Shown: positions 1 through 59,443 of the stretch, one piece after another
Numbering within the stretch: the first letter of the stretch is position 1
Layout of the letters: each line of letters opens with the position of its first letter
Origin: Singulisphaera sp. GP187
GTDB taxonomy: Bacteria > Planctomycetota > Phycisphaerae > Phycisphaerales > SM1A02
Reading direction: 5' to 3'
Assembly: GCA_945868805.1 (NCBI GenBank)
Contig: CAMBMO010000015.1
Span: 1 to 59,443 of the forward strand
Length of the DNA stretch: 59,443 bases
Position numbers and translations under genes: made by a program
The notes under the pieces: model-generated
Databases searched by the model: none
What the model saw: the letters and a program-made list of their open reading frames with translations, nothing else
Told to the model about the DNA's origin: nothing

Positions 1-686
1 TCTGCGCTCGGCCCGAATTCGTACACGGTTGATGATCCCTTCGACGCAGGTTGACTTGCCACGCCAGCTCCGACGGTTCCCTCAAGTGTCAGCGGGAGGA
101 GTTGCATCACTTCGGGGACCTGACGCGATGCCGAAACAAATCGCATGTAGGCGACATGCACTGCATCGATCTTGCCGGCTACAAAGTCGGCCATGTATCG
201 ATCCGCAAGCGCGGCGACACTCTCAAATGATGGTTTGTCACCGAACGAGTGCCTTTGCGCGATCTCCATCTTCTGAAAGCGGAAGAACGAAACGGCTTTC
301 TTTCCCGCCGTCTCGACAATCATCTCTCGCTTCTCAGCGCGCCCCTTGCGAATCTCACTCATCGCAGTCCGCAGCACACTGCCGTTGTAGGCGCCACAGA
401 GACCGCGATCAGAACAAACGACGAGAAGAACCTCTTTCCCGATGGACTTCTTACTGGACTTGCCACCCGAAAACTTACTACCCAAGAGGGGATTGTCGAC
501 ATCTCCCGACGCGGCGGAAACTTCGGCGACGAGGGCACGAATCCGCTCGGTGTATGGGCGAGTCGCCTTGGATCTCTGCAGTGCCGCGGTGAACTTGGCG
601 GTCGCGATCATCTGCATGGTCTTGGTGATGCGCTGAATGGTTCGCACTGCGACCATGCGCTTCTTGATTTCACGGATTTGCGCCAT
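1..686 (-). CDS. atpG: ATP synthase F1 gamma subunit, 3' end beyond window
   Basis: Central rotor stalk of F1F0 ATP synthase, which couples proton flow through the membrane to ATP synthesis. Reading the minus strand from ATG 686 gives MAQIREIKKRMVAVRTIQRI followed by the TKTMQMIATAK segment, the conserved N-terminal helix of gamma subunits; the LLVVCSDRGLCGAYN segment is the conserved core signature. About 228 residues are visible and the C-terminal helix lies beyond the window edge. The gene follows the PhnP-like hydrolase by 15 bp and probably shares its transcript. Gamma is normally found directly behind atpA; here the upstream neighbours are a hydrolase and a thiamin gene, so the ATP synthase cluster is rearranged or split. 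Family assignment is firm. Confidence 0.93.
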   Translation of the reverse strand, partial: MAQIREIKKRMVAVRTIQRITKTMQMIATAKFTAALQRSKATRPYTERIRALVAEVSAASGDVDNPLLGSKFSGGKSSKKSIGKEVLLVVCSDRGLCGAYNGSVLRTAMSEIRKGRAEKREMIVETAGKKAVSFFRFQKMEIAQRHSFGDKPSFESVAALADRYMADFVAGKIDAVHVAYMRFVSASRQVPEVMQLLPLTLEGTVGAGVASQPASKGSSTVYEFGPSA

Positions 687-701
687 AAGGAGTTCGGGAT
701 A

Positions 702-1592
702 TTAGCAAGGTGTTCGAGGCAAGCGCATCCCATCGAATCCAAGCGCCATTCCAGGGGGCAGACCGGGGTCGACATCGCAGTGGCGGACATCGTGCGACAT
801 ATGGACAAAGACGGTCGTTTCGGCGGCGATTTCACGCGCGTGGGCCACCGCCTGCTCGACGGTGAAGTGCGTGGGATGAGCGCGAAATCGCAACATGTCG
901 AGCACAAGGGTTCTCACCCCCCGCAAGTGGACATACGCCTCGGGAGGAAACCCCGAAACATCGGTGCAGTACGCGAGCGGAAAGAGACCGCTCCCTCCGC
1001 TCTCATCGGTGCCACTTCCGTCGCCACCGTCGACGGCGTCCATTCTCCACGCCAGTACCGGCTCGCGACCGTGAAGAACAGTGAACGGCGTCGCGCGGAT
1101 TCCGTGCCGTTCAACGGCGACCCCAGCTTCGACGTGGAGCGGGATCACATCCGCGATGAACGAGCCACGCGCGTGCTTGTGTTTGTGAAAGATGTACTGA
1201 TAGACGCGCTGCAAGTCGACCATCGTTTCGTGGTCGGCGAAGAGTTCGATCGGTGCCTGCATAAGCGCGTTGTATCGCCTGACTTCGTCCAGTCCCCACA
1301 CATGATCCATATGCGAATGCGTCACGAAGATCCCATCGCAGCGCGCCAGACCACTGCGAAGTGCCTGCTCCCGGTGGTCGGGTGAGACATCCAGAAGCCA
1401 AACGCGCTCGATGCCGAGCGGGTCTCGAAATCGCAAGACCGCGCTCGTGCGCAGACGGCGATCGTGCGGGTCGGTCGATGTGCAAGTCGCACACTCACAA
1501 CCGATCACCGGCACACCTGAACTGGTGCCAGTCCCGAGCAACTCGAGTTGCGCTTGGCTCACGCGACCCCCGGGCATGGACGTCTGCCTCAC
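702..1592 (-). CDS. PhnP-like metallo-beta-lactamase-fold hydrolase
   Basis: A 296-residue member of the metallo-beta-lactamase superfamily, closest in layout to PhnP-type cyclic phosphodiesterases and the RNase Z-like group. THSHMDH is the metal-binding HxHxDH motif. Near the N-terminus GTGTSSGVPVIGCECATC carries three close cysteines (32, 34, 37), resembling the structural zinc site of PhnP. The conserved late His lies in the FVHMSHD segment. The GTG start at 1592 overlaps the stop of the thiamin gene (GTGA), so the two are probably translationally coupled, and atpG follows by 15 bp. No phn genes are nearby, so a phosphonate role is not supported; the substrate is unknown. Confidence 0.82.
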   Translation of the reverse strand: MRQTSMPGGRVSQAQLELLGTGTSSGVPVIGCECATCTSTDPHDRRLRTSAVLRFRDPLGIERVWLLDVSPDHREQALRSGLARCDGIFVTHSHMDHVWGLDEVRRYNALMQAPIELFADHETMVDLQRVYQYIFHKHKHARGSFIADVIPLHVEAGVAVERHGIRATPFTVLHGREPVLAWRMDAVDGGDGSGTDESGGSGLFPLAYCTDVSGFPPEAYVHLRGVRTLVLDMLRFRAHPTHFTVEQAVAHAREIAAETTVFVHMSHDVRHCDVDPGLPPGMALGFDGMRLPRTPC

Positions 1593-2635
1593 AAAAAGAC
1601 CTCTCGGAGCGTGGCGACTTGTGCGCCGGGATCATCGGCGCCACAAACGCACGATGAGACCGCGACGCCAAGACAGCCAACCGCACGGAGCGCAGGTGCG
1701 TTGTGAGCGGTGATCCCTCCGATGGCGAGGTGAGGTTGCGATGGCCATTTCGATGCGAACTCGCGCATCCACTCTGGACCAGACGGCAGTTGATCGGGCT
1801 TCACGGTCGATGCAAACATCGCGCCGACACCGCAATAGTCAGCCCCTGCTTCGATCGCAGCCATCGCCTCGGCGCACGAATGCGCCGTCGCACCGACGAT
1901 CAGGGCGCGACCCGCAATTCGGCGAGCGTCCGCGATCGAGAGGTCGGATACTCCCAAGTGAACGCCGTCTGCCTCGGCCGCAAGCGCGATATCAATGCGA
2001 TCGTTCACGATCACCGCCGCGGCGCAGTCGTGCGCATCCGCGACCACCGTGCGCACATGGGCGACCAGTTGCGCGGTCGACCAAGTGCCTTCATCGAATT
2101 TCTCGCGAATCTGAATGCAATCGGCGCCGGCCGCCAACGCGGCGCGAAGCACGTCACGCCAAGGTCGCTTGCACAGAGACCTCGTCAACAACAAGCAGAC
2201 TTTCCATTGCCGTGCTTCGCTCGTTCGCAGGGCGAGCACGACTTGCGCATTCAACTCGTATGCTCGGTATCGAAGTGACTGAATCGCCGATGCGCTCGAG
2301 TGATCCTGCGCGACCAGCTTCACCCCCTCTTCGAGACTTCGGAGTGCCTCGGTCAGTCGCGATGCGTTCGCCGCTGCGATATCCGCGACGCCATTTCGAA
2401 TCGACTCGTTCGCTCCTTCGATGGTCGTTCCCACATCGCTGAGAAGATCTCGATTCGCTTCGCGCCAGCCGGACCTGAGCCCTGCGAGTGCGCAGACGAT
2501 GTCGTGACGCAACGACTTGTATCCCTCGGTCAATGCGGAGTTCTCGACGCAGAACCTCGCGAGGTCCTCGAGCACTCGTGCGGCTTCGATTGCTCGATTT
2601 GCCGCCGCGTCGACCAGTCGAATCGGATGGCGCAT
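1589..2635 (-). CDS. thiE: ThiD2-ThiE fusion: HMP-P kinase domain plus thiamin phosphate synthase
   Basis: Bifunctional thiamin biosynthesis protein of 348 residues. The C-terminal half is ThiE, which joins HMP-pyrophosphate to the thiazole phosphate: [37 protein letters not shown] and AIGGI are the standard barrel motifs. The N-terminal half ([19 protein letters not shown], then a KSLRHD segment) matches the ThiD2 type of HMP-P kinase, known both alone and fused to ThiE. I start it at ATG 2635 (MRHPIRL), where similarity begins; an upstream in-frame start at 2752 would overlap the divergent superoxide dismutase gene and adds residues with no family resemblance. Its stop overlaps the start of the PhnP-like gene. 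No other thiamin gene is in the window. Confidence 0.88.
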
Positions 2636-2685
2636 CAGACGAGAATAGTGCCAGACGCGCTCGACATCGCTATCCTCTCCATCCC

Positions 2686-3447
2686 ATGAACAAAGACGCC
2701 GCATCGCGCCGGGAATTTCTCGCTGGCGTGGCGGTCGTCGCGATCGCTGCAACGAATCGAACGGACATCGCTTTCGGAACGACCCTCAACAATTACGCCA
2801 ACACGGAGAACCACATGCCATTCACTCTTCCTGAACTCCCATACGCAGAGAGCGCGCTTGAACCGACAATCGATGCGAAGACGATGGTCATTCATCGCAC
2901 CAAGCACCATCAGGCGTATGTTGACAATCTCAACAAGGCACTCGATGGGCAAGCGGCATATGCGAATTGGACGATTGACGAAATCTGTCAGCAAATGGGT
3001 TCGATCCCTGAGACGATTCGCGTCGCCGTCCGCAACAACGGTGGTGGACATTGGAATCACTCGATGTTCTGGACCATCATGGCACCCAAGGGTCAAGGCG
3101 GATCGCCAAGCGCGGATCTCGCGGCGTCCATCGATAAGTCGTTCGGGTCAATGGACGCATTCAAGAAATCGCTCGCCGACGCTGGCATGAAGCGATTTGG
3201 ATCCGGTTGGGCGTGGCTCATCGTCAAAGGCGATGGCTCGCTCGCGATCACTTCGACGCCAAATCAAGACAATCCGCTGATGAAGGGCTTCGTCGATGTT
3301 GTGGGTACTCCGCTCCTCGGGATCGATGTTTGGGAGCACGCCTACTACTTGAACTACCAGAACCGCCGCGCTGATTATCTCGGCGCATGGTGGGATGTCG
3401 TCAACTGGAACGAAGTCAACCGGCGATTCGATACCGCGAAAAAGTAA
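2686..3447 (+). CDS. sodA: Secreted superoxide dismutase, Mn-type
   Basis: Iron/manganese superoxide dismutase of 253 residues, converting superoxide to hydrogen peroxide and oxygen. Metal ligands are in [25 protein letters not shown] and [15 protein letters not shown]. Gly before HWNH and Gln in the PNQDNPLM segment favour manganese over iron. Unlike cytosolic enzymes it has about 45 extra N-terminal residues beginning [16 protein letters not shown], a twin-arginine (Tat) type signal, so export of the folded enzyme is likely. It is divergent from the thiamin gene with 50 bp between the starts. Metal preference is inferred from those two residues only. Confidence 0.92.
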
Positions 3448-3473
3448 TCGCCGCAGGCACCGCCCCACCGAGA

Positions 3474-4181
3474 TCACTTTGACTCGCGAACGCCTGCGAC
3501 CATCGCTTCGAAGTCATTCCGTGAGGCTTCGACCGTCGAGGCAGGTCCCACGAGTCGAATGAAGAGTGTCCCTGATGGCGCTTGGATAATCGCACCGAAC
3601 TGCGCCATTCCCGGTCGAGGAGCTGCCTGCCCCATCCCCTGGTACTGACCAGCGAGCTCGATCCACTTCACCTTCATGCCATTGACGGTTCGATCTTCGA
3701 TTTTTGCGACGGCTTCTGATCCGTCATCGGCGCGGAACTGACTGATCCAGCGTTTGACATTCATATCGATGGGACCGCCATCGCCAGCTGCAAAGACACT
3801 GAAGACCACTTCTGCCGCGCCTGCAGTTTCACCGGAACCAGGAACTGAATATTGCAAAGCACGAAACTGCATCGAAGGAGCTTCCCACTGCCACGTCACC
3901 GACTTGGGCATCACGAGCCCTGCGATTTCGACGATCGTCGGATCGCTTGCGGCGGTCGACAGACGCTGTGCAGCAGCATCGGCACGCGGAGTTGAAGTCG
4001 GCGCGCTCGCAGACCCGGTTGCGATCTGCGGCACCGCGATGTCGACGGGTTGTTGCGTCTGTGGCACTCTCGCGCTCGCGGAAGATTTCGTGATCGGCAC
4101 TGGAGGCTTCGGAGCAGGTGTTGCATCGCCGCAAGCGACAACGGAAATCGCGGCGAGCACAGCAAAGAGATTCGACTTCAT
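3474..4181 (-). CDS. Putative lipoprotein of unknown function
   Basis: A 235-residue exported protein. It starts at ATG 4181 with MKSNLFAVLAAISVVACGD; VVAC fits a lipobox, so lipid attachment to the membrane is likely. A Pro/Ser/Ala-rich linker of about 60 residues follows, then a compact domain (from about residue 75) containing TWQWEAPSMQFRALQYSVPG and a segment ending in VKWIELAGQYQGMGQ. I do not recognise the family; similar small proteins with an outer-surface location are common in planctomycetes. It converges on the dismutase gene with a 26 bp gap. Nothing in the context points to a function. Confidence 0.6.
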   Translation of the reverse strand: MKSNLFAVLAAISVVACGDATPAPKPPVPITKSSASARVPQTQQPVDIAVPQIATGSASAPTSTPRADAAAQRLSTAASDPTIVEIAGLVMPKSVTWQWEAPSMQFRALQYSVPGSGETAGAAEVVFSVFAAGDGGPIDMNVKRWISQFRADDGSEAVAKIEDRTVNGMKVKWIELAGQYQGMGQAAPRPGMAQFGAIIQAPSGTLFIRLVGPASTVEASRNDFEAMVAGVRESK

Positions 4182-4311
4182 GGTTGGAGGATAGGGTACG
4201 GTCGTCGAGCGAGTACACATTCGCTCGATTGCCACGACTCGAGCGATTCTCAACTCGAAAATTGCGCCCTTCGCTTGACAACAACTGCCGCGCTTCCGAG
4301 AGTAACAACGA

Positions 4312-4380
4312 GGCGTTGCACTGACTCCGCCTCCAGCGGAAGGGCGAGTGTTGACGCCTCAGGCCCTCGGGCCAAAGGAG
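4312..4380 (+). promoter_or_regulatory. Structured 5' leader of the GH18 gene with strong RBS
   Basis: The leader can fold into a stepped hairpin: GGCGT (4312-4316) with ACGCC (4354-4358), CACT (4319-4322) with AGTG (4347-4350), and TCCGC (4326-4330) with GCGGA (4336-4340). A second short hairpin, GGCC-CTCG-GGCC (4362-4373), abuts the ribosome binding site AAAGGAG (4374-4380), seven bases before the ATG. The ribosome site is clear; a regulatory role of the folds is inference and no known riboswitch class matches. Confidence 0.4.
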
Positions 4381-4387
4381 ATTCAAC

Positions 4388-6262
4388 ATGGTCGGTTCTT
4401 TCACTGCCGGGGATTCAGCATCGTTGTTTTCGCGTCTTCTTTCAGTCCTTTCAATCGTCGTCGCACTCGGCGTCGGATTCGCCACGAATGGTGCATCCGC
4501 AAACGCTGAATTGCCACGCGTCGAATTTGGCGTCGCCAACTCTTGGTCCGGCGGATACACCGGGTATTGCCGCATTTACAACGGCACCACTGCCGCCATC
4601 GACGGATGGACATTGCGCTGGCAAGGCGGGCCAAAGATCACGAACGCATGGAACGCCCGTGTGACCGCAAACGGCACAATCGGTTCAGCACTCGATGACA
4701 GATGGAACCGGAAGATCGCGAAATCCAAATCGGTCGAATTCGGGTTCACAGCAACCGGACGACTTGAGAAGAATGTCACCGGATGCACGCTCAACGGTGT
4801 ACCGATCACTGTCACATATTTCGGTGCGGTCGCTCCAACTCCCGCGCCAGTTCCTGCGCCAACACCGACACCAACACCAACACCAACTCCAACACCGGCA
4901 GCCAGCGTGAGCATCGGACTCGACAACGCATGGAACAACGGCTTCGTGGCGATAATCACTATTACCAACAAGCAAAGCACCGCGATCAACGGATGGAATA
5001 TCGCGTGGGTCGGCGGGCCCTCCATCAGCGATCTTTGGAATGGAACGCGAACAACAATCGGGACAACGACGACGGTTCGCGATGCTGGATGGAATGCGCA
5101 AATCGCGCCTGGTGGCAGCATCACGATCGGTTTCACCGCAGCGGGGACCTTTGATCCTGCCAGATTCTCCTCGGTCAAAGTGAACGGTGTGGCAGTCACG
5201 CTGCTCTCGAATGCACCGACTCCAACTCCAACACCGACTCCAACACCGACTCCAACTCCAACACCGACTCCCGCGCCGACTCCCACTCCTGCGCCTACTC
5301 CCGCCGATGCGTGGCCCGATCACTTCTTCGCGCCCTACGCCGATATGACGAACTGGCCACTCATCGACCTCGCAGCGGTCGCCAAGTCAACAGGAATCCT
5401 CCACTACACCGGTGCGTTCGTCGTCGCACGGCAGGGAAGATTGTGCGACGGCGCATGGGGCGGATACGACCCATATGTTCCCGCGCAGGGTTTTCTCGTC
5501 TCGCAGATCGCGGCACTGCGCGCACTCGGTGGCGATGTCATGGCATCGTTTGGAGGTGCCGCTGGAACCGAACTCGCCGGCGCATGCGGAAGTGCGACGA
5601 GTGCCGCCGCTGCGTACCAAGCAATCATCGATGCGTACGGGTTCACGCGGATCGATTTCGACATCGAGGGTCACTGGGTCGCCGACCGAGTGAGCATCGA
5701 GCGTCGATCGCAAGCGATCCGCATGTTGCAAGACACGGCGCGTGCGAAGGGTCGCGAACTGCGAGTTTGGTACACACTGCCAGTTCTCCCGCAGGGGCTC
5801 ACGCTCGATGGAGTTGCTGTTGTTCGCTCGGCACTTGCATGGGGAGTCGAGCTCGATGGTGTCAACATCATGACGATGGATTACGGCGCAGGTGCCGCTC
5901 CACCATCGCAGGCATCGATGGGGGTTTACGCCATTCGAGCAGCGGAGAGCCTCCACGCACAAATGCGCACGCTTTACAACGCTGCTGGTGATCCACGCAC
6001 CGACGCTGCACTCTGGCTGATGATCGGGCTCACCCCGATGATCGGGCAAAACGATGTTGCCGGCGAAATCTTCACACTCGCCGACGCCGTTCGCGTCTCC
6101 GACTTTGCGCACTCGAAGGGCATCGGAATGCTCTCCATGTGGAGCGTGATGCGAGACACAGCCTGCGCGGGTGGACCGAGCCAATGGCCTTCGTCGTTCT
6201 GCTCGGGGATCAACCAACCCATCGGCGAATTCGCTCGCATTCTTGGAAGTGGGCGCAAATGA
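4388..6262 (+). CDS. Secreted GH18 chitinase-like enzyme with two CBM2-like modules
   Basis: Extracellular polysaccharide-degrading enzyme of 624 residues. Order: signal peptide (hydrophobic stretch ending GASANA, about residue 40); a first CBM2-like module (VEFGVANSWSGGYTGYCRIY, then DGWTLRWQGG); a Pro-Thr linker; a second module (VSIGLDNAWNNGFVAIITIT, then NGWNIAWVGGP); a longer Pro-Thr linker at about 5215-5300; and a C-terminal glycoside hydrolase family 18 barrel. Its catalytic segment is GFTRIDFDIEG; the Glu is the expected acid, but the first Asp of the classical DxxDxDxE is Thr, as in some chitinase-like GH18 subgroups. Chitin or cellulose binding is inferred from the modules. Start chosen for its strong AAAGGAG ribosome site. 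Confidence 0.88.
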   Translation: MVGSFTAGDSASLFSRLLSVLSIVVALGVGFATNGASANAELPRVEFGVANSWSGGYTGYCRIYNGTTAAIDGWTLRWQGGPKITNAWNARVTANGTIGSALDDRWNRKIAKSKSVEFGFTATGRLEKNVTGCTLNGVPITVTYFGAVAPTPAPVPAPTPTPTPTPTPTPAASVSIGLDNAWNNGFVAIITITNKQSTAINGWNIAWVGGPSISDLWNGTRTTIGTTTTVRDAGWNAQIAPGGSITIGFTAAGTFDPARFSSVKVNGVAVTLLSNAPTPTPTPTPTPTPTPTPTPAPTPTPAPTPADAWPDHFFAPYADMTNWPLIDLAAVAKSTGILHYTGAFVVARQGRLCDGAWGGYDPYVPAQGFLVSQIAALRALGGDVMASFGGAAGTELAGACGSATSAAAAYQAIIDAYGFTRIDFDIEGHWVADRVSIERRSQAIRMLQDTARAKGRELRVWYTLPVLPQGLTLDGVAVVRSALAWGVELDGVNIMTMDYGAGAAPPSQASMGVYAIRAAESLHAQMRTLYNAAGDPRTDAALWLMIGLTPMIGQNDVAGEIFTLADAVRVSDFAHSKGIGMLSMWSVMRDTACAGGPSQWPSSFCSGINQPIGEFARILGSGRK

Positions 6263-6328
6263 AAGCGTGACATTCTCCGACTGCTCGCGCGTTCGCTCCG
6301 ACGAACGTGCGAGCAGTACCTTGATGGG

Positions 6329-7846
6329 ATGCCGCTTCGCCATGTCACCGCCGCTCGCATTTGGACCAGCGATTCAAGCGCGCCTTGGGCGAAGTGCATG
6401 ACGATCCAGAATGGTCGCATCGATGCACTCGATCACGAGGCACCCACGGCCGGCGAGACGCTCTGCCTCGACGGAGCGTGGATTCTTCCAGGGCTGATCG
6501 ACTCGCACCTGCATCTTCTGATGGGAGGACTCTCGCTCTCGCGCCTCGATCTCTCGGGGGCGCGTAGTCGCAGCGAATTCGAACAACTTGTCGAAGCACG
6601 CGCGGCGACCCTCCCGCAAGGTCAGTGGCTCCAAGCGTGGGGATGGGATGAGTTGCACTGGGGCGGCGAGAAGCCGACTCTCGATTGGCTGCGCACATGC
6701 GGGACACGGCCTGCGATTGCATGGCGATGCGATCAACACTGCGTGCTCGTAAATCATGCGGTCGTCGCATTGCTTCAGACCCGCGGAGAATTGGTTCCAC
6801 CAACGGGGCTCCTCTTCGAACAAGTTGCGTGGAACACTCTCGGACCGCACATCCCAAAAACCTCGCTTGCACTGCGCAAACAAGCCTGCGCCGAAGCGTG
6901 CGCGCATCTGCTCTCGGTGGGCGTCACAAGCGCTGGCGCGATGGAATACCTCGACGATATCGAGAACGTGCTCGTGCCCTGTCGCGATGGTGGCTCGCTG
7001 ACCGTGCGAATCCGCGCAACCGCGCTCGACCGCGAACGCCCGCTTCCTTTCTCTCGCGCGGGCGCGATCTGCGGCGACGACACTCTGCGCGTCATTGGAT
7101 TCAAGAGTTTCGCTGACGGCACGCTCGGCTCGTCGACGGCAAGCATGTTGGAAAACTATTGCGACTCGGGCGGATCTGGCGCACTCCTCGAGCACGCGCT
7201 CGACGGAACTCTCACCCCGTGGATGCGCGAGATTCTCGCCGCTGGATATTCGCCAAGCGTCCACGCCATCGGCGACAGAGCGCTCGCCGAAGTTCTCCGC
7301 GCCGCTCTCGAGTGCGATCCTGAAAAGCTCACCCGCTTCGAGCATGCGCAAACCATTCATCCAGAGACACTCGTGCACTACCGCGACCGAATCATCAGCA
7401 TGCAACCATTTCACAAGGCGACAGATGCTCCACTGGCGCGCACGCGACTCGGCGCGCACCGCCAAAACCGGTTCTTCCAGTTTCGCGAGTTTCTCCGCAG
7501 TGGCGCATGCCTTGCATTCGGATCCGACTGGCCAATCGTCACCGCCGACCCGCTGGAAGGAATGCGTATTGCAATCACCGGGTGTGCGCTCGACGGCAAG
7601 ATCCACGGCGCCGACCAGAATCTCACCCCAGGTGAAGCAATTACTGCATACACAACTGGCGCAGCGAAATGCCTCGGAGATTCCCGTTCGATGGGACGAC
7701 TCTCGCCAGGATCGTTCGCGGACTTCGTCGCACTCGACCGCGATCCATTCGCGTGCGACTGGATGAACGAAGTGCCACAAGTCGTCATGACTGTCGTGGG
7801 AGGCGAAATTCGTCACGACGCGCGTGCGCACGAAATCCGACCGTAA
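6329..7846 (+). CDS. YtcJ-type amidohydrolase
   Basis: A 505-residue metal-dependent amidohydrolase of the amidohydrolase-3/YtcJ group. GLIDSHLHL is the first metal site, FADGTLGSSTASML a hallmark of this group, HAIGDRA and FEHAQ follow, and GSDWPI carries the last metal-binding Asp. The C-terminal LSPGSFADFVALD segment belongs to the small beta-sandwich domain that flanks the barrel. There is no signal peptide, so it is probably cytosolic. The usual substrates of YtcJ proteins are unknown amides or N-formyl compounds; nothing in the neighbourhood narrows this. It follows the GH18 gene by 66 bp on the same strand. Confidence 0.88.
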   Translation: MPLRHVTAARIWTSDSSAPWAKCMTIQNGRIDALDHEAPTAGETLCLDGAWILPGLIDSHLHLLMGGLSLSRLDLSGARSRSEFEQLVEARAATLPQGQWLQAWGWDELHWGGEKPTLDWLRTCGTRPAIAWRCDQHCVLVNHAVVALLQTRGELVPPTGLLFEQVAWNTLGPHIPKTSLALRKQACAEACAHLLSVGVTSAGAMEYLDDIENVLVPCRDGGSLTVRIRATALDRERPLPFSRAGAICGDDTLRVIGFKSFADGTLGSSTASMLENYCDSGGSGALLEHALDGTLTPWMREILAAGYSPSVHAIGDRALAEVLRAALECDPEKLTRFEHAQTIHPETLVHYRDRIISMQPFHKATDAPLARTRLGAHRQNRFFQFREFLRSGACLAFGSDWPIVTADPLEGMRIAITGCALDGKIHGADQNLTPGEAITAYTTGAAKCLGDSRSMGRLSPGSFADFVALDRDPFACDWMNEVPQVVMTVVGGEIRHDARAHEIRP

Positions 7847-7861
7847 TCGCCACAAAATCCA

Positions 7862-8545
7862 CTACTGCACAGCCGGCAGAATCGTGACGACCCAAGCGAC
7901 GGCGACCACGGTTCCATGCTGAATCGATTCGACGACTCGGTCCATCACATTGGTCGAGAAGACGAGCATGAACACCGCAAGCAATCCAAACTGCTGAACG
8001 CCAGGCTTTGAGAAGAAGTTCAACGCCGTGTTCGAAAAGCCAGACAAGATGACCGATCCATCGAGAGGCGGAACAGGCAGCAGGTTGAAGATCATCAAGT
8101 ACAGATTCAGCCACCCTCCGACAATCAGAAACAGGCGAAGATTTCCTGCGAGTGGTTCCGCTTGCGGACCGTATCGAATGGCAAGAGCGCAGAGCACGAT
8201 GCAAAGGCCACTCAACAGCAGATTGACCGCCGGTCCCGCCGCCGCCACGATCGCCCATCCTCTGCGACCATTTCGAAATCGACTCGGATTGACCGGCATC
8301 AAGCCCCAAGCGATTCCCATAATCAATAACGCGACAAGGCTGAACCACCCCATGTGCACGATGGGATTGATTGTCATGTGCCCAGAATCGCGGGGGGTTG
8401 TGTCGCCTTCCCACATTGCAGCCCATCCGTGACCCAATTCATGCAACACGATGGCCGCGACGACCCAGAAAAGCCAGCTCATCAGAAGAACAGACTCGCC
8501 CGCTTGCCAGAGATCTCCAATCCACCATCCTGTCACAATTTCCAT
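7862..8545 (-). CDS. Site-2 protease family (M50) membrane metalloprotease
   Basis: A 227-residue integral membrane zinc protease. IVLHELGHGWAAMWEGD gives the HExxH zinc site inside the first core helix, and NLLPVPPLDGS is the characteristic NPDG-like third ligand region of the short, PDZ-less M50 group. Around five to six hydrophobic helices are visible. Such minimal site-2 proteases cleave within membrane segments, often of anti-sigma factors, but no partner is evident here. It lies convergent to the amidohydrolase with a 15 bp gap and divergent from the rpsP operon. Confidence 0.85.
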   Translation of the reverse strand: MEIVTGWWIGDLWQAGESVLLMSWLFWVVAAIVLHELGHGWAAMWEGDTTPRDSGHMTINPIVHMGWFSLVALLIMGIAWGLMPVNPSRFRNGRRGWAIVAAAGPAVNLLLSGLCIVLCALAIRYGPQAEPLAGNLRLFLIVGGWLNLYLMIFNLLPVPPLDGSVILSGFSNTALNFFSKPGVQQFGLLAVFMLVFSTNVMDRVVESIQHGTVVAVAWVVTILPAVQ

Positions 8546-8560
8546 CCACTCATGAGGGGC

Positions 8561-8588
8561 TTGAGCGTATCGGAATCTTCGCTATCAT
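8561..8588 (+). promoter_or_regulatory. Sigma-70-like promoter of the rpsP operon
   Basis: TTGAGC (8561-8566), a 16-base spacer and TATCAT (8583-8588) precede rpsP by about 140 bp. Hexamers and spacing fit a housekeeping sigma-70 promoter. No other candidate in the gap is as good. The leader to the start codon (about 130 nt) is long enough for regulation but shows no fold I recognise. Confidence 0.5.
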
Positions 8589-8726
8589 CGAGAGCTCGCA
8601 ACCCGCCTCCTTAAGATTCGTCGCACGGTTTCCAACGACTGGAACTCAACGACGAATCCGGTCGGTCCCGTCCAATCGGACGAACGGCTCACCGCAGGAA
8701 GCACGTCCAATCAGGGAGTCCCCCAC

Positions 8727-9068
8727 ATGGTCGTTCTTCGCCTCAAACGTTACGGTCGCACTCACTCGCCTTTCTATCGCCTCGCCGCCGCGGACAAGCG
8801 CTCCCCGAGCGATGGTCGCGTCATTGAGGAATTGGGTTGGTTCAGCCCCACAGCTCCGGAAGGTCAGCAGTGGAAGTTGAAGCCAGAGCGAGTCCTGCAC
8901 TGGTTGAATGTTGGCGCACAGCCATCCGAAACAGTTGTGTCGCTCCTTCGACGCGCCGAGATCCAAAATACGGTCGGACCCAAGGGTGCCCCGTCACTCG
9001 CGGCCATTCGTCAGAAGGCTCGTCGCAACGCACCAAAGAAGGTCAAGGCAGAACCAGCGAAGGCATGA
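8727..9068 (+). CDS. rpsP: Ribosomal protein bS16
   Basis: Small-subunit ribosomal protein S16, 113 residues. The N-terminal MVVLRLKRYGRTHSPFYRL and the RVIEELGWFSP segment are diagnostic. The C-terminal tail is basic and Ala/Lys-rich (APKKVKAEPAKA), slightly longer than the E. coli protein. First gene of the rpsP-trmD-rplS cluster, an arrangement conserved across bacteria (often with rimM between the first two; rimM is absent here). Confidence 0.97.
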   Translation: MVVLRLKRYGRTHSPFYRLAAADKRSPSDGRVIEELGWFSPTAPEGQQWKLKPERVLHWLNVGAQPSETVVSLLRRAEIQNTVGPKGAPSLAAIRQKARRNAPKKVKAEPAKA

Positions 9069-9106
9069 TTCGCAAAATTTCGCATGGGCGAATTCCAAAG
9101 TAAGTC

Positions 9107-9931
9107 ATGACGCTCCGCATCGACATCCTCACGCTCTTTCCCGATATGTTCGCGCCAGTTCTTGGCACCAGCATCGTCGGTCGTGCTGTTGCGCAGGGAT
9201 TGATCGATGTCCAGGTGCATGACATTCGCCAATGGTCCACTGGTGGGCACAACAAAGTCGACGACCGACCATTCGGCGGAGGACCAGGAATGGTCTTCAT
9301 GTGCGAACCACTTTGTGCGGCGGTCGAAGCGGTCGATGCTCAAGACCCGCGCCCTGCTCGCCGAATACTGCTCTCGCCATCCGGCGCGAGATTCACACAG
9401 TCTGAAGCGACGAAGATCGCGACAAGTGAACGGATCATGCTGGTCTGCGGTCATTACGAAGGCGTCGATCAGCGTGCGATCGATGAACTGAAGCTCGAGG
9501 AGATTTCGATCGGAGACTTTGTCCTCTCTGGTGGAGAATTGCCTGCGCTTGCCATTGTCGATGCGGTCGCGCGACTGATTCCCGGCGCACTCGGTCATGA
9601 GGATTCCGCGTCCGAAGATTCGTTTTCGATCAAGTCCGACGAGGGCAATCCCCTCCTCGACTGTCCGCACTACACCCGTCCGCGCGAATGGCGTGGACGA
9701 GTTGTTCCAGATGTACTGCTTTCTGGCGATCACCAAGCCATTGCTCGGTGGCGACGCGAAGAAAGCATCAACCGGACGCGTCAACGCCGTCCGGACCTCG
9801 ACTTACTCCATGGGCAACCACTTGAGGACGAGGCCTCAACGTTGCATCGCTCCACCGGCCTGTTCGCAACAACATGCTGCAAGGGCACATTCACAACAGG
9901 GCAAATCGCCCACGAGAGGAATCACACATGA
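9107..9931 (+). CDS. trmD: tRNA (guanine-37-N1)-methyltransferase
   Basis: TrmD uses S-adenosylmethionine to methylate G37 next to the anticodon and so prevents frameshifting. The SPOUT trefoil-knot motifs are intact: FPDMFAPVLGTSIVGRA, DDRPFGGGPGMV, VCGHYEGVDQR and ISIGDFVLSGGELPA. CPHYTRPREWRG is the conserved C-terminal-domain segment. At 274 residues the C-terminus is longer than usual by some 25 residues with no conserved features. Its stop overlaps the rplS start (ATGA), indicating coupling. Confidence 0.96.
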   Translation: MTLRIDILTLFPDMFAPVLGTSIVGRAVAQGLIDVQVHDIRQWSTGGHNKVDDRPFGGGPGMVFMCEPLCAAVEAVDAQDPRPARRILLSPSGARFTQSEATKIATSERIMLVCGHYEGVDQRAIDELKLEEISIGDFVLSGGELPALAIVDAVARLIPGALGHEDSASEDSFSIKSDEGNPLLDCPHYTRPREWRGRVVPDVLLSGDHQAIARWRREESINRTRQRRPDLDLLHGQPLEDEASTLHRSTGLFATTCCKGTFTTGQIAHERNHT

Positions 9932-10377
9932 ATCGAACCGCCATCATGGAGAGCGTGGAGGCCAAGCACTTGAAGCCCGCCGCAGATATCCCGACACTCC
10001 GAATCGGAGACACCGTCGACGTGCATTACCGCATCGTTGAAGGTGACAAGGAACGCGTCCAGGTCTTTCAGGGAATTCTGGTTTCCACAAAGGGACGCGG
10101 CATTAACCGTGTCATCACCATCCGTCGAATCGTCGCAAACGAAGGCGTTGAACGAGTATTCCCGTTGCACTCCGCACGTGTCGCGAAGGTGGAAGTCCTT
10201 CGTCACGCTGAAGTGCGGCGCGCGAAGTTGTACTACCTGCGTGGACTCACTGGTAAGGCGAGACGACTGAAAGAAATCCGCGCTGAGACCAGCAAGGGGA
10301 CCCGCAAAGAACCCGGCACCGACACGCGAACCGACACGCGAACCGACACGCGAACCGACACCCCCGGGACGAAGTGA
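9928..10377 (+). CDS. rplS: Ribosomal protein bL19 with repetitive C-terminal tail
   Basis: Large-subunit ribosomal protein L19 at the subunit interface, 149 residues with start ATG 9928 behind GAGAGGA. Conserved core: IRIGDTVDVHYR-like segment (TLRIGDTVDVHYR), FQGILVSTKGRG, RRIVANEGVERVFPLHS and KLYYLRGLTGKARRLKE. The last 25 residues are not part of the family: a TDTR tetrapeptide repeated from a 12-bp DNA repeat (10318-10361). The start overlaps the trmD stop. The stop overlaps a GTG start of the next reading frame. Confidence 0.96.
   Translation: MNRTAIMESVEAKHLKPAADIPTLRIGDTVDVHYRIVEGDKERVQVFQGILVSTKGRGINRVITIRRIVANEGVERVFPLHSARVAKVEVLRHAEVRRAKLYYLRGLTGKARRLKEIRAETSKGTRKEPGTDTRTDTRTDTRTDTPGTK
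10318..10361 (+). repeat. 12-bp tandem repeat in the 3' end of rplS
   Basis: The unit accgacacgcga occurs three times perfectly (10318-10353) plus a partial copy to 10361. The period is a multiple of three, so changes in copy number would keep the frame and only lengthen or shorten the TDTR tail of L19. Confidence 0.9.
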
Positions 10378-11048
10378 CCGCAATGCTCGCCAATCCGCGC
10401 GTCGAATTGCGGATTGTCGATGAACGAAACCCCACCGACCCTCCCAGGCTGGGAGGGTCTTTTCTTTGGTTCGGCGGTAATCCACAATCCGAGAACTGGC
10501 TCTCGCCCGCGGACCATCCCTCTTCGACCAAGGCACTTGAGCAGATATCGCTCTGTTGGAGTGGAACATTCGCCGACGAACTATTCGCAGGCGATGTTCG
10601 GAACTGGACACGGACCGGCCACGCCGCGCTCGGGTCTTGGCTCGATCGAACTCTTCCGGGGTTCAGCGCGAAGGGACCTCTCGGAATCGTCCCGCATCAC
10701 ACGCACTTGCTGAGCGATGTCGCTGGGCAGATGCGCCTGTGGAGTGCTCGATCGGAACAAGGTCTCGCCACAGTTCTCTATCCATCGGGCTTGATCGCGC
10801 CATCCATGGTCGGCGACATCGAAGACCATCTCGTTCGATCAATCTCGATGCTCGGACCGCGCTGCTCATTGTGCATCCTCGAAGACATCGCTCCCATTGC
10901 GGGCGAAATCGACTCCCCGACGCACTTTAATCGTGTGCCTTGGGGAACGGGAATCATTCCCCGTGAGCTCGTCGATCAACTGCTTCTCGAGCACTTGCCA
11001 TCCACGACGCCGTTATTCATCGCAAGCAACCCGCCCTTCTTTCGCTGA
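10374..11048 (+). CDS. Hypothetical protein coupled to rplS
   Basis: A 224-residue protein I do not recognise. It starts at GTG 10374, overlapping the rplS stop, or at ATG 10383. Sequence contains GPLGIVPHHTHLLSDVAGQM and HLVRSISMLGPRCSLCILED; no signal peptide or membrane segment is seen. Remarkably, a strong intrinsic terminator (10437-10467) sits inside the first thirty codons in frame, and no plausible start exists shortly after it. So either the protein is made only from transcripts that read through, or translation of its start helps RNA polymerase pass the terminator. Codon usage looks normal for the window, supporting a real gene. Confidence 0.55.
   Translation: MTAMLANPRVELRIVDERNPTDPPRLGGSFLWFGGNPQSENWLSPADHPSSTKALEQISLCWSGTFADELFAGDVRNWTRTGHAALGSWLDRTLPGFSAKGPLGIVPHHTHLLSDVAGQMRLWSARSEQGLATVLYPSGLIAPSMVGDIEDHLVRSISMLGPRCSLCILEDIAPIAGEIDSPTHFNRVPWGTGIIPRELVDQLLLEHLPSTTPLFIASNPPFFR
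10437..10467 (+). terminator. Intrinsic terminator after rplS
   Basis: GACCCTCCCAG (10437-10447) pairs perfectly with CTGGGAGGGTC (10449-10459), followed by TTTTCTTT (10460-10467). This is the best intrinsic terminator in the window. It ends the rpsP-trmD-rplS operon yet falls within the reading frame of the next gene. Confidence 0.88.
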
Positions 11049-11158
11049 AGAACGAATGGCGATGATTCAATATGCGGATCTCGCGCCTCGGATTTGCCTG
11101 ATCCGCCGATCGGTATAGACTTCCCTCATCGAAGCCAGACGGCTTCGCAGAGGAGATT

Positions 11159-11791
11159 GTGTTGACTTCGTTCGTAAGCGGTCTTGACTCGAAAGTGCTC
11201 GTCCTCAACAAGGTCTACACGGCTCTTCGTGTCGTCAGCGGGCGACGCGCGTTTACGTTGCTCGCCAACAATGTGGCAGAAGTCATCTCGGTCGAGGCGG
11301 GAAACTATGTCTCATACGATCTTGCGACTTGGTCGGACGCATCCGAATACCAACGAGCCCACGAGCACGAAGTACACGATTGGGTGACGACCACGCGCCT
11401 GATCATTGCCGTTCCGAAAATTGTCCGTCTGCTTGGATATGACAGATTCCCGCGCGAACAAGTGAAGTTGAATCGGCGCAATATTTACGCGCGCGATGGC
11501 AATCAGTGTCAGTACTGCGGGCTGTACTTCTCGACGCGGGAATTGACGCTTGATCATGTTGTTCCTCGCGTGCAGGGCGGCGAGAACTCATGGACGAATC
11601 TGGTCTGCGCGTGTGTCAAATGCAATGCACGCAAGGGAGGACGAACCCCGACCCAGGCGCGTCTGCGATTGATTCGGGCCGCGATCAAGCCCAAGCGCAA
11701 TCCAGCGATCGCACTACGACTCGGCAGTCCGAAGTATCAAAGCTGGAAGGCATTCCTCGACGAGGCATACTGGACGATCGAGCTGGAGTAA
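11159..11791 (+). CDS. HNH endonuclease family protein
   Basis: A 210-residue protein with a C-terminal HNH domain: CQYCG, then TLDHVVPRVQGG, WTNLVCACVKCNARKGGRTP. The two CxxC pairs bind structural zinc and the His residues form the beta-beta-alpha metal site of DNA-cutting enzymes. The N-terminal part (VLVLNKVYTALRVVSGRRAF) is the segment typically found in stand-alone housekeeping HNH proteins of many bacteria and cyanobacteria, not in restriction systems. Start GTG 11159 sits right behind AGGAGA (11151-11156); the neighbouring TTG 11162 is possible. Role unknown. Confidence 0.85.
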   Translation: MLTSFVSGLDSKVLVLNKVYTALRVVSGRRAFTLLANNVAEVISVEAGNYVSYDLATWSDASEYQRAHEHEVHDWVTTTRLIIAVPKIVRLLGYDRFPREQVKLNRRNIYARDGNQCQYCGLYFSTRELTLDHVVPRVQGGENSWTNLVCACVKCNARKGGRTPTQARLRLIRAAIKPKRNPAIALRLGSPKYQSWKAFLDEAYWTIELE

Positions 11792-11843
11792 GTCCGAAAC
11801 CGGGGACGAACGGGGGACGTTCCGGCGGCGCGGAGAATCGCCC

Positions 11844-13322
11844 TCATCCGGTCAGCGCGATGTTCAATCCAACGATAAGGGCGTTGTTGATGGCGTGCCC
11901 AACCATCGACGGAATCAGAGTGCCTCGAAGCTCGCGTGCAAGACAGAACGCGACCGCCAATGCTCCCAAGATAGGGATGAAAACGATGCCTTGCGGGTGG
12001 ATCGCAGCAAAGATAAGACTCGACGCAAGCGCCGAGATCAAGAACGAAAGTCCTCGTCCCCACTTGCGAGACATGTCGCGAAGGTGCATATAGAGCACTC
12101 CTCGAAAGACGATTTCCTCGACGATCGGTGCTGCAACGGCGGCGATGAACAAGAGCAAGAGTCGCTCGGTCGCATCGCCATCCGCGAGAGCTTTTTGAAT
12201 GGGATGCCCTGCCTCGGAGAGGCCTTGTGGGACGATGAAGCTCAGTGCGATCGCGAAAACAGCTCCGACCATGACCAGTGGAACTGCCATCGCGTATGTC
12301 GTGAATCCAAATGCGATTTCGCGCCAGAATCCTGCGCCGCAGTGGAGTCCAACATCCTGACGGATCTGGGTCCAAGAAACCTTTCGCTCCGCACTTCCTA
12401 CCCAAAGCGGGATTGCGAGTGCGAGGAGTGGCAGTGCCATCGCGCCGACCTGAACGAAGAGGGCGCCCAGCGACGACAATCGATCTTCGCGGCTTGCGAA
12501 AACCGCCACGCCCACCGCGATCGCCATGGTGAGAAGGAACCATCCAGCGAATGTCCACGCGAGCGCCGGCGCCGTCGTGATCGCGACGCGAAGCGGATCT
12601 GCGAGCACGTTTCTCGAATATCGCACGCCCACCACGATGAGCCACGTGATTCCACCAAGCCCTGCCAGGATCACGATGCAGAAAAATCCAAACAACGCCG
12701 CGATGAGTCGAACACCAGTCCGACCGCCAATCTCCTCGAAAACCGGGTCTGTCTTCGCTGTCGACAGCAACAACTCGCCGTACCAGCCCAGTGTGCTCTT
12801 GAGTGCTTGAGAGTCCTTCTCCGTTACTGGCGACACCAGCGACGGATCAGTTGAACTCGTCGCGAGTCCACCGATCAGACTTTTCACGATACGAGCAGTT
12901 GCCAGAAAGTCTGGAGGGGCGCAGGATGGTTCTGCTTCGACTCGACCGATCACTGCATCGACTTCCTCACCCGCTCTGGAATAATCGCCCGCCCGTGCGA
13001 GCAAAATCGCCCCGCAAAGATTTGAGACTGGCCTAGCGTCGGCCTTGAGCAGAGGTTCGACCTGAGCGATGATGGGGGCGCGCATGGACCCATTTGGATC
13101 GACCGCGAGAAGCGTGACCACCAATCGCCCGGTCAGCAGTTCCTTGATGTCGACAATCGAGGTCGCGCCCCCCTCATTACCCTCAACGCTCTGCGCCACG
13201 AGGTCATCGGGTGTATCTGCGTTGGTCGCTAACGAAACCAACCAATCCATCGACAGGTGAATCCCAATGCAGGCCGCGATCACGAACCAAGCGCCGAACA
13301 AGGATTTTCGAGAAATTGACAT
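11844..13322 (-). CDS. CPBP-family intramembrane metalloprotease
   Basis: A 492-residue polytopic membrane protein of the CPBP (CAAX protease/bacteriocin-processing) family. The C-terminal domain carries EEIVFRG (the EExxxR motif), AAIHPQG and HAINNAL, the three conserved metal/active-site motifs. The N-terminal half has one membrane anchor and an exported stretch of about 170 residues with no recognisable fold, followed by several helices. A glutamic protease mechanism like that of Rce1 is the family expectation; the substrate is unknown. It is convergent with the HNH gene and divergent from rplM. Confidence 0.83.
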   Translation of the reverse strand: MSISRKSLFGAWFVIAACIGIHLSMDWLVSLATNADTPDDLVAQSVEGNEGGATSIVDIKELLTGRLVVTLLAVDPNGSMRAPIIAQVEPLLKADARPVSNLCGAILLARAGDYSRAGEEVDAVIGRVEAEPSCAPPDFLATARIVKSLIGGLATSSTDPSLVSPVTEKDSQALKSTLGWYGELLLSTAKTDPVFEEIGGRTGVRLIAALFGFFCIVILAGLGGITWLIVVGVRYSRNVLADPLRVAITTAPALAWTFAGWFLLTMAIAVGVAVFASREDRLSSLGALFVQVGAMALPLLALAIPLWVGSAERKVSWTQIRQDVGLHCGAGFWREIAFGFTTYAMAVPLVMVGAVFAIALSFIVPQGLSEAGHPIQKALADGDATERLLLLFIAAVAAPIVEEIVFRGVLYMHLRDMSRKWGRGLSFLISALASSLIFAAIHPQGIVFIPILGALAVAFCLARELRGTLIPSMVGHAINNALIVGLNIALTG

Positions 13323-13428
13323 CGTGGGGACGGTATCAGGCGGACAATCCGAGAGGATTTCTGGGCGATCGCTCCCCTACCTTGCCCGAACCGGCGGGAC
13401 CGCCAAAGCGCCATCGACAAGCCATTGC

Positions 13429-13456
13429 TTGACACTTTCTTCGATTTCGGTACGCT
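13429..13456 (+). promoter_or_regulatory. Sigma-70-like promoter of rplM-rpsI
   Basis: A perfect TTGACA (13429-13434), a 16-base spacer and TACGCT (13451-13456) lie about 50 bp before the rplM start codon. This is the expected place and strength for a ribosomal operon promoter. Confidence 0.6.
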
Positions 13457-13508
13457 TTTCCATTCTCCAGTTTCGGACCTCAGAGCGACTTCGAAGGACA
13501 GACTCACC

Positions 13509-13985
13509 ATGCCACGCCAAACAACATTCGTCAAGCCCGGCCAACTCCCACCCACCTGGCGCATCGTAGATGCCGATGGAAAAGTGCTCGGACGGTTGGC
13601 GACTCAAGTCGCGACCGCGCTCATGGGAAAGCATCGACCTGAGTACACCCCAAATGTCCTCTGTGGCGACTCGATCATCATCACCAACGCCGCGAAGATC
13701 GTCCTCACGGGCAAAAAAGGACAGCTCAAGACACTCCGCAAGTGGAGCGGTTATCCAGGTGGACTTCGGGTGCGAACATACGACACCCTGCTCAAGGATG
13801 ACCCAACCACTTTGGTGACCGAAGCGATCATCCGAATGCTCCCTCGCGGTCGCCTCGGCCGGCGCATTCAGCGCAATCTGCGAGTCTTCGCAGGACCGCA
13901 GCACGACCACCAAGCACAACAACCAACCAAAATGAGCACCAAAATGAGCACCAAAATGAGCACCAAGATGAGCACCAAGGCCTAA
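13509..13985 (+). CDS. rplM: Ribosomal protein uL13 with repetitive tail
   Basis: Large-subunit ribosomal protein L13, 158 residues from ATG 13509. Conserved: WRIVDADGKVLGRLATQVA, LMGKHRPEYTPNVLCGD, TGKKGQLKTLRKWSGYPGGL and MLPRGRLGRRIQRNLRVFAG. After the family domain the protein ends in four copies of TKMS encoded by a 12-bp tandem repeat (13929-13976), an extension not found in typical L13. rpsI follows after 3 bp, the usual pairing. Confidence 0.96.
   Translation: MPRQTTFVKPGQLPPTWRIVDADGKVLGRLATQVATALMGKHRPEYTPNVLCGDSIIITNAAKIVLTGKKGQLKTLRKWSGYPGGLRVRTYDTLLKDDPTTLVTEAIIRMLPRGRLGRRIQRNLRVFAGPQHDHQAQQPTKMSTKMSTKMSTKMSTKA
13929..13976 (+). repeat. 12-bp tandem repeat in the 3' end of rplM
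   Basis: Four in-frame copies of aaaatgagcacc, the last with one A-to-G change (13965-13976). They encode the TKMS-repeat tail of L13. Confidence 0.9.
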
Positions 13986-13988
13986 TCC

Positions 13989-14474
13989 ATGATCACATCC
14001 ACGACCATGAAAATCCCGACCGACATCGTCGTCGGTGCAAATGCAATCGGAACGACGAAGGCTTCACTCCACCGTATCGCCGATCCAAAGGGTTGGTTCT
14101 GGGGAACGGGTCGTCGCAAGACTGCAACTGCGCGGGTGCGCGTCAAGCCAGGATCTGGCGAGTTCCTCGTCAACGAAACTCCTCTTGAAGAATTCTTCGT
14201 CGAAGATCGCGATCGCAAGTCCCTCCTCAGCGTGATGGACAAGTGTTCGCTCAAGGGCAAGATGGATGTCCGAGTGACCGTTGCCGGAGGCGGTTTCACC
14301 GGGCAATCTGGTGCCGTCTTGATGGGTCTGGCGCGAAGCCTCTTCGCGTATGACGCCAACCTCGAACCTGTGCTTCGTTCGAACTCGTATCTCACGCGAG
14401 ATTCGCGTAAGGTCGAACGCAAGAAGTACGGACAATCGGGTGCACGTCGCCGATTCCAGTTCTCCAAGCGCTGA
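13989..14474 (+). CDS. rpsI: Ribosomal protein uS9
   Basis: Small-subunit ribosomal protein S9, 161 residues. WGTGRRKTATARVRVKPGSG is the family signature and the C-terminus ends LTRDSRKVERKKYGQSGARR then RFQFSKR, the tail that reaches the P-site tRNA. The N-terminus carries about 30 residues before the family domain; ATG 14007 (MKIPTD) is an alternative start. Co-transcribed with rplM, and convergent with the next gene with a 9 bp gap. Confidence 0.96.
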   Translation: MITSTTMKIPTDIVVGANAIGTTKASLHRIADPKGWFWGTGRRKTATARVRVKPGSGEFLVNETPLEEFFVEDRDRKSLLSVMDKCSLKGKMDVRVTVAGGGFTGQSGAVLMGLARSLFAYDANLEPVLRSNSYLTRDSRKVERKKYGQSGARRRFQFSKR

Positions 14475-14483
14475 TCCGCTTCG

Positions 14484-16148
14484 CTATCCGCGAATCGTCC
14501 CTCCGATGGTCTGTCCGATCAGCCGGGCGACGGTGCTGATTGGTTTACGTTCTTCAATCGCCAGTTCTGCGACTGTCATCGGACACTCGCCGGTCCATCC
14601 AATTCGCTTCCAACAGAGCATTCGATTGGGATCGCTCGCACGAATGTGATCGATGCGGCGGGCGAGCTTTTCGAGTGCGCCCTGCCATGGCAGATGGGTG
14701 TCGATTGGGTCGGGCATCGGAATCGGTTCATGCAGAATTCGCTCGGGAAGCAGTTTGGGAACTGCGATCGAACTCAGCCGGCGCTCCAACGAGAGCGCCA
14801 CAGCGCGATCGACGCGCACACGTGCGCTCGCAACATGAATCGGATCGGATTCGCGCAAGACTCCGATCAACGACTCGGCAGAAATTGCCAGGATCCGCCG
14901 AAGCGTCGCAGGTGGAATGCGCGTGGCGTCGCCGCCCCCCCACAGCTTCAGTCGCGTCACGATCGCAGGCATCGACCGCATCAAGAGCGTGCGTACCAGA
15001 AGTCGAGCCCAGCGCAGGTCTGTCTCGATGCGATCCAGCTTGCTCTCGCTCGCACGAGTCATTGGGAGTAGAAGTGCATCTTGACGCGCACGCCACCAGA
15101 GAAATCGCACCGCCATCAAACGCGCTGGGTCTGCAGATCCGTCCTGCGCATGTGCCGCCAACCAAAGGCGCCCATCGCGCATGGGGGCGGCGCTGGCGAG
15201 ATTCGATCGAACCCATTCACTTCCGAGGATGACCTCGCGAGCATCTTCGCGCTCGAATGTCGTCGGAATCTTCACAGATGCAGGGCTGAATCGCTCGGCG
15301 TGCGTCTGTAACCACCGCCTTCGAAGCGCATGGATGAGTCGATCCGCCGACGGTTGCGAGCATCTCATTGCAAGTGCGATCTTCGCCGCCCCGAATCCTC
15401 TGCACCAGAGCGCGAACACCTTGGTCTCGCTCCCGGGATTGCGATCCTTGCGCCCCGCCAGACGCCCCCCAGTTGCCTCGGGAGTCTTGACAAGCAACGC
15501 GCGAACCGTCTCGGTGCTCACTCCAACTTCTTTCGCAATCGACCGGGAGGCGAGCGAGATTCGTCGCTCGCCACCAACCACCATGGCACCCGCTCGCCGC
15601 AGAATCGTGGCGCGCGTGAACGGCGTCACTCGCTTCACATGCGCGGCGCGCACGAGCGCATCTTCGTTGACCAAGCGGTACGCAACGGCGTCGACCTTGC
15701 GGATTGCCAGCATCAGCGACCCCGATCGATTCGACGAGGCGCGTCTCATCCAACAGGAGGGCAATCCACGATCTCGCAAGCGGTGGATCGTTCGCTCGCT
15801 CACACTCCACTCGCGCGCAAGTTGCGCCATAGACCACGCTTCTCCAAACTCTTCGGGTGCGCGACGACTGAGACGGAGCACGAGCTCACCGAGATCTCGG
15901 CGAAGTGTCTCCCCCACGACCCTCGGTTCACCCTGTCGCGCTTGCGATTGTTTCGTGCTTCGCTCGATACGGAACTGCGTGATCTTCCAGACAACATCGT
16001 TCCACCCGTAGAGTTCCTCTGCTTGAATCCGAACGAGCAGTTCTCGTGACGCGTTCAGTTGCCTGCGTGCGGCGACGGCGGGAATGAACGCCAACTGCTT
16101 CGCCAAGCTGCGCATTTCATCCAGGATGAAGGCACCTGATCTCGGCAT
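14484..16148 (-). CDS. Large multi-HTH, sigma-factor-like DNA-binding protein
   Basis: A 554-residue basic protein with several helix-turn-helix-like stretches: SMAQLAREWSVSERTIHRL (about 106-124), LASRSIAKEVGVSTETVRAL (about 199-218) and a third around 247-275. The C-terminal 65 residues contain an ARRIDHIRASDPNRMLCWKR stretch and then PMTVAELAIEERKPISTVAR, which resembles sigma-70 region 4 with its HTH. I could not identify regions 2.3-2.4 with confidence. It may be a divergent sigma factor or a transcription regulator confined to this lineage. It is followed (16 bp) on the same strand, upstream side, by alr. Function is inference from motif shape only. Confidence 0.5.
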   Translation of the reverse strand: MPRSGAFILDEMRSLAKQLAFIPAVAARRQLNASRELLVRIQAEELYGWNDVVWKITQFRIERSTKQSQARQGEPRVVGETLRRDLGELVLRLSRRAPEEFGEAWSMAQLAREWSVSERTIHRLRDRGLPSCWMRRASSNRSGSLMLAIRKVDAVAYRLVNEDALVRAAHVKRVTPFTRATILRRAGAMVVGGERRISLASRSIAKEVGVSTETVRALLVKTPEATGGRLAGRKDRNPGSETKVFALWCRGFGAAKIALAMRCSQPSADRLIHALRRRWLQTHAERFSPASVKIPTTFEREDAREVILGSEWVRSNLASAAPMRDGRLWLAAHAQDGSADPARLMAVRFLWWRARQDALLLPMTRASESKLDRIETDLRWARLLVRTLLMRSMPAIVTRLKLWGGGDATRIPPATLRRILAISAESLIGVLRESDPIHVASARVRVDRAVALSLERRLSSIAVPKLLPERILHEPIPMPDPIDTHLPWQGALEKLARRIDHIRASDPNRMLCWKRIGWTGECPMTVAELAIEERKPISTVARLIGQTIGGTIRG

Positions 16149-16164
16149 CGATAAAGAATACGAC

Positions 16165-17415
16165 TCACCCGGTCATCGCACTCGGCGATTGTCGATCAAG
16201 GCGTAGCGAATCAGAGGATGCAGTCCCGCTCGCCTCCCCGACATAACGACGCGGAATCTTGGGACTCATCCGGCAGAGCAATTCGTACGGATGGGCGCCG
16301 ACCGCCTCCGCGATCCTCGGCAGAAAATTTCGGGCCGAGCGATCCGCCCCGTACAACTCTGCGGTCATGCCGATAAATCCATCGCCATAGGCCAGCGAAG
16401 GATCGACATCCGTGAGGTCGACGACGATTTGATCCATATTGACGGCACCGACGACAGGAACTTCCCACGATCGGATCCCCATGGGCGAATCGCACATCAC
16501 ACGAACCCAGCGAGTCTCGTCGACATTCGATGCCAAGGGATAGCCGTCGAAGTAACCGACCGGAACGACCCCGAGTCGGGTATCGCGCTGTGCCGTCCAG
16601 CGCGATCCATATCCAACTGAGGCGTTGGTCGCGACGCTCTTCGTGTGAACAATTGTTGAATCCCAACGAACGATGGACTCGAGCGCCGGAACCAGCAGAT
16701 CCGTCCGAGTCGTTTCCAGCAACCCAGTCCATGCAAGCCCCGCACGCACCATTCGTCCATGAAAGCGCCCGCCGCGCAGGATCGCATGTGAATTCGCGAC
16801 ATGCACGATGGCGTCTTGCGGGATCTGATCCGAATTGTCCACGAGCAATCGATCGAACTCGTCCATCTGCGAATCGGTCCGCGCACCGTCGCTGCGACTA
16901 TCCGAAAAATGCGTGAAGACCCCGACGAGTCGCAGCCGCCGATCGTCCGCGATGTATGCGAGTGTTCGCGCCGCTTCGCTGGAGATCACCCCACCGCGCG
17001 ACATTCCCGTGTCGATTTCCAAGTGGACTGGTATCGCACCGCCACCGAGTTGATCCGCGATCGCGGCAAGATCGTGCGCATGAGAGATCCCGTGGACGAC
17101 CAGATGCAGACGGCCAGCGAGCAGGAGTCGGTGGATCTCTCCCCCAAGTTCGATCTCACGAATCGGCATCAACACGAGTTGTGGGGTCGTAACGCCGGCA
17201 GCGGAAATCGCCTCTGCCTGCGCGAGGCAATAGACCGCGAGCATGCTGACACCACTTTCGCAGAGCTGCCGGGCGATTCTCGGCGCGCCGAGCCCGTACG
17301 CATCCGCCTTGACGACCCCGCAGACATCGCACTGAGGAGCAATCAGCTCTCGGATGGTTCTGACATTGCGATCAAGCGCTGCAAGGTCGATGTTGATACA
17401 GCTCGTGATTCGCAT
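16165..17415 (-). CDS. alr: Alanine racemase
   Basis: PLP enzyme making D-alanine for peptidoglycan, 416 residues. INIDLAALDRNVRTIRE and VVKADAYGLG (the PLP-binding Lys) open the barrel; HLEIDTGMSRGG, FTHFSDS and NSHAILRG follow, and the C-terminal beta domain has VGYGSRW, VPVGYFDGYP, VGAVNMDQIVVDLTD and YELLCRMSPKIPRRY. The catalytic Tyr is in the VGYGS segment. A tail of about 25 residues after RRYVGEA has no family equivalent. The ATG is only a few bases from the divergent helicase reading frame, so promoters for one or both must lie inside the other's 5' coding region. Confidence 0.94.
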   Translation of the reverse strand: MRITSCINIDLAALDRNVRTIRELIAPQCDVCGVVKADAYGLGAPRIARQLCESGVSMLAVYCLAQAEAISAAGVTTPQLVLMPIREIELGGEIHRLLLAGRLHLVVHGISHAHDLAAIADQLGGGAIPVHLEIDTGMSRGGVISSEAARTLAYIADDRRLRLVGVFTHFSDSRSDGARTDSQMDEFDRLLVDNSDQIPQDAIVHVANSHAILRGGRFHGRMVRAGLAWTGLLETTRTDLLVPALESIVRWDSTIVHTKSVATNASVGYGSRWTAQRDTRLGVVPVGYFDGYPLASNVDETRWVRVMCDSPMGIRSWEVPVVGAVNMDQIVVDLTDVDPSLAYGDGFIGMTAELYGADRSARNFLPRIAEAVGAHPYELLCRMSPKIPRRYVGEASGTASSDSLRLDRQSPSAMTG

Positions 17416-17444
17416 CCGTGCGGCTCTCTCCTTGTATCGGCTTC

Positions 17445-18845
17445 ATGTTCTCGCTACCATCAAGGTTCGTGACAACTGATCAAAACTCACCCAGCGGTCC
17501 CGCTGGACGGTCCCAGGACATTTTCGCTGCGGATCGGACTTTCGCTTCTCTTGGGCTCTCAGAACCGATTCTCCGAGCGCTCAGCGATCGCGGTTTTACC
17601 CACCCGACACAGATTCAGGCTGACCTGATCCCCATCGTTCTCGCCGGCAAGGACTGCCTCGGACAGGCAAAGACGGGGACGGGAAAGACTGCGGCATTTG
17701 GACTCCCCGCGTTGCAATTGCTCTCGAAGGATGCGCCGCTCTCTGTGCTCATTCTGGTTCCCACACGCGAGCTCGCCATTCAGGTCGCGAAGGAGATTCA
17801 CGATTTCGCCCGCCATACCGGTCACCATGTAGTGCCTATCTATGGCGGACAGCCGATTTCGACACAAGTGCAGAAACTTCAACGTGGACCCGCGATTATC
17901 GTTGGCACCCCGGGGAGGGTGATGGACATGCACGAACGCAGACTGCTCTCGTACGACCATGTGAAGTACGCGGTGCTCGATGAAGTCGACCGCATGCTCG
18001 ATATCGGATTCCGCGAAGACATTCGCCGAATCCTCGGGTCGATGAAGCACCATCCCCAGACGGTCTTCGTTTCCGCAACGATTTCACCAGATATTGAAAA
18101 GCTCGCTCGGCAGTATCTGCGGGACCCTGAAAAGATCGTCACTTCGGCACGCAGTCTGACGGTTTCGCAGGTGCGCCAGTCCTATTTCGCGGTCGAAAGA
18201 TGGGACAAGCGAAAGCTCCTCCTGCATCTGCTTCGCAAAGAAGAACCTGCTCTGACGCTCATCTTCTGTCGCATGAAGCGCACGGTCGACGAAGTCACTA
18301 TGTTCCTCTCGAAGAATGGCATCGATGCGCACCAAATGCATGGCGACATGTACCAAACCAAGCGCGACAAGGTGATGGTGAAATTGCGCGAAGGAGAATT
18401 GTCAGTGCTCGTGGCGAGCGATCTGGCCTCGCGTGGGTTGGATGTCGACGACATCAGCCATGTCATCAACTACGACCTTCCAGAGGACCCTGAGATTTAT
18501 GTGCATCGCATCGGACGCACCGCACGTGCGGGTCGAGAGGGCGTTGCTTGGAGCTTTGTTTGCCCAGATCAGGGCGACCTGTTGACCAGTATCGAGAGTC
18601 TCGCCAACATCGAGATTCCAGTTTCGACTTACGACGATTTCGTGCCTGGTGTAGTTCCCCAAGACATTCACGCGCAACGTGAACTCGACCAGGTCCGCAA
18701 GCAGAACTCGATGGAGTCGAAGTCTCGCAATCCGCTCGCCAACAAGCCCGATGCCACGGATGCACTTCGATTTCCCGGCGGGCTCGTGCCGACGCAGCCT
18801 CCACCGAAGCGTCTCGGCGGCCGGTTGACGTCCCGTCGTCGGTAA
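17445..18845 (+). CDS. DEAD-box type RNA helicase with DEVD motif II
   Basis: ATP-dependent RNA helicase of the DEAD-box superfamily, 466 residues. Q motif: FTHPTQIQ; motif I: AKTGTGKTAAF; Ia: PTRELAIQ; Ib: TPGRVMD; II: VLDEVDRMLD; III: VSATI; then LIFCRMKRTVDEV, ASDLASRGLDVDDISHVINY and HRIGRTARAG. Motif II is DEVD and III is SAT, so it is a catalytically complete variant. A C-terminal basic tail ends GGRLTSRRR. Start is uncertain: ATG 17445 is taken; the frame opens at 17418 and GTG 17469 is also possible. The stop overlaps the psuG start (TAATG). Likely roles are ribosome assembly or mRNA turnover. Confidence 0.9.
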   Translation: MFSLPSRFVTTDQNSPSGPAGRSQDIFAADRTFASLGLSEPILRALSDRGFTHPTQIQADLIPIVLAGKDCLGQAKTGTGKTAAFGLPALQLLSKDAPLSVLILVPTRELAIQVAKEIHDFARHTGHHVVPIYGGQPISTQVQKLQRGPAIIVGTPGRVMDMHERRLLSYDHVKYAVLDEVDRMLDIGFREDIRRILGSMKHHPQTVFVSATISPDIEKLARQYLRDPEKIVTSARSLTVSQVRQSYFAVERWDKRKLLLHLLRKEEPALTLIFCRMKRTVDEVTMFLSKNGIDAHQMHGDMYQTKRDKVMVKLREGELSVLVASDLASRGLDVDDISHVINYDLPEDPEIYVHRIGRTARAGREGVAWSFVCPDQGDLLTSIESLANIEIPVSTYDDFVPGVVPQDIHAQRELDQVRKQNSMESKSRNPLANKPDATDALRFPGGLVPTQPPPKRLGGRLTSRRR

Positions 18846-19894
18846 TGCCAGAGGCGCATCGGGTGATGATCTCCCCTGCAATGCGCGCGCAACTGCCTTG
18901 GAGCACGACCGACGAAATTACGGAAGCGCTGAGGGGGAATCGACCAGTTGTCGCGTTGGAGTCAACCGTGCTCACGCATGGTCTCCCGCGCGCACCGCGG
19001 ACGATGTCCGCGAAATTCACATCCGCGCACCCTTCTTGTGTTTCTCATTCTGGGATTTCTCATTCTGGGAATTCTGATCGACCCACGAATCTTGCGACGG
19101 CGACGGCGGTCGAGGCACAGGTGCGCGCGCACGGCGCGATTCCCGCGACCATCGCCGTGATTGACGGACAAATCCGAGTCGGGTTGACGAACACTCAGCT
19201 TGAGCAACTCTGCTCGAATCGCGACGCATCGAAAATTTCCACACGCGATTTGGGTTCGGCAATCGCGCGCAAGCGGACGGGTGGCACAACCGTCGCGTCA
19301 ACGACTGCGATCGCCAACTTGGCTGGAATCTCGGTCTTTGCGACTGGTGGAATCGGCGGAGTCCATCGCGGATGGGGGCAAACGCTGGATATCTCGGCGG
19401 ACTTGATGGCACTGGCAACGAACCCGACACTGGTCGTCTGTGCCGGGGCGAAGATTTTGCTCGATCTTCCGGCGACTCTTGAAGCACTCGAAACGCTCGG
19501 AGTCCCGATGATTGGGTTTCGAACCAAGTACCTTCCTCGATTCACCGTCCCCGCCGATGAGGCGATTCCACTGGCGGATTCGGTTGAGAGCGCTGTCGAA
19601 GTAGCCAGATTCATCGCGGCGCATTGGAGCATTGCGCCATCGTGCGGAGCACTTCTTGTTCAGGCATGTCCAGCAGAGTTCGCACTTCCCGCTGCTGAGA
19701 TCGAAGGCGCCTTGGCGATTGCGTTGGCCGACGCAGTCGCGCTCGGAATTCGTGGCGCAGCAACGACACCGTTCCTTCTCGAACGACTCGCCACAGCCGT
19801 CGAAGGAGGAATGGTGATCGAGGCGAATATCGCACTTTTGATGGCCAATGCAGCCCTTGCGGCGGATGTTGCAGTTGCTCTTTCAAACCCTTGA
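18845..19894 (+). CDS. psuG: Pseudouridine-5'-phosphate glycosidase with an internal insertion
   Basis: PsuG cleaves pseudouridine 5'-phosphate into uracil and ribose 5-phosphate. VVALESTVLTHGLPR (catalytic Glu), HGAIPATIAVIDGQIRVGLT, ARKRTGGTTVASTTAIA, FATGGIGGVHRGWGQTLDIS and VVCAGAKILLDL are the family motifs. At 349 residues it is about 40 longer than usual; the extra residues (about 52-80) interrupt the helix after THGLPR and contain SHSGISHSGNS from a perfect 15-bp direct duplication (19041-19070). The frame is open, so the protein may still work. No pseudouridine kinase (psuK) gene is adjacent. The start overlaps the helicase stop. Confidence 0.9.
   Translation: MPEAHRVMISPAMRAQLPWSTTDEITEALRGNRPVVALESTVLTHGLPRAPRTMSAKFTSAHPSCVSHSGISHSGNSDRPTNLATATAVEAQVRAHGAIPATIAVIDGQIRVGLTNTQLEQLCSNRDASKISTRDLGSAIARKRTGGTTVASTTAIANLAGISVFATGGIGGVHRGWGQTLDISADLMALATNPTLVVCAGAKILLDLPATLEALETLGVPMIGFRTKYLPRFTVPADEAIPLADSVESAVEVARFIAAHWSIAPSCGALLVQACPAEFALPAAEIEGALAIALADAVALGIRGAATTPFLLERLATAVEGGMVIEANIALLMANAALAADVAVALSNP
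19041..19070 (+). repeat. 15-bp perfect tandem duplication inside psuG
   Basis: tttctcattctggga occurs twice in a row (19041-19055, 19056-19070) within the segment where psuG has residues absent from the family. The period keeps the frame. Confidence 0.9.
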
Positions 19895-19919
19895 CATGAG
19901 AGTCCAATACTGCTCTACT
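19891..19919 (+). promoter_or_regulatory. Candidate promoter of rho
   Basis: TTGACA (19891-19896), 17 bases, TCTACT (19914-19919), 45 bp before the rho start codon. The first hexamer overlaps the psuG stop codon. The -10 is only four of six. Confidence 0.4.
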
Positions 19920-19963
19920 CGCCCTGTCGATGTGAAAGACATTTCGTCTCGGTCGACAAACTC

Positions 19964-21082
19964 ATGAATACAGTTCGAGGGATTCTCGAATGGGCCCCAG
20001 GCCCCGAGGGTCGAATAAGACAGTTCAATGATGGCTTGGTCGAAAGTCCAGACGACCCAGTGATGCCATCGGCTATGGGAAGCACATATGCGCTTCGCCC
20101 ATGCTCAAGTGTGCTCGCGGAAGTAGTCCAGGTCGAGACCAAAACCCGTCGCGGTCGCTTTCGGCGAAATGTGGTCGAGCGCGTTGTCGAGATCGAGGGA
20201 CTCGCCCCAGAACAATTCTCGGCACGCAAACAGTTCTCCGAACTCACCGCGCTTGACCCTGCGCCACGCCTGACGCTTGAGTACCCCGGATGCCCCCCTG
20301 CATGCCGATTGATCGATCTCTTCTGCCCGATTGGTTTCGGAACGCGCGGATTGATTGTTGCGCCTCCCAAGGCTGGCAAGACGATTCTCCTGCAGAATCT
20401 CGCGTATGGAATCAAACACAATCACCCAGATGTCGAATTGATCGCGCTTCTCATCGACGAAAGACCCGAAGAAGTCACCGACTTTAAGCGCAATGTGCCC
20501 GCTCAGGTGCTCGCATCGAGCAACGACCAAGATGTCGAACGCCACACGGCGCTCGGGATCCTGGCGATCGAGCGAGCGCGACGAATGGTCGAAGCTGGAC
20601 GGAATGTCGTCGTACTCCTTGATTCAATCACCCGCCTCGGCCGAGCGTTTAATAATTCTCGCAAGTACGGTTCGGGCGGTCGGACGATGTCAGGTGGCCT
20701 TGACTCTCGCGCCCTCGAAGTCCCCAAGCAACTCTTCGGCGCCGCCCGTCGAGCAGAAGAAGGCGGGTCGTTGACGATCATTGCCAGTTGCCTCGTCGAT
20801 ACTGGAAGCCGCGCCGACCAAATCATCTTCGAGGAGTTCAAGGGCACCGGGAACATGGAACTGATTTTGGATCGTTCGATTTCTGAGAAGCGACTCTTCC
20901 CCGCAATCAATCTCGCCGCAAGTGGAACTCGCAAGGAGCATCTTCTACTTTCCGAACATGAGTTGAAGACGATCACGGCTCTGCGCCGACGACTCATCTC
21001 AATGCCTGCGCATGTGCAAATCGAACAATTGCTCGCTGCACTCAAACGATTCCCGACCAACGAGGCGCTCGTCGGAAGCTGA
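19964..21082 (+). CDS. rho: Transcription termination factor Rho, short form
   Basis: Hexameric RNA-dependent ATPase that ends transcription. Residues 1-60 keep the cold-shock-like RNA-binding fold (VRGILEWAPGPEGRIRQ); the helical N-terminal Rho_N part is missing, giving 372 residues against about 420 in E. coli. Walker A is APPKAGKT, Walker B VVVLLDSITRLGRA, and LIDERPEEVTDFKR and the GGLDSRALEVPKQLFGAARR stretch are the Q/R-loop regions. The order after psuG and before MCE genes has no functional logic that I know of. Confidence 0.95.
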   Translation: MNTVRGILEWAPGPEGRIRQFNDGLVESPDDPVMPSAMGSTYALRPCSSVLAEVVQVETKTRRGRFRRNVVERVVEIEGLAPEQFSARKQFSELTALDPAPRLTLEYPGCPPACRLIDLFCPIGFGTRGLIVAPPKAGKTILLQNLAYGIKHNHPDVELIALLIDERPEEVTDFKRNVPAQVLASSNDQDVERHTALGILAIERARRMVEAGRNVVVLLDSITRLGRAFNNSRKYGSGGRTMSGGLDSRALEVPKQLFGAARRAEEGGSLTIIASCLVDTGSRADQIIFEEFKGTGNMELILDRSISEKRLFPAINLAASGTRKEHLLLSEHELKTITALRRRLISMPAHVQIEQLLAALKRFPTNEALVGS

Positions 21083-21135
21083 CCGAGCCAAGAGTGGCAA
21101 ATCCGCACACCCTCAGTCGCGGGTACCCTTGAATC

Positions 21136-22380
21136 ATGAATGGAAGTTCGATCAAAACTGGGTTCTTCTTGCTCACAGGGGTTGTGCTCTTTGCGCTCGT
21201 TGGCCTCACGCTTGCAAAACTCGATTTGTTCGCAAAGACAACTCCCTATGTCGTCGAGTTTCAGGTCACCGACGGCATCTCCGGGCTCACCGCCGGAACC
21301 GAGGTGCTCGTGGGAGGGCTCCAACGAGGACGCGTGGAGTCGATCGATCCCCAGATTGGCGATCAAGGACAACTCACCGCAATTCATGTCAATATTGCGA
21401 TGGACCCATCGCTCAAGATCTTTGCGGATGCCAAGGTCCTTCGAATGACATCTTTGCTTGGGACAACCTCGACTCTCAACTTCGTCGCTCTCGGATCAAC
21501 CGGCGAACCCGTCCCGCCTCACTTCCAGTTTCAGGCGCTCGCAAGTAGCGGAGTTCTGGCGGCGTTGCTCGGACCGTACAACGCGACGAAGGCGAATCAA
21601 ATCATCGATAACTTCGTCGAATTCAGCAAGTTCCTTGCAGATGTTCCAGCGGACTACCAGGCGAAAATCGTTCCGATGCTGGACAATGCAAGCACCGTCA
21701 TGGGCGAGGTTCGGACGGACTATGGTGATTGGAGGACGAAGATCGGCGGATCCCTGACCTCGGCGCAGTCATCCATGCAAAAACTCGACTCGAGCCTGGC
21801 GGATGTCCAGCAACTCTTGGTTCGAAATGGACCAAAGATCGACTCTTCGATCGCGAATCTCGATGCGGCAGCGCTCGCGGCAAGAGACGCACTCAATCAC
21901 CTGAATCAGGAGACGATTGGATTGCTCGATAGTGCGCTCCGCCACGCCGAGACGGCTGTTGATAGCTTCGGCAAGTCGATCGACATCGTCCACACTCTGC
22001 TCCTCGAACGATCTCCCGACATCACCGAGACGCTTTCCAATCTCCGCACGACAGCCGGACAACTCAAACTGGCATCGATGGAAATTCGGAGAAGCCCCTG
22101 GAAGATCCTCTATCAGCCGACGAGCGATCAGGTTGCGCACGAAAACCTCTACGAATCCGCGCGCAGTTTCGCCATGGCGGCGGGAGACTTGCGCGCAGCG
22201 GGCGATTCACTGCGACTGGTGATCGAGCGTGATCCCGGTCGATACGAGGCTGACATCAACTTCCGCGAAGCTGTCCAGACAATGGTTCTCGACGCCCTCG
22301 CGAAGTACGAGTTGGCTCAGCAGCAACTGAACAATGTGCTCATGGCGCCCGGACCCGCGGGCGAGTCGAAAGAGAAATAG
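21136..22380 (+). CDS. MCE/MlaD family protein
   Basis: Membrane-anchored lipid-transport type protein of 414 residues. One N-terminal membrane segment (TGFFLLTGVVLFALVGLTLA) is followed by an MCE domain (VEFQVTDGISGLTAGTEVLV, then GGLQRGRVESI; LLGTTSTLNFVALGS), then a long helical, coiled-coil-prone region (about 150-380). MCE proteins form hexameric rings that carry phospholipids between membranes of diderms. The usual ATPase and permease (mlaF, mlaE) are not beside it. A second MCE gene follows 3 bp downstream, so they probably assemble together. Confidence 0.85.
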   Translation: MNGSSIKTGFFLLTGVVLFALVGLTLAKLDLFAKTTPYVVEFQVTDGISGLTAGTEVLVGGLQRGRVESIDPQIGDQGQLTAIHVNIAMDPSLKIFADAKVLRMTSLLGTTSTLNFVALGSTGEPVPPHFQFQALASSGVLAALLGPYNATKANQIIDNFVEFSKFLADVPADYQAKIVPMLDNASTVMGEVRTDYGDWRTKIGGSLTSAQSSMQKLDSSLADVQQLLVRNGPKIDSSIANLDAAALAARDALNHLNQETIGLLDSALRHAETAVDSFGKSIDIVHTLLLERSPDITETLSNLRTTAGQLKLASMEIRRSPWKILYQPTSDQVAHENLYESARSFAMAAGDLRAAGDSLRLVIERDPGRYEADINFREAVQTMVLDALAKYELAQQQLNNVLMAPGPAGESKEK

Positions 22381-22383
22381 TTC

Positions 22384-23631
22384 GTGATCGCTCGGCGCAC
22401 GGTTCATCATGACATTCGGGTGGGAGCAATCGTCGTCGCGACCATTGCGATCGTCTTTTTAGGCGCCATCACCATTCCGAAATTGTTCGGACCACCGATG
22501 AACGATGTGACCGTCGAATTCCCATTCTCACAAGGCGTCGACGGTATCGGCGAGAACACGCCAATTTTCCTCGCTGGTCTCGAAATCGGACATGTTGTCG
22601 CAGTCGCATTCATCTCTGAGGCACCGAACTACCCCGCTCATTTCCGGGTTGATTGCTCAATCATTGCTTCGGTCTCGGTTCCCAGAACAGCCACGATACG
22701 GGTCAGCGAATCGGTCCTTGGCGCGGGCACCGCACTGATCGTGCAACTCCCTGTCGCTTCGGGCTCGAGTCGGGTCGGTCCGGATGATCATCTCATGGCA
22801 GCTCCGACTCAAACCACGATGGAAGTTCTTTTTGGAGAGATGCGCGCAAACGCCCTTTTGGCATCGATCAAATCGATTCGGGATCTCGACCTCAAGGACT
22901 CGATTCGCGATGGGGGGGAGCGATTCGCGACTTTGAAGGGCGACATCCACGCAGTGAATCTCGAAGTTCGCGCTGACTGGGATGCATGGCAACTGCAGGC
23001 CAACGCGATCGTGGATGGCTACGACTCTGCGCGCGTGCAGTTCGATGGGATCTACGCGCTCGTTGCCCCTGGGATGACGCTCGACCGCGAAAAGCTCGAG
23101 CCAGCCATTGATCGGATCCAGGCACACTTCTCAGAGAGCGTGGAAGTGATTTCGACGCTTCGCAAGAGGTGGCAAGAGCAGATACTCCCACCACTCTCGG
23201 ATCTCATCGATCGCTTGAAAAAGGACTGCGCGATCATCGAGCGCGACTACACCTTGGCCGTCGAGATGCTCAAGGACTCCACCGATGCATTCGCGGCGAG
23301 CAAGGCAGACTTGCAGATCGCTGGAGGGCAACTCGATCGATCTGTGCGCGAGATCACCCTCATGCCATGGACACTCCTCGGTGGTGCATTCGAGGGCAAG
23401 GGCGAGGCGGCGCAATTCACCATGATTGCGCGAGAACTCGTCCGTAGCACGGCGGAACTTCATATGTCGGTCATCGTTGCTCGTGAACTGATGAAAAACG
23501 ATCCCAAGCTCGCGGCTCGCTACCCCGAGTTGGTCGAACTGCTCAATCGGTGGATGGCTCAAGCAGCGGCATCCCAATCCGTTGCTGGAAAGGCAGTTCT
23601 GGACCGACTCATCGGATCCCCGACTCCCTGA
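22384..23631 (+). CDS. Second MCE/MlaD family protein
   Basis: A 415-residue paralogue of the preceding gene with the same plan: membrane segment near the N-terminus (VGAIVVATIAIVFLGAITI), MCE domain (VEFPFSQGVDGIGENTPIFL, then AGLEIGHVVAV; SESVLGAGTALIVQ) and a long helical C-terminal half. Start is GTG 22384, 3 bp after the previous stop. Sequence identity between the two is low, so they are probably two different subunits and not a recent duplication. Confidence 0.83.
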   Translation: MIARRTVHHDIRVGAIVVATIAIVFLGAITIPKLFGPPMNDVTVEFPFSQGVDGIGENTPIFLAGLEIGHVVAVAFISEAPNYPAHFRVDCSIIASVSVPRTATIRVSESVLGAGTALIVQLPVASGSSRVGPDDHLMAAPTQTTMEVLFGEMRANALLASIKSIRDLDLKDSIRDGGERFATLKGDIHAVNLEVRADWDAWQLQANAIVDGYDSARVQFDGIYALVAPGMTLDREKLEPAIDRIQAHFSESVEVISTLRKRWQEQILPPLSDLIDRLKKDCAIIERDYTLAVEMLKDSTDAFAASKADLQIAGGQLDRSVREITLMPWTLLGGAFEGKGEAAQFTMIARELVRSTAELHMSVIVARELMKNDPKLAARYPELVELLNRWMAQAAASQSVAGKAVLDRLIGSPTP

Positions 23632-23643
23632 CTCGAGCGTTCC

Positions 23644-24588
23644 ATGAGCCTGAAACAAGCTGGACTGCACGACGCGATTCGAATCGTGGATGAAAACGAT
23701 CCGCGCATCGAGCACTTCCGCGCCGTTCGCGATGCGGACCTTCGAGGACGAGATGGACTCTTCTGCGTCGAGAGCCCACGCGTCGTCCGACGATTTCTTC
23801 ACGCACTTCTCGCCCATCGTCGCGGAGCACCTGTCGCACCAACGGTGGTGCCACACTCGTTCTTCCTCACCGACGACAGCGCACTGTCGATGGCGCAGAT
23901 GCTGAATGAATTGCGCGACATGGCAGAGATCGCACCAGTGCCGCTCTATCTCGCGGACCACGGCTTGATGTCAAAGGTCTCCGGCTACAAGATGCACATG
24001 GGTGCGCTCGCGCTAGGAACGCGCCCCTCGGAGTCGACATTCGACCAACTCCTCTCGGTGCTCCCCCCCGCCGACAACCTCGTCGTCGCCGATGGCGTCG
24101 TGCTCACCGACAACATCGGCGCAATCTTTCGGAACTCCGGCTCATTCGGTCGCGCGGGCGTCTTGCTCGGCCAAGGGTCGTCCGATCCTCTCCACCGCAA
24201 GGTCATCCGCGTCTCGTCAGGCAGAGTGTTCTCGGTGCCGTGGGGAATTTCGACCGACTTTCACCGCGATCTCGCACGCCTCCGCGAGGACCATGGATTC
24301 GCGCTCATCGCCGCCGAAGACACACTGCGTGCCACGCCACTGGAAGATGTCCTTCAAATTCCCGCGGTTCAGAACGCACGCCGAGTCGCAGTGATCCTGG
24401 GATCCGAAGGGTCGGGAGTCTCCGCAGAAATCCGAGCGCTCTGCGATGCCACCGTGGTCATCCCGATGGCACCACCAAACGCGCTCATGGAATCATCGGA
24501 CCGTCCGAGTCTCAATGTCGCAATCGCGTCAGCCCTCTTCTTGCATCGACTGCGCTGCACCAGTCGCCATCCCGGCGCCAAGATTTGA
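23644..24588 (+). CDS. TrmH/SpoU-family RNA 2'-O-methyltransferase
   Basis: S-adenosylmethionine-dependent RNA ribose methyltransferase of 314 residues. Motif 1 is DNIGAIFRNSGSFG, motif 2 VILGSEGSGVSAEI and motif 3 VIPMAPPNALMESSDRPSLN followed by VAIASALFLHRL, forming the SPOUT knot. The N-terminal substrate-binding part begins VDENDPRIEHFRAVRD. Whether the target is 23S rRNA or tRNA cannot be told. The 3' end overlaps the convergent murA 3' end by 60 bp, so one of the two could end differently in vivo, though both frames are well conserved nearly to the end. Confidence 0.88.
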   Translation: MSLKQAGLHDAIRIVDENDPRIEHFRAVRDADLRGRDGLFCVESPRVVRRFLHALLAHRRGAPVAPTVVPHSFFLTDDSALSMAQMLNELRDMAEIAPVPLYLADHGLMSKVSGYKMHMGALALGTRPSESTFDQLLSVLPPADNLVVADGVVLTDNIGAIFRNSGSFGRAGVLLGQGSSDPLHRKVIRVSSGRVFSVPWGISTDFHRDLARLREDHGFALIAAEDTLRATPLEDVLQIPAVQNARRVAVILGSEGSGVSAEIRALCDATVVIPMAPPNALMESSDRPSLNVAIASALFLHRLRCTSRHPGAKI

Positions 24589-25893
24589 TGTCGCGTCCAC
24601 GCCGACTGGCCGATCGCTCACGCGTTCTATCTTTGCCCCAAGACTCCGCAAGGTTTCTTCCATTCGTTGATAACCGCGATCAAGGTGATAGACACGATTG
24701 ACCGTTGTTTCACCGTCGGCGACCAGGCCGGCGAGCACCAAGCTCGCTGACGCACGGAGGTCACTCGCCATCACTTCGGCTCCGACGAGGCGCGTGCCAC
24801 CCGAGATCACGACCGTCGGACCATGGCGCAGGAGTTGCGCTCCCATGCGCGACAATTCAGGGACATGCATGAATCGCTCTGGATAGATCTTCTCGGTAAT
24901 CACTGAATTGCCTTGCGCGTGACAGAGCAGTGCCATGAACTGCGCCTGCAGATCTGTCGGAAACCCAGGATGTGGCTGGGTCGTGATCACCGTTGGCTTC
25001 AACTGACGTTCGCTCGTAACTCGAACCGTGCAACATCGATCGTCGGCATCGGGGGTGATCTTGTGAATGTTGACTCCGATCAGTCCAAGTCGATCGACGA
25101 CCGCAAGAAGCGAATCGAATGGGAAATCGTCAATGATGATCTCTCCATTTGTGATTGCTGCGGCAATTGCATATGTTCCTGCGACGATTCTGTCGGGCAT
25201 CACACGGTGCTTGGTTCCCCCCAATTCGTCCACTCCATCGATCGTGATTCGAGGACCACCCGCGCCACGAATCTTCGCTCCCATCGAATTGAGAAGATCA
25301 GCGAGGTCCACGATCTCCGGCTCGCACGCCGCGCTCTCGATGACTGTCCGACCTTGCGCAAGCGTCGCTGCGCTCATCACATTTGCAGTTCCCAGCACGG
25401 TCGATCCGTACGGTCCTCCAAGAAAGACCGTCGCACCACGAAGTCGATCAGCACTCGCGTGGATGTTGCCATTGCGAAGTTCAATTTTCGCGCCAAGCTT
25501 CTCGAGTCCGCGCAGATGCAGGTCGACTGGGCGGTCGCCGAATGCGCAACCACCCGGCATCGAGATCACAGCCTTCTTCCGTCGAGCGAGCATCGGTCCA
25601 AGAATGGAGATCGACGCACGCATCGTGCGAACTTGTTCGTACGGCGCTTCGATCGCGTTCGGATCCTTGGTCTGCATGACAACTCGGTCGTCGCCAAGAT
25701 GAACATCGACCCCGAGCGTGTTGAGCAACTTTCGCATGTTGGCGATGTCTGCAAGAGTCGCGACATTCGTCAATGTGACTTCACAATCCGTCAGGAGTGA
25801 AGTCGCCATCAATGGGAGCGACGCATTCTTTGCTCCCTCAACTCGAATGCGTCCGGAGAGTCTTTGACCGCCTTGAATGACGAACTTGTCCAT
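24529..25893 (-). CDS. murA: UDP-N-acetylglucosamine 1-carboxyvinyltransferase
   Basis: First committed step of peptidoglycan synthesis, 454 residues from ATG 25893, which has a perfect AAGGAGG ribosome site. VEGAKNASLPLMATSLLTD, TMRASISILGPMLARRKKA, MPGGCAFGDRPVDLHLRGLE (with the active-site Cys that reacts with phosphoenolpyruvate and fosfomycin), PEIVDLADLLNSMGAKI, AGTYAIAAAI, PHPGFPTDLQAQ and DLRASASLVLAGLVA are family motifs. The retained Cys predicts fosfomycin sensitivity of the enzyme. A short non-conserved tail follows. Convergent overlap with the methyltransferase gene. Confidence 0.96.
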   Translation of the reverse strand: MDKFVIQGGQRLSGRIRVEGAKNASLPLMATSLLTDCEVTLTNVATLADIANMRKLLNTLGVDVHLGDDRVVMQTKDPNAIEAPYEQVRTMRASISILGPMLARRKKAVISMPGGCAFGDRPVDLHLRGLEKLGAKIELRNGNIHASADRLRGATVFLGGPYGSTVLGTANVMSAATLAQGRTVIESAACEPEIVDLADLLNSMGAKIRGAGGPRITIDGVDELGGTKHRVMPDRIVAGTYAIAAAITNGEIIIDDFPFDSLLAVVDRLGLIGVNIHKITPDADDRCCTVRVTSERQLKPTVITTQPHPGFPTDLQAQFMALLCHAQGNSVITEKIYPERFMHVPELSRMGAQLLRHGPTVVISGGTRLVGAEVMASDLRASASLVLAGLVADGETTVNRVYHLDRGYQRMEETLRSLGAKIERVSDRPVGVDATSNLGAGMATGAAQSMQEEG

Positions 25894-26074
25894 GGCGATC
25901 CTCCTTGATCGCGTCGTGCAATTGAGCGAACACCGCCCGTGGCGCACGGCGTGCCAGGGAAGCGCGATCGTGGCGAGAACACACGCCACTTCGGTCAACA
26001 TATTTCGGCGGTTCGACCCGCTCTGGCATACAAATCTCTCCAAGTTCCGTGGAACTCAATACGATTGCATTTCG

Positions 26075-27082
26075 ATGACTGTGCACCCCAACGATCCACT
26101 CCTTCCCGAGGTCAAGATGCATGTCGTCCTACCAGGAAGTCCAGTCGCTGCGCGCATCGCCTCGAGCGAATCCTGCATCCGAGGGAAATCGGCGAGCTTC
26201 GTTCGGCACATCGGGGTGGATCTCGCAGGTACTCCGCTCGAAGGGACTTTTCGCGCGGGTCAATCATTTGGGATCGTTGTCCCAGGATTCGATCCGAAGG
26301 GTCGCCCACACAAGGTGCGGTTGTATTCCATCGCAAGTCCTTCTTATGGCGAAGATGGATTCGGACGAGTCATTTCCACGACTTGCAAGAGAACGATCGA
26401 AGAGATCCCGGACGAGAACGACCCCGCTCGATCCGATGGTCACCCGCTCATTTTGGGTGTCTGCAGCAACTGGCTTTGCGATCGGTCGGTCGGAAGCGAG
26501 ATCAACGTCTCTGGTCCAAACGGAAAGCGCTTCGTGCTACCGGTCGACACCAGCGCACACGACTACCTCTTCACGGCGACAGGAACTGGCATCGCTCCCT
26601 TTCGGGGGATGCTTCATGAGTTGCTTGTCGGCCCCCCGCCAAAGTCGCCAGCGCATGCAAAGTGGAATGGTCCATGCAAGAGCCAGATCCACCTCGTGAT
26701 GGGAACCCCCTATCGAACGGATCTCCTTTACGACTCGTGGATTCGTGCGCTTGCCAATGAACACAAGAATTTCACATATCACACGGTCATCAGTCGCGAG
26801 CCCCTCCCGCAACCTGGGCACGGCCCTCACACCCACCACTATGTCGCAACGCGTATGGAGTACTTCCGACCGCTCCTCGAATCGACTCGCACATTGATCT
26901 ACGCCTGTGGATTGGCGGGAATGCAAGTCGGCATCTTCCAAGCACTCGCCGCCGCGGGACTGGGAAGCGCGTACCTCACCGTGCACGATGAAATCTCGGC
27001 GATAGCGCCGACCGAGTGGACGACCGAGCAGATCAAGCGCCGAGTTCGCCCCACGCATCGGTGCATGTTGGAGGTCTATTGA
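26075..27082 (+). CDS. Plant-type ferredoxin-NADP+ reductase
   Basis: FAD enzyme moving electrons between ferredoxin and NADP(H), 335 residues from ATG 26075. KVRLYSIASPS (82-90) binds FAD, GVCSNWLCD is the plant-type Cys segment, ATGTGIAPFRGMLHE the NADP pocket, YACGLAGMQVGI the nicotinamide site, and the protein ends in the MLEVY sequence whose terminal Tyr stacks on FAD. All these match chloroplast/cyanobacterial-type enzymes and not the bacterial FPR type. No ferredoxin or photosynthesis gene is near. The frame is open further upstream (25877) but that stretch overlaps the murA promoter region and lacks similarity. Confidence 0.9.
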   Translation: MTVHPNDPLLPEVKMHVVLPGSPVAARIASSESCIRGKSASFVRHIGVDLAGTPLEGTFRAGQSFGIVVPGFDPKGRPHKVRLYSIASPSYGEDGFGRVISTTCKRTIEEIPDENDPARSDGHPLILGVCSNWLCDRSVGSEINVSGPNGKRFVLPVDTSAHDYLFTATGTGIAPFRGMLHELLVGPPPKSPAHAKWNGPCKSQIHLVMGTPYRTDLLYDSWIRALANEHKNFTYHTVISREPLPQPGHGPHTHHYVATRMEYFRPLLESTRTLIYACGLAGMQVGIFQALAAAGLGSAYLTVHDEISAIAPTEWTTEQIKRRVRPTHRCMLEVY

Positions 27083-27085
27083 TCG

Positions 27086-27107
27086 GTCGCCGGACCCCGA
27101 TTTTTTT
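27086..27107 (+). terminator. Weak terminator after the ferredoxin reductase gene
   Basis: A 4-bp stem (GGTC/GACC with a GCCG loop) is followed by CCGATTTTTTT. The U-tract is good but the stem is short, so this is tentative. Confidence 0.35.
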
Positions 27108-27140
27108 ATCTGGCGCCAAGCGCTGGAAAGACTAGAATTC

Positions 27141-28601
27141 GTGGCTCCCATGCCAGACGACTCAAGCGAATGGACAAGTGCCGAGTCTCGCGTCGAACGC
27201 GCTCGTGGGTTGTTCCAATCTGGAAAACTTGACGAGGCGGCCGCGCAGCTTCGTCGCGCGCTCACGGTCGAACCAGACCGAGGCGATTGGCATCACAATC
27301 TCGCGGTCACTCTTGATGCCCTTGGGCGCCACCCTGAAGCGCTCGCGTCGTACGAGCGTGCGATCGAATTGCTCCCCAATCATGTGCACGCGCTAATGGG
27401 AGCCGCACAAGGATCGATTCGAGTTGGGCACCATGATCGATGCGTTCGATTCTGCGAACGCGCATCGAAGGCGGACCGAAATTTTGAACCTTCATATTCG
27501 CTGCGAATCATGGCGCTGGGGATGTTGAATCGGTTCGAAGAAGCAGAGTCAATCTATTTTCTCGCTCAGCAATACCTGAAGGAAATGCCACTCTGCTTGG
27601 CGGAGATGGCAAATGTCCTTGCGCAGCAAGGAAAGTTTGATCGCGCAATCTGGTGCTACCGCGAAGCAATGTCTCAGAATCCAAAGCTCGCCGCTGTCAA
27701 GACCCGACTCGGTGTCGTACTTCTGCGGTCTGGCCAGCTGGAATCCGCGCACCAAGTCCTGATGCAGGCGCTCCGCGAACAACCCGGAGATTCGAACACT
27801 CTGCTCGCGCTCGGTCGAACGCTTGAAGGATTGGGGCGCACACCCGAAGCGGAGGACAAGTACAGGCGAATCATCGAAATGGAGCCCGCCAATCATGCCG
27901 CGCACATCCGGCTTGGTGATATTGCCCTACGCGCGGGGCGATTGGACGAGGCGCGTGCCGCCTACTCGCTGGTCATCACCCTCGGCGTGACCGATGCCCA
28001 AGTGCGCCTGCGTCTCATCGAAGCCCTCTTTCGAATGGGACTGCGCGACGAGGCGGGCCGGCGACTCGAAGAACTCTTTGGACGAGGAAACATCCCGAAG
28101 AATTCACCCGTCGTTGAAGATCCATCGATCGCGCTCGGTGCGGCTGGTACATCGATCGAGTGCGGTCGCCCTGCGGTTGCGGCACGCATTCTCACGGCGG
28201 CGACGAACAGGCATCCGAAGGAGGAACGACTCTGGCGCAGACTCGCGCGCGCGCGATTCGAGAGTGCGGATCGTGTCGGCGGTCGACGCGCCGCGCTTCG
28301 ATCGCTCGCGATCAATCGATCGTGTTCTGAAACACTGCACAACATCGCGCTCGACGCGCTGGCTCACGCGACCGCGCCGCGAGATCTTCACATCGCTGCG
28401 GCGGCGATTCGGCGAGGACTCCGCTCACACCCGAGCGACCATGGGCTCCGCAGAATTCGCCTGCAACTTTTCTGGATGCGTACGCGAAGTCTGCTGCGAT
28501 CGTTCGCACAGTCGATCGTGACGCAATGCGTGTCATTGACCACGCGAATCTCCCGATTTTCGCCTCGTCGTCTATTGAGTTGGCCATCGAAGGCTCGCTA
28601 G
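27141..28601 (+). CDS. TPR repeat protein
   Basis: A 486-residue protein with about seven to nine tetratricopeptide repeats covering residues 15-300, for example ARGLFQSGKLDEAAAQLRRA, DALGRHPEALASYERAIELL, EMANVLAQQGKFDRAIWCYR and GDIALRAGRLDEARAAYSLV. It has no signal peptide. The last 100 residues are Arg/Ser-rich with weak helix repeats. TPRs serve as docking surfaces; the partner is unknown. Start is GTG 27141, with ATG 27150 as an alternative. Confidence 0.85.
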   Translation: MAPMPDDSSEWTSAESRVERARGLFQSGKLDEAAAQLRRALTVEPDRGDWHHNLAVTLDALGRHPEALASYERAIELLPNHVHALMGAAQGSIRVGHHDRCVRFCERASKADRNFEPSYSLRIMALGMLNRFEEAESIYFLAQQYLKEMPLCLAEMANVLAQQGKFDRAIWCYREAMSQNPKLAAVKTRLGVVLLRSGQLESAHQVLMQALREQPGDSNTLLALGRTLEGLGRTPEAEDKYRRIIEMEPANHAAHIRLGDIALRAGRLDEARAAYSLVITLGVTDAQVRLRLIEALFRMGLRDEAGRRLEELFGRGNIPKNSPVVEDPSIALGAAGTSIECGRPAVAARILTAATNRHPKEERLWRRLARARFESADRVGGRRAALRSLAINRSCSETLHNIALDALAHATAPRDLHIAAAAIRRGLRSHPSDHGLRRIRLQLFWMRTRSLLRSFAQSIVTQCVSLTTRISRFSPRRLLSWPSKAR

Positions 28602-28661
28602 ATCGCTGTACGCCTGATCGTGTCAACAGCATCGATCGTCGGAACCCTAGCCTCTTGCGAA

Positions 28662-28898
28662 TCAGTTTGCGGCGTTGGTAAACGGCAGCAGTGCCATGAA
28701 TCGAGCGCGCTTTACGGCTTGCGCGAGCATCGATTGGTCTCCTGCGGACATCTCCAATCGCTTGCGCGAAAGCAACTTGCCGTTCTGTGTCATCGCGCGA
28801 CGAAGCTCATCCACCTGCTTGTAATCGATGAAGAGTCGGCCCTTGGCATCTTTTTGGCGACGAATGACTGGAGGAGGAGGTGCTTGAAATTGGGACAT
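28662..28898 (-). CDS. rpsR: Ribosomal protein bS18
   Basis: Small-subunit ribosomal protein S18, 78 residues from ATG 28898. Conserved: IDYKQVDELRRAMTQNGKLL, SRKRLEMSAGDQSMLAQAVK and RARFMALLPF. S18 is normally encoded next to rpsF, ssb or rplI; here it stands alone, with a TPR gene downstream on the other strand and a phosphoesterase gene upstream on the other strand. The ribosome site GGAAAG is close behind a perfect hairpin. Confidence 0.95.
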   Translation of the reverse strand: MSQFQAPPPPVIRRQKDAKGRLFIDYKQVDELRRAMTQNGKLLSRKRLEMSAGDQSMLAQAVKRARFMALLPFTNAAN

Positions 28899-28909
28899 GT
28901 TTGCTTTCC

Positions 28910-29017
28910 ACGGCGAACTTCGCCGTCCGCTACTTGCTCCGACTGGGCGGTGCGGGACCGCTCCAAGAAGTTCGCCACGGACCCCACCGAGCGGGGGCTT
29001 CCAGAACATCTGGAAGC
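28910..29017 (-). promoter_or_regulatory. Hairpin-rich leader of rpsR
   Basis: Two perfect inverted repeats lie upstream of rpsR: a 7-bp stem with a 3-base loop (28910-28926, arms ACGGCGA/TCGCCGT) next to the ribosome site, and a 9-bp stem with loop ACA (28997-29017, arms GCTTCCAGA/TCTGGAAGC). Neither has a U-tract. A leader that binds S18 or S6-S18 would be a reasonable guess, but the known binding element was not recognised. Confidence 0.35.
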
Positions 29018-29077
29018 AGCGAGTCGGATAGGGTACCCAACTCCTCTTCTCATGCCTAGCCCCCGCCGCATCGACCA

Positions 29078-29932
29078 ATGCCTCGAATCCTGATCCTGTC
29101 CGATATTCACTTGGGACTCGATGAATTCCCAAGTTTTCGCCCTGCGAGGACGGCGGAAAGTCTTGCCCCGTTGATCGCCGAAACCGACCAATTGGTCCTC
29201 AATGGCGACACCTCCCAACCCCACCATGTGCATCGCAGTGGCGCCTCGTCGAGATTGCTCGACGATCTGCTCGACCGAGCAAGTCGAGAACGCGTCTGCG
29301 TCGTTCTGATCAACGGCAACCATGACTTTTCGCCATCGCAACCTGACTTCCTCGAACTTTTCGAAGGCGCGATCTTTGTCACGCATGGGCATGCGTTTGG
29401 AGATTCGATGATTCCATGGACACATGCTCATTCGGTGGTGATGCGAGAACTCGCAATCGCACGCGCCCGAAATCCCGAAACGATGGAGGGAATCCTCCGC
29501 GCTGCAGGAGAGGCTTCAATGGCGCAGTGGTCCGCATCTGCGCCCTTTCGAGAACCCACATCGCTCCTCTCGATTGGGTTCAATCCAGTGCGGGTCGCTC
29601 GAGTGCTCTCGTGGTGGCGAACGTATCCGCGCAAGGCGGCAGAATTTCTGGATCGATTTCGTCGCGACTGCCAGATCCTCGTCTGTGGGCATTCGCACCG
29701 CTCTGGATCATGGCATGTCGCAGCGACGAAGGGTGGGACGCCGCATCATGTGTTGAACACCGGCTCATTCATGTTTCCAAGCTCTCCTCGCGCGGTCTGC
29801 GTCGACTCGACTGCAACCGATGTCGCAGTTGAATTGCGCGCGATCATCGGCGTCTCTGGACGCTATGCACTCGCGCCTCGAAGTCCTGCGAGTTGCTGGC
29901 GGATCCAGCGACCAACTTCGGCGACGCGTTGA
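29078..29932 (+). CDS. Metallophosphoesterase
   Basis: A 284-residue calcineurin-like phosphoesterase. All five metal motifs are visible: LSDIHLG, VLNGDTSQP, LINGNHD, VTHGHAFGD and CGHSHRSG, with NTGSF near the end. It resembles UDP-2,3-diacylglucosamine hydrolase-like and related cytosolic enzymes, though the lipid-A enzyme's full signature is not evident. No signal peptide. Its last 70 bp overlap the convergent mvaB gene; the final 25 residues are not conserved in character. Confidence 0.85.
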   Translation: MPRILILSDIHLGLDEFPSFRPARTAESLAPLIAETDQLVLNGDTSQPHHVHRSGASSRLLDDLLDRASRERVCVVLINGNHDFSPSQPDFLELFEGAIFVTHGHAFGDSMIPWTHAHSVVMRELAIARARNPETMEGILRAAGEASMAQWSASAPFREPTSLLSIGFNPVRVARVLSWWRTYPRKAAEFLDRFRRDCQILVCGHSHRSGSWHVAATKGGTPHHVLNTGSFMFPSSPRAVCVDSTATDVAVELRAIIGVSGRYALAPRSPASCWRIQRPTSATR

Positions 29933-30750
29933 TAATCGAGTCCCGGATCGAAACCGGCGTCGATGATCGCCTTCGTCAGCGTCTCAGTCGCGACATTTCC
30001 AGGTGCTCCGGGCGCGTAGGGACATCCACCGATCCCGCCTGCGCTGGCATCAAACGAACGAACGCCGATTTCCAGTGCGCGGAGTGCCGTCGCAATCGCG
30101 TGGCCCGTCGTGTCGTGCAAGTGGAGTGTCGTATCGCCAGGCGCGACGATCGGGGAGAGCGCCTCGTAGAGCAAAGAGATGGAATCTGGATCTGCCACGC
30201 CGATGGTGTCTCCGAGGTCGAGCTCGCTGACACCGAGTTGAAGAAGTCTTGAGCAGAGTGTGCGGACCTGACTCGGATCGACTGGACCGTCGTATGGACA
30301 TGCGATGACGCAACTCACATAACCGCGGACTGGCAAACTCTGCGATCGTGCGCGCGAAACCACTGGAGCGATCCGGGCCAAAACTTCTTCGATCGATCCA
30401 TTCGTGTTTCGCTGGCTAAATCCTTCGGTTGCCGAGACGAAGATCGCAATCTTGTCGACCCCCGCCTGAAGCGCAGATTCGAGACCGCGTTCGTTCGGCA
30501 CGAGCGCGGAGTAGATCGTCCTAGGTCTGCGGATGATTCCGCAAAGGACTTCCTCGGCATCGCCGAGTTGCGGAATCCACTTCGCGCTGACAAAGCTCGT
30601 CACTTCGATCTCGGGGATTCCGAGTTCCGAGAGGCGATCGACGAACTGAATCTTCGTCGCCACGGGAACAAGTTCTCTTTCGTTCTGCAATCCATCACGC
30701 GGACCGACCTCCGTGATGCGGACTGAATTCGATCGACTCCCCTGCGTCAC
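29863..30750 (-). CDS. mvaB: Hydroxymethylglutaryl-CoA lyase
   Basis: Cleaves HMG-CoA to acetyl-CoA and acetoacetate, the last step of leucine breakdown, 295 residues. EVGPRDGLQNE is the catalytic opening motif, EVTSFVSAKWIPQLGDAEEV and FVSATEGFSQRN follow, and HLHDTTGHA and GIGGCPYAPGAPGNVATE hold the metal His residues and catalytic Cys. Start GTG 30750 overlaps the stop of the small membrane protein gene. Other leucine catabolism genes are not in the window. Confidence 0.93.
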   Translation of the reverse strand: MTQGSRSNSVRITEVGPRDGLQNERELVPVATKIQFVDRLSELGIPEIEVTSFVSAKWIPQLGDAEEVLCGIIRRPRTIYSALVPNERGLESALQAGVDKIAIFVSATEGFSQRNTNGSIEEVLARIAPVVSRARSQSLPVRGYVSCVIACPYDGPVDPSQVRTLCSRLLQLGVSELDLGDTIGVADPDSISLLYEALSPIVAPGDTTLHLHDTTGHAIATALRALEIGVRSFDASAGGIGGCPYAPGAPGNVATETLTKAIIDAGFDPGLDYQRVAEVGRWIRQQLAGLRGASA

Positions 30751-30932
30751 TGATGGGAGTCCTTCGGCGATTCCCGCGCGTCACGCGCCTTGCGCTTCTC
30801 CTCACTCGCAGCGTGGAAAAAGAGCCAACTACCAAAGGCGATGACAATCACCGAGAGCAGAGCAGCGGCGATGAAGAGGATGACATCGGGAGTCCATCCC
30901 CACTCCGAATCGACGACCTCTTGAAACTTCAC
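30747..30932 (-). CDS. Small single-span membrane protein
   Basis: A 61-residue protein with one clear membrane helix (VILFIAAALLSVIVIAFGSW) and a charged Lys/Arg-rich cytoplasmic tail. The GTG start at 30932 overlaps the ygfZ stop (GTGA) and has a strong GGAGGAAGG ribosome site; the stop overlaps the mvaB start in the same way. These junctions argue strongly that it is translated. Family unknown. Confidence 0.7.
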   Translation of the reverse strand: MKFQEVVDSEWGWTPDVILFIAAALLSVIVIAFGSWLFFHAASEEKRKARDARESPKDSHQ

Positions 30933-32209
30933 TCCTTCCTCCCCGGGCCTTGCGACTTTGTCCTGACACTTGTCCCGACACTTGTCCCGACGAAGGCGAG
31001 TTCCCCTTGAACCACTGCGCGCTCCGGGCTGCCATCTGCGCCGATGATCAGCTGCGTGCCAGGCGACGATGTTGCGAATCGAATCGTTGCGAATCCGATG
31101 CATGCTGCTCCGAGCATCGGACTCATCGTGCTGCTCGTGACGACGCCGATTGCATCGCCGATCGATCCATCGCTCCCGGACGCGAATACCTGAGTGCCCT
31201 CAACCGGAAGCGTGCTTGATTCCATGCGAAACGCGCGGACGATTTGCTTCGGCTTACCGAGACTGTGCATGCGAGCAACAATTTCTTGCCCGAGGTAGCA
31301 ACCCTTGGTGAATGAGACCCGAAGATCGACGAGCCCTGTTTCGTGTGGCAGGCTGCTCGTTCCAAAGTCGATCTCGAACATCGGACTCCCGGCCTCGATC
31401 CTGGCCATATTGAATGCACTCCACCCACATGGGCGCCCGCGTCTGTGCCCACCCTGGAGCAGATCGTGTACCGCCAGAAGTGCGTTCCACATCGAAAGCA
31501 CTTGATCTCGCGCAACGAAGATCTCGATCCCGCACTCGCCGCATCGATCGGCACGCGCAAGGATGCACGAAGATCCCGCAATCGCCGTCGAGACGCAGGT
31601 GTGTACTGCATTGAGCTTCTCGAGGTCGGTCGCATTGGCCCCCGCGAGTTCGAGCAACTTGATTGCATCGGGTCCATGGACCGCAATTCGATAGACGCGG
31701 GCGGTGGTGTTCTCGATCGCGACATCTTCGGCGAAGACAAATTGACTGAGCGTCGTGGCGATGTGATCAGCGACTGCGCCTGCACAATCGATGACGATTC
31801 GGTCGCCAAGTTCGCACACCAACAAATCGCCTTCGATCCGACCCTTGCGATTGAGCCAGAAAGATTCGCGGACCGATCCTGCCGAGAGTCCCTTCAGGTC
31901 TTGCGTCAGCATGCGTTGAAGAAACTCAACGCGGTCAACTCCGCGAACCTCAATCGTCGCACGCTGAGGTTGATCGCACAGCGCTGCACCCTTTCGAATC
32001 GCGGCGTACTCGGTCTCGACTCGATCAAACATCCCGACGATTTCCGCTGTTTCACCCCAAGGGATCCACAGGACTTCGGCGATGTGAGATCCTTCGGCGA
32101 CACCTCGTCCCGCCTCGACGGTCGATGCCCGCCTCGCCGTTTCGCTCCGTGCGTACTCGTCGTGCCTTGCTCGAAGCGGCGACTCGACGCGGAAGGATGC
32201 GGAAGTCAT
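30929..32209 (-). CDS. ygfZ: YgfZ/GcvT-family folate-binding protein
   Basis: Tetrahydrofolate-dependent protein supporting iron-sulfur cluster enzymes, 426 residues. KGCYLGQEIVARMHSLGKPK contains the K-G-C-Y-x-G-Q-E signature with its conserved Cys; RVEFLQRMLTQDLKGLSAG and SFWLNRKGRIEGDLLV are the N-terminal GcvT-like segments. The N-terminal 70 residues (including IAEVLWIPWGETAEIVGMFD) and the long C-terminal barrel are larger than in E. coli YgfZ (326 residues). The extreme C-terminus contains a GTSVGTSVRT stretch from a 12-bp tandem repeat. Confidence 0.85.
   Translation of the reverse strand: MTSASFRVESPLRARHDEYARSETARRASTVEAGRGVAEGSHIAEVLWIPWGETAEIVGMFDRVETEYAAIRKGAALCDQPQRATIEVRGVDRVEFLQRMLTQDLKGLSAGSVRESFWLNRKGRIEGDLLVCELGDRIVIDCAGAVADHIATTLSQFVFAEDVAIENTTARVYRIAVHGPDAIKLLELAGANATDLEKLNAVHTCVSTAIAGSSCILARADRCGECGIEIFVARDQVLSMWNALLAVHDLLQGGHRRGRPCGWSAFNMARIEAGSPMFEIDFGTSSLPHETGLVDLRVSFTKGCYLGQEIVARMHSLGKPKQIVRAFRMESSTLPVEGTQVFASGSDGSIGDAIGVVTSSTMSPMLGAACIGFATIRFATSSPGTQLIIGADGSPERAVVQGELAFVGTSVGTSVRTKSQGPGRKE
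30965..30992 (-). repeat. 12-bp tandem repeat in the 3' end of ygfZ
   Basis: The unit acttgtcccgac (plus-strand reading) is present twice with a further partial copy, in frame, encoding GTSVGTSV near the C-terminus. Confidence 0.8.
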
Positions 32210-32231
32210 TTCGCGATCATAGACTCGCGGA

Positions 32232-33284
32232 ATGAACTACGGACTATTGCAACGACTCTGCGAGACAGCGGGAATTCCTGGACGAGAAGAGCGCGTGCGC
32301 GCACTCGTCCAACGAGAAATCAAGGGGCTCTTCGACACGGTCACGACCGACGCGATGGGATCGCTCATCTGCACCCGTCGCGCCACCCGCACGCGCAAGG
32401 GAACAACGCCCCGTCGCGTGCTCGTTGCAGCACATATGGATGAGATCGGCTTCTATGTCCGGCACATCGACGAGCAAGGATATCTCTGGCTCAACCCCGC
32501 TGGCGGTTTCGATCCTCGAAACCTCTTCTCGCGGCGCGTGATGGTCGTCACGGACGATGGCGATCTGTACGGAGTCTTGAATCCTGGTGGAAAACCGATC
32601 CACATTTCGAGCGAAGCCGATCGGAACAAAGTGCCGGGGACCGAGGAGTTTTTCGTCGATCTCGGTCGCGAAGGAGCGGAGGTCCGCAAACGTGTACAGG
32701 TCGGTGATTTCGTCGTGATGAATGAGCCATTCATGGAAACTCCTTTGAAAGTCGTCTCCAAGGCGCTCGACAATCGAATGGCGGTTTTTACTGCGATCGA
32801 GGCCGTGAGAAAGCTATCACGATCGAAGTCGGGACATTCGTGTGAACTCGTCGTCGCGTTCACGACACAGGAAGAGGTCGGACTTCGAGGAGCGCAAGTC
32901 GCCGCCAACAACGCAAGCGCCGAGATCGGCATCGGTCTTGATGTCAATCTCGCCTGCGACACGCCCGGAATTCCCGACAATCAACGCGTCACGAAGCAGG
33001 GTCTTGGCGTCGCCGTGATGATCCAGGATTCGTCGATGATTTCGGACATCGAACTCGTCCGCCAATCCTGCAAGCTGGCGAAGAAGCACGGCATCCCGCA
33101 TCAGCGTGCGGTCCTGCCACGCGGTGGACAAGACGCGGGAGCGATTCAGCGATCCGGAAGTGGCGCACGGTGTGTCGCATTTGGCCCTGGAACTCGTTAC
33201 ATCCACACCGTAACCGAAATGGTTCATAAGAGCGATCTCGACTCGACGATCGAGTTGCTGGCGGTCTTGATCGGCGACTTGTAA
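32232..33284 (+). CDS. M42-family metallopeptidase
   Basis: Dinuclear zinc aminopeptidase/endoglucanase-like enzyme, 350 residues. AAHMDEIGFYVRHID gives the first metal His and Asp, SKALDNRMAVFTAIEAV the bridging Asp, FTTQEEVGLRGAQVAA the catalytic Glu, and GLDVNLACDTPG and GTRYIHTVTEMVHKSDLD the remaining ligands. Members form large tetrahedral cytosolic complexes that trim peptides. Start ATG 32232; the divergent ygfZ start is only 22 bp away. Confidence 0.92.
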   Translation: MNYGLLQRLCETAGIPGREERVRALVQREIKGLFDTVTTDAMGSLICTRRATRTRKGTTPRRVLVAAHMDEIGFYVRHIDEQGYLWLNPAGGFDPRNLFSRRVMVVTDDGDLYGVLNPGGKPIHISSEADRNKVPGTEEFFVDLGREGAEVRKRVQVGDFVVMNEPFMETPLKVVSKALDNRMAVFTAIEAVRKLSRSKSGHSCELVVAFTTQEEVGLRGAQVAANNASAEIGIGLDVNLACDTPGIPDNQRVTKQGLGVAVMIQDSSMISDIELVRQSCKLAKKHGIPHQRAVLPRGGQDAGAIQRSGSGARCVAFGPGTRYIHTVTEMVHKSDLDSTIELLAVLIGDL

Positions 33285-33290
33285 TTGCAA

Positions 33291-33968
33291 CTACTCGCGC
33301 GGAGGGGAACAAATCGGTCCCCAATCATCGACGTAGCCGTGCTCGGTCATGACATGCAGAAACGACGGGACGAGTAACGAAAGCGCAAGAACGCTTCGAT
33401 CCACCGCCGTTCGATTCTGGTTGCCACCATAGGTCGATGCGCCCAGTGCCAACTGTTGGACCGTCAGTCCCACGCGCTCCAAGAGTTCACTCAGGAACGC
33501 CGTTGGATCAATTGGCATCGCCGATGCGCGAGCGAGATAGGGATCGATCCACATCGCCGCAACGCTCGGTCGTAAGGTCTCGAAAGCGATCGGCAGGATG
33601 CCGTCTCGATCCCACTCCAGCATTTGTCGAGCGAATGACCCCACGGATTCCCGCTCGGCGAGTGGCGACGCGAGCAGTGCGCTCCATCTTGCGAAGAGCG
33701 CACCTGTCGCAGCCCACAATTCGATCAGTTTCGTGTCGGACTGCGAGGCTTCCCGCCCCTCCGCAACCGAAAGCCATGTCAGCGATCGATGCACTCGGAT
33801 GCGGACATCTTTGTACAGGTGCGCTTGCGCGTATGTGTCGCGCCGGAGCTTCCAGAGTTTGCGCAGGAGCTCAGCGGTCATCGGAGCCAACGCCGAAGGC
33901 ACGCCAAGATCTATGGGAGTATCGGATTTCGCATTCACGCTTTTAACTCGAAAGAACTCTCGCCTCAT
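33291..33968 (-). CDS. Hypothetical protein downstream of crcB
   Basis: A mostly helical protein of 225 residues from ATG 33968, overlapping the end of crcB; GTG at about 33938 is an alternative start. It contains ELLRKLWKLRRDTYAQAHLY and the KDVRIRVHRSLTWLSVAEGR stretch. I do not recognise a family; the Arg/His spacing in the latter could suggest a HEPN-like helical bundle, but this is weak. It follows crcB on the same strand and may be part of the metH-crcB transcript. Confidence 0.55.
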   Translation of the reverse strand: MRREFFRVKSVNAKSDTPIDLGVPSALAPMTAELLRKLWKLRRDTYAQAHLYKDVRIRVHRSLTWLSVAEGREASQSDTKLIELWAATGALFARWSALLASPLAERESVGSFARQMLEWDRDGILPIAFETLRPSVAAMWIDPYLARASAMPIDPTAFLSELLERVGLTVQQLALGASTYGGNQNRTAVDRSVLALSLLVPSFLHVMTEHGYVDDWGPICSPPRE

Positions 33969-34851
33969 CCTGGGTGATGAAACACTCTCGACTCGGGAAG
34001 AGTCGAGATGCAATCCACCACCCGAGGATAGTCGCAGGTAATCCAAGTGCAATGTTGATCGCGCCGATCGATGCGCCCAACCACCACGACTCCCGTGTTG
34101 CAACCAACATCTCCACCGAGAGAGCGCTCATCGTCGTAAGCCCCCCGGCGAATCCGAAGATCAGCAGGCGTTCTGTGACAAGCCGTCGATTCGGCGAGTG
34201 CCGCGGAGCTCCCGCGATGTCCAGTGCGCAAAGCCAGCGAAAGACGAATCCGGCGAAACCTGCCCCCACTGCGTTGACCACGGCAGTCGCGGTCCATACT
34301 GGGAGACCAACGATCGGTGCGAGCAGATGCATCGAAACTCGGATTCCGCTTCCCAAGCAAGCTCCGATTGAAATGAAGGTCACGCCCGAAAAGTGGTGGA
34401 CCATTCGACGACGGCCCGCTCTCGGTTCGCCCACCAGCGGGATCGTCGCAGTCGCGACCGTCGCAACCGCTACGACCGACGTGGCGATCGCTGCAATCAC
34501 TGGACCGCCCAACATGGTTGCGGCGACAATCAATGCCGACGCTCGGCGCCTCAGTCCGACCCACTGAACGACGGCGTCGAGACACATCGAGCTAAACGTC
34601 GTGAATCCGCCAAGAAATCCAAGTGAGATCGCCGCCAACGACAACGGATCGGTCGGCAGACGCAGCGCAGCTCCCGCGAGCCCGCTCCCGACGAGATTGA
34701 TCGACAAGATTGCCTTCCAACTCGCCACGCCACGCGCGATGCACTCGTCCCGTACGACGATGCGAATCCAGGCGCCAATTCCGCCACTGATCGATCCAAC
34801 CAAGATGACTGTCGGTGCATCCACAACCCCAGTATCCACCATCTGTGGCAT
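33943..34851 (-). CDS. crcB: Fused double-domain CrcB/Fluc fluoride channel
   Basis: Two CrcB (fluoride export channel) units in one chain of 302 residues. Half 1: SISGGIGAWIRIVV, INLVGSGLAGA and LGFLGGFTTFSSM. Half 2: SIGACLGSGIRVSM, VVNAVGAGFAGFVFRW and FGFAGGLTTMSALSVEM. Normal bacterial CrcB is about 125 residues and works as an antiparallel dimer. The pore Asn is kept in both halves (52, 193), but the phenylalanine pair of the pore is F86/M89 in half 1 and M241/L244 in half 2. A 37-residue hydrophobic stretch (104-140) joins the halves, bordered on both sides by Arg-rich loops. It follows metH closely (13 bp). Confidence 0.82.
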   Translation of the reverse strand: MPQMVDTGVVDAPTVILVGSISGGIGAWIRIVVRDECIARGVASWKAILSINLVGSGLAGAALRLPTDPLSLAAISLGFLGGFTTFSSMCLDAVVQWVGLRRRASALIVAATMLGGPVIAAIATSVVAVATVATATIPLVGEPRAGRRRMVHHFSGVTFISIGACLGSGIRVSMHLLAPIVGLPVWTATAVVNAVGAGFAGFVFRWLCALDIAGAPRHSPNRRLVTERLLIFGFAGGLTTMSALSVEMLVATRESWWLGASIGAINIALGLPATILGWWIASRLFPSRECFITQDEARVLSS

Positions 34852-34863
34852 CTCGTCGAGGGA

Positions 34864-37800
34864 TCAGGCTGAGAAGTATTTCGCCTGCGGATGGTGAACG
34901 ATGATCGAGCTCGTCGATTGCTCTGGTTCGATCTGGAAGTTCTCCGTCAGCGTGCAGCCGATCCGCTCGGGATGAAGGAGCCGAAAAAGCTTTTCTTGGT
35001 CTGCAAGATCGGGGCACGCCGGATATCCAAACGAATATCGACTCCCGCGATAACGCTGCTGGAAGAGTCGCTCGACTTTCGGATCGTCTTCGTGCGAAAA
35101 CCCAAGTTCAGCCCGAACACGCTTGTGCCACATCTCTGCGAGTGCCTCGGCGCACTCGACTCCAAGGCCGTGCATATAGAGGTATTCGGTGTACTCGTTG
35201 CGTTCGAAGAGCGATTTCGCTTGGATGCTGGCCTGCGAACCCATCGTGACACACGCGAGTGCGATGACATCGCGCGTCCCAGATTTGGCCGGCCGAAAGA
35301 AGTCGCAGATCGCGATTTTTCGTCCAGCTTTCTGTCTCGGGAACGAGAATCTCTCAACCTCTCGGTCGTGATCGACCGAGTCATAGACGACCAAGTCGTC
35401 GATGTCGCGATTGCACGGAAAGTATCCCCACACGACTGCGGGACGCAGAATTTTCTCTTGACGACATTCGACCTTGAGTCGCGCGAGGACTGGTTCGACT
35501 TCTTCGGCGAGATATCGCGCGTATTCAGCATCGCCGAGTTCACCGCGACGGAAACCCCACTGCCCTCGAAAGAGTGCGGTGCGATTGATGAACGGATAGA
35601 TCATGTCGAGATCGAGCCGTTCGACGAACCGAGATCCCCAGAATGGCGGATCGGGGATCGGATTGTCATCTGCGATCGAAGTCTCGATAGCCGATCCGTC
35701 GCCAGCTGTATCTGGAAAGGCAGGATCAAATGTGCCAATCGCCCCGCCGACACCTGGCGCCGCACCGACAGAGGTGATCTCGCTTGCTCGGAGCGCGTTC
35801 GCTTTCACTTTGGCGTCGACGACGGCGCGCTTGGCGAGTCTCGCCTCGATGTCGCCATTGATCTTCGCCAGCGTGCCACCAGCCATCGCCTCGCAGACAG
35901 CGAGCCCCTCGAAGGCATCGCGACCGTAGTAGAGCTCTCCGCGGTAGGCACGGCGCAAGTGACCCTCGGCGTAGTGGCGCGTGAGCGCAGCTCCACCGAG
36001 CAGGACAGGCACGCGAATCTCTTGGCGATTCATCTCGCGCAGGTTTTCTTCCATGACGGTCACGCTCTTGACGAGCAATCCGCTCATCCCGATCGCGTCC
36101 GCCTTTGTCGTACGCCATGCATCGAGTATTTGCGTGAGGCTCTGCTTGATACCGATGTTGTGAATCTTGTACCCATTGTTCGAGAGAATGATGTCAACGA
36201 GATTCTTGCCAATGTCGTGCACATCCCCTGCGACCGTCGCAAGCACGATGGTGCCCTTCGGCTTTACGTCGACTCCTACCTTTTCCATGTGCGGCTGGAG
36301 GATCCCGACGGCTTTCTTCATGACAGACGCACTCTGCAACACGAACGGCAGTTGCATCCGACCAGATCCGAAGAGATCTCCCACCGTCTTCATCCCCGCA
36401 AGCAAGTGATCGTTGATAATCGCAAGCGGCGGATACTTCGCAAGCGCCTCAAGCAACGATGCCTCGAGCGATTTCTCATCTCCATCGACGATGTGCCGCT
36501 GCAAGCGCGCTTCGATTTCGAGCGTCTCCATCGCAGGCGCCTTCACCGTCGGTCCTCCGTCGGGAAAGAGCGAGATGAAGTAAAGAAGCGGATCGAACGA
36601 TTCTGGTTGACCATCGGGTCTCTCGGCGCCGCGCCGATCGAAGACCAGCCACTGTGCCGCTTGCCAGTGCTCGGGCGGAATCTTGCTCTCGGGAAGGATG
36701 CGGGACGCGTGCAAGATCGCCGCGGTTAACCCTCGCGCCCGGGCCTCGTGCAGAAAGACACTATTCAGGACAGCGCGCGCGGCGGGCTTCAATCCGAACG
36801 AGATGTTCGAGAGCCCAAGGATGATCGAACAGCGCGGGAAGCGCTCTGAAATCAACCGAATCCCCTCAAGTGTTTCAAGTCCAAGTCGCCGATCATCCGC
36901 GTTTCCAGTCGCGATTGTGAATGTGAGCGGATCCCAGAAGAGATCGGTTTCGTCGAGCCCCCACTTGCGTGTGAAAAGGTCGTGAATGCGCTCGGCGATC
37001 GCCAACTTTCGATCGGCAGTCTTCGCCATTCCCGCCTGCGGATCCTCGTCGATGGTCAACGCGACACAGGCCGCGCCGTACTTCTTCAGGAGCGGACAGA
37101 TCCGATTCATTCGCTCTTCGCCGTCCTCCAAGTTGATCGAATTCACAATGCACTTCCCCGGTGCGTGGCGCAATCCCGCTTCGATGACATCGGCCTGGGT
37201 CGAATCGATCATCAATGGCGCGTTCACTTGGCGAACGAATCGCGCAATTGTCTCGGACATATCCCTCACTCCATCACGACCGACGAAGTCGACGCACACA
37301 TCCAACACATGGGATCCATCGCGCATTTCATCTTTCGCCATCGACGCGAGACCATCCCAATCTTCAGCATCGAGGAGGGTCTTGAATTTCTTCGAGCCAT
37401 TCGCGTTGGTGCGCTCTGCGACGATGAGGAACGAATTGTCTTGGCGAAACTCTGTCTCCGCGTAGAGGCTCGAACACGCCGGGATGACTTCTGCCGTGGC
37501 TCGCGGCATCCGTACGCTCGACCAAGGGGCGAGCTCCCGCAGGGCGGCGATGTGCTCGGTCGTCGTCCCGCAACACCCGCCGATGATGTTCGCTCCGAAT
37601 TCCTCAGTGAATCTGCGCATCGCAGTCGCGAAGTCTGCGGCACGGAGTGGATATTCGGTGCGTCCTTCAACCAGAATTGGCAACCCCGCATTGGGAATCA
37701 CCGAGAACGGACGGTCCCAGTGGGACGTGATGTACGCCAGATGAGGCGTCATTTCGACTGGACCTGTCGCGCAGTTGAGCCCCAGCGATGCGATTGGAAA

Positions 37801-38457
37801 TGGACGGAGCGCATTGACAACTGCGGCGATGTCTGATCCGAGCAGCATCGTCCCCGTCGTTTCCATCGTGACTGAGACGAGTATCGGCATATCGCGAACC
37901 GTTCGCCCCGCTGCCTCGAGCGCTTCCAAACATGCAGTTACCGCGCACTTGATCTGCAGAAGGTCTTGGCATGTCTCAATCATGAAGCAGTCTGCCCCAC
38001 CATCGATCAGTCCACGAGCCTGCTCTCGGTATGAGTCGCACATCCCCACCCATGACGCTTGGCCGAGCGTGATGAGTTTGGTTCCTGGCCCCATCGATCC
38101 AGCGACAAATCTTGGTCGTGCGGGCTCCTCGTACCGATCGCACGCCGCTCGTGCAATCCGTGCTGCCCGAACATTCAAGTCATAGACCCAGCTCACCATC
38201 TCCGCATCGAAATCAGCAGCGACGAGTCGATTGGTTCCGAATGTGTCGGTCTCGACAACACTTGCGCCGGCGGCGAGAAACCCCTCGTGGATTCGCTGGA
38301 TCACATCTGGACGCGAACGAACGAGAATGTCCGTGCAGTTGTCGCGACCGAGCCAATCCGCGGGCTTGCAATCGGTGCAGGCGTGAATCGAGGTCCCCAT
38401 CGCGCCATCGAAGAGCAGGGTTTCGGTGTCGAGTTTTCCAAGAAGCGTTGGTCGCAC
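34864..38457 (-). CDS. metH: Cobalamin-dependent methionine synthase
   Basis: Transfers methyl from methyltetrahydrofolate to homocysteine through B12; about 1197 residues with all four modules. Homocysteine module: LFDGAMGTSIHA, GLNCATGP and IIGGCCGTTTEHI (zinc Cys). Folate module: FLIVAERTNANGSKKF. B12 module: PFVLQSASVMKKAVGILQPH and GDVHDIGKNLVDIILSNNGY (DxHxxG His that ligates cobalt). Activation module at the end: YSFGYPACPDLADQ and QIEPEQSTSSIIVHHPQAKY. The frame is open to 38643, but similarity starts at VRPTLLGKLDTETLLFDGAMG, so GTG 38457 is taken; ATG 38496 and GTG 38481 are alternatives. A 24-bp palindrome lies just upstream. Confidence 0.95.
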   Translation of the reverse strand: MRPTLLGKLDTETLLFDGAMGTSIHACTDCKPADWLGRDNCTDILVRSRPDVIQRIHEGFLAAGASVVETDTFGTNRLVAADFDAEMVSWVYDLNVRAARIARAACDRYEEPARPRFVAGSMGPGTKLITLGQASWVGMCDSYREQARGLIDGGADCFMIETCQDLLQIKCAVTACLEALEAAGRTVRDMPILVSVTMETTGTMLLGSDIAAVVNALRPFPIASLGLNCATGPVEMTPHLAYITSHWDRPFSVIPNAGLPILVEGRTEYPLRAADFATAMRRFTEEFGANIIGGCCGTTTEHIAALRELAPWSSVRMPRATAEVIPACSSLYAETEFRQDNSFLIVAERTNANGSKKFKTLLDAEDWDGLASMAKDEMRDGSHVLDVCVDFVGRDGVRDMSETIARFVRQVNAPLMIDSTQADVIEAGLRHAPGKCIVNSINLEDGEERMNRICPLLKKYGAACVALTIDEDPQAGMAKTADRKLAIAERIHDLFTRKWGLDETDLFWDPLTFTIATGNADDRRLGLETLEGIRLISERFPRCSIILGLSNISFGLKPAARAVLNSVFLHEARARGLTAAILHASRILPESKIPPEHWQAAQWLVFDRRGAERPDGQPESFDPLLYFISLFPDGGPTVKAPAMETLEIEARLQRHIVDGDEKSLEASLLEALAKYPPLAIINDHLLAGMKTVGDLFGSGRMQLPFVLQSASVMKKAVGILQPHMEKVGVDVKPKGTIVLATVAGDVHDIGKNLVDIILSNNGYKIHNIGIKQSLTQILDAWRTTKADAIGMSGLLVKSVTVMEENLREMNRQEIRVPVLLGGAALTRHYAEGHLRRAYRGELYYGRDAFEGLAVCEAMAGGTLAKINGDIEARLAKRAVVDAKVKANALRASEITSVGAAPGVGGAIGTFDPAFPDTAGDGSAIETSIADDNPIPDPPFWGSRFVERLDLDMIYPFINRTALFRGQWGFRRGELGDAEYARYLAEEVEPVLARLKVECRQEKILRPAVVWGYFPCNRDIDDLVVYDSVDHDREVERFSFPRQKAGRKIAICDFFRPAKSGTRDVIALACVTMGSQASIQAKSLFERNEYTEYLYMHGLGVECAEALAEMWHKRVRAELGFSHEDDPKVERLFQQRYRGSRYSFGYPACPDLADQEKLFRLLHPERIGCTLTENFQIEPEQSTSSIIVHHPQAKYFSA

Positions 38458-38494
38458 GATGCAAGGGTATCGGCGTTTCACCCCAAGGACAATC

Positions 38495-38518
38495 ATCCAT
38501 CCGGATAAACGGATGGAT
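38495..38518 (-). promoter_or_regulatory. 24-bp palindrome in the metH promoter region
   Basis: ATCCATCCG (38495-38503) and CGGATGGAT (38510-38518) form a perfect 9-bp inverted repeat around GATAAA. It sits between the divergent metH and S41 peptidase genes, about 40 bp from the chosen metH start. Size and symmetry suit a dimeric regulator; an ArsR-type SAM/SAH-sensing repressor is a guess from the gene it precedes. Confidence 0.5.
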
Positions 38519-38565
38519 ACTGAATTCACCGCCACTCTTGGGCTCCAGATGCCATACTGCGACTC

Positions 38566-40014
38566 ATGTCCTGCCACCCATTCGCGCGATTCGTCGCCTT
38601 CAGTCTTGCCATCTCCTTCGGTTCGGCGCAGCTCGGCGCGCAAACGGAGCCCGCGACATCATCGTCGCCTGCTCTGCCCCCTTCCCAAAGTTCGGATCAC
38701 CCGGGCGAAGATTCACAGGCATTGCTCAATGGCATCGTCTTCGATCAAGTCTGGGTCATCATTCGCGATACCCATCCCGACCCGTCGATCAATCAGGGGC
38801 AGTGGAATGAAACGCGACTGCAACTTCGAGATCGGGCAGTCGCGGCCACGGATGCGGAGTCGCTCCGCTCGGTTCTGCGGGACATGCTCGACACACTCGG
38901 CGAGAGTCACTTTGCGATCATTCCAAATTCGGTCGCGGGTTCTCCCGGCGCAGTCGGTGGCTGGTCCGGAATGACGTTGCATGTGTTCGGCGACGAGGTG
39001 GTCGTGACGCGCATCGACCCGAGAAGTCCCGCAGAAGTCGCAGGCATCAAGCCTGGATGGGTATTCGTTTCGTCCGATGGCGACCCGATCGCCCCACTTC
39101 TCAAGGAGTTTGGCGCACCTCGAACATCGCTCGAACGACTTGCGCGCGACAGTGCAGTCGGCGCATTCATCGGCGGTCGACCTGGGATGAGTCCGAAGTA
39201 TCTGCTCCGCGACCCCGCCGGAGTCGAACATGAAGTCGTCATCACCTTTGAGGATCTTCCGGGTGAACAAGTGAAGATGGGAAATCTCCCGCCCTTGGCT
39301 GCGCAGTCCAAGTGGGGATGGTTGACGATGGATGAAATGACCTCCGCCGGAGGAGATCCGACAAAGACTGGACGAGTCGGATACCTGACTTTTAGCGTCT
39401 GGATGACGGCACTCTCGACCATCATCGACGACGCGCTCACCGAGTTTCGTTCGGCCGACGCGGTCATCATCGACCTCCGCGGAAACCCGGGAGGCTTGGG
39501 CATGATGGCGACTGGCGTCGCTGGGCACTTTCTCGCCGAGCCAACATCCCTTGGGACGATGCAGGGGCGGGGAATGAAGCTCGACTTCAAGTCCAATCCA
39601 CGCACCGTCGACCGGGCAGGGAAATCGATCGGTGTCTTCACAGGGCCTGTCGCGATTCTCATGGATGGCCACACGGGAAGCACCTCCGAGATATTCGCTG
39701 CGGGATTACTCGATGTTGGTCGTGCGCAACCATTCGGCCAGACTTCCGCAGGAGCAGCACTCCCCGCAACGACCCACAATCTGAAAAATGGCGATGTTCT
39801 CCTCCACGCAATCGGCGACTTCAAGACGCCATCTGGAATGCTGATCGAAGGGCGTGGCGTGAGCCAGCAGGTCGGATCCGCTCCCACTCGCATGGACTAC
39901 ACTTCGTGCTCGAATCCTGAACTTCGCGACGCGCTCCGTTGGATCGCCGACGAGCGGTCCAAGATTCAAGCTCGATTGCCAACTCCTCAACCAGCGAAAC
40001 AAACCTCACCGTAA
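38566..40014 (+). CDS. Secreted S41 (C-terminal processing) peptidase
   Basis: Exported serine peptidase of 482 residues. A signal peptide (FARFVAFSLAISFGSAQLGA) leads into a helical pro-region, a PDZ-like domain (WSGMTLHVFGDEVVVTRIDP, SPAEVAGIKPGWVFVS) and the catalytic core: RVGYLTFSVW, VIIDLRGNPGG, and GHTGSTSEIFAAGLLD with the nucleophilic Ser. The usual downstream Lys cannot be assigned with certainty. Probably periplasmic. The next gene follows by 8 bp. Confidence 0.88.
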   Translation: MSCHPFARFVAFSLAISFGSAQLGAQTEPATSSSPALPPSQSSDHPGEDSQALLNGIVFDQVWVIIRDTHPDPSINQGQWNETRLQLRDRAVAATDAESLRSVLRDMLDTLGESHFAIIPNSVAGSPGAVGGWSGMTLHVFGDEVVVTRIDPRSPAEVAGIKPGWVFVSSDGDPIAPLLKEFGAPRTSLERLARDSAVGAFIGGRPGMSPKYLLRDPAGVEHEVVITFEDLPGEQVKMGNLPPLAAQSKWGWLTMDEMTSAGGDPTKTGRVGYLTFSVWMTALSTIIDDALTEFRSADAVIIDLRGNPGGLGMMATGVAGHFLAEPTSLGTMQGRGMKLDFKSNPRTVDRAGKSIGVFTGPVAILMDGHTGSTSEIFAAGLLDVGRAQPFGQTSAGAALPATTHNLKNGDVLLHAIGDFKTPSGMLIEGRGVSQQVGSAPTRMDYTSCSNPELRDALRWIADERSKIQARLPTPQPAKQTSP

Positions 40015-40022
40015 ACCGAACC

Positions 40023-40955
40023 ATGAAGCACACCGCACGATCGCACCGTTCTGTCGCCACACTCCTCGCAACCCTTTCGACGCTCTTTGCGTTCTCGGGC
40101 ACTGCACTCGGTCAATCCAAGGGCACGAGCGGAGCACTATCGGCAACTCCCGCAGCACCGGCACCGAAGTCAAAGACGGATTCCGCGGCGAAATCGGCGA
40201 CGGAAACCGCAGCTTTGCCGAGTGCTCAGGACATTTTCGCGAAGGCGATCGAAGCCGCGGGAGGCGCGGACCTGATTCGATCGCAGCGCTCGCGCACTCA
40301 AACCGGCACGATCGAAATGCCAGCAGCTTCTCTCAAGGGCGCGATCGTGACGAAGTCCGTCGATCCAGACATGCTTTTGGTCGAGACCGAGATTCCTGGA
40401 TTTGGCAAGATTCGTCAGGGAATCAACGGGACCATTGGATGGTCAATCGATCCAATGCGGGGCGCGAGCCTCATGAACGCCGACGAGATCGCGCGAATTC
40501 TGCGAGAATCCAGTGCGGAATCAGAACTCAATCCCGCGCTTGGCTGTGAATCAGTCGAGGTCGTGGAGCGAACGAGTTTCAGTGGGGCTCCTTGCTACAA
40601 AGTCAAGTTCCTGCGCGGGGGCGACGGTTCGACTCGCTACTACAGCGTCGACTCTGGACACTTGGTTGGTTCGGCTGAGGTCGTGAAGTCGTCGATGGGT
40701 GAATTTGAAGTCACCACCACCTATAAAGATTTCGGCGATTTTTCTGGCAGGACTGTCGCAAAAACCCAAGAGAACGCAATGGCCGGACAGACCCAAGTGT
40801 TGAAGATAAGCGTCATCGATTTTGGACCGATCGATCCGACGAATTTCGCGCTGCCCGCCGAGATCCAGACACTGGTCGATGCGACGAAGACTCCGCCCGT
40901 AGCGCCACCAACCGCACCCGCATCCCCGACCGACAAGTCGGCGGCGAAGAAGTGA
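40023..40955 (+). CDS. Exported LolA-like protein
   Basis: A 310-residue secreted protein with an N-terminal signal (VATLLATLSTLFAFSGTALG), a long Ala/Lys/Ser linker, and a beta-rich domain beginning IFAKAIEAAGGADLIRSQRS. The pattern (GKIRQGINGTIGWSIDPMRG, YYSVDSGHLVGSAEVV, TTTYKDFGDFSGRTVAKTQ) matches the LolA-like, outer membrane lipoprotein-sorting type fold found in many planctomycete exported proteins. It probably binds a lipid or acyl chain in the periplasm. It ends in a Pro/Ala/Lys tail and is adjacent to an ABC exporter. Confidence 0.72.
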   Translation: MKHTARSHRSVATLLATLSTLFAFSGTALGQSKGTSGALSATPAAPAPKSKTDSAAKSATETAALPSAQDIFAKAIEAAGGADLIRSQRSRTQTGTIEMPAASLKGAIVTKSVDPDMLLVETEIPGFGKIRQGINGTIGWSIDPMRGASLMNADEIARILRESSAESELNPALGCESVEVVERTSFSGAPCYKVKFLRGGDGSTRYYSVDSGHLVGSAEVVKSSMGEFEVTTTYKDFGDFSGRTVAKTQENAMAGQTQVLKISVIDFGPIDPTNFALPAEIQTLVDATKTPPVAPPTAPASPTDKSAAKK

Positions 40956-40965
40956 GCATCTCCCG

Positions 40966-41928
40966 GTGACTGAATCAAACGAGCCGGCGGTTGTATTGCG
41001 TGGCGTCGTGAAGCGCTTCGGCGCCGTGGACGCTGTCAAGAATCTCGATTTGAACGTTCCGCGCGGATCGCTCGTGGGGCTTCTCGGTCCCAATGGTGCG
41101 GGGAAATCGACCGCGATTCGAATGATCATGTCGCTTATTCGCCCGGACCGAGGCGAGTTGCTTGTCTTCGGTGGCGACGCGCTCGACGCGAAAGATCGCA
41201 TCGGATATCTGCCCGAAGAGCGCGGCGTCTACCGCCGCATGCGCGTCGGAGAGTTTTTGATCTATCTGGGGCGACTGAAGGGGCTTCCACGACACGGTCT
41301 TTCGGCGCGTGTTGAAGGTTGGCTGGAACGGATCGAACTGCCTGGCGTTTTCCGATCGCGCTGTCAAGAACTGAGCAAAGGCATGCAGCAAAAGGTCCAA
41401 TTTATTGGCGCCGTCCTGCACTCACCAGACCTCATCGTGCTCGACGAACCGTTTTCCGGACTTGACCCAGTCAATACGCGAGTGCTCATTTCGGCGGTGC
41501 AAGACCTTCACAAGGAAGGACGCACTCTTTTTCTCTCGACGCACCAGATGACCCAAGCCGAACAATTGTGCGAGCGCGTGATCTTGATCAATCGCGGCGA
41601 AAAGATCCTGGATGCATCGACACGTGAAGTCACAGAACGATTTTCGCCCCGGGCAATCGAGATCGAACCGCTCGTGAGGTCCGATGATGACCAAGATATT
41701 CTTGCAGCAATCGAGGGCGTCGAGTCCGTTCGACTGAGCGACGATCGACGATCGATCGTGATGACAATTGCGCCCGACCACGACCTGCAATTGGTGATGA
41801 CCCAGGCTCTCACCCAGGTCCCAGCGCGGCGAACGGAGATCTCGCGCGTCTCGCTCGACGATGTGTTCGTCCGGCTCGTCACTGAGCACGGCGGTCATTC
41901 GCGCGTTCCGATTCGAGGTGCCGCATGA
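40966..41928 (+). CDS. ABC transporter ATPase, NatA-like
   Basis: ATP-binding subunit of 320 residues for the following permease. Walker A GPNGAGKST, signature LSKGMQQKVQ, Walker B LIVLDEPFSGLDP and switch His STHQ are intact. A C-terminal extension of about 90 residues (IEIEPLVRSDDDQDILAAIE) is typical of the NatA/DrrA group. Start GTG 40966; the stop overlaps the permease start (ATGA). Export of sodium, drugs or lipids are family possibilities. Confidence 0.92.
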   Translation: MTESNEPAVVLRGVVKRFGAVDAVKNLDLNVPRGSLVGLLGPNGAGKSTAIRMIMSLIRPDRGELLVFGGDALDAKDRIGYLPEERGVYRRMRVGEFLIYLGRLKGLPRHGLSARVEGWLERIELPGVFRSRCQELSKGMQQKVQFIGAVLHSPDLIVLDEPFSGLDPVNTRVLISAVQDLHKEGRTLFLSTHQMTQAEQLCERVILINRGEKILDASTREVTERFSPRAIEIEPLVRSDDDQDILAAIEGVESVRLSDDRRSIVMTIAPDHDLQLVMTQALTQVPARRTEISRVSLDDVFVRLVTEHGGHSRVPIRGAA

Positions 41929-43307
41929 ACGGGCCTAGGACTGGAAGTGGGTTTCGCTCCAGTCGCATCTGGATCGTCGCCGCGCGCGAGTTTCGTCAGA
42001 CCGTCCTGACGAAGGGTTTCATTTTCGGAGCGATCATTTTCCCGCTCTTGATGTTCGCGGTCATTGCGGCAATCCCGTTTCTGATTTCGTCGACACCAGT
42101 TCCCGTCAGCGGAACGCTCCTCGTCGCCGACGAAGATGGCTCGATCGCAGCGGCGATGCAAAAGGCGTTCGACGATTACAAGGCGAATGGTTCCCAACCT
42201 GCGCCCGGATCGTTTGAGGATGCGATCGCAACACGGCCGACAGGTCCCGAAGGCGATTTGGCAGGGAATTTCGAGGATGCTCCGATCAGTGTCGAGGTCA
42301 TCATCGAACGGGTACCGCTCGACTCGGATCTCTCCTCGGCACGACAACTGGTTCAAAGTGGAGAACGCCTCGGGCTCGTCGAAGTCCCGGCCGCACTTCT
42401 CGCCGCCGATCCGCCAAGGGATTTGGACATTTCTCTGCTTGTTCCGTCGGATTCTCCAGCGAAGACCACCGCGCTCTTCTCGCGCATCGCGCGACGCTCG
42501 ACGGTCGTCGCTCGGGTCGAACGCAATGGATCGGATCTGCTCTCAGCGCAGGCACTCGTGCGCGAACCCAAGACCGAGACCGCACGACTGACGACTAACG
42601 GAGACGAGGCGAAGGAACTCTTGGAGTTGCGATTCCTTCTCCCCGGTGGATTCATGATGCTGATGTGGATCGCGGCATTTACGAGTGCCAATCAACTGCT
42701 CACGACGACGATCGAGGAAAAATCGAGCAAGGTCATCGAAGTCCTTCTCTCCGCGACGAGCCCGCTTGAACTTCTAGCGGGGAAGATCGTCGGTCAGGGA
42801 CTCGTCAGTCTTCTCATGCTCTCAACGTACGGTGCCGCAGGCATGGCGGGATTGGCGTTCATGACGATGCTCGACATCATTGCGCCCACAACGATCCTCC
42901 TCTTCGTTCTCTGGTTCCTGCTCGCGTATTTCATGTCGGCATCGATCATGGCTGCAGTTGGAAGCGCGGTCAGCGATTTACGCGAAGCTCAGTCTCTGAT
43001 TCAGCCTGCGATGATGGCGTTCATGATTCCGCTCCTGCTCTGGATGCCGATCACCGAGAATCCGACTGGATGGCTCGCGACGATCACGAGTTTCATCCCT
43101 CCCATCGGACCGTTCATCATGGTCCTTCGGACGACGGGCGCGATCGAGCCAATTCCAAACTGGCAGATCGGGCTCGCGCTTCTTGTCAACGGCGTGTCGA
43201 CGGTCGGACTGGTCTGGCTGGCTTCGCGGGTCTTCCGCATCGGAGTGCTCATGCAGGGGAAACCTCCGAACCCCCTCGAACTCCTGCGTTGGGCTCGGAC
43301 GCGATGA
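41925..43307 (+). CDS. ABC transporter permease, NatB-like (ABC-2 type)
   Basis: Membrane subunit of 460 residues in the NatB/ABC-2 layout: one N-terminal helix (GFIFGAIIFPLLMFAVIAAI), an extracytoplasmic domain of some 180 residues, then five to six helices including GGFMMLMWIAAFTSANQLLT and a TTIEEKSSKVIEVLLSA coupling segment. Its start overlaps the ATPase stop and its stop overlaps the HIT gene start, so three genes are coupled. Confidence 0.9.
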   Translation: MNGPRTGSGFRSSRIWIVAAREFRQTVLTKGFIFGAIIFPLLMFAVIAAIPFLISSTPVPVSGTLLVADEDGSIAAAMQKAFDDYKANGSQPAPGSFEDAIATRPTGPEGDLAGNFEDAPISVEVIIERVPLDSDLSSARQLVQSGERLGLVEVPAALLAADPPRDLDISLLVPSDSPAKTTALFSRIARRSTVVARVERNGSDLLSAQALVREPKTETARLTTNGDEAKELLELRFLLPGGFMMLMWIAAFTSANQLLTTTIEEKSSKVIEVLLSATSPLELLAGKIVGQGLVSLLMLSTYGAAGMAGLAFMTMLDIIAPTTILLFVLWFLLAYFMSASIMAAVGSAVSDLREAQSLIQPAMMAFMIPLLLWMPITENPTGWLATITSFIPPIGPFIMVLRTTGAIEPIPNWQIGLALLVNGVSTVGLVWLASRVFRIGVLMQGKPPNPLELLRWARTR

Positions 43308-43825
43308 CTCATCAGTCCCTCTGGGCACCGTGGCGGATGGCGTACTTGCGAGATCTTGAGTCGCGCGAAGCGGATGCTCGAGTTGCGGGCACGACCGTCG
43401 ATGCAGATTTTCTGCGCGCGGCGTGGCTCGATGTCGCACACGACGAAGCGCATCATGTCGTCTTCCGCAATGATCACGGACTCGTCATGCTCAACCGCTA
43501 CCCGTATGCGAATGGACATCTCTTGATCGCCCTCGGCGAAGCGCGTCCGACTTTGATGGATTACTCCGCCGACCAGCGTGCGCGACTCTGGGAACTCGTC
43601 GATGTCGCCGCAGACCTCGTCGAGCGCGCGTTTCATCCACAAGGAATCAATGTCGGTCTTAATCAGGGTCGCGCGGCTGGCGCAGGGCTCCCCGAGCACC
43701 TGCACGCGCATGTCGTACCGCGCTGGGGCGGTGACACGAATTTCATGGCGACCATCGGCGATGTGCGCGTCGTACCAGACTCGCTCGATGGAAGTTGGAA
43801 GACACTGCGCGCAGTCCAGAGATAG
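43304..43825 (+). CDS. HIT-family nucleotide hydrolase/transferase
   Basis: A 173-residue histidine-triad protein. GLPEHLHAHVVPRW contains the HxHxH catalytic motif, and VVFRNDHGLVMLNRYPYANG then HLLIALGEARP the nucleotide-binding strand. The N-terminal LWAPWRMAYL motif marks the AP4A-phosphorylase-like branch. Substrates are dinucleoside polyphosphates or AMP conjugates. It overlaps the permease gene by four bases; a functional link to transport is not obvious. Confidence 0.92.
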   Translation: MTHQSLWAPWRMAYLRDLESREADARVAGTTVDADFLRAAWLDVAHDEAHHVVFRNDHGLVMLNRYPYANGHLLIALGEARPTLMDYSADQRARLWELVDVAADLVERAFHPQGINVGLNQGRAAGAGLPEHLHAHVVPRWGGDTNFMATIGDVRVVPDSLDGSWKTLRAVQR

Positions 43826-43836
43826 TCGCGTCCGCC

Positions 43837-43882
43837 CCCTGAGCTCAGAAACCCGCAGGTGAATCCCTCGGCTCAGGGCCTT
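43837..43882 (+). terminator. Candidate terminator after the HIT gene
   Basis: CCCTGAGC (43837-43844) and GCTCAGGG (43871-43878) can form an 8-bp stem with a 26-base loop, followed by CCTTT. The loop is long and the U-tract poor, so termination would be partial at best. Confidence 0.35.
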
Positions 43883-43884
43883 TC

Positions 43885-45309
43885 GTGACGCATCACCCGC
43901 CCACGAACACATCGTGCGAAATCTCCCTACTCTTGAGGATCCCGAAACCCCACGTGCTCCTTCCTGTCGCCCAGTTCTTCATCACAAGACTCAACAACTT
44001 CGTCGCCGAGTTTCACCCACGCTCGCTTCCGCCGATGCTGCGTGCGAATTACGCGCGCGAACTCTTCTCGTGGATGCTCTTGCCCCTGATGCTCGGCGCG
44101 CTCGAAGGTGGCACGATGGCGATCATCGTCAAGAAGATGTTCGCTGGTGCGGATGGCGTCGGTTCAGCTGAACTTGACTTCGCGGTCGCGGCAGTCAGTG
44201 CCGCACCGAATGTCGCGAACCTGACCAGCTTCATTTGGGTCGCGCTCGCACACGGGCGCCAAAAAGTGAAGTTCATCAGCATCTTGCAAATCGTCACCTG
44301 CGGATGTGTTGCGATGGTCGCGTTCATCCCACTGAACTTCGCCGGACTCATCGCCCTGACGCTCCTCATCTTCGTCTCACGGGCCGCATGGACCGGGGTC
44401 ATCACGGTGCGAACGGCGGTCTGGCGAAACAACTATCCCCGTGCGAATCGAGCACTCATTGCTGGAAAGATGGCGATGGTCCAAGCGGTCATGCTCGCAT
44501 TGACTGGATTGCTCATCGGCGAAGCGATGGACTTCGCGCCAGGCAGTTTTCGCTATCTCTATCCCATTCTCGCACTCGCAGGGATCGCAGGAAACTCGAT
44601 CTATCGCAAGGTCCGACTTCGCGGACAGCGCCGCCTCCAACGCGCGGAGCACGATGGTCGCGCAAGTGGCGAAGGGCGACTCGATCCTCGCAGACTTTGG
44701 GTTCTTCTTCGCGAGGATCGTTATTACGCACGGTTCATGTGGTGGTTGTCGGTCTTCGGCATGGGCAATCTCATGTTGGGACCTCCCCAGGTCATCGTCC
44801 TCAACGATCAGTTTCACACCTCATACCTCCAGGGAATCCTCGCCACAACCGTCATCCCGCTCCTCGTCATGCCACTCGCAATTCCAGCCTTCAGTCGTTT
44901 GATAACGCGAATGCATGTCGTGGAGTTTCGTTCGATTCACGGGTGGACATTTGTGCTGAGCGCTGCGGCGATGTGGCTGGCGACGCTCTTCCATTCGCTC
45001 GAATTGATGTACTTCTCCAGCGTCCTGCTCGGATTGGGATTCGCTGGCGGGTCTCTCGCATGGAATCTTGGTCACCATGACTTTGCTCCAGCTCACCGCG
45101 ACAGCGACTACATGTCGCTTCATGTCACGCTCAATGGCATTCGAGGGGCGCTCGCGCCTTTTCTGGCGGTGGCGCTCTACTACCCGATGGCAAAGGCGGG
45201 GTGGGGCGCGTGGTTCTTCTTCGTCTGCTTTGTCGTAAACCTGATCGGGCTCTTGGGGTTCATGTCGATGAAACGCGACATTCCCGCTCGAATCGCCCAC
45301 GAAACTTGA
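43885..45309 (+). CDS. MFS-like transporter
   Basis: A 474-residue polytopic protein with about twelve helices, such as ALLIFVSRAAW-type segments (LIALTLLIFVSRAAWTGVIT), GILATTVIPLLVMPLAIPAF and WFFFVCFVVNLIGLLGFMS. The layout suits the major facilitator superfamily; no substrate motif is clear. GTG 43885 opens the frame, but the first 50 residues are poorly hydrophobic and ATG 44035 (MLRANYARELFSWM) is a credible alternative start. A relative of similar length is encoded at 50715. Confidence 0.72.
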   Translation: MTHHPPTNTSCEISLLLRIPKPHVLLPVAQFFITRLNNFVAEFHPRSLPPMLRANYARELFSWMLLPLMLGALEGGTMAIIVKKMFAGADGVGSAELDFAVAAVSAAPNVANLTSFIWVALAHGRQKVKFISILQIVTCGCVAMVAFIPLNFAGLIALTLLIFVSRAAWTGVITVRTAVWRNNYPRANRALIAGKMAMVQAVMLALTGLLIGEAMDFAPGSFRYLYPILALAGIAGNSIYRKVRLRGQRRLQRAEHDGRASGEGRLDPRRLWVLLREDRYYARFMWWLSVFGMGNLMLGPPQVIVLNDQFHTSYLQGILATTVIPLLVMPLAIPAFSRLITRMHVVEFRSIHGWTFVLSAAAMWLATLFHSLELMYFSSVLLGLGFAGGSLAWNLGHHDFAPAHRDSDYMSLHVTLNGIRGALAPFLAVALYYPMAKAGWGAWFFFVCFVVNLIGLLGFMSMKRDIPARIAHET

Positions 45310-45315
45310 TATATT
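45308..45315 (+). promoter_or_regulatory. Candidate extended -10 promoter of rpsA
   Basis: TGA followed by TATATT (45310-45315), about 90 bp before the rpsA start, looks like an extended -10 element. No good -35 is at normal spacing. Confidence 0.3.
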
Positions 45316-45406
45316 CACCGACCCGCCACCGAGAACGTCTCGATGGCACCCCGCCTTGCGATCGAGCATTGTGCCCGATCGCGCATTTTGGAACGCACCC
45401 CCCACC

Positions 45407-47200
45407 ATGGTTGATTACAACTTAATTGAAGACATCGGGCTCGATCAAGACGCCACCGCGAAATTGCTCCGTGAAGCATTCGGCGACAAGCCCATCGATG
45501 AGGACTTGACGGCGATTATGACCCGAGCCGGCGCCTCGATTGGATCCCCCAATAGTGTCATCAAAGGACGAATCGTCTCGATCAGCGGCGACTATGTGAT
45601 CGTCGATGTCGGCCTCAAGAGCGAAGGACAGATCCTCAAGGAAGAATTCGACGACGCCGGCGGAGTATCGCCTGGCGATCAAGTCGATGTTCTCCTCGAA
45701 GAAATTGAAGACGAAGACGGCAACATCGTCCTCTCGAAGCGCAAGGCTGATCGTATTCGCGGTTGGGAACAGTTGCTTCAAACCAAAAAGGAAGGCGATG
45801 TCGTCGAAGGAAAGGTCCTCCGCAAGATCAAGGGTGGACTTCTCGTCGACATCGGCGTGCCAGTCTTCCTGCCAGCATCTCAAGTCGATGTTCGACGTCC
45901 GGGCGACGTCGGCGACTTTGTCGGGCGCACGATTCGTGCCGCGGTTCTTAAGATCGACCTCGAACGACGAAACATCGTGATCAGCCGTCGCAAGTTGATC
46001 GAGATCGAGCGCGAAGACGCTCGTCGAAACCTTCTGACTAAGGTCAAGGAAGGCGACATCGTCAAGGGAACCGTTACGAATATCGCAGAATTCGGGGCAT
46101 TCGTAGATCTCGGCGGAATCGATGGACTTCTGCACATCACCGACATGTCGTGGGGACGTGTGGGACATCCATCCGAAGTTGTTCGCATCGGTCAGGAAAT
46201 CGAAGTCAAGGTCCTCAACATCGACCGCGAGCGCGAGAAGATCGCTCTCGGACTGAAGCAACGCGAGCCAAGCCCATGGGAAGAAATCGAGAAGAAGTAT
46301 CCCGTCGGCGCGCGCGTGCGTGGTGCCGTGGTCAGCCTCATGTCGTACGGCGCATTTGTTCGACTCGAGGATGGCATCGAAGGACTGGTGCATGTCAGCG
46401 AAATGTCTTGGACTCGCCGCGTGAATCATCCAAGCGAAATCGTTGCCGACAATCAAGAGATCGACGTTGTCGTGCTCGACTTCAACAAGGACAAGCTGGA
46501 GATCTCACTCGGCATGAAGCAATGCGAAGTGAATCCATGGGATCTCGTCGCTGAGCACTACCCGCTCGGTACGGTGATCACTGGGAAGGTTCGAAATCTT
46601 GCCAACTACGGTGCCTTCATCGAAATCGAAGCGGGCATCGACGGACTCTTGCATATCTCGGACATGTCCTGGACGAAGAAGATCGCGCATCCAAACGAAG
46701 CCTTTAAGAAGGGCGACGAGATCAAGTGCGTGGTCATCGAAGTCGACCAGGAAAAGCAGCGCGTCGGACTCGGAGTCAAGCAATTGACCGAAGATCCGTG
46801 GGTTGAAGCGATTCCAAGCGCATATCGCCCTGGAATGATCGTGAAGGGAACCATCACCAAGATCACCAACTTCGGCGTCTTTGTCGAACTCGAAGATGGT
46901 CTGGAAGGCCTCCTGCACATCTCCGAATTGAGCGACCAAAAGGTGGAGAACCCGATGGACATCGTGAAGGCAGGCCAAGAAGTCGACGTAAAGATTCTTC
47001 GCGTTGACACTGAAGATCGCAAGATCGGGCTCAGCCTCAAGCGTGCTCAATGGACTGCAGGAGCAGGTGGCGGACGCGATGAAACTCCGTCGACCGAAGA
47101 CGATGCGTTCATTCTTCCAAAGAAGGCCAAGCCAACCAAGGGAGGCATGGACGATCACGGTGCACTCGGAACGGACAAGATCAAGCGCATTGAGGAGTGA
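45407..47200 (+). CDS. rpsA: Ribosomal protein bS1-like, six S1 domains
   Basis: RNA-binding protein of 597 residues needed to load mRNA on the 30S subunit. Six S1 domains run from about residue 45: GRIVSISGDYVIVDVGLKSE, GKVLRKIKGGLLVDIGVPVF, GTVTNIAEFGAFVDLGGIDG, GAVVSLMSYGAFVRLEDGIE, GKVRNLANYGAFIEIEAGID and GTITKITNFGVFVELEDGLE. Domains 3-6 carry the LxHxSxMSW-type strand. This matches the E. coli layout with a 40-residue longer C-terminal tail. Start ATG 45407 (MVDYNLIED). Confidence 0.95.
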   Translation: MVDYNLIEDIGLDQDATAKLLREAFGDKPIDEDLTAIMTRAGASIGSPNSVIKGRIVSISGDYVIVDVGLKSEGQILKEEFDDAGGVSPGDQVDVLLEEIEDEDGNIVLSKRKADRIRGWEQLLQTKKEGDVVEGKVLRKIKGGLLVDIGVPVFLPASQVDVRRPGDVGDFVGRTIRAAVLKIDLERRNIVISRRKLIEIEREDARRNLLTKVKEGDIVKGTVTNIAEFGAFVDLGGIDGLLHITDMSWGRVGHPSEVVRIGQEIEVKVLNIDREREKIALGLKQREPSPWEEIEKKYPVGARVRGAVVSLMSYGAFVRLEDGIEGLVHVSEMSWTRRVNHPSEIVADNQEIDVVVLDFNKDKLEISLGMKQCEVNPWDLVAEHYPLGTVITGKVRNLANYGAFIEIEAGIDGLLHISDMSWTKKIAHPNEAFKKGDEIKCVVIEVDQEKQRVGLGVKQLTEDPWVEAIPSAYRPGMIVKGTITKITNFGVFVELEDGLEGLLHISELSDQKVENPMDIVKAGQEVDVKILRVDTEDRKIGLSLKRAQWTAGAGGGRDETPSTEDDAFILPKKAKPTKGGMDDHGALGTDKIKRIEE

Positions 47201-47302
47201 GCACCGATTCGATCGCGTTCGGCCGCACGAGCGGTTGAACTGTCTGTTTCTCTGTCAGAGTGAACTCAGCGACTTCTTCGCGAAGTCCAATTCCAAAAGC
47301 AA

Positions 47303-47336
47303 CGACGGCCTGCGAAATTTCGCAGGCCGTCGCGCT
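47303..47336 (+). terminator. Long perfect hairpin after rpsA
   Basis: CGACGGCCTGCGAAA (47303-47317) and TTTCGCAGGCCGTCG (47318-47332) form a perfect palindrome of 30 bases, about 100 bp after the rpsA stop, followed by CGCTTTCC. The U-tract is weak. Most likely a terminator or transcript-end stabiliser. The rest of 47201-47584 holds a C6-GTA-G6 hairpin (47392-47406) and a 14-bp palindrome (47451-47464) but no gene. Confidence 0.65.
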
Positions 47337-47450
47337 TTCCGGCACCCGTTGCACTTGCGTGCCCGGGCGTGTCTCCCCATCCGCCCCGCCGCCCCCCGTA
47401 GGGGGGTGACTGTGCCGAAAAAGGCGCTCGTATCAGAGGATTGCCAAGAA

Positions 47451-47464
47451 TGACAATATTGTCA
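47451..47464. promoter_or_regulatory. 14-bp perfect palindrome, possible operator
   Basis: TGACAATATTGTCA is fully symmetric and lies 121 bp before the next gene's start codon, in an otherwise unremarkable gap. The TGACA-N4-TGTCA form suits a dimeric HTH regulator. No regulator gene is nearby. Confidence 0.35.
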
Positions 47465-47584
47465 GCAACGCAAGGCGTTGTCGTGTGACCTCGTATGGAA
47501 GTATTCGGTGAATCAACATGGCAAATCGATTCCGCTCATATCTACAGACCATCCGCACAAGTAACGAACTCGTACACTTGGAAG

Positions 47585-49471
47585 ATGTCCCGAAACTGGC
47601 GTCTTGCCAATGCAACCGTCGCCTTTCTTACAGTATTTGCCAATTTGGGGGGATCAGGAGCGATCCGCCCCCCGACCCCCCCGGGGGCTGAAATGGTTCT
47701 GGCCACTTGGTGGGAGTGCCGGAAACTCATCGATTCCCAAGGAAATGAAGCCATTCTTGAGCCAAAATCTGCTCCCGAGGTCTGGTCGGCGGTCGCCCTC
47801 CTGCGAAAAGATGGGCGTGTCATCGGAGTTGGGGGCTCCCACCAAGCAGATTCGGTCCGAAAGGCCCTTCAAACTGCACTCGCGGACGCCCGCCTGCGCG
47901 TCCAACAGGGTGGCGGTGATCCAGCGACAATTCGGTGGGAGCGAGTCACCCTGGAACTTGAACTCGGATCCAAACCGGAACCACTGATTGGTGGCACGTA
48001 CTTGCTCGCGGCGCAGGAAGTCGCGCCCGCGCTCGATGGTCTCGCGGTTCGTCGCGGCAACGATTGGGCTATCGCGCATGCCGCGGTGTTGCAATCACTC
48101 AATGCGGCATCCGCTCCAGATCAAACGCTTCTCTCGCTGGTGATGCAACTCGGGTTACCCGCGCGAGAATTCAGCGAACTCCCTGCAACCGAGCGCGTCG
48201 GACTTTACAGATTTGAAGCAACACGAATCGTCCAACCAGAACCTCAAGCATCTCCGAAGTTGGTGCATCGTGGAGCGGTGCTCGAGCCGACACTTGCGGC
48301 AACGACGACCTGTCAACGGGCGCAATCCGCCGTTGAATCGCTCGTCGAGTGGTTTGAGCGGTCCATGATTCGTCCGAGCGCATCGGGTGGTCCGCAATCG
48401 GATGGCGAGAAGCGTGCATTGCAATCACTCGGATTGCGCGGCGATTACCTCCCTGCGGCGTGCGCTGACGAAACAATCAACGCTCCACCCGCTGAACAGG
48501 CTCTTGCCGCCTTCGCGTTGGCTCGGTGCGCCACACTGAATTCCGAAAACGCGTCGCTCGCGAAGCGCGCACGAACGCTCGCGCTCGAGATCCTCGCCCG
48601 ATTGCAAGTTGTCGATGAGCTCGAACGCGATCCGCTCGCTGATCCCAAATCGATCGCGTGGATCGTGCTCAGTTCGCTCGAATTGGGCGAATCCCTCGGC
48701 GATTTGACCGCTGCGACGACGTTGAACTCGAATGCGAAAGGATTGATCGCAAAGATCTGCGCGTCGGGTCCGCAGGAAGGACTTCCACTTTCCGCGAACA
48801 ATGGAATTCTTCGGGGCGATCCGCTCGAGCAGGCACTTCTCGCAGCAGCACTCGCCGCACTTGACCGCGCAGGAACACCAGTCGTCGATCGAGCGATGCT
48901 CGTCCAGTCGATCGATCAACTGTGGGGAGAGAATTCGCGCGGGCAGGTCGTTGGAATCCTGGGATGGCTTCTGTTGGCGGACCGCTACCTCGGAGGCGTC
49001 CCTGAGCGGCATGCTGCGATTGCTCGCGCCGCGCGCGTCGCACTCTCGCGTGCGCAACTTGGCGTTGAAGTCGATCAGACGAATCCTTCTACGGGGCGTC
49101 TCTCGCCCGATCTCGTTGGGGCGTTCTCGCTTTCCGGACTCGCGAGCAAGGGGGCGACCGCTCAGACCGCTCGACCCGGATATGCGCTTGCTCTCATGAT
49201 GACCGACCCAACGCTTACGCCCGTTGGCGAGCAGTACCGAGCACGAGCGATGCAAATGGGTGTCGTGCGCTTTCTGCTCCAACTCACCTACGACGATGTC
49301 TCCTCTTACCTCGCCGAAAATCCCCAGCGGACAATTGGCGCACTCCGAACGGCCCCATGGGACAGCCGTGTTGCGGTTGCGGGCAATGCGATGGGGCTCC
49401 TGTGTCTCGAAGAGTCTGTTTTCTCGATCAATTCGCTGAATTCAGTGCTAGGATCTTCTAGCGAGCGATGA
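47585..49471 (+). CDS. Secreted helical protein of unknown function
   Basis: A 628-residue exported protein starting at ATG 47585 with a signal peptide (MSRNWRLANATVAFLTVFAN). The N-terminal part (VWSAVALLRKDGRVIGVGGS) may be a small alpha/beta domain. From about residue 270 the sequence is a run of paired helices (ALAAFALARCATL, SIAWIVLSSLELGESLGDL, LGWLLLADRYLGG) like the alpha/alpha toroids of thioredoxin-domain or prenyltransferase-type proteins, without recognisable catalytic residues. The next secreted gene follows 37 bp later. Function unknown. Confidence 0.62.
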   Translation: MSRNWRLANATVAFLTVFANLGGSGAIRPPTPPGAEMVLATWWECRKLIDSQGNEAILEPKSAPEVWSAVALLRKDGRVIGVGGSHQADSVRKALQTALADARLRVQQGGGDPATIRWERVTLELELGSKPEPLIGGTYLLAAQEVAPALDGLAVRRGNDWAIAHAAVLQSLNAASAPDQTLLSLVMQLGLPAREFSELPATERVGLYRFEATRIVQPEPQASPKLVHRGAVLEPTLAATTTCQRAQSAVESLVEWFERSMIRPSASGGPQSDGEKRALQSLGLRGDYLPAACADETINAPPAEQALAAFALARCATLNSENASLAKRARTLALEILARLQVVDELERDPLADPKSIAWIVLSSLELGESLGDLTAATTLNSNAKGLIAKICASGPQEGLPLSANNGILRGDPLEQALLAAALAALDRAGTPVVDRAMLVQSIDQLWGENSRGQVVGILGWLLLADRYLGGVPERHAAIARAARVALSRAQLGVEVDQTNPSTGRLSPDLVGAFSLSGLASKGATAQTARPGYALALMMTDPTLTPVGEQYRARAMQMGVVRFLLQLTYDDVSSYLAENPQRTIGALRTAPWDSRVAVAGNAMGLLCLEESVFSINSLNSVLGSSSER

Positions 49472-49508
49472 CCAGAGGCGGCCCAATCCTTGATCAGGAG
49501 CGTCCACA

Positions 49509-50624
49509 ATGCCTATGACATACCGACTGAAACTGACTTGGACAATTGCGATTGTCGCTTTGACATCTCCGGCGCTTTCCCAATCCCCTCCCCCCCTGCC
49601 TCCTAGCTCGGTCAAACCAAAGGTGGTTGCGGCTCCAAGGCCACCTCTCGCCCCCGCTCCAATTTCACCGAAAGCAAATGCACCGAAAGCGACTGCACCG
49701 AAACAGTCCGACGAATCGGCACCAGTGAGTGAGTTACTCACCGAAGAGCCAGACATGCTCTTCGCACTCATGCACACCGGCATCTCGATCGACTTTGACG
49801 AGACTCCAGCGAAGGATGCGATTGAATTCATCCAACGCATTGCCGGAGTCCAAATCTTGGCACGTTGGCGGACCGAAAAGAATCCCTCGGGGATGGACCC
49901 CGAAGAATTGATCACGCTCAAGCTGCCAAGTATCTGCGTACTCGACGCACTCGAAGCTGTGCTCCACGAACTCGCTACGGAATCCGATTGCACATGGCAA
50001 CTTCGACGGGGCTTCACCGAAATCGGAACCAAAGAGAATCTCTCGCGACGAGGGACACGAGAAACCAAGCTCTATCCGATCAAGGACTTGCTCTACGAAG
50101 TGCCCTACTTTGACAATGCGCCAGATTTCAATATCGATGCTGCGCTCAACCAAGGAAGTGGTGGCGGATCTGGCGGTGGAGGTGGCGGTAGCGGCGGTGG
50201 CGGATTTGGTGGCAGTGGTGGAGGTGGCAGTGGCGGAGGTGGTGGCGGAGGTGGCGGTGGCGGGCTCTTCGGAAACGGGGGCGATAGTCCCGAGCGCGCG
50301 ACGGATGCCGCCAAGGCTGCGCGACTGATCGGTCTGATCAAATCTATCGTCGAGCCTGAAGCCTGGGACAACGACTGGGCGACGATCGACTACACGCACG
50401 AATGCCTGATCGTTCGCGCTCCTGACTATGTTCACCGTGCACTTGGTGGGTACGCATTCTTGCCGCCATCGCGACTTGAACGACAACGAGGGGGCGGACG
50501 GTATGTCTCGATGACCGTCCCAATGACATTTTCGCAGCTGCAAGGATTCGCGCCGGCGACAATTGGCGGATCCGCCGGCGGCAATGGCATCGGTGGCGGC
50601 GGTGGTGGCAGTCCACGACCGTAA
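49509..50624 (+). CDS. Secreted STN-like protein with glycine-rich region
   Basis: A 371-residue exported protein. After a signal peptide (LTWTIAIVALTSPALSQ) and a Pro/Ala/Lys linker, residues 90-170 look like the short secretin/TonB N-terminal fold: ISIDFDETPAKDAIEFIQRI, ITLKLPSICVLDALEAVLHE, and LYPIKDLL as in type-II-secretin-like planctomycete proteins. A run of about 45 residues is almost all Gly with Ser (50155-50275), and a second Gly-rich tail ends the protein. Between them lies LIGLIKSIVEPEAWDNDWAT. It may belong to a secretion or cell-surface assembly. There is no secretin barrel. Confidence 0.65.
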   Translation: MPMTYRLKLTWTIAIVALTSPALSQSPPPLPPSSVKPKVVAAPRPPLAPAPISPKANAPKATAPKQSDESAPVSELLTEEPDMLFALMHTGISIDFDETPAKDAIEFIQRIAGVQILARWRTEKNPSGMDPEELITLKLPSICVLDALEAVLHELATESDCTWQLRRGFTEIGTKENLSRRGTRETKLYPIKDLLYEVPYFDNAPDFNIDAALNQGSGGGSGGGGGGSGGGGFGGSGGGGSGGGGGGGGGGGLFGNGGDSPERATDAAKAARLIGLIKSIVEPEAWDNDWATIDYTHECLIVRAPDYVHRALGGYAFLPPSRLERQRGGGRYVSMTVPMTFSQLQGFAPATIGGSAGGNGIGGGGGGSPRP

Positions 50625-50714
50625 CTGCCGATTCGCGGGGACCGGGCTTGCGAGAATTCGCCACAACCCGCGCAAGTGACAAATCGACTCTGAACGATCG
50701 GGTACACCTAGATC

Positions 50715-52064
50715 GTGCACACGAGATCTCGAAAATTGCGAGCGGACCTTGCTGCCTCGACCGGCGATGGGGTGACTTACTCGTTCATGGTGGGAGTTGG
50801 GGAGACCTACTTCATTCCATTCGTGCTCGCCATCGGCGTCGGCGAAGTGAGTGCTGGCCTTTACTTCACAATCCCATACCTCCTCGGCGCGATCCTTCAG
50901 TTGCTCGCGCCCTGGGGAGTATCTGCGCTGAAGAGTCCGCGAAAATGGGTGATCTGCTGCGCGATCGTGCAATGCGCGAGCTTCGTTCCGCTCGTCGATG
51001 GTGCAATTCGAGGCTCAATCCCCCCATGGGCTCTGTTCGCAGCATTTTCGTTTTACTGGGGCGCCGCCATCGGTGCTGGACCAGCGTGGAGTGCGTGGGT
51101 CGCGGCACTTATCCCGTCGCACATTCGACCGAAATACTTCGGCCGACGCAGTCGCATTTGCCAGTTGGCGACACTCGCCGGACTCGCGGTCGCTGGAAGC
51201 ATCCTCTTCGCTGGCGAAGGACTGGATCGTGCTGCAGACGAATCTGGAACGATCGCGTGGCAACTCGTCGCCTTCGGGATGATCTTTGCACTCGGCAGTC
51301 TGAGCCGTGGCACATCGATCCCGTACTTGATTCGCCAGAGCGAACCACCCGCCGGTACGTGGGTGCACTCGCCGGTACCGCTTCGAACGCTCCTCATCCG
51401 ACCGCTCATGGGAAACGAAAGACCGCTGGTTCTCTTCATCCTCCTCTTCCAATTGGCGGTTCAGATCTCCAGTCCATTTGTTGCCTCGTTCCTCATTGGT
51501 GAAGTCGGACTCAGCAACGGGATGTACTTCGCCGCGGCCGCAACGCTTTTTGCCACGAAAAGCGTTGCCGTATCCGCCTTTGGTTCGATCACATCTCGCC
51601 GCGGCGCGCGCTTCGTGCTGGTCTTGTGCGCGGCGATGCTGGTGGGGCACGCGGCACTCTTTGCGCTCCCACCACACCTTGTGACGATTTTCGCGTTGAT
51701 GGCGATGTCCGGTGTGTGTTGGGCTGGTTTCGAACTTGCGACTTTCCTGTTGCTGCTCGATGTTTCCAAACCCGAAGAGCGAACGAGCACACTTTCTGCA
51801 CTCAACTTCTTGAATGCAGTCGCGCTCGTCGTCGGATCGATTCTCGGAGGAACGCTCCTTCACTCGATGGGAGATGACCGAACGGCCTATTGCGTGCTCT
51901 TTCTGGTTTCGGCGGTCGCTCGACTTGCGACCCTCGCACTGCTGAGATCGGTCCCCGACACGCGCCCGCAAACGAGCGACGATCGATCGGGTCGAAGTAA
52001 TCTGCGCGAGATCAGCATGGAAGAAGACGGATCATTCAATCGGCCTCCGGAATCGATCTTGTGA
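50715..52064 (+). CDS. MFS transporter
   Basis: A 449-residue polytopic transporter with twelve predicted helices: SFMVGVGETYFIPFVLAIGV, WGAAIGAGPAWSAWVAALIP, LVLFILLFQLAVQISSPFVA and GFELATFLLLLDVSKPEERT are representative. It has the two-bundle plan of the major facilitator superfamily and resembles the product at 43885. Start GTG 50715. Its stop overlaps the next gene's GTG start (GTGA), so the two are probably co-translated; perhaps a lipid or glycan flippase-like role beside the glycosyltransferase, but that is inference. Confidence 0.8.
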   Translation: MHTRSRKLRADLAASTGDGVTYSFMVGVGETYFIPFVLAIGVGEVSAGLYFTIPYLLGAILQLLAPWGVSALKSPRKWVICCAIVQCASFVPLVDGAIRGSIPPWALFAAFSFYWGAAIGAGPAWSAWVAALIPSHIRPKYFGRRSRICQLATLAGLAVAGSILFAGEGLDRAADESGTIAWQLVAFGMIFALGSLSRGTSIPYLIRQSEPPAGTWVHSPVPLRTLLIRPLMGNERPLVLFILLFQLAVQISSPFVASFLIGEVGLSNGMYFAAAATLFATKSVAVSAFGSITSRRGARFVLVLCAAMLVGHAALFALPPHLVTIFALMAMSGVCWAGFELATFLLLLDVSKPEERTSTLSALNFLNAVALVVGSILGGTLLHSMGDDRTAYCVLFLVSAVARLATLALLRSVPDTRPQTSDDRSGRSNLREISMEEDGSFNRPPESIL

Positions 52065-53815
52065 ATCGCGTTGCGAAGGGCATCTGCCTCGTGCTGGCAG
52101 CCGCATTCGCCTCGCTCGCGCTCATCGAGAGTACGACCCTCGCGCGCTTCTTCACCCACGAGGCTCTTGCCCTTCGTGCCGGCGTGGAGATCCGACCAGT
52201 CACCCTTCAAGGGGCAGAATGGTTTCGCGCGATGTGCGTCGCTTCGGCGCTGGCGTGGATCGCGATTCCCTGGATTCTCGCGCGCGTCGACGCGTCCCGA
52301 TCCACTGTGAATGATCCAATCGAGCGACTCGATGCCATCACTGGATCGAACTGGGCGACCCGCCTGCGAATCGCGCTCCTCTTCGTTCTCGTCATCGGCT
52401 TGGCCCTGCGGCTCTGGCGCATCGCTGAGAGTTTCTGGTTTGACGAGATCACGACGCTGATCGATTACGCCCAGTACGGTCCAGGACCAATCCTCGGGAC
52501 GTACTTCGTCCAGTCCAATCATGTGCTCCACACATTGCTCTCATGGTGCGCCGTGACAATGGCGGGCGTCGTGAGCGAGCCCATCTTGCGCGCTCCGGCA
52601 TTCTTCGCGGGGTTGGCGGCAATTGGCGCAATCGTTGTGCTCGTGCGCGAAGCTGCCCTTTGGCAGCAAGTCGCGACTCGCTCGCGGATGGCAGTCGGAT
52701 GCGCGCTCGCGGCACTCTCGCCGATCATGGTGCTCGAGTCGGTCGAAGCGCGTGGCTACTCGATGATGATCCTCTTTTCGGCGCTCGCATCGGCCGTGCT
52801 TTTGCGGGGATTGGGCAGAGGCGGCGTGATTTCCTGGATTGGTTACGCCATGATTTGCGTTCTCGGAGTCTGGTCACACCTCGTCTTCGTGGTCGTTCCG
52901 TTCAGTCATGCTTTGGTTGCGATATGGGTTTCGCTACGACCTCGCTTGGGAACGCGCGATCGAAAGGGAGGACTCTCACTACTCCTGGCGATTGTTTTAG
53001 CCGCGATCACATCCGTCACGGTCCTCGCGCCGCTCTTTCCAGACCTCATGCAAATCCGTGGCGAGTTTCAAGCGCTCGACGGAAATGAACCATCAATTTT
53101 TTCGCGGGAAGGGTTCCATGTTCTCCTCGGTCTCGGAGGCGCGTGGAGTATCAAAGCATCGATTCTCCCACTTTTCATTGTTCTCGTCGGGATCGCCGGT
53201 CTCCGCATGGATTCCGCGCGACGAATTCCTCTCGCTGTGACTTTGCTCGGGCTTCCGATCTTGGCGCTCGGCACCGAGCTCGGTGGCGGTTGGATGTACG
53301 CAAGGTTCGCTCTCTTCGCATTACCGGGAATTTTTCTGGCGATGACCATGGGCGCATTCGACTCTGCACATTTCTTGATACACAGGAGAGTCGATGCGAC
53401 TCGCGTGCGAGCTTTGACCGCTGGTGGAGCAATTCTGATCGCAGCATTCTGGGTTGACTCGCTCTACAAGCTCCCGGCGAAGCAACCCATCCGCGATGCA
53501 GTGCTCTTCGCACAGGAGCAAAGCAATCCGGGCGACAAGATTGCAAGCGTTGGACTTGCGGACAATGTCGTTGCTTACTACGCCCTCGCTGCGGGTCTCG
53601 AGATCCACGATGCAGGGATGGGCGGGTCGGAGATTGACTCAATTCCTCCAGACATTCATTGGTTGATCGCGATTTATCCTCGATCCGTCACTGACGCCGG
53701 CAATCGATCTCTTGACGAATCGTGGACGTTGGTCCGGACATTTCCGGGATGGGTCGACTGGGACAACGGCGATGTACTTGTGTATCGGCGCGATCGCCAA
53801 GCGCAACCCCAGTAG
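52061..53815 (+). CDS. Membrane glycosyltransferase, PMT/ArnT-like
   Basis: A 584-residue membrane protein with about eleven to thirteen helices and a short C-terminal exported domain. LRLWRIAESFWFDEITT contains the acidic pair in the first outer loop that is typical of GT-C enzymes using polyprenyl-phosphate sugars (PMT, ArnT, and related families). LSPIMVLESVEARGYSMMIL and GGGWMYARFALFALPGIFLA are membrane segments. The sugar and acceptor are unknown. It starts at GTG 52061 overlapping the MFS gene. Confidence 0.75.
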   Translation: MNRVAKGICLVLAAAFASLALIESTTLARFFTHEALALRAGVEIRPVTLQGAEWFRAMCVASALAWIAIPWILARVDASRSTVNDPIERLDAITGSNWATRLRIALLFVLVIGLALRLWRIAESFWFDEITTLIDYAQYGPGPILGTYFVQSNHVLHTLLSWCAVTMAGVVSEPILRAPAFFAGLAAIGAIVVLVREAALWQQVATRSRMAVGCALAALSPIMVLESVEARGYSMMILFSALASAVLLRGLGRGGVISWIGYAMICVLGVWSHLVFVVVPFSHALVAIWVSLRPRLGTRDRKGGLSLLLAIVLAAITSVTVLAPLFPDLMQIRGEFQALDGNEPSIFSREGFHVLLGLGGAWSIKASILPLFIVLVGIAGLRMDSARRIPLAVTLLGLPILALGTELGGGWMYARFALFALPGIFLAMTMGAFDSAHFLIHRRVDATRVRALTAGGAILIAAFWVDSLYKLPAKQPIRDAVLFAQEQSNPGDKIASVGLADNVVAYYALAAGLEIHDAGMGGSEIDSIPPDIHWLIAIYPRSVTDAGNRSLDESWTLVRTFPGWVDWDNGDVLVYRRDRQAQPQ

Positions 53816-53957
53816 GACGCTGAAGAACTTCGAATTCTCGAGAGAATCAAAAAAACTCTGACGTGGATTATTGATAGGACTTCGCCTTTGCGGCGTCGCG
53901 GGCGGGCGCGCGACAAATCCACTGCGACATCCACGGCGACCTTTCATGTCGCGCTTG

Positions 53958-55232
53958 TCACACCTGCCAGAGCGGTGGATTGCAGTCATAGCCCGACATC
54001 GGATCGTCAAGCCACGGCTCGAAGATAAATTGGTCGCGCTCGAAGTGCCCGCCACCGATTCTCCCATCGGCGGCCCCGTACTTGGTGCGATGCGAACTCC
54101 ATGATTGCACATTCCACTCACCCACTCGTCTACGCCCCCAGAGCCAACATGCCGCAAGATGCGCTCGATGATTGGAGTCGGGTGGGGATGCGCAAGTCAC
54201 GGCAGTCGCCACCCCAGCCATTCTCAGAAATTCGCGAACGCCCAAAACTGAGAGACCACGGGCAGCATGTCCTCGCCATGCTGCGACCGAAGCCCTTGTT
54301 GCATCGCTTGCTGGTCGACGAGCAAACGCACGGAATCTTCGACGGGCACGACGCACGCTCGCTTGCCGAAGAACCGTCACCGATGGATGGACATTGAAAC
54401 CAACCCACGGGACGCCTTGGGATGTTTGAAAAATATGCGTCTTGCGCGCAGACTCGACCAGTCTGAGTGACGAAAGAGCATTCTTCATCTCGCTGTGTAC
54501 AGCGTGCAGCTCTTCGACCGAGCGAGAAAACACCACAATGTCATCGCAATATCTCGCATACGGTCGAATGCGAAGTCGATCCTTCACCGAGTGATCCACG
54601 GGGTCGAGCACGATGTTGGAAAGAAACTGCGATGTCAGGTTTCCCATCGGAAGACCTCGACCTCGCACCGCAGGATCGAAGAGATCGTCACCTTCGAACC
54701 ACCTCAGTGGCGCCTCGCGACTGGACCAACTTGCCAGTATCAGAGAAAGCATCGACAAAGTTCGCCGGCAGGAGACACGACGCTTTACGAGCTGAAGTGC
54801 AATTTTATGGTCGACCGACGGGAAATACTTTTCGACATCAAGTTTCAACACCCACGGATATTGATGCGCCCACCGCTCGACGCGAGAGAGTGCTGCGTGC
54901 GTTCCCTTGCCGATCCGGCATGAATATGAGTCCGCGATGAACCCGCGTTCAAATGCAGGCTCGATCACTTGGACGAGCGCTTGATGGACGACGCGGTCAC
55001 AAAATGGAGCGGCACAAATCGTCCGAATCTTTGGCTCTCGAATTTCGAAGACGCGGTACTCGCTCGGTCGCCAACTGCCGGCTCGCAATTCATCCGACAG
55101 TCGCTGACAATGCGATTCCGCACGCATCAGAAATTCCGTGGTTGACGCACGGTATCGCTTGCCTCTGGCCGCGATTCGTGATGCAATATAAAGATTCTCA
55201 AACGAAGAAATCCGCTCGAACAAAGCGCTCAA
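53958..55232 (-). CDS. DGR reverse transcriptase
   Basis: Reverse transcriptase that copies the template RNA with adenine mutagenesis, 424 residues. FENLYIASRIAARGKR and IREPKIRTICAAPFCDRVVH are the N-terminal DGR-type segments, LKLDVEKYFPSVDH holds catalytic D132, GLPMGNLTSQFLSN is motif 4 with the SQ that distinguishes DGR enzymes from group II intron and retron enzymes (SP-type), and YCDD (228-231) holds the other two Asp. WVGFNVHP is the following thumb-side motif. About 80 residues after 345 (Trp- and Gly-rich) exceed most relatives. The TTG start at 55232 overlaps the avd stop (TTGA). Confidence 0.95.
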   Translation of the reverse strand: MSALFERISSFENLYIASRIAARGKRYRASTTEFLMRAESHCQRLSDELRAGSWRPSEYRVFEIREPKIRTICAAPFCDRVVHQALVQVIEPAFERGFIADSYSCRIGKGTHAALSRVERWAHQYPWVLKLDVEKYFPSVDHKIALQLVKRRVSCRRTLSMLSLILASWSSREAPLRWFEGDDLFDPAVRGRGLPMGNLTSQFLSNIVLDPVDHSVKDRLRIRPYARYCDDIVVFSRSVEELHAVHSEMKNALSSLRLVESARKTHIFQTSQGVPWVGFNVHPSVTVLRQASVRRARRRFRAFARRPASDATRASVAAWRGHAARGLSVLGVREFLRMAGVATAVTCASPPDSNHRAHLAACWLWGRRRVGEWNVQSWSSHRTKYGAADGRIGGGHFERDQFIFEPWLDDPMSGYDCNPPLWQV

Positions 55233-55756
55233 AGCAAATTGCGACGCCAGCCGCCGACTTGCTTTCCGACCTCGTCCAAGAGACGGGTCGCGTGTTCGAC
55301 CTGACCGATCGAAACAAGTTTCAGCGAGAATGCGATGCGAAAATTGTGGCGCAGCACTTCGAGTGTGATGTTGGCATCATCAAGGAACGAAACTTTGTAC
55401 ACCCGATCGGCGTATGCCGCACGAACGAGTTGTTCAAGGACTGCGTAGACCTGCGTCTCGATCCGAGTGCCGAGCGAATAACGATGATGCTTTGGAAAAT
55501 GCGCGACGACCGGCAATATCCATGCGATCAAAGCGTGAGTTCGTTCGACCACTTCGATACGACCTTTGGCGACCAGCGTTTCTGATACAGGAACAACGCC
55601 CCCCGCCGCCGCCCGCGATCGATTTGATCCATCGGGAGACGACGGGGCGCAAGACTCGTTCGGCTCGACGATGACGGAGGAAACTCCGCTCTCGCCGCGC
55701 TCAGGACGCGATCCGGGACTACCGACCTTGGCACGCTCGTGAGCGGCGGAGTTCAT
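55229..55756 (-). CDS. avd: DGR accessory variability determinant (Avd)
   Basis: A 175-residue small basic helical protein of the Avd type, which forms a five-subunit barrel that binds the reverse transcriptase and template RNA. From residue 60: VERTHALIAWILPVVAHFPK, HRYSLGTRIETQVYAVLEQL and VLRHNFRIAFSLKLVSIGQV give the four-helix bundle; the FPKHHRYSLGTRI segment is characteristic. The first 55 residues are Ser/Pro/Arg-rich and not part of the family. ATG 55756 is the only sensible start and lies 27 bp after the template repeat. Reverse transcriptase overlaps at the stop. Confidence 0.92.
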   Translation of the reverse strand: MNSAAHERAKVGSPGSRPERGESGVSSVIVEPNESCAPSSPDGSNRSRAAAGGVVPVSETLVAKGRIEVVERTHALIAWILPVVAHFPKHHRYSLGTRIETQVYAVLEQLVRAAYADRVYKVSFLDDANITLEVLRHNFRIAFSLKLVSIGQVEHATRLLDEVGKQVGGWRRNLL

Positions 55757-55782
55757 CCGCGGCTCACAATTCTGGCTAAGGT

Positions 55783-55905
55783 AGTGCTCGCGAAACGGCA
55801 ACCGATATTGTTGTTCTGGTTGCCTGGGGCGTTGTTGTTGCGGTTCGAGGCACGGCAGTTGTTGGCGTTGTTGTTCCACCCCCCGCCGCGCAGCACGCGC
55901 GCCCC
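55783..55905 (-). repeat. DGR template repeat (TR)
   Basis: Reading the minus strand, the repeat would encode GARVLRGGGWNNNANNCRAS then NRNNNAPGNQNNNIGCRFA: 13 Asn codons, nearly all AAC. It aligns without gaps to the 3' end of the target gene (56118-56240), offset 335 bp. Of 26 mismatches in 123 bp, 23 are at template adenines. The other three are G/C at the codon for Val633, T/C in the AAT codon, and one G/C in the shared end. AAC codons are what DGR templates use because A-mutagenesis of AAC reaches many residues and never a stop codon. It is transcribed as non-coding RNA, so the open frame through it (56013-55753) is not a gene. Confidence 0.95.
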
Positions 55906-56057
55906 CTCGCTTACGATCGCTGCCCTTTCAATGACCGCCGGCCTCGCGCTTGTGCGCTCGGCCCACAGTATTTGAAGTTCAGAATTTCTGAGTCTTTGAA
56001 TGTTTGTTTTCAATTCGGAAGTCCATCTCGGTGTTGGACAGAAAACAGAATACGGAA

Positions 56058-56108
56058 AAAGTTAAAAGGGAAAAAGGATAAAGGGTAAAAGGGATAAAGG
56101 GAAAAGGG
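56058..56108. repeat. AG-rich short repeats after the DGR target gene
   Basis: Units such as ttaaaaggg, ataaaggg and taaaaggg repeat with a 7-9 base rhythm just after the target gene stop. A version of the core occurs again at 58241-58265 on the other side of the gene in the same orientation. The interval 55906-56057 has nothing else recognisable apart from an aaacagaatac stretch. Confidence 0.75.
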
Positions 56109-58127
56109 TTAATCGGCAGTCCTCGCGAAACGGCAACCGAGGATGCCGACCTGGCAGCCCGGGGCGTCGTAGAGGCGGCGCGAGGCACGGCAGCTGAAGG
56201 CGCCGAAGCTCCACCCCCCGCCGCGCAGGACGCGCGCCCCGCTATTACTCCGCGCTGGACCCGTTGGATCAACCACGCCGTCTGCGCAGGATTTGTAATA
56301 GTCGCCCTCATACCAATCTTGGCACCACTCATTGACATTTCCGATCATGTCGTAGAAGCCAAGTGCGTTGGGTGCCTTCTGACCGACCGAATGTGTCGTC
56401 AATTTAGCATTGGTTTCGTTCCATGAGATCTGATCAAGTTCGCCGTAAGTCGCTTGGTCGACGCCCGCTCGGCAGGCATACTCCCACTGCGCTTCAGTTG
56501 GAAGAATCATTCCCGTCTTGGCGCAGAACTTCTGACAGTCAGTCCAGGAAATCATTTCGACTGGATTCACTGCCTTTGCCGCCTTTGCCGTTGACTCTGC
56601 CAAATTTTTCGCTTCATCAGCAGTGGAGATTTTGATTTGCAATTCTTGATGAAGTATAGAATGAACCTCAGCGATCAACTTCGCATTTGATTGCTGGAAC
56701 AAACTTGGATTCACTCCCATCACCTTCATCCACTGTTCTTGCGTCACTTCGGTGCGACAAAGATAGAACGCCTTGGTGATCGTGACCTCATGCTGAGGAA
56801 CCTCGTCTTGAAGGTTGTCAACGAAATGGAATGTATCGCCCGAGCTCATACCCATCATGAACTTACCCGGAGGAACCAAGAGCATTTCCATGCCAGTCGC
56901 CTTGTCCCGCACATGCCATGGCAGGCCAGTCGCCGCGATGCGTCTGCGTAAATCGGTATCAACGACAATTTTGGGGTCAGGTTCACGCGCCAACACCTCA
57001 CCCCATAGAACCTCGATCGGCTCGACCAACTTCAACTGGAAGGTGTCAGGCAATTGCTCATCAAGGGCTGTTGTCGTTGCTTCAAGATTGTTTTCCAACA
57101 TCCACTTGCCTTTACCCATATAACCGGCAACACTTTTTATGCCGCCGGCATTCGTAAACTCAAAGAAATTGCGATCGCTTGACTCTTCTCGACGAATCAA
57201 CGTATTGATCGCCTTCATCGCATCTCTCAGAGTCACGCTCTTACCGCCAAATTTGCGAGCGATTCTCCATGCGATTGACCCTCCACCAGTTCGCACAACG
57301 AATAGTGCATCCTTGGAATTCAGCACAGCAAGCAGCGGAATGAGGTCTGGTCCGCCACCCTTCTTATAAATCTTCATCGCTGTTTTCTCCAGGTTGATCG
57401 CTGGACTTTCACCAAGCTCAAGAAGATTCGCGAGCCGTAAATTGCTAGTATCGGTGAGTTGGGCGACGAATTTTATTGGGACCCCTTCTGGCCGCTCCGC
57501 TGGAATTTCAACCTCTTGTCGACGTTCGTATGTTTCCGCTTGGGCATCGGCGCAATGGTCGCCATTCACCATTAGCGGAATCGTGTCAAGTTTCACGACG
57601 AGCGGCGTGGATCCAAAGTTATATAGGTTGACAGAAAACGTAATCTTGCTCTGCCCAACAACAGTCTTTCTGCATTGTTCAAAATAAATCTCTTTAATCT
57701 TCTTTTCCTCACTTGCAGATCGGCTCTGACGGTTGACCGATGCACTTGCTGTCGCAGTCGCACTGAATTTAAACATTTTAAGAGGGTTTGGTCCTACCTG
57801 GATACCCGCTTCGACTCGGCTGTCTGCACCTACCTCCCAACTGAACGTATCAGACTTTGTTTTTGAATTTGTGTTTGCTTCACGGCTTCCAGATTTGGAC
57901 TCTGACTGAGTCGATATGTCATAGGCCAAACTCAATATCCCAACATCCCACTTAAGACTTGGATAATTTGCAATGATTGGATCGAGATCATTCGCATCTG
58001 GCACTCCGTCCCAATCAGAATCAGCCAACTTGGCGGCTTGCGGTTGGTCCTCTCCTCCAACCCCAACCATTCCAACGACAAGCGTGGCAAGCACCATGAA
58101 CATTGGTTTTTTCCCGAAATTAGACAT
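56109..58127 (-). CDS. DGR target protein: secreted FGE-sulfatase/C-type-lectin fold protein
   Basis: Diversified ligand-binding protein of 672 residues. A hydrophobic N-terminus (FMVLATLVVGMVGVGG) leads to a thrombospondin-3-like calcium motif D36SDWDGVPDANDLD, a beta-rich middle part (60-390) of unknown fold, and a formylglycine-generating-enzyme (SUMF1) type C-lectin domain from 395: EMLLVPPGKFMMGMSSGD, FYLCRTEVTQEQWMKVMGVN, PVEMISWTDCQKFCAKTG, LPTEAQWEYACRAG and GNVNEWCQDWYEGDYYKS. The last 43 residues, GARVLRGGGW onward, are the variable region; 14 codons (640-663) differ from the template. The body is AT-richer than the window while its 3' end is very GC-rich. Signal and calcium motif suggest display outside the cell. 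Confidence 0.93.
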   Translation of the reverse strand: MSNFGKKPMFMVLATLVVGMVGVGGEDQPQAAKLADSDWDGVPDANDLDPIIANYPSLKWDVGILSLAYDISTQSESKSGSREANTNSKTKSDTFSWEVGADSRVEAGIQVGPNPLKMFKFSATATASASVNRQSRSASEEKKIKEIYFEQCRKTVVGQSKITFSVNLYNFGSTPLVVKLDTIPLMVNGDHCADAQAETYERRQEVEIPAERPEGVPIKFVAQLTDTSNLRLANLLELGESPAINLEKTAMKIYKKGGGPDLIPLLAVLNSKDALFVVRTGGGSIAWRIARKFGGKSVTLRDAMKAINTLIRREESSDRNFFEFTNAGGIKSVAGYMGKGKWMLENNLEATTTALDEQLPDTFQLKLVEPIEVLWGEVLAREPDPKIVVDTDLRRRIAATGLPWHVRDKATGMEMLLVPPGKFMMGMSSGDTFHFVDNLQDEVPQHEVTITKAFYLCRTEVTQEQWMKVMGVNPSLFQQSNAKLIAEVHSILHQELQIKISTADEAKNLAESTAKAAKAVNPVEMISWTDCQKFCAKTGMILPTEAQWEYACRAGVDQATYGELDQISWNETNAKLTTHSVGQKAPNALGFYDMIGNVNEWCQDWYEGDYYKSCADGVVDPTGPARSNSGARVLRGGGWSFGAFSCRASRRLYDAPGCQVGILGCRFARTAD
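56118..56240 (-). repeat. DGR variable repeat (VR)
   Basis: Copy of the template repeat at the end of the target gene. In place of the 13 template Asn codons it has Ser, Phe, Gly, Phe, Ser, Arg, Leu, Tyr, Asp, Cys, Val, Gly, Ile, and the template Ile codon is Leu. The conserved framework GARVLRGGGW, CRAS, AP, G-Q and GCRFA is unchanged. The identical GC-rich tail (56122-56140) next to the stop is where an initiation-of-mutagenic-homing element would be; it differs from the template by one base (56121). Confidence 0.95.
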
Positions 58128-58134
58128 GATGTCG

Positions 58135-58140
58135 AGTATA
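58135..58140 (-). promoter_or_regulatory. Candidate -10 of the DGR target gene
   Basis: TATACT on the minus strand lies eight bases before the target gene ATG, which would give a leaderless or nearly leaderless transcript. The -35 region (TGTTCA at 17 bases) is poor. Tentative. Confidence 0.25.
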
Positions 58141-58240
58141 GGTTTGATCTACGGCATTGAACAGGCGCGCTCTTTATCAAGCCTCATAGCGAAGGTAGTC
58201 GATCAATTTGCCACCCCGCGGCGAAGGCCGCGGAATAAAT

Positions 58241-58265
58241 CAAAAGTTAAAAGGGATAAAGGGAA
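58241..58265. repeat. Second copy of the AG-rich repeat
   Basis: aaaagttaaaagggataaag and the bases after it match, nearly base for base, part of 56058-56108. It lies in the 310-bp gap between the target gene and the PH-domain gene; the rest of this gap (58128-58437) shows no gene, tRNA or clear hairpin. Confidence 0.7.
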
Positions 58266-58437
58266 ATTGAATAGGTTTAGAGGACAGTCCGAGGTTGGAA
58301 TCTGATCACGTGGTGTGTCGCCGCAATTTCCCAAGAAAAGTGCCATTTCTGCACTGTCGAGGATGGCACGCCCCCTGAACAACGGTGGTTGCCATCGGTT
58401 CACAATATCATCGTTCTCTGGACGTCGATTAGCAGCA

Positions 58438-59253
58438 TCAAATGTTGCTTATGATTCTTGCCTTTATGGTTTCGAATTCAGAGTCATTGATTAGATTTCT
58501 GTCCAGCATATCTTTTGCTTTTTGGAGTTGCTCTGTCGGATCTCCGACATTACTGGTTTGATGTTGCGGGAGATTTGTGCCCGCCACGGATGCGCCGATT
58601 TGGATTCCCCCAGACCTGGAGCGAAGTTCCTCAAGTTCACGGAGTCGGCGTTTCTCGCGCCAAGCCTGCTCTTGTGCCTGGCAAATCCTGTAGATTGCTT
58701 GAGTTTCGTCCTTTCGAAGCCCACGAAAAATAATGGTTTGAATTCGCCCATTACTCGCAAAGTCTGAGCTCTCGAGAGCTTGAACGGTCAGTTCCGCCCC
58801 GAAAGCACCTGCTCGGACACGAGCATCCTTCACATCCTGCCAACGCACATCATGTGGAGTAAATCCTCCGAAGAGACCGCGTGAGACACCAATCAAACGA
58901 CCGGAAGTGGCGAAAAGCAAGCAGCGTCGATGACTGAGGGCAAACAGGCGTCGCTGGACTGCATACGCAAGCAGGGTTTCATTCGGAACGAGTAAGGAGA
59001 ATAGGTAAGCAAGTGCTTTACTTACACGAGGTTCTTCCGCCACAGGAATGGCTTTCAGTTCTTGTTGTTTTTGCGGCTGTGCAGTGGCTGGCGGCGACAC
59101 ATTTAACCGAGGGGTGGCAGGCGAGTTGGATTGGGGGGTTGGGACTTTACTTGAGCCTTTGCAGTTGGGGCAATTGATTGTCTTGCCGCAAGACTCAGGA
59201 CGCACCCTAAGTGACTTCTGGCAATATGGGCAGTTGAATCTAAAATCAGACAT
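58438..59253 (-). CDS. Zinc-ribbon, PH-like and SHOCT domain protein
   Basis: A 271-residue cytosolic protein, start ATG 59253 (MSDFRFNCPYC). Residues 8-36 form a zinc ribbon (FNCPYCQKSLRVRPESCGKT, then INCPNCKG). A Pro/Gln linker leads to a bacterial PH-like domain (about 95-195: LVPNETLLAYAVQRRLFALS, LLFATSGRLIGVSRGLFGGF) and the end (EQLQKAKDMLDRNLINDSEF, then ETIKARI) is a SHOCT module. These modules occur in proteins near membranes or in stress and phage-related regions. It lies upstream of the DGR on the same strand and is AT-rich like the target gene. Link to the DGR is unproven. Confidence 0.75.
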   Translation of the reverse strand: MSDFRFNCPYCQKSLRVRPESCGKTINCPNCKGSSKVPTPQSNSPATPRLNVSPPATAQPQKQQELKAIPVAEEPRVSKALAYLFSLLVPNETLLAYAVQRRLFALSHRRCLLFATSGRLIGVSRGLFGGFTPHDVRWQDVKDARVRAGAFGAELTVQALESSDFASNGRIQTIIFRGLRKDETQAIYRICQAQEQAWREKRRLRELEELRSRSGGIQIGASVAGTNLPQHQTSNVGDPTEQLQKAKDMLDRNLINDSEFETIKARIISNI

Positions 59254-59264
59254 GTGAAGTTCCA

Positions 59265-59293
59265 ATCTTACACTAAAGACAGCGGCTATCCAA
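59265..59293 (-). promoter_or_regulatory. Candidate promoter of the PH/SHOCT gene
   Basis: On the minus strand TTGGAT, 17 bases, TAAGAT, 12 bases before the start codon. Only moderate similarity to sigma-70 hexamers. The rest of 59294-59443 contains no supported feature. Confidence 0.3.
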
Positions 59294-59443
59294 AGTAAAT
59301 CAACACACTCCTAGCGGCGGTGGTTTGGACTACCCCACCTTCAGTGGACACAAAATCATACTAACCAACTCTCCCTCGAGCAGAACCTAATCGCGCACCT
59401 AGCAGCACGGTTTCGAAGACCGATGCTCTAGTGACAGAATCTC

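What the first reader, a model, noticed from the sequence alone, without database searches (positions are those of the whole stretch)
53958..58127. Complete, apparently functional diversity-generating retroelement
Target gene with variable repeat, template repeat, avd and reverse transcriptase occur in the canonical order on one strand, all frames are intact, and the RT has the DGR motif 4 (GNLTSQ) and YCDD active site. DGRs let a cell rewrite chosen residues of a binding protein at very high diversity. This one would vary a cell-surface protein in what looks like a free-living planctomycete.
Basis: partly seen in the sequence, partly recalled or inferred. Interest (0 to 1): 0.95.

Follow-up and report, generated by a model that had tools for sequence, protein, structure and literature searches.

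The report
Complete protein-diversifying retroelement in a planctomycete
This stretch holds a complete copy of a known kind of genetic machine that rewrites chosen letters of a binding protein, here in a planctomycete bacterium; its sequence looks intact, and related genomes show the same machine beside other target genes and at another place in the chromosome.

Summary
On the minus strand lie a target gene (56109-58127) ending in a variable repeat (VR 56115-56240), a template repeat (TR 55780-55905), avd (about 55229-55756) and a reverse transcriptase ORF (53958-55232). TR and VR differ at 27 of 126 sites, 24 of them TR adenines. Avd passes its curated model. The RT groups with DGR-type RTs, apart from group II RTs; its best solved relative is 8ub7. 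The target ends in an FGE/C-type-lectin domain, closest to the DGR protein TvpA. It is a DGR: a new member of a known kind.

Same-genus genomes add more. VRs of three genomes differ pairwise at 17-19 of 32 adenine sites but 1-2 of 94 others. G001 has a VR on another contig with 25 of 26 changes at TR adenines. From within TR to about 185 nt past it no site differs from G001, against 4.7% elsewhere. The RT ORF's last 80 or so residues are unrelated flank; G001 and G016 have the cassette at another place beside another target. No strong hairpin follows the VR; a pyrimidine tract does. Current activity was not testable.

The parts
53958..55232 (-). reverse transcriptase ORF (424 aa, TTG start, start overlapping the avd stop); true RT part about 54208-55232
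   Evidence: GNLTSQ and YCDD motifs
53958..54207 (-). C-terminal tail of the RT ORF, unrelated to the RTs of G001 and G016; read-through into flanking DNA
   Evidence: homology to G001 ends at 54208 and to G016 at 54214; boundary sequences; no Pfam match; no relative at E under 0.08 among the 295 loci held other than the window's own copies
55229..55756 (-). avd (accessory variability determinant); domain about 55238-55549; start codon uncertain (in-frame ATG at 55756)
   Evidence: bAvd 79.1 bits, DivGenRetAVD 101.8 bits; start codons
55595..55779 (-). candidate template-RNA spacer 3' of TR, overlapping the apparent N-terminus of avd
   Evidence: no difference to G001 in this stretch; 77 differences in the 1933 nt compared
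55780..55905 (-). template repeat (TR), 32 adenines, 12 AAC codons and one AAT
   Evidence: one difference to G001's TR, at 55894
55906..56114 (-). VR-TR gap; no perfect stem over 5 bp with a loop of 3-8 nt
   Evidence: widely spaced 6-7-nt AT-rich arms exist; the 153 nt next to VR and their equivalent in G016:C14 differ at 1 site
56053..56113 (-). pyrimidine-rich tract directly 3' of VR (coding strand)
   Evidence: overlaps the only cluster in the window of 60-nt stretches at least 88% one class, 56047-56108; 6 of 7 pattern hits in 19 genomes lie just 3' of VRs
56115..56240 (-). variable repeat (VR), target residues 630-671
56122..56140 (-). IMH-like 19 nt identical in the window's TR and VR at the VR 3' end; the next base differs (TR C, VR G)
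56109..58127 (-). DGR target gene, 672 aa
56121..56891 (-). FGE-sulfatase / C-type-lectin-fold domain (residues 413-669) holding most of the VR
   Evidence: Pfam E 3.4e-46; PDB 2y3c E 4.3e-27; VIA-align Z 25.8 to 2y3c
57012..58127 (-). N-terminal part of the target (372 aa), orphan
   Evidence: no Pfam match (residues 1-369); residues 29-366 have no match in the 180 other family genomes searched except one at E 0.006; lower G+C
58246..58267 (-). second copy of the pyrimidine tract, upstream of the target gene

Best explanation
A chromosomal diversity-generating retroelement. RNA carrying TR and a 3' spacer is bound by RT and Avd; the RT copies it and misreads adenines; the mutated cDNA replaces the VR at the 3' end of the target gene, so a C-type-lectin-fold binding surface gets new residues. 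By codon count 19 VR codons hold a TR adenine, 18 of which can change the residue (13 are AAC or AAT, which cannot become stops): about 2e18 protein variants if all take part. TR stays fixed. Shown by sequence: the parts, the adenine bias, the RT's kin, the lectin fold, adenine-confined divergence of VRs between genomes. Inferred: RNA priming and retrohoming (from the BPP-1 model), activity today, surface display and ligand binding. In relatives the same machinery appears to have an unlinked target, and the TR-avd-RT cassette is present or absent beside VR-bearing targets.
For: 24 of 27 TR/VR mismatches at TR adenines. VRs of window, G016:C14 and G001:C53 differ pairwise at 17, 19 and 17 of 32 adenine sites against 1, 1 and 2 of 94 others. 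G001:C53 VR against G001's TR on contig C90: 26 mismatches, 25 at A. RT: PHROG 1423 E 6e-101; 8ub7 E 6e-70 against 2.2e-33 for the best group II RT; 40 rows split from 3 group II rows at 100/100. RT differences to G001 fall 10/8/33 on codon positions 1/2/3 and avd ones (55232-55600) 3/2/14, as under purifying selection. Avd curated model passed. Target: 2y3c (TvpA) is the best PDB match by sequence and, tied with PvdO, by fold.
Against: No second VR is assembled in the own genome. No reads, so no direct sign of current activity. No GC-rich hairpin 3' of VR, though such hairpins are described as nearly always present (passage). The RT carries a tail of about 80 residues from flanking DNA, of unknown effect. 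Three TR/VR mismatches are not at adenines. The VRs compared come from genomes of different species, so their differences may be old. The tree has no retron or DRT rows.
Confidence: 0.94

Rival explanations
1. A complete-looking but inactive DGR: it diversified its target in the past, and the cassette with its RT tail at this place no longer works.
For: RT frame runs about 80 residues into unrelated DNA; no hairpin after VR; only one VR assembled in this genome; G012 and G013 keep adenine-biased VRs with no RT found at E 1e-30, so machinery and targets do come apart in the genus.
Against: All frames are open; RT and avd differences to G001 favour third codon positions, and most of TR plus the spacer shows none; 24 of 32 TR adenines are altered in VR.
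Confidence: 0.12
2. The cassette (VR 3' flank, TR, avd, RT) behaves as a portable unit that docks 3' of VR-bearing target genes, using VR/TR homology on one side. (This is compatible with the best explanation; it concerns how the DGR came to lie here.)
For: G001 and G016 share the cassette with the window at 96% and 89% DNA identity up to 54208 and 54214 but not the DNA beyond; G014:C24 and G012:C78 have the flank that lies beyond the RT in G001 and a VR-bearing target, without TR-avd-RT between; VR-TR gap 1 of 153 different against 21 of 126 upstream of VR, window versus G016.
Against: Direction and mechanism are unknown; simple gain and loss, or replacement of the target's 5' part by recombination, gives the same pattern; in G001 and G016 most of the target and the RT are on separate contigs, so their linkage is inferred; three cassettes only; the G014:C24 target is truncated.
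Confidence: 0.3
3. The RT is not of the DGR kind (group II, retron or defence RT) and the TR/VR pair is an ordinary duplication.
For: RT profiles of other kinds match the RT, as any RT would.
Against: The eight NCBIfam RT matches fall far below their cut-offs; adenine bias p 6.6e-12; tree.
Confidence: 0.01

Closest known systems
Treponema denticola DGR and its variable protein TvpA (PDB 2y3c)
   Same: FGE-type C-type-lectin target with VR at the C-terminus; remote targets, and target genes in isolates without core DGR (passages of PMC4891356); best sequence match and top fold match here
   Different: the window target has a 372-residue N-terminal part without known relatives; another phylum; VR flanks were not compared
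Bordetella phage BPP-1 DGR (Mtd, Avd, bRT; that 8ub7 is this RT is recalled)
   Same: RT, Avd, TR, VR, IMH-like element, TR followed by a spacer; adenine mutagenesis
   Different: order avd-TR-RT there, TR-avd-RT here; phage tropism protein as target there; hairpin after VR there, none found here
Planctomycetota DGRs with TR 3' of the RT (G001:C23, G014:C16, G007:C16, G086/L126, G096/L143)
   Same: similar TR scaffold (79-83% identical DNA); FGE-type matches in the loci of G014, G007, G086 and G096 (L125, L135, L126, L143); nearest RT group, with L122, in the tree (85/89, not starred)
   Different: RT 42-46% identical; TR lies downstream of the RT
Thiohalocapsa PB-PSB1 DGRs (PMC10907252, passages only)
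   Same: trans targets and FGE-type VR domains are reported there
   Different: targets there include putative conflict systems, and transposons are held to have shaped them; transposons were not looked for here

Membership tests
diversity-generating retroelement | RT of the DGR lineage | tested here: met
   the tree holds group II references only, no retron or DRT rows
diversity-generating retroelement | RT motif 4 with a GxxxSQ core (pattern recalled; usually I, L or V before the G) | tested here: met
   window MGNLTSQ, that is M before the G; GNLTSQ, GNQTSQ or GALTSQ in the 12 relatives aligned, with I or V before it
diversity-generating retroelement | TR/VR pair whose mismatches fall on TR adenines | tested here: met
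   24 of 27
diversity-generating retroelement | VR inside a target ORF, in a ligand-binding (mostly C-type lectin) fold | tested here: met
diversity-generating retroelement | accessory protein Avd (common, not universal) | tested here: met
   101.8 bits, cut-off 80
diversity-generating retroelement | IMH at the VR 3' end, slightly different in TR | tested here: met
   in the window 19 nt identical, then C in TR and G in VR; at that base 8 of 9 VRs looked at have G and one (G012:C66) has A (8 VRs, partial G001:C90 VR). A likeness of sequence, not a test of function
diversity-generating retroelement | hairpin/cruciform 3' of VR (usual helper, not strictly required: passages) | tested here: inconclusive
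   window: no perfect stem over 5 bp with loop 3-8 in 209 nt; of 9 VR flanks one (G001:C53) has a 12-bp stem, three have 6 bp, five have 4-5 bp; imperfect stems were not scored
diversity-generating retroelement | structured template-RNA spacer 3' of TR | tested here: inconclusive
   no difference to G001; fold z -2.1, 4 of 100 shuffles as good; covariation not tested
diversity-generating retroelement | ongoing diversification in a population | not testable with these tools
   no reads; between-genome VR comparison only

The most novel reading that the evidence does not exclude
In this genus the VR is marked for retrohoming not by a hairpin but by a purine/pyrimidine tract (a candidate triplex-forming, non-B DNA element) directly 3' of VR, and the tract-TR-avd-RT block is a portable cassette that docks behind new VR-bearing lectin genes, so that one DGR can change its target gene.
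Probability: 0.17. Interest if true: 0.65.

Novelty: new member of a known kind. Interest (0 to 1): 0.4.

Why it matters
As a member of a known kind it adds an intact DGR in a planctomycete genus, with close relatives that let one see adenine-confined divergence, a target on another contig, and presence and absence of the cassette at one locus. If the tract replaces the hairpin, or if the cassette really docks at VRs, it would give a test of two open points: what marks a target for retrohoming, and how DGRs acquire new targets.

Tried and rejected
Rejected: group II, retron or defence RT; simple duplication; a conserved C-terminal RT domain (no Pfam match; no relative among the loci held). My first look at that tail and the avd translation were in wrong frames; replace them. 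I first took the G000 gap between valS and its neighbour for about 430 nt; it is about 165 nt.

Led nowhere: the N-terminal part of the target. Viral contigs, plasmids and Pfam gave nothing; phmmer against PDB gave two weak matches, THR1 and THR2 (E 0.005 and 0.03), taken as chance; AlphaFold models were poor there (whole target mean pLDDT 55, with most of residues 1-388 under 60; residues 29-372 alone 37), so nothing is said about its fold. Rfam: no match in the window at gathering scores. Of the 160 loci kept (capped lists of the best 80 each; 51 of 80 genome, 73 of 80 viral) hold a repeat pair with at least 75% of mismatches at A on the RT strand, 3 more at T, and 33 none; why those 33 lack one was not examined. 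For the tree 33 of the 160 loci were used, chosen by hand (26 with such a pair, 7 without), plus 6 own or same-genus RTs, one phage DGR RT and 3 group II RTs.
Full report
Observation. The window's minus strand holds, in order of transcription, a 672-residue gene (56109-58127), TR (55780-55905), avd and an RT ORF ending at 53958. The 126-nt repeat pair has start-to-start spacing 335. Of 27 mismatches, 24 lie at TR adenines (12 A-to-G, 9 A-to-T, 3 A-to-C); 24 of 32 adenines are altered, p 6.6e-12.

Proteins. RT: Pfam RVT_1 E 7.5e-23, PHROG 1423 E 6e-101; the eight NCBIfam RT models that match do so far below their cut-offs. Among solved structures the best match of a 13-sequence profile is 8ub7 (E 6e-70; BPP-1 RT by recall), then a group II RT (2.2e-33). 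In a 43-row tree the 3 group II rows split from the 40 others at 100/100; the window, G001:C90 and G016:C25 form one small clade (98/100) on a long branch, near planctomycete DGR RTs and one Armatimonadetes RT (85/89, not starred). Avd: 101.8 bits, cut-off 80. Target: FGE-sulfatase domain E 3.4e-46; best PDB match TvpA 2y3c by sequence (E 4.3e-27) and first by fold (Z 25.8, 221 residues, rmsd 2.6; PvdO at 25.4 is tied with it; the DGR proteins TaqVP and Mtd also appear, Z 13.1 and 12.8).

Own genome. G000 has 2.50 Mb in 47 contigs and the window is the whole of contig C15. TR matches itself and the VR; three further hits have E over 1. The target has paralogues: that on C33 (67% identical over residues 373-627) breaks off with its contig at the point equivalent to window 56242, two bases before the VR would begin; that on C21 breaks off with its contig inside the corresponding stretch, where by eye its DNA is not close to TR. 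Only one RT of this kind was found.

Same genus. 5 of 19 genomes, G000 included, have an RT match at E 1e-30; in the family 15 of 181. A TR/VR pattern with up to 3 mismatches finds 19 sites, TRs and VRs, in 9 of 19 genomes and none with the reversed control. Eight of these 19 sites lie within 500 nt of a contig end, against 1.1 expected from the contig lengths: assemblies tend to break at these repeats, as repeats or population variety would cause.

Adenine-confined divergence. VRs of the window, G016:C14 and G001:C53 differ pairwise at 17, 19 and 17 of 32 TR-adenine sites and at 1, 1 and 2 of 94 others (Fisher p 1.6e-10 or lower). G001:C53 lies on another contig than G001's DGR and matches that TR with 25 of 26 mismatches at A: an unlinked target, unless the two contigs adjoin. 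G016:C14 carries the cassette's own VR 3' flank (1 of 153 different from the window), so it is read as G016's linked target. Against the window's TR, G012 has VRs with 19 of 24 and 19 of 35 mismatches at A, G013 17 of 24 and 17 of 25, G014:C24 15 of 23; G012 and G013 have no RT match at the threshold. The other sites were not counted this way.

Template RNA. Window and G001 differ at 77 of 1933 nt; none of these lies in 55595-55893, where about 14 would be expected at the rate elsewhere (my reckoning, and the stretch was chosen after the fact). This is TR without its first 12 nt, where one site (55894) differs, and the 185 nt after TR. In BPP-1 a spacer 3' of TR recruits RT-Avd and primes cDNA (passage of PMC12875486). 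Here the spacer overlaps the apparent N-terminus of avd, so avd's start is uncertain. The RNA fold is only mildly better than shuffles (z -2.1). In the other planctomycete lineage the sequences after TR share short motifs by eye, not analysed further.

Cassette and places. Homology between window and G001 ends at 54208, with G016 at 54214, about at the native end of the RT; beyond it the three RT frames run into different flanks. In G001 and G016 the RT end lies beside a tRNA-Ser; beyond it in G001 is a DUF1570 gene, with like DNA in G016. valS (valine-tRNA ligase) lies on the target side in G016:C14; in G001 it is on the separate contig C143, followed by the start of an FGE-type target. G014:C24 and G012:C78 have target VR, the same flank and valS but no TR-avd-RT between; the G014 target is truncated. 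In G000 valS and the DUF1570-type gene are about 165 nt apart, without target or cassette, and no tRNA was found in 8 kb there. So the window's cassette sits elsewhere, behind a target whose N-terminal part has no match in the 180 other family genomes searched except one at E 0.006. G+C of 56500-58499 is 45-50% against 56-61% at 50000-54499, which would fit foreign origin of that part.

VR 3' flank. Guo et al. [quoted passage not shown] In the window's 209-nt gap the best perfect stem with a loop of 3-8 nt is 5 bp; of 9 VR flanks only G001:C53 has a strong one (12 bp, 0 of 300 shuffles). A pyrimidine tract follows 5 of these 9 VRs; with up to 2 mismatches its pattern occurs 7 times in 19 genomes, 6 times just 3' of a VR (5 VRs, one with two hits) and once upstream of the window's target, with no control hit. 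The other 4 VRs lack it or, G012:C66, have a partial form. That it acts in retrohoming is a guess.

Literature. Seen: passages of PMC8144416, PMC12875486, PMC3240598, PMC10907252, PMC3521204, PMC4891356; otherwise search listings only. Remote targets, strains with targets but no core, variable order of parts and horizontal movement of DGRs are all described in those passages. A search for DGR with Phycisphaer found no paper; of the 10 papers listed (of 555) in one for any two of DGR, triplex, H-DNA or tract terms, none holds the DGR term. The library is open-access only, so this says little.

Verdict. A complete DGR, new member of a known kind, most likely functional, with useful comparative context.

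Noticed in passing
L036:8079-8169, L037:1219-1309, L104:5071-5161: tRNA-Ser with anticodon ACT beside the DGR or target locus in G001, G016 and G014; an A at the first anticodon position is unusual (recalled). Not found in the 8 kb of G000 read as L103; the rest of G000 was scanned only in L051 and the window.
   Followed up: partly
window 53867-53927: About 60-nt dispersed repeat, listed copies 81-92% identical in G000, G014 and G016, some near FGE-type genes.
   Followed up: partly
G014:C110, L111: Very long open frames (862 and 1526 codons) with several FGE-type matches in tandem.
   Followed up: no
G000:C17:32911-35973: Three tandem paralogues of the target's FGE-type part; TR has no DNA match there. 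Similar triplets in G001:C138, G016:C41 and G014:C88.
   Followed up: no
G001:C23 and G001:C90: One genome carries two DGR lineages, with TR downstream and upstream of the RT, and similar TRs.
   Followed up: partly
G016:C80:97-687, L025: RT fragment with a TGA stop inside, near a contig end; perhaps a decayed second DGR.
   Followed up: no
window 49509-50624: ORF of 371 aa with a long glycine/serine-rich stretch, followed by an MFS transporter gene.
   Followed up: no
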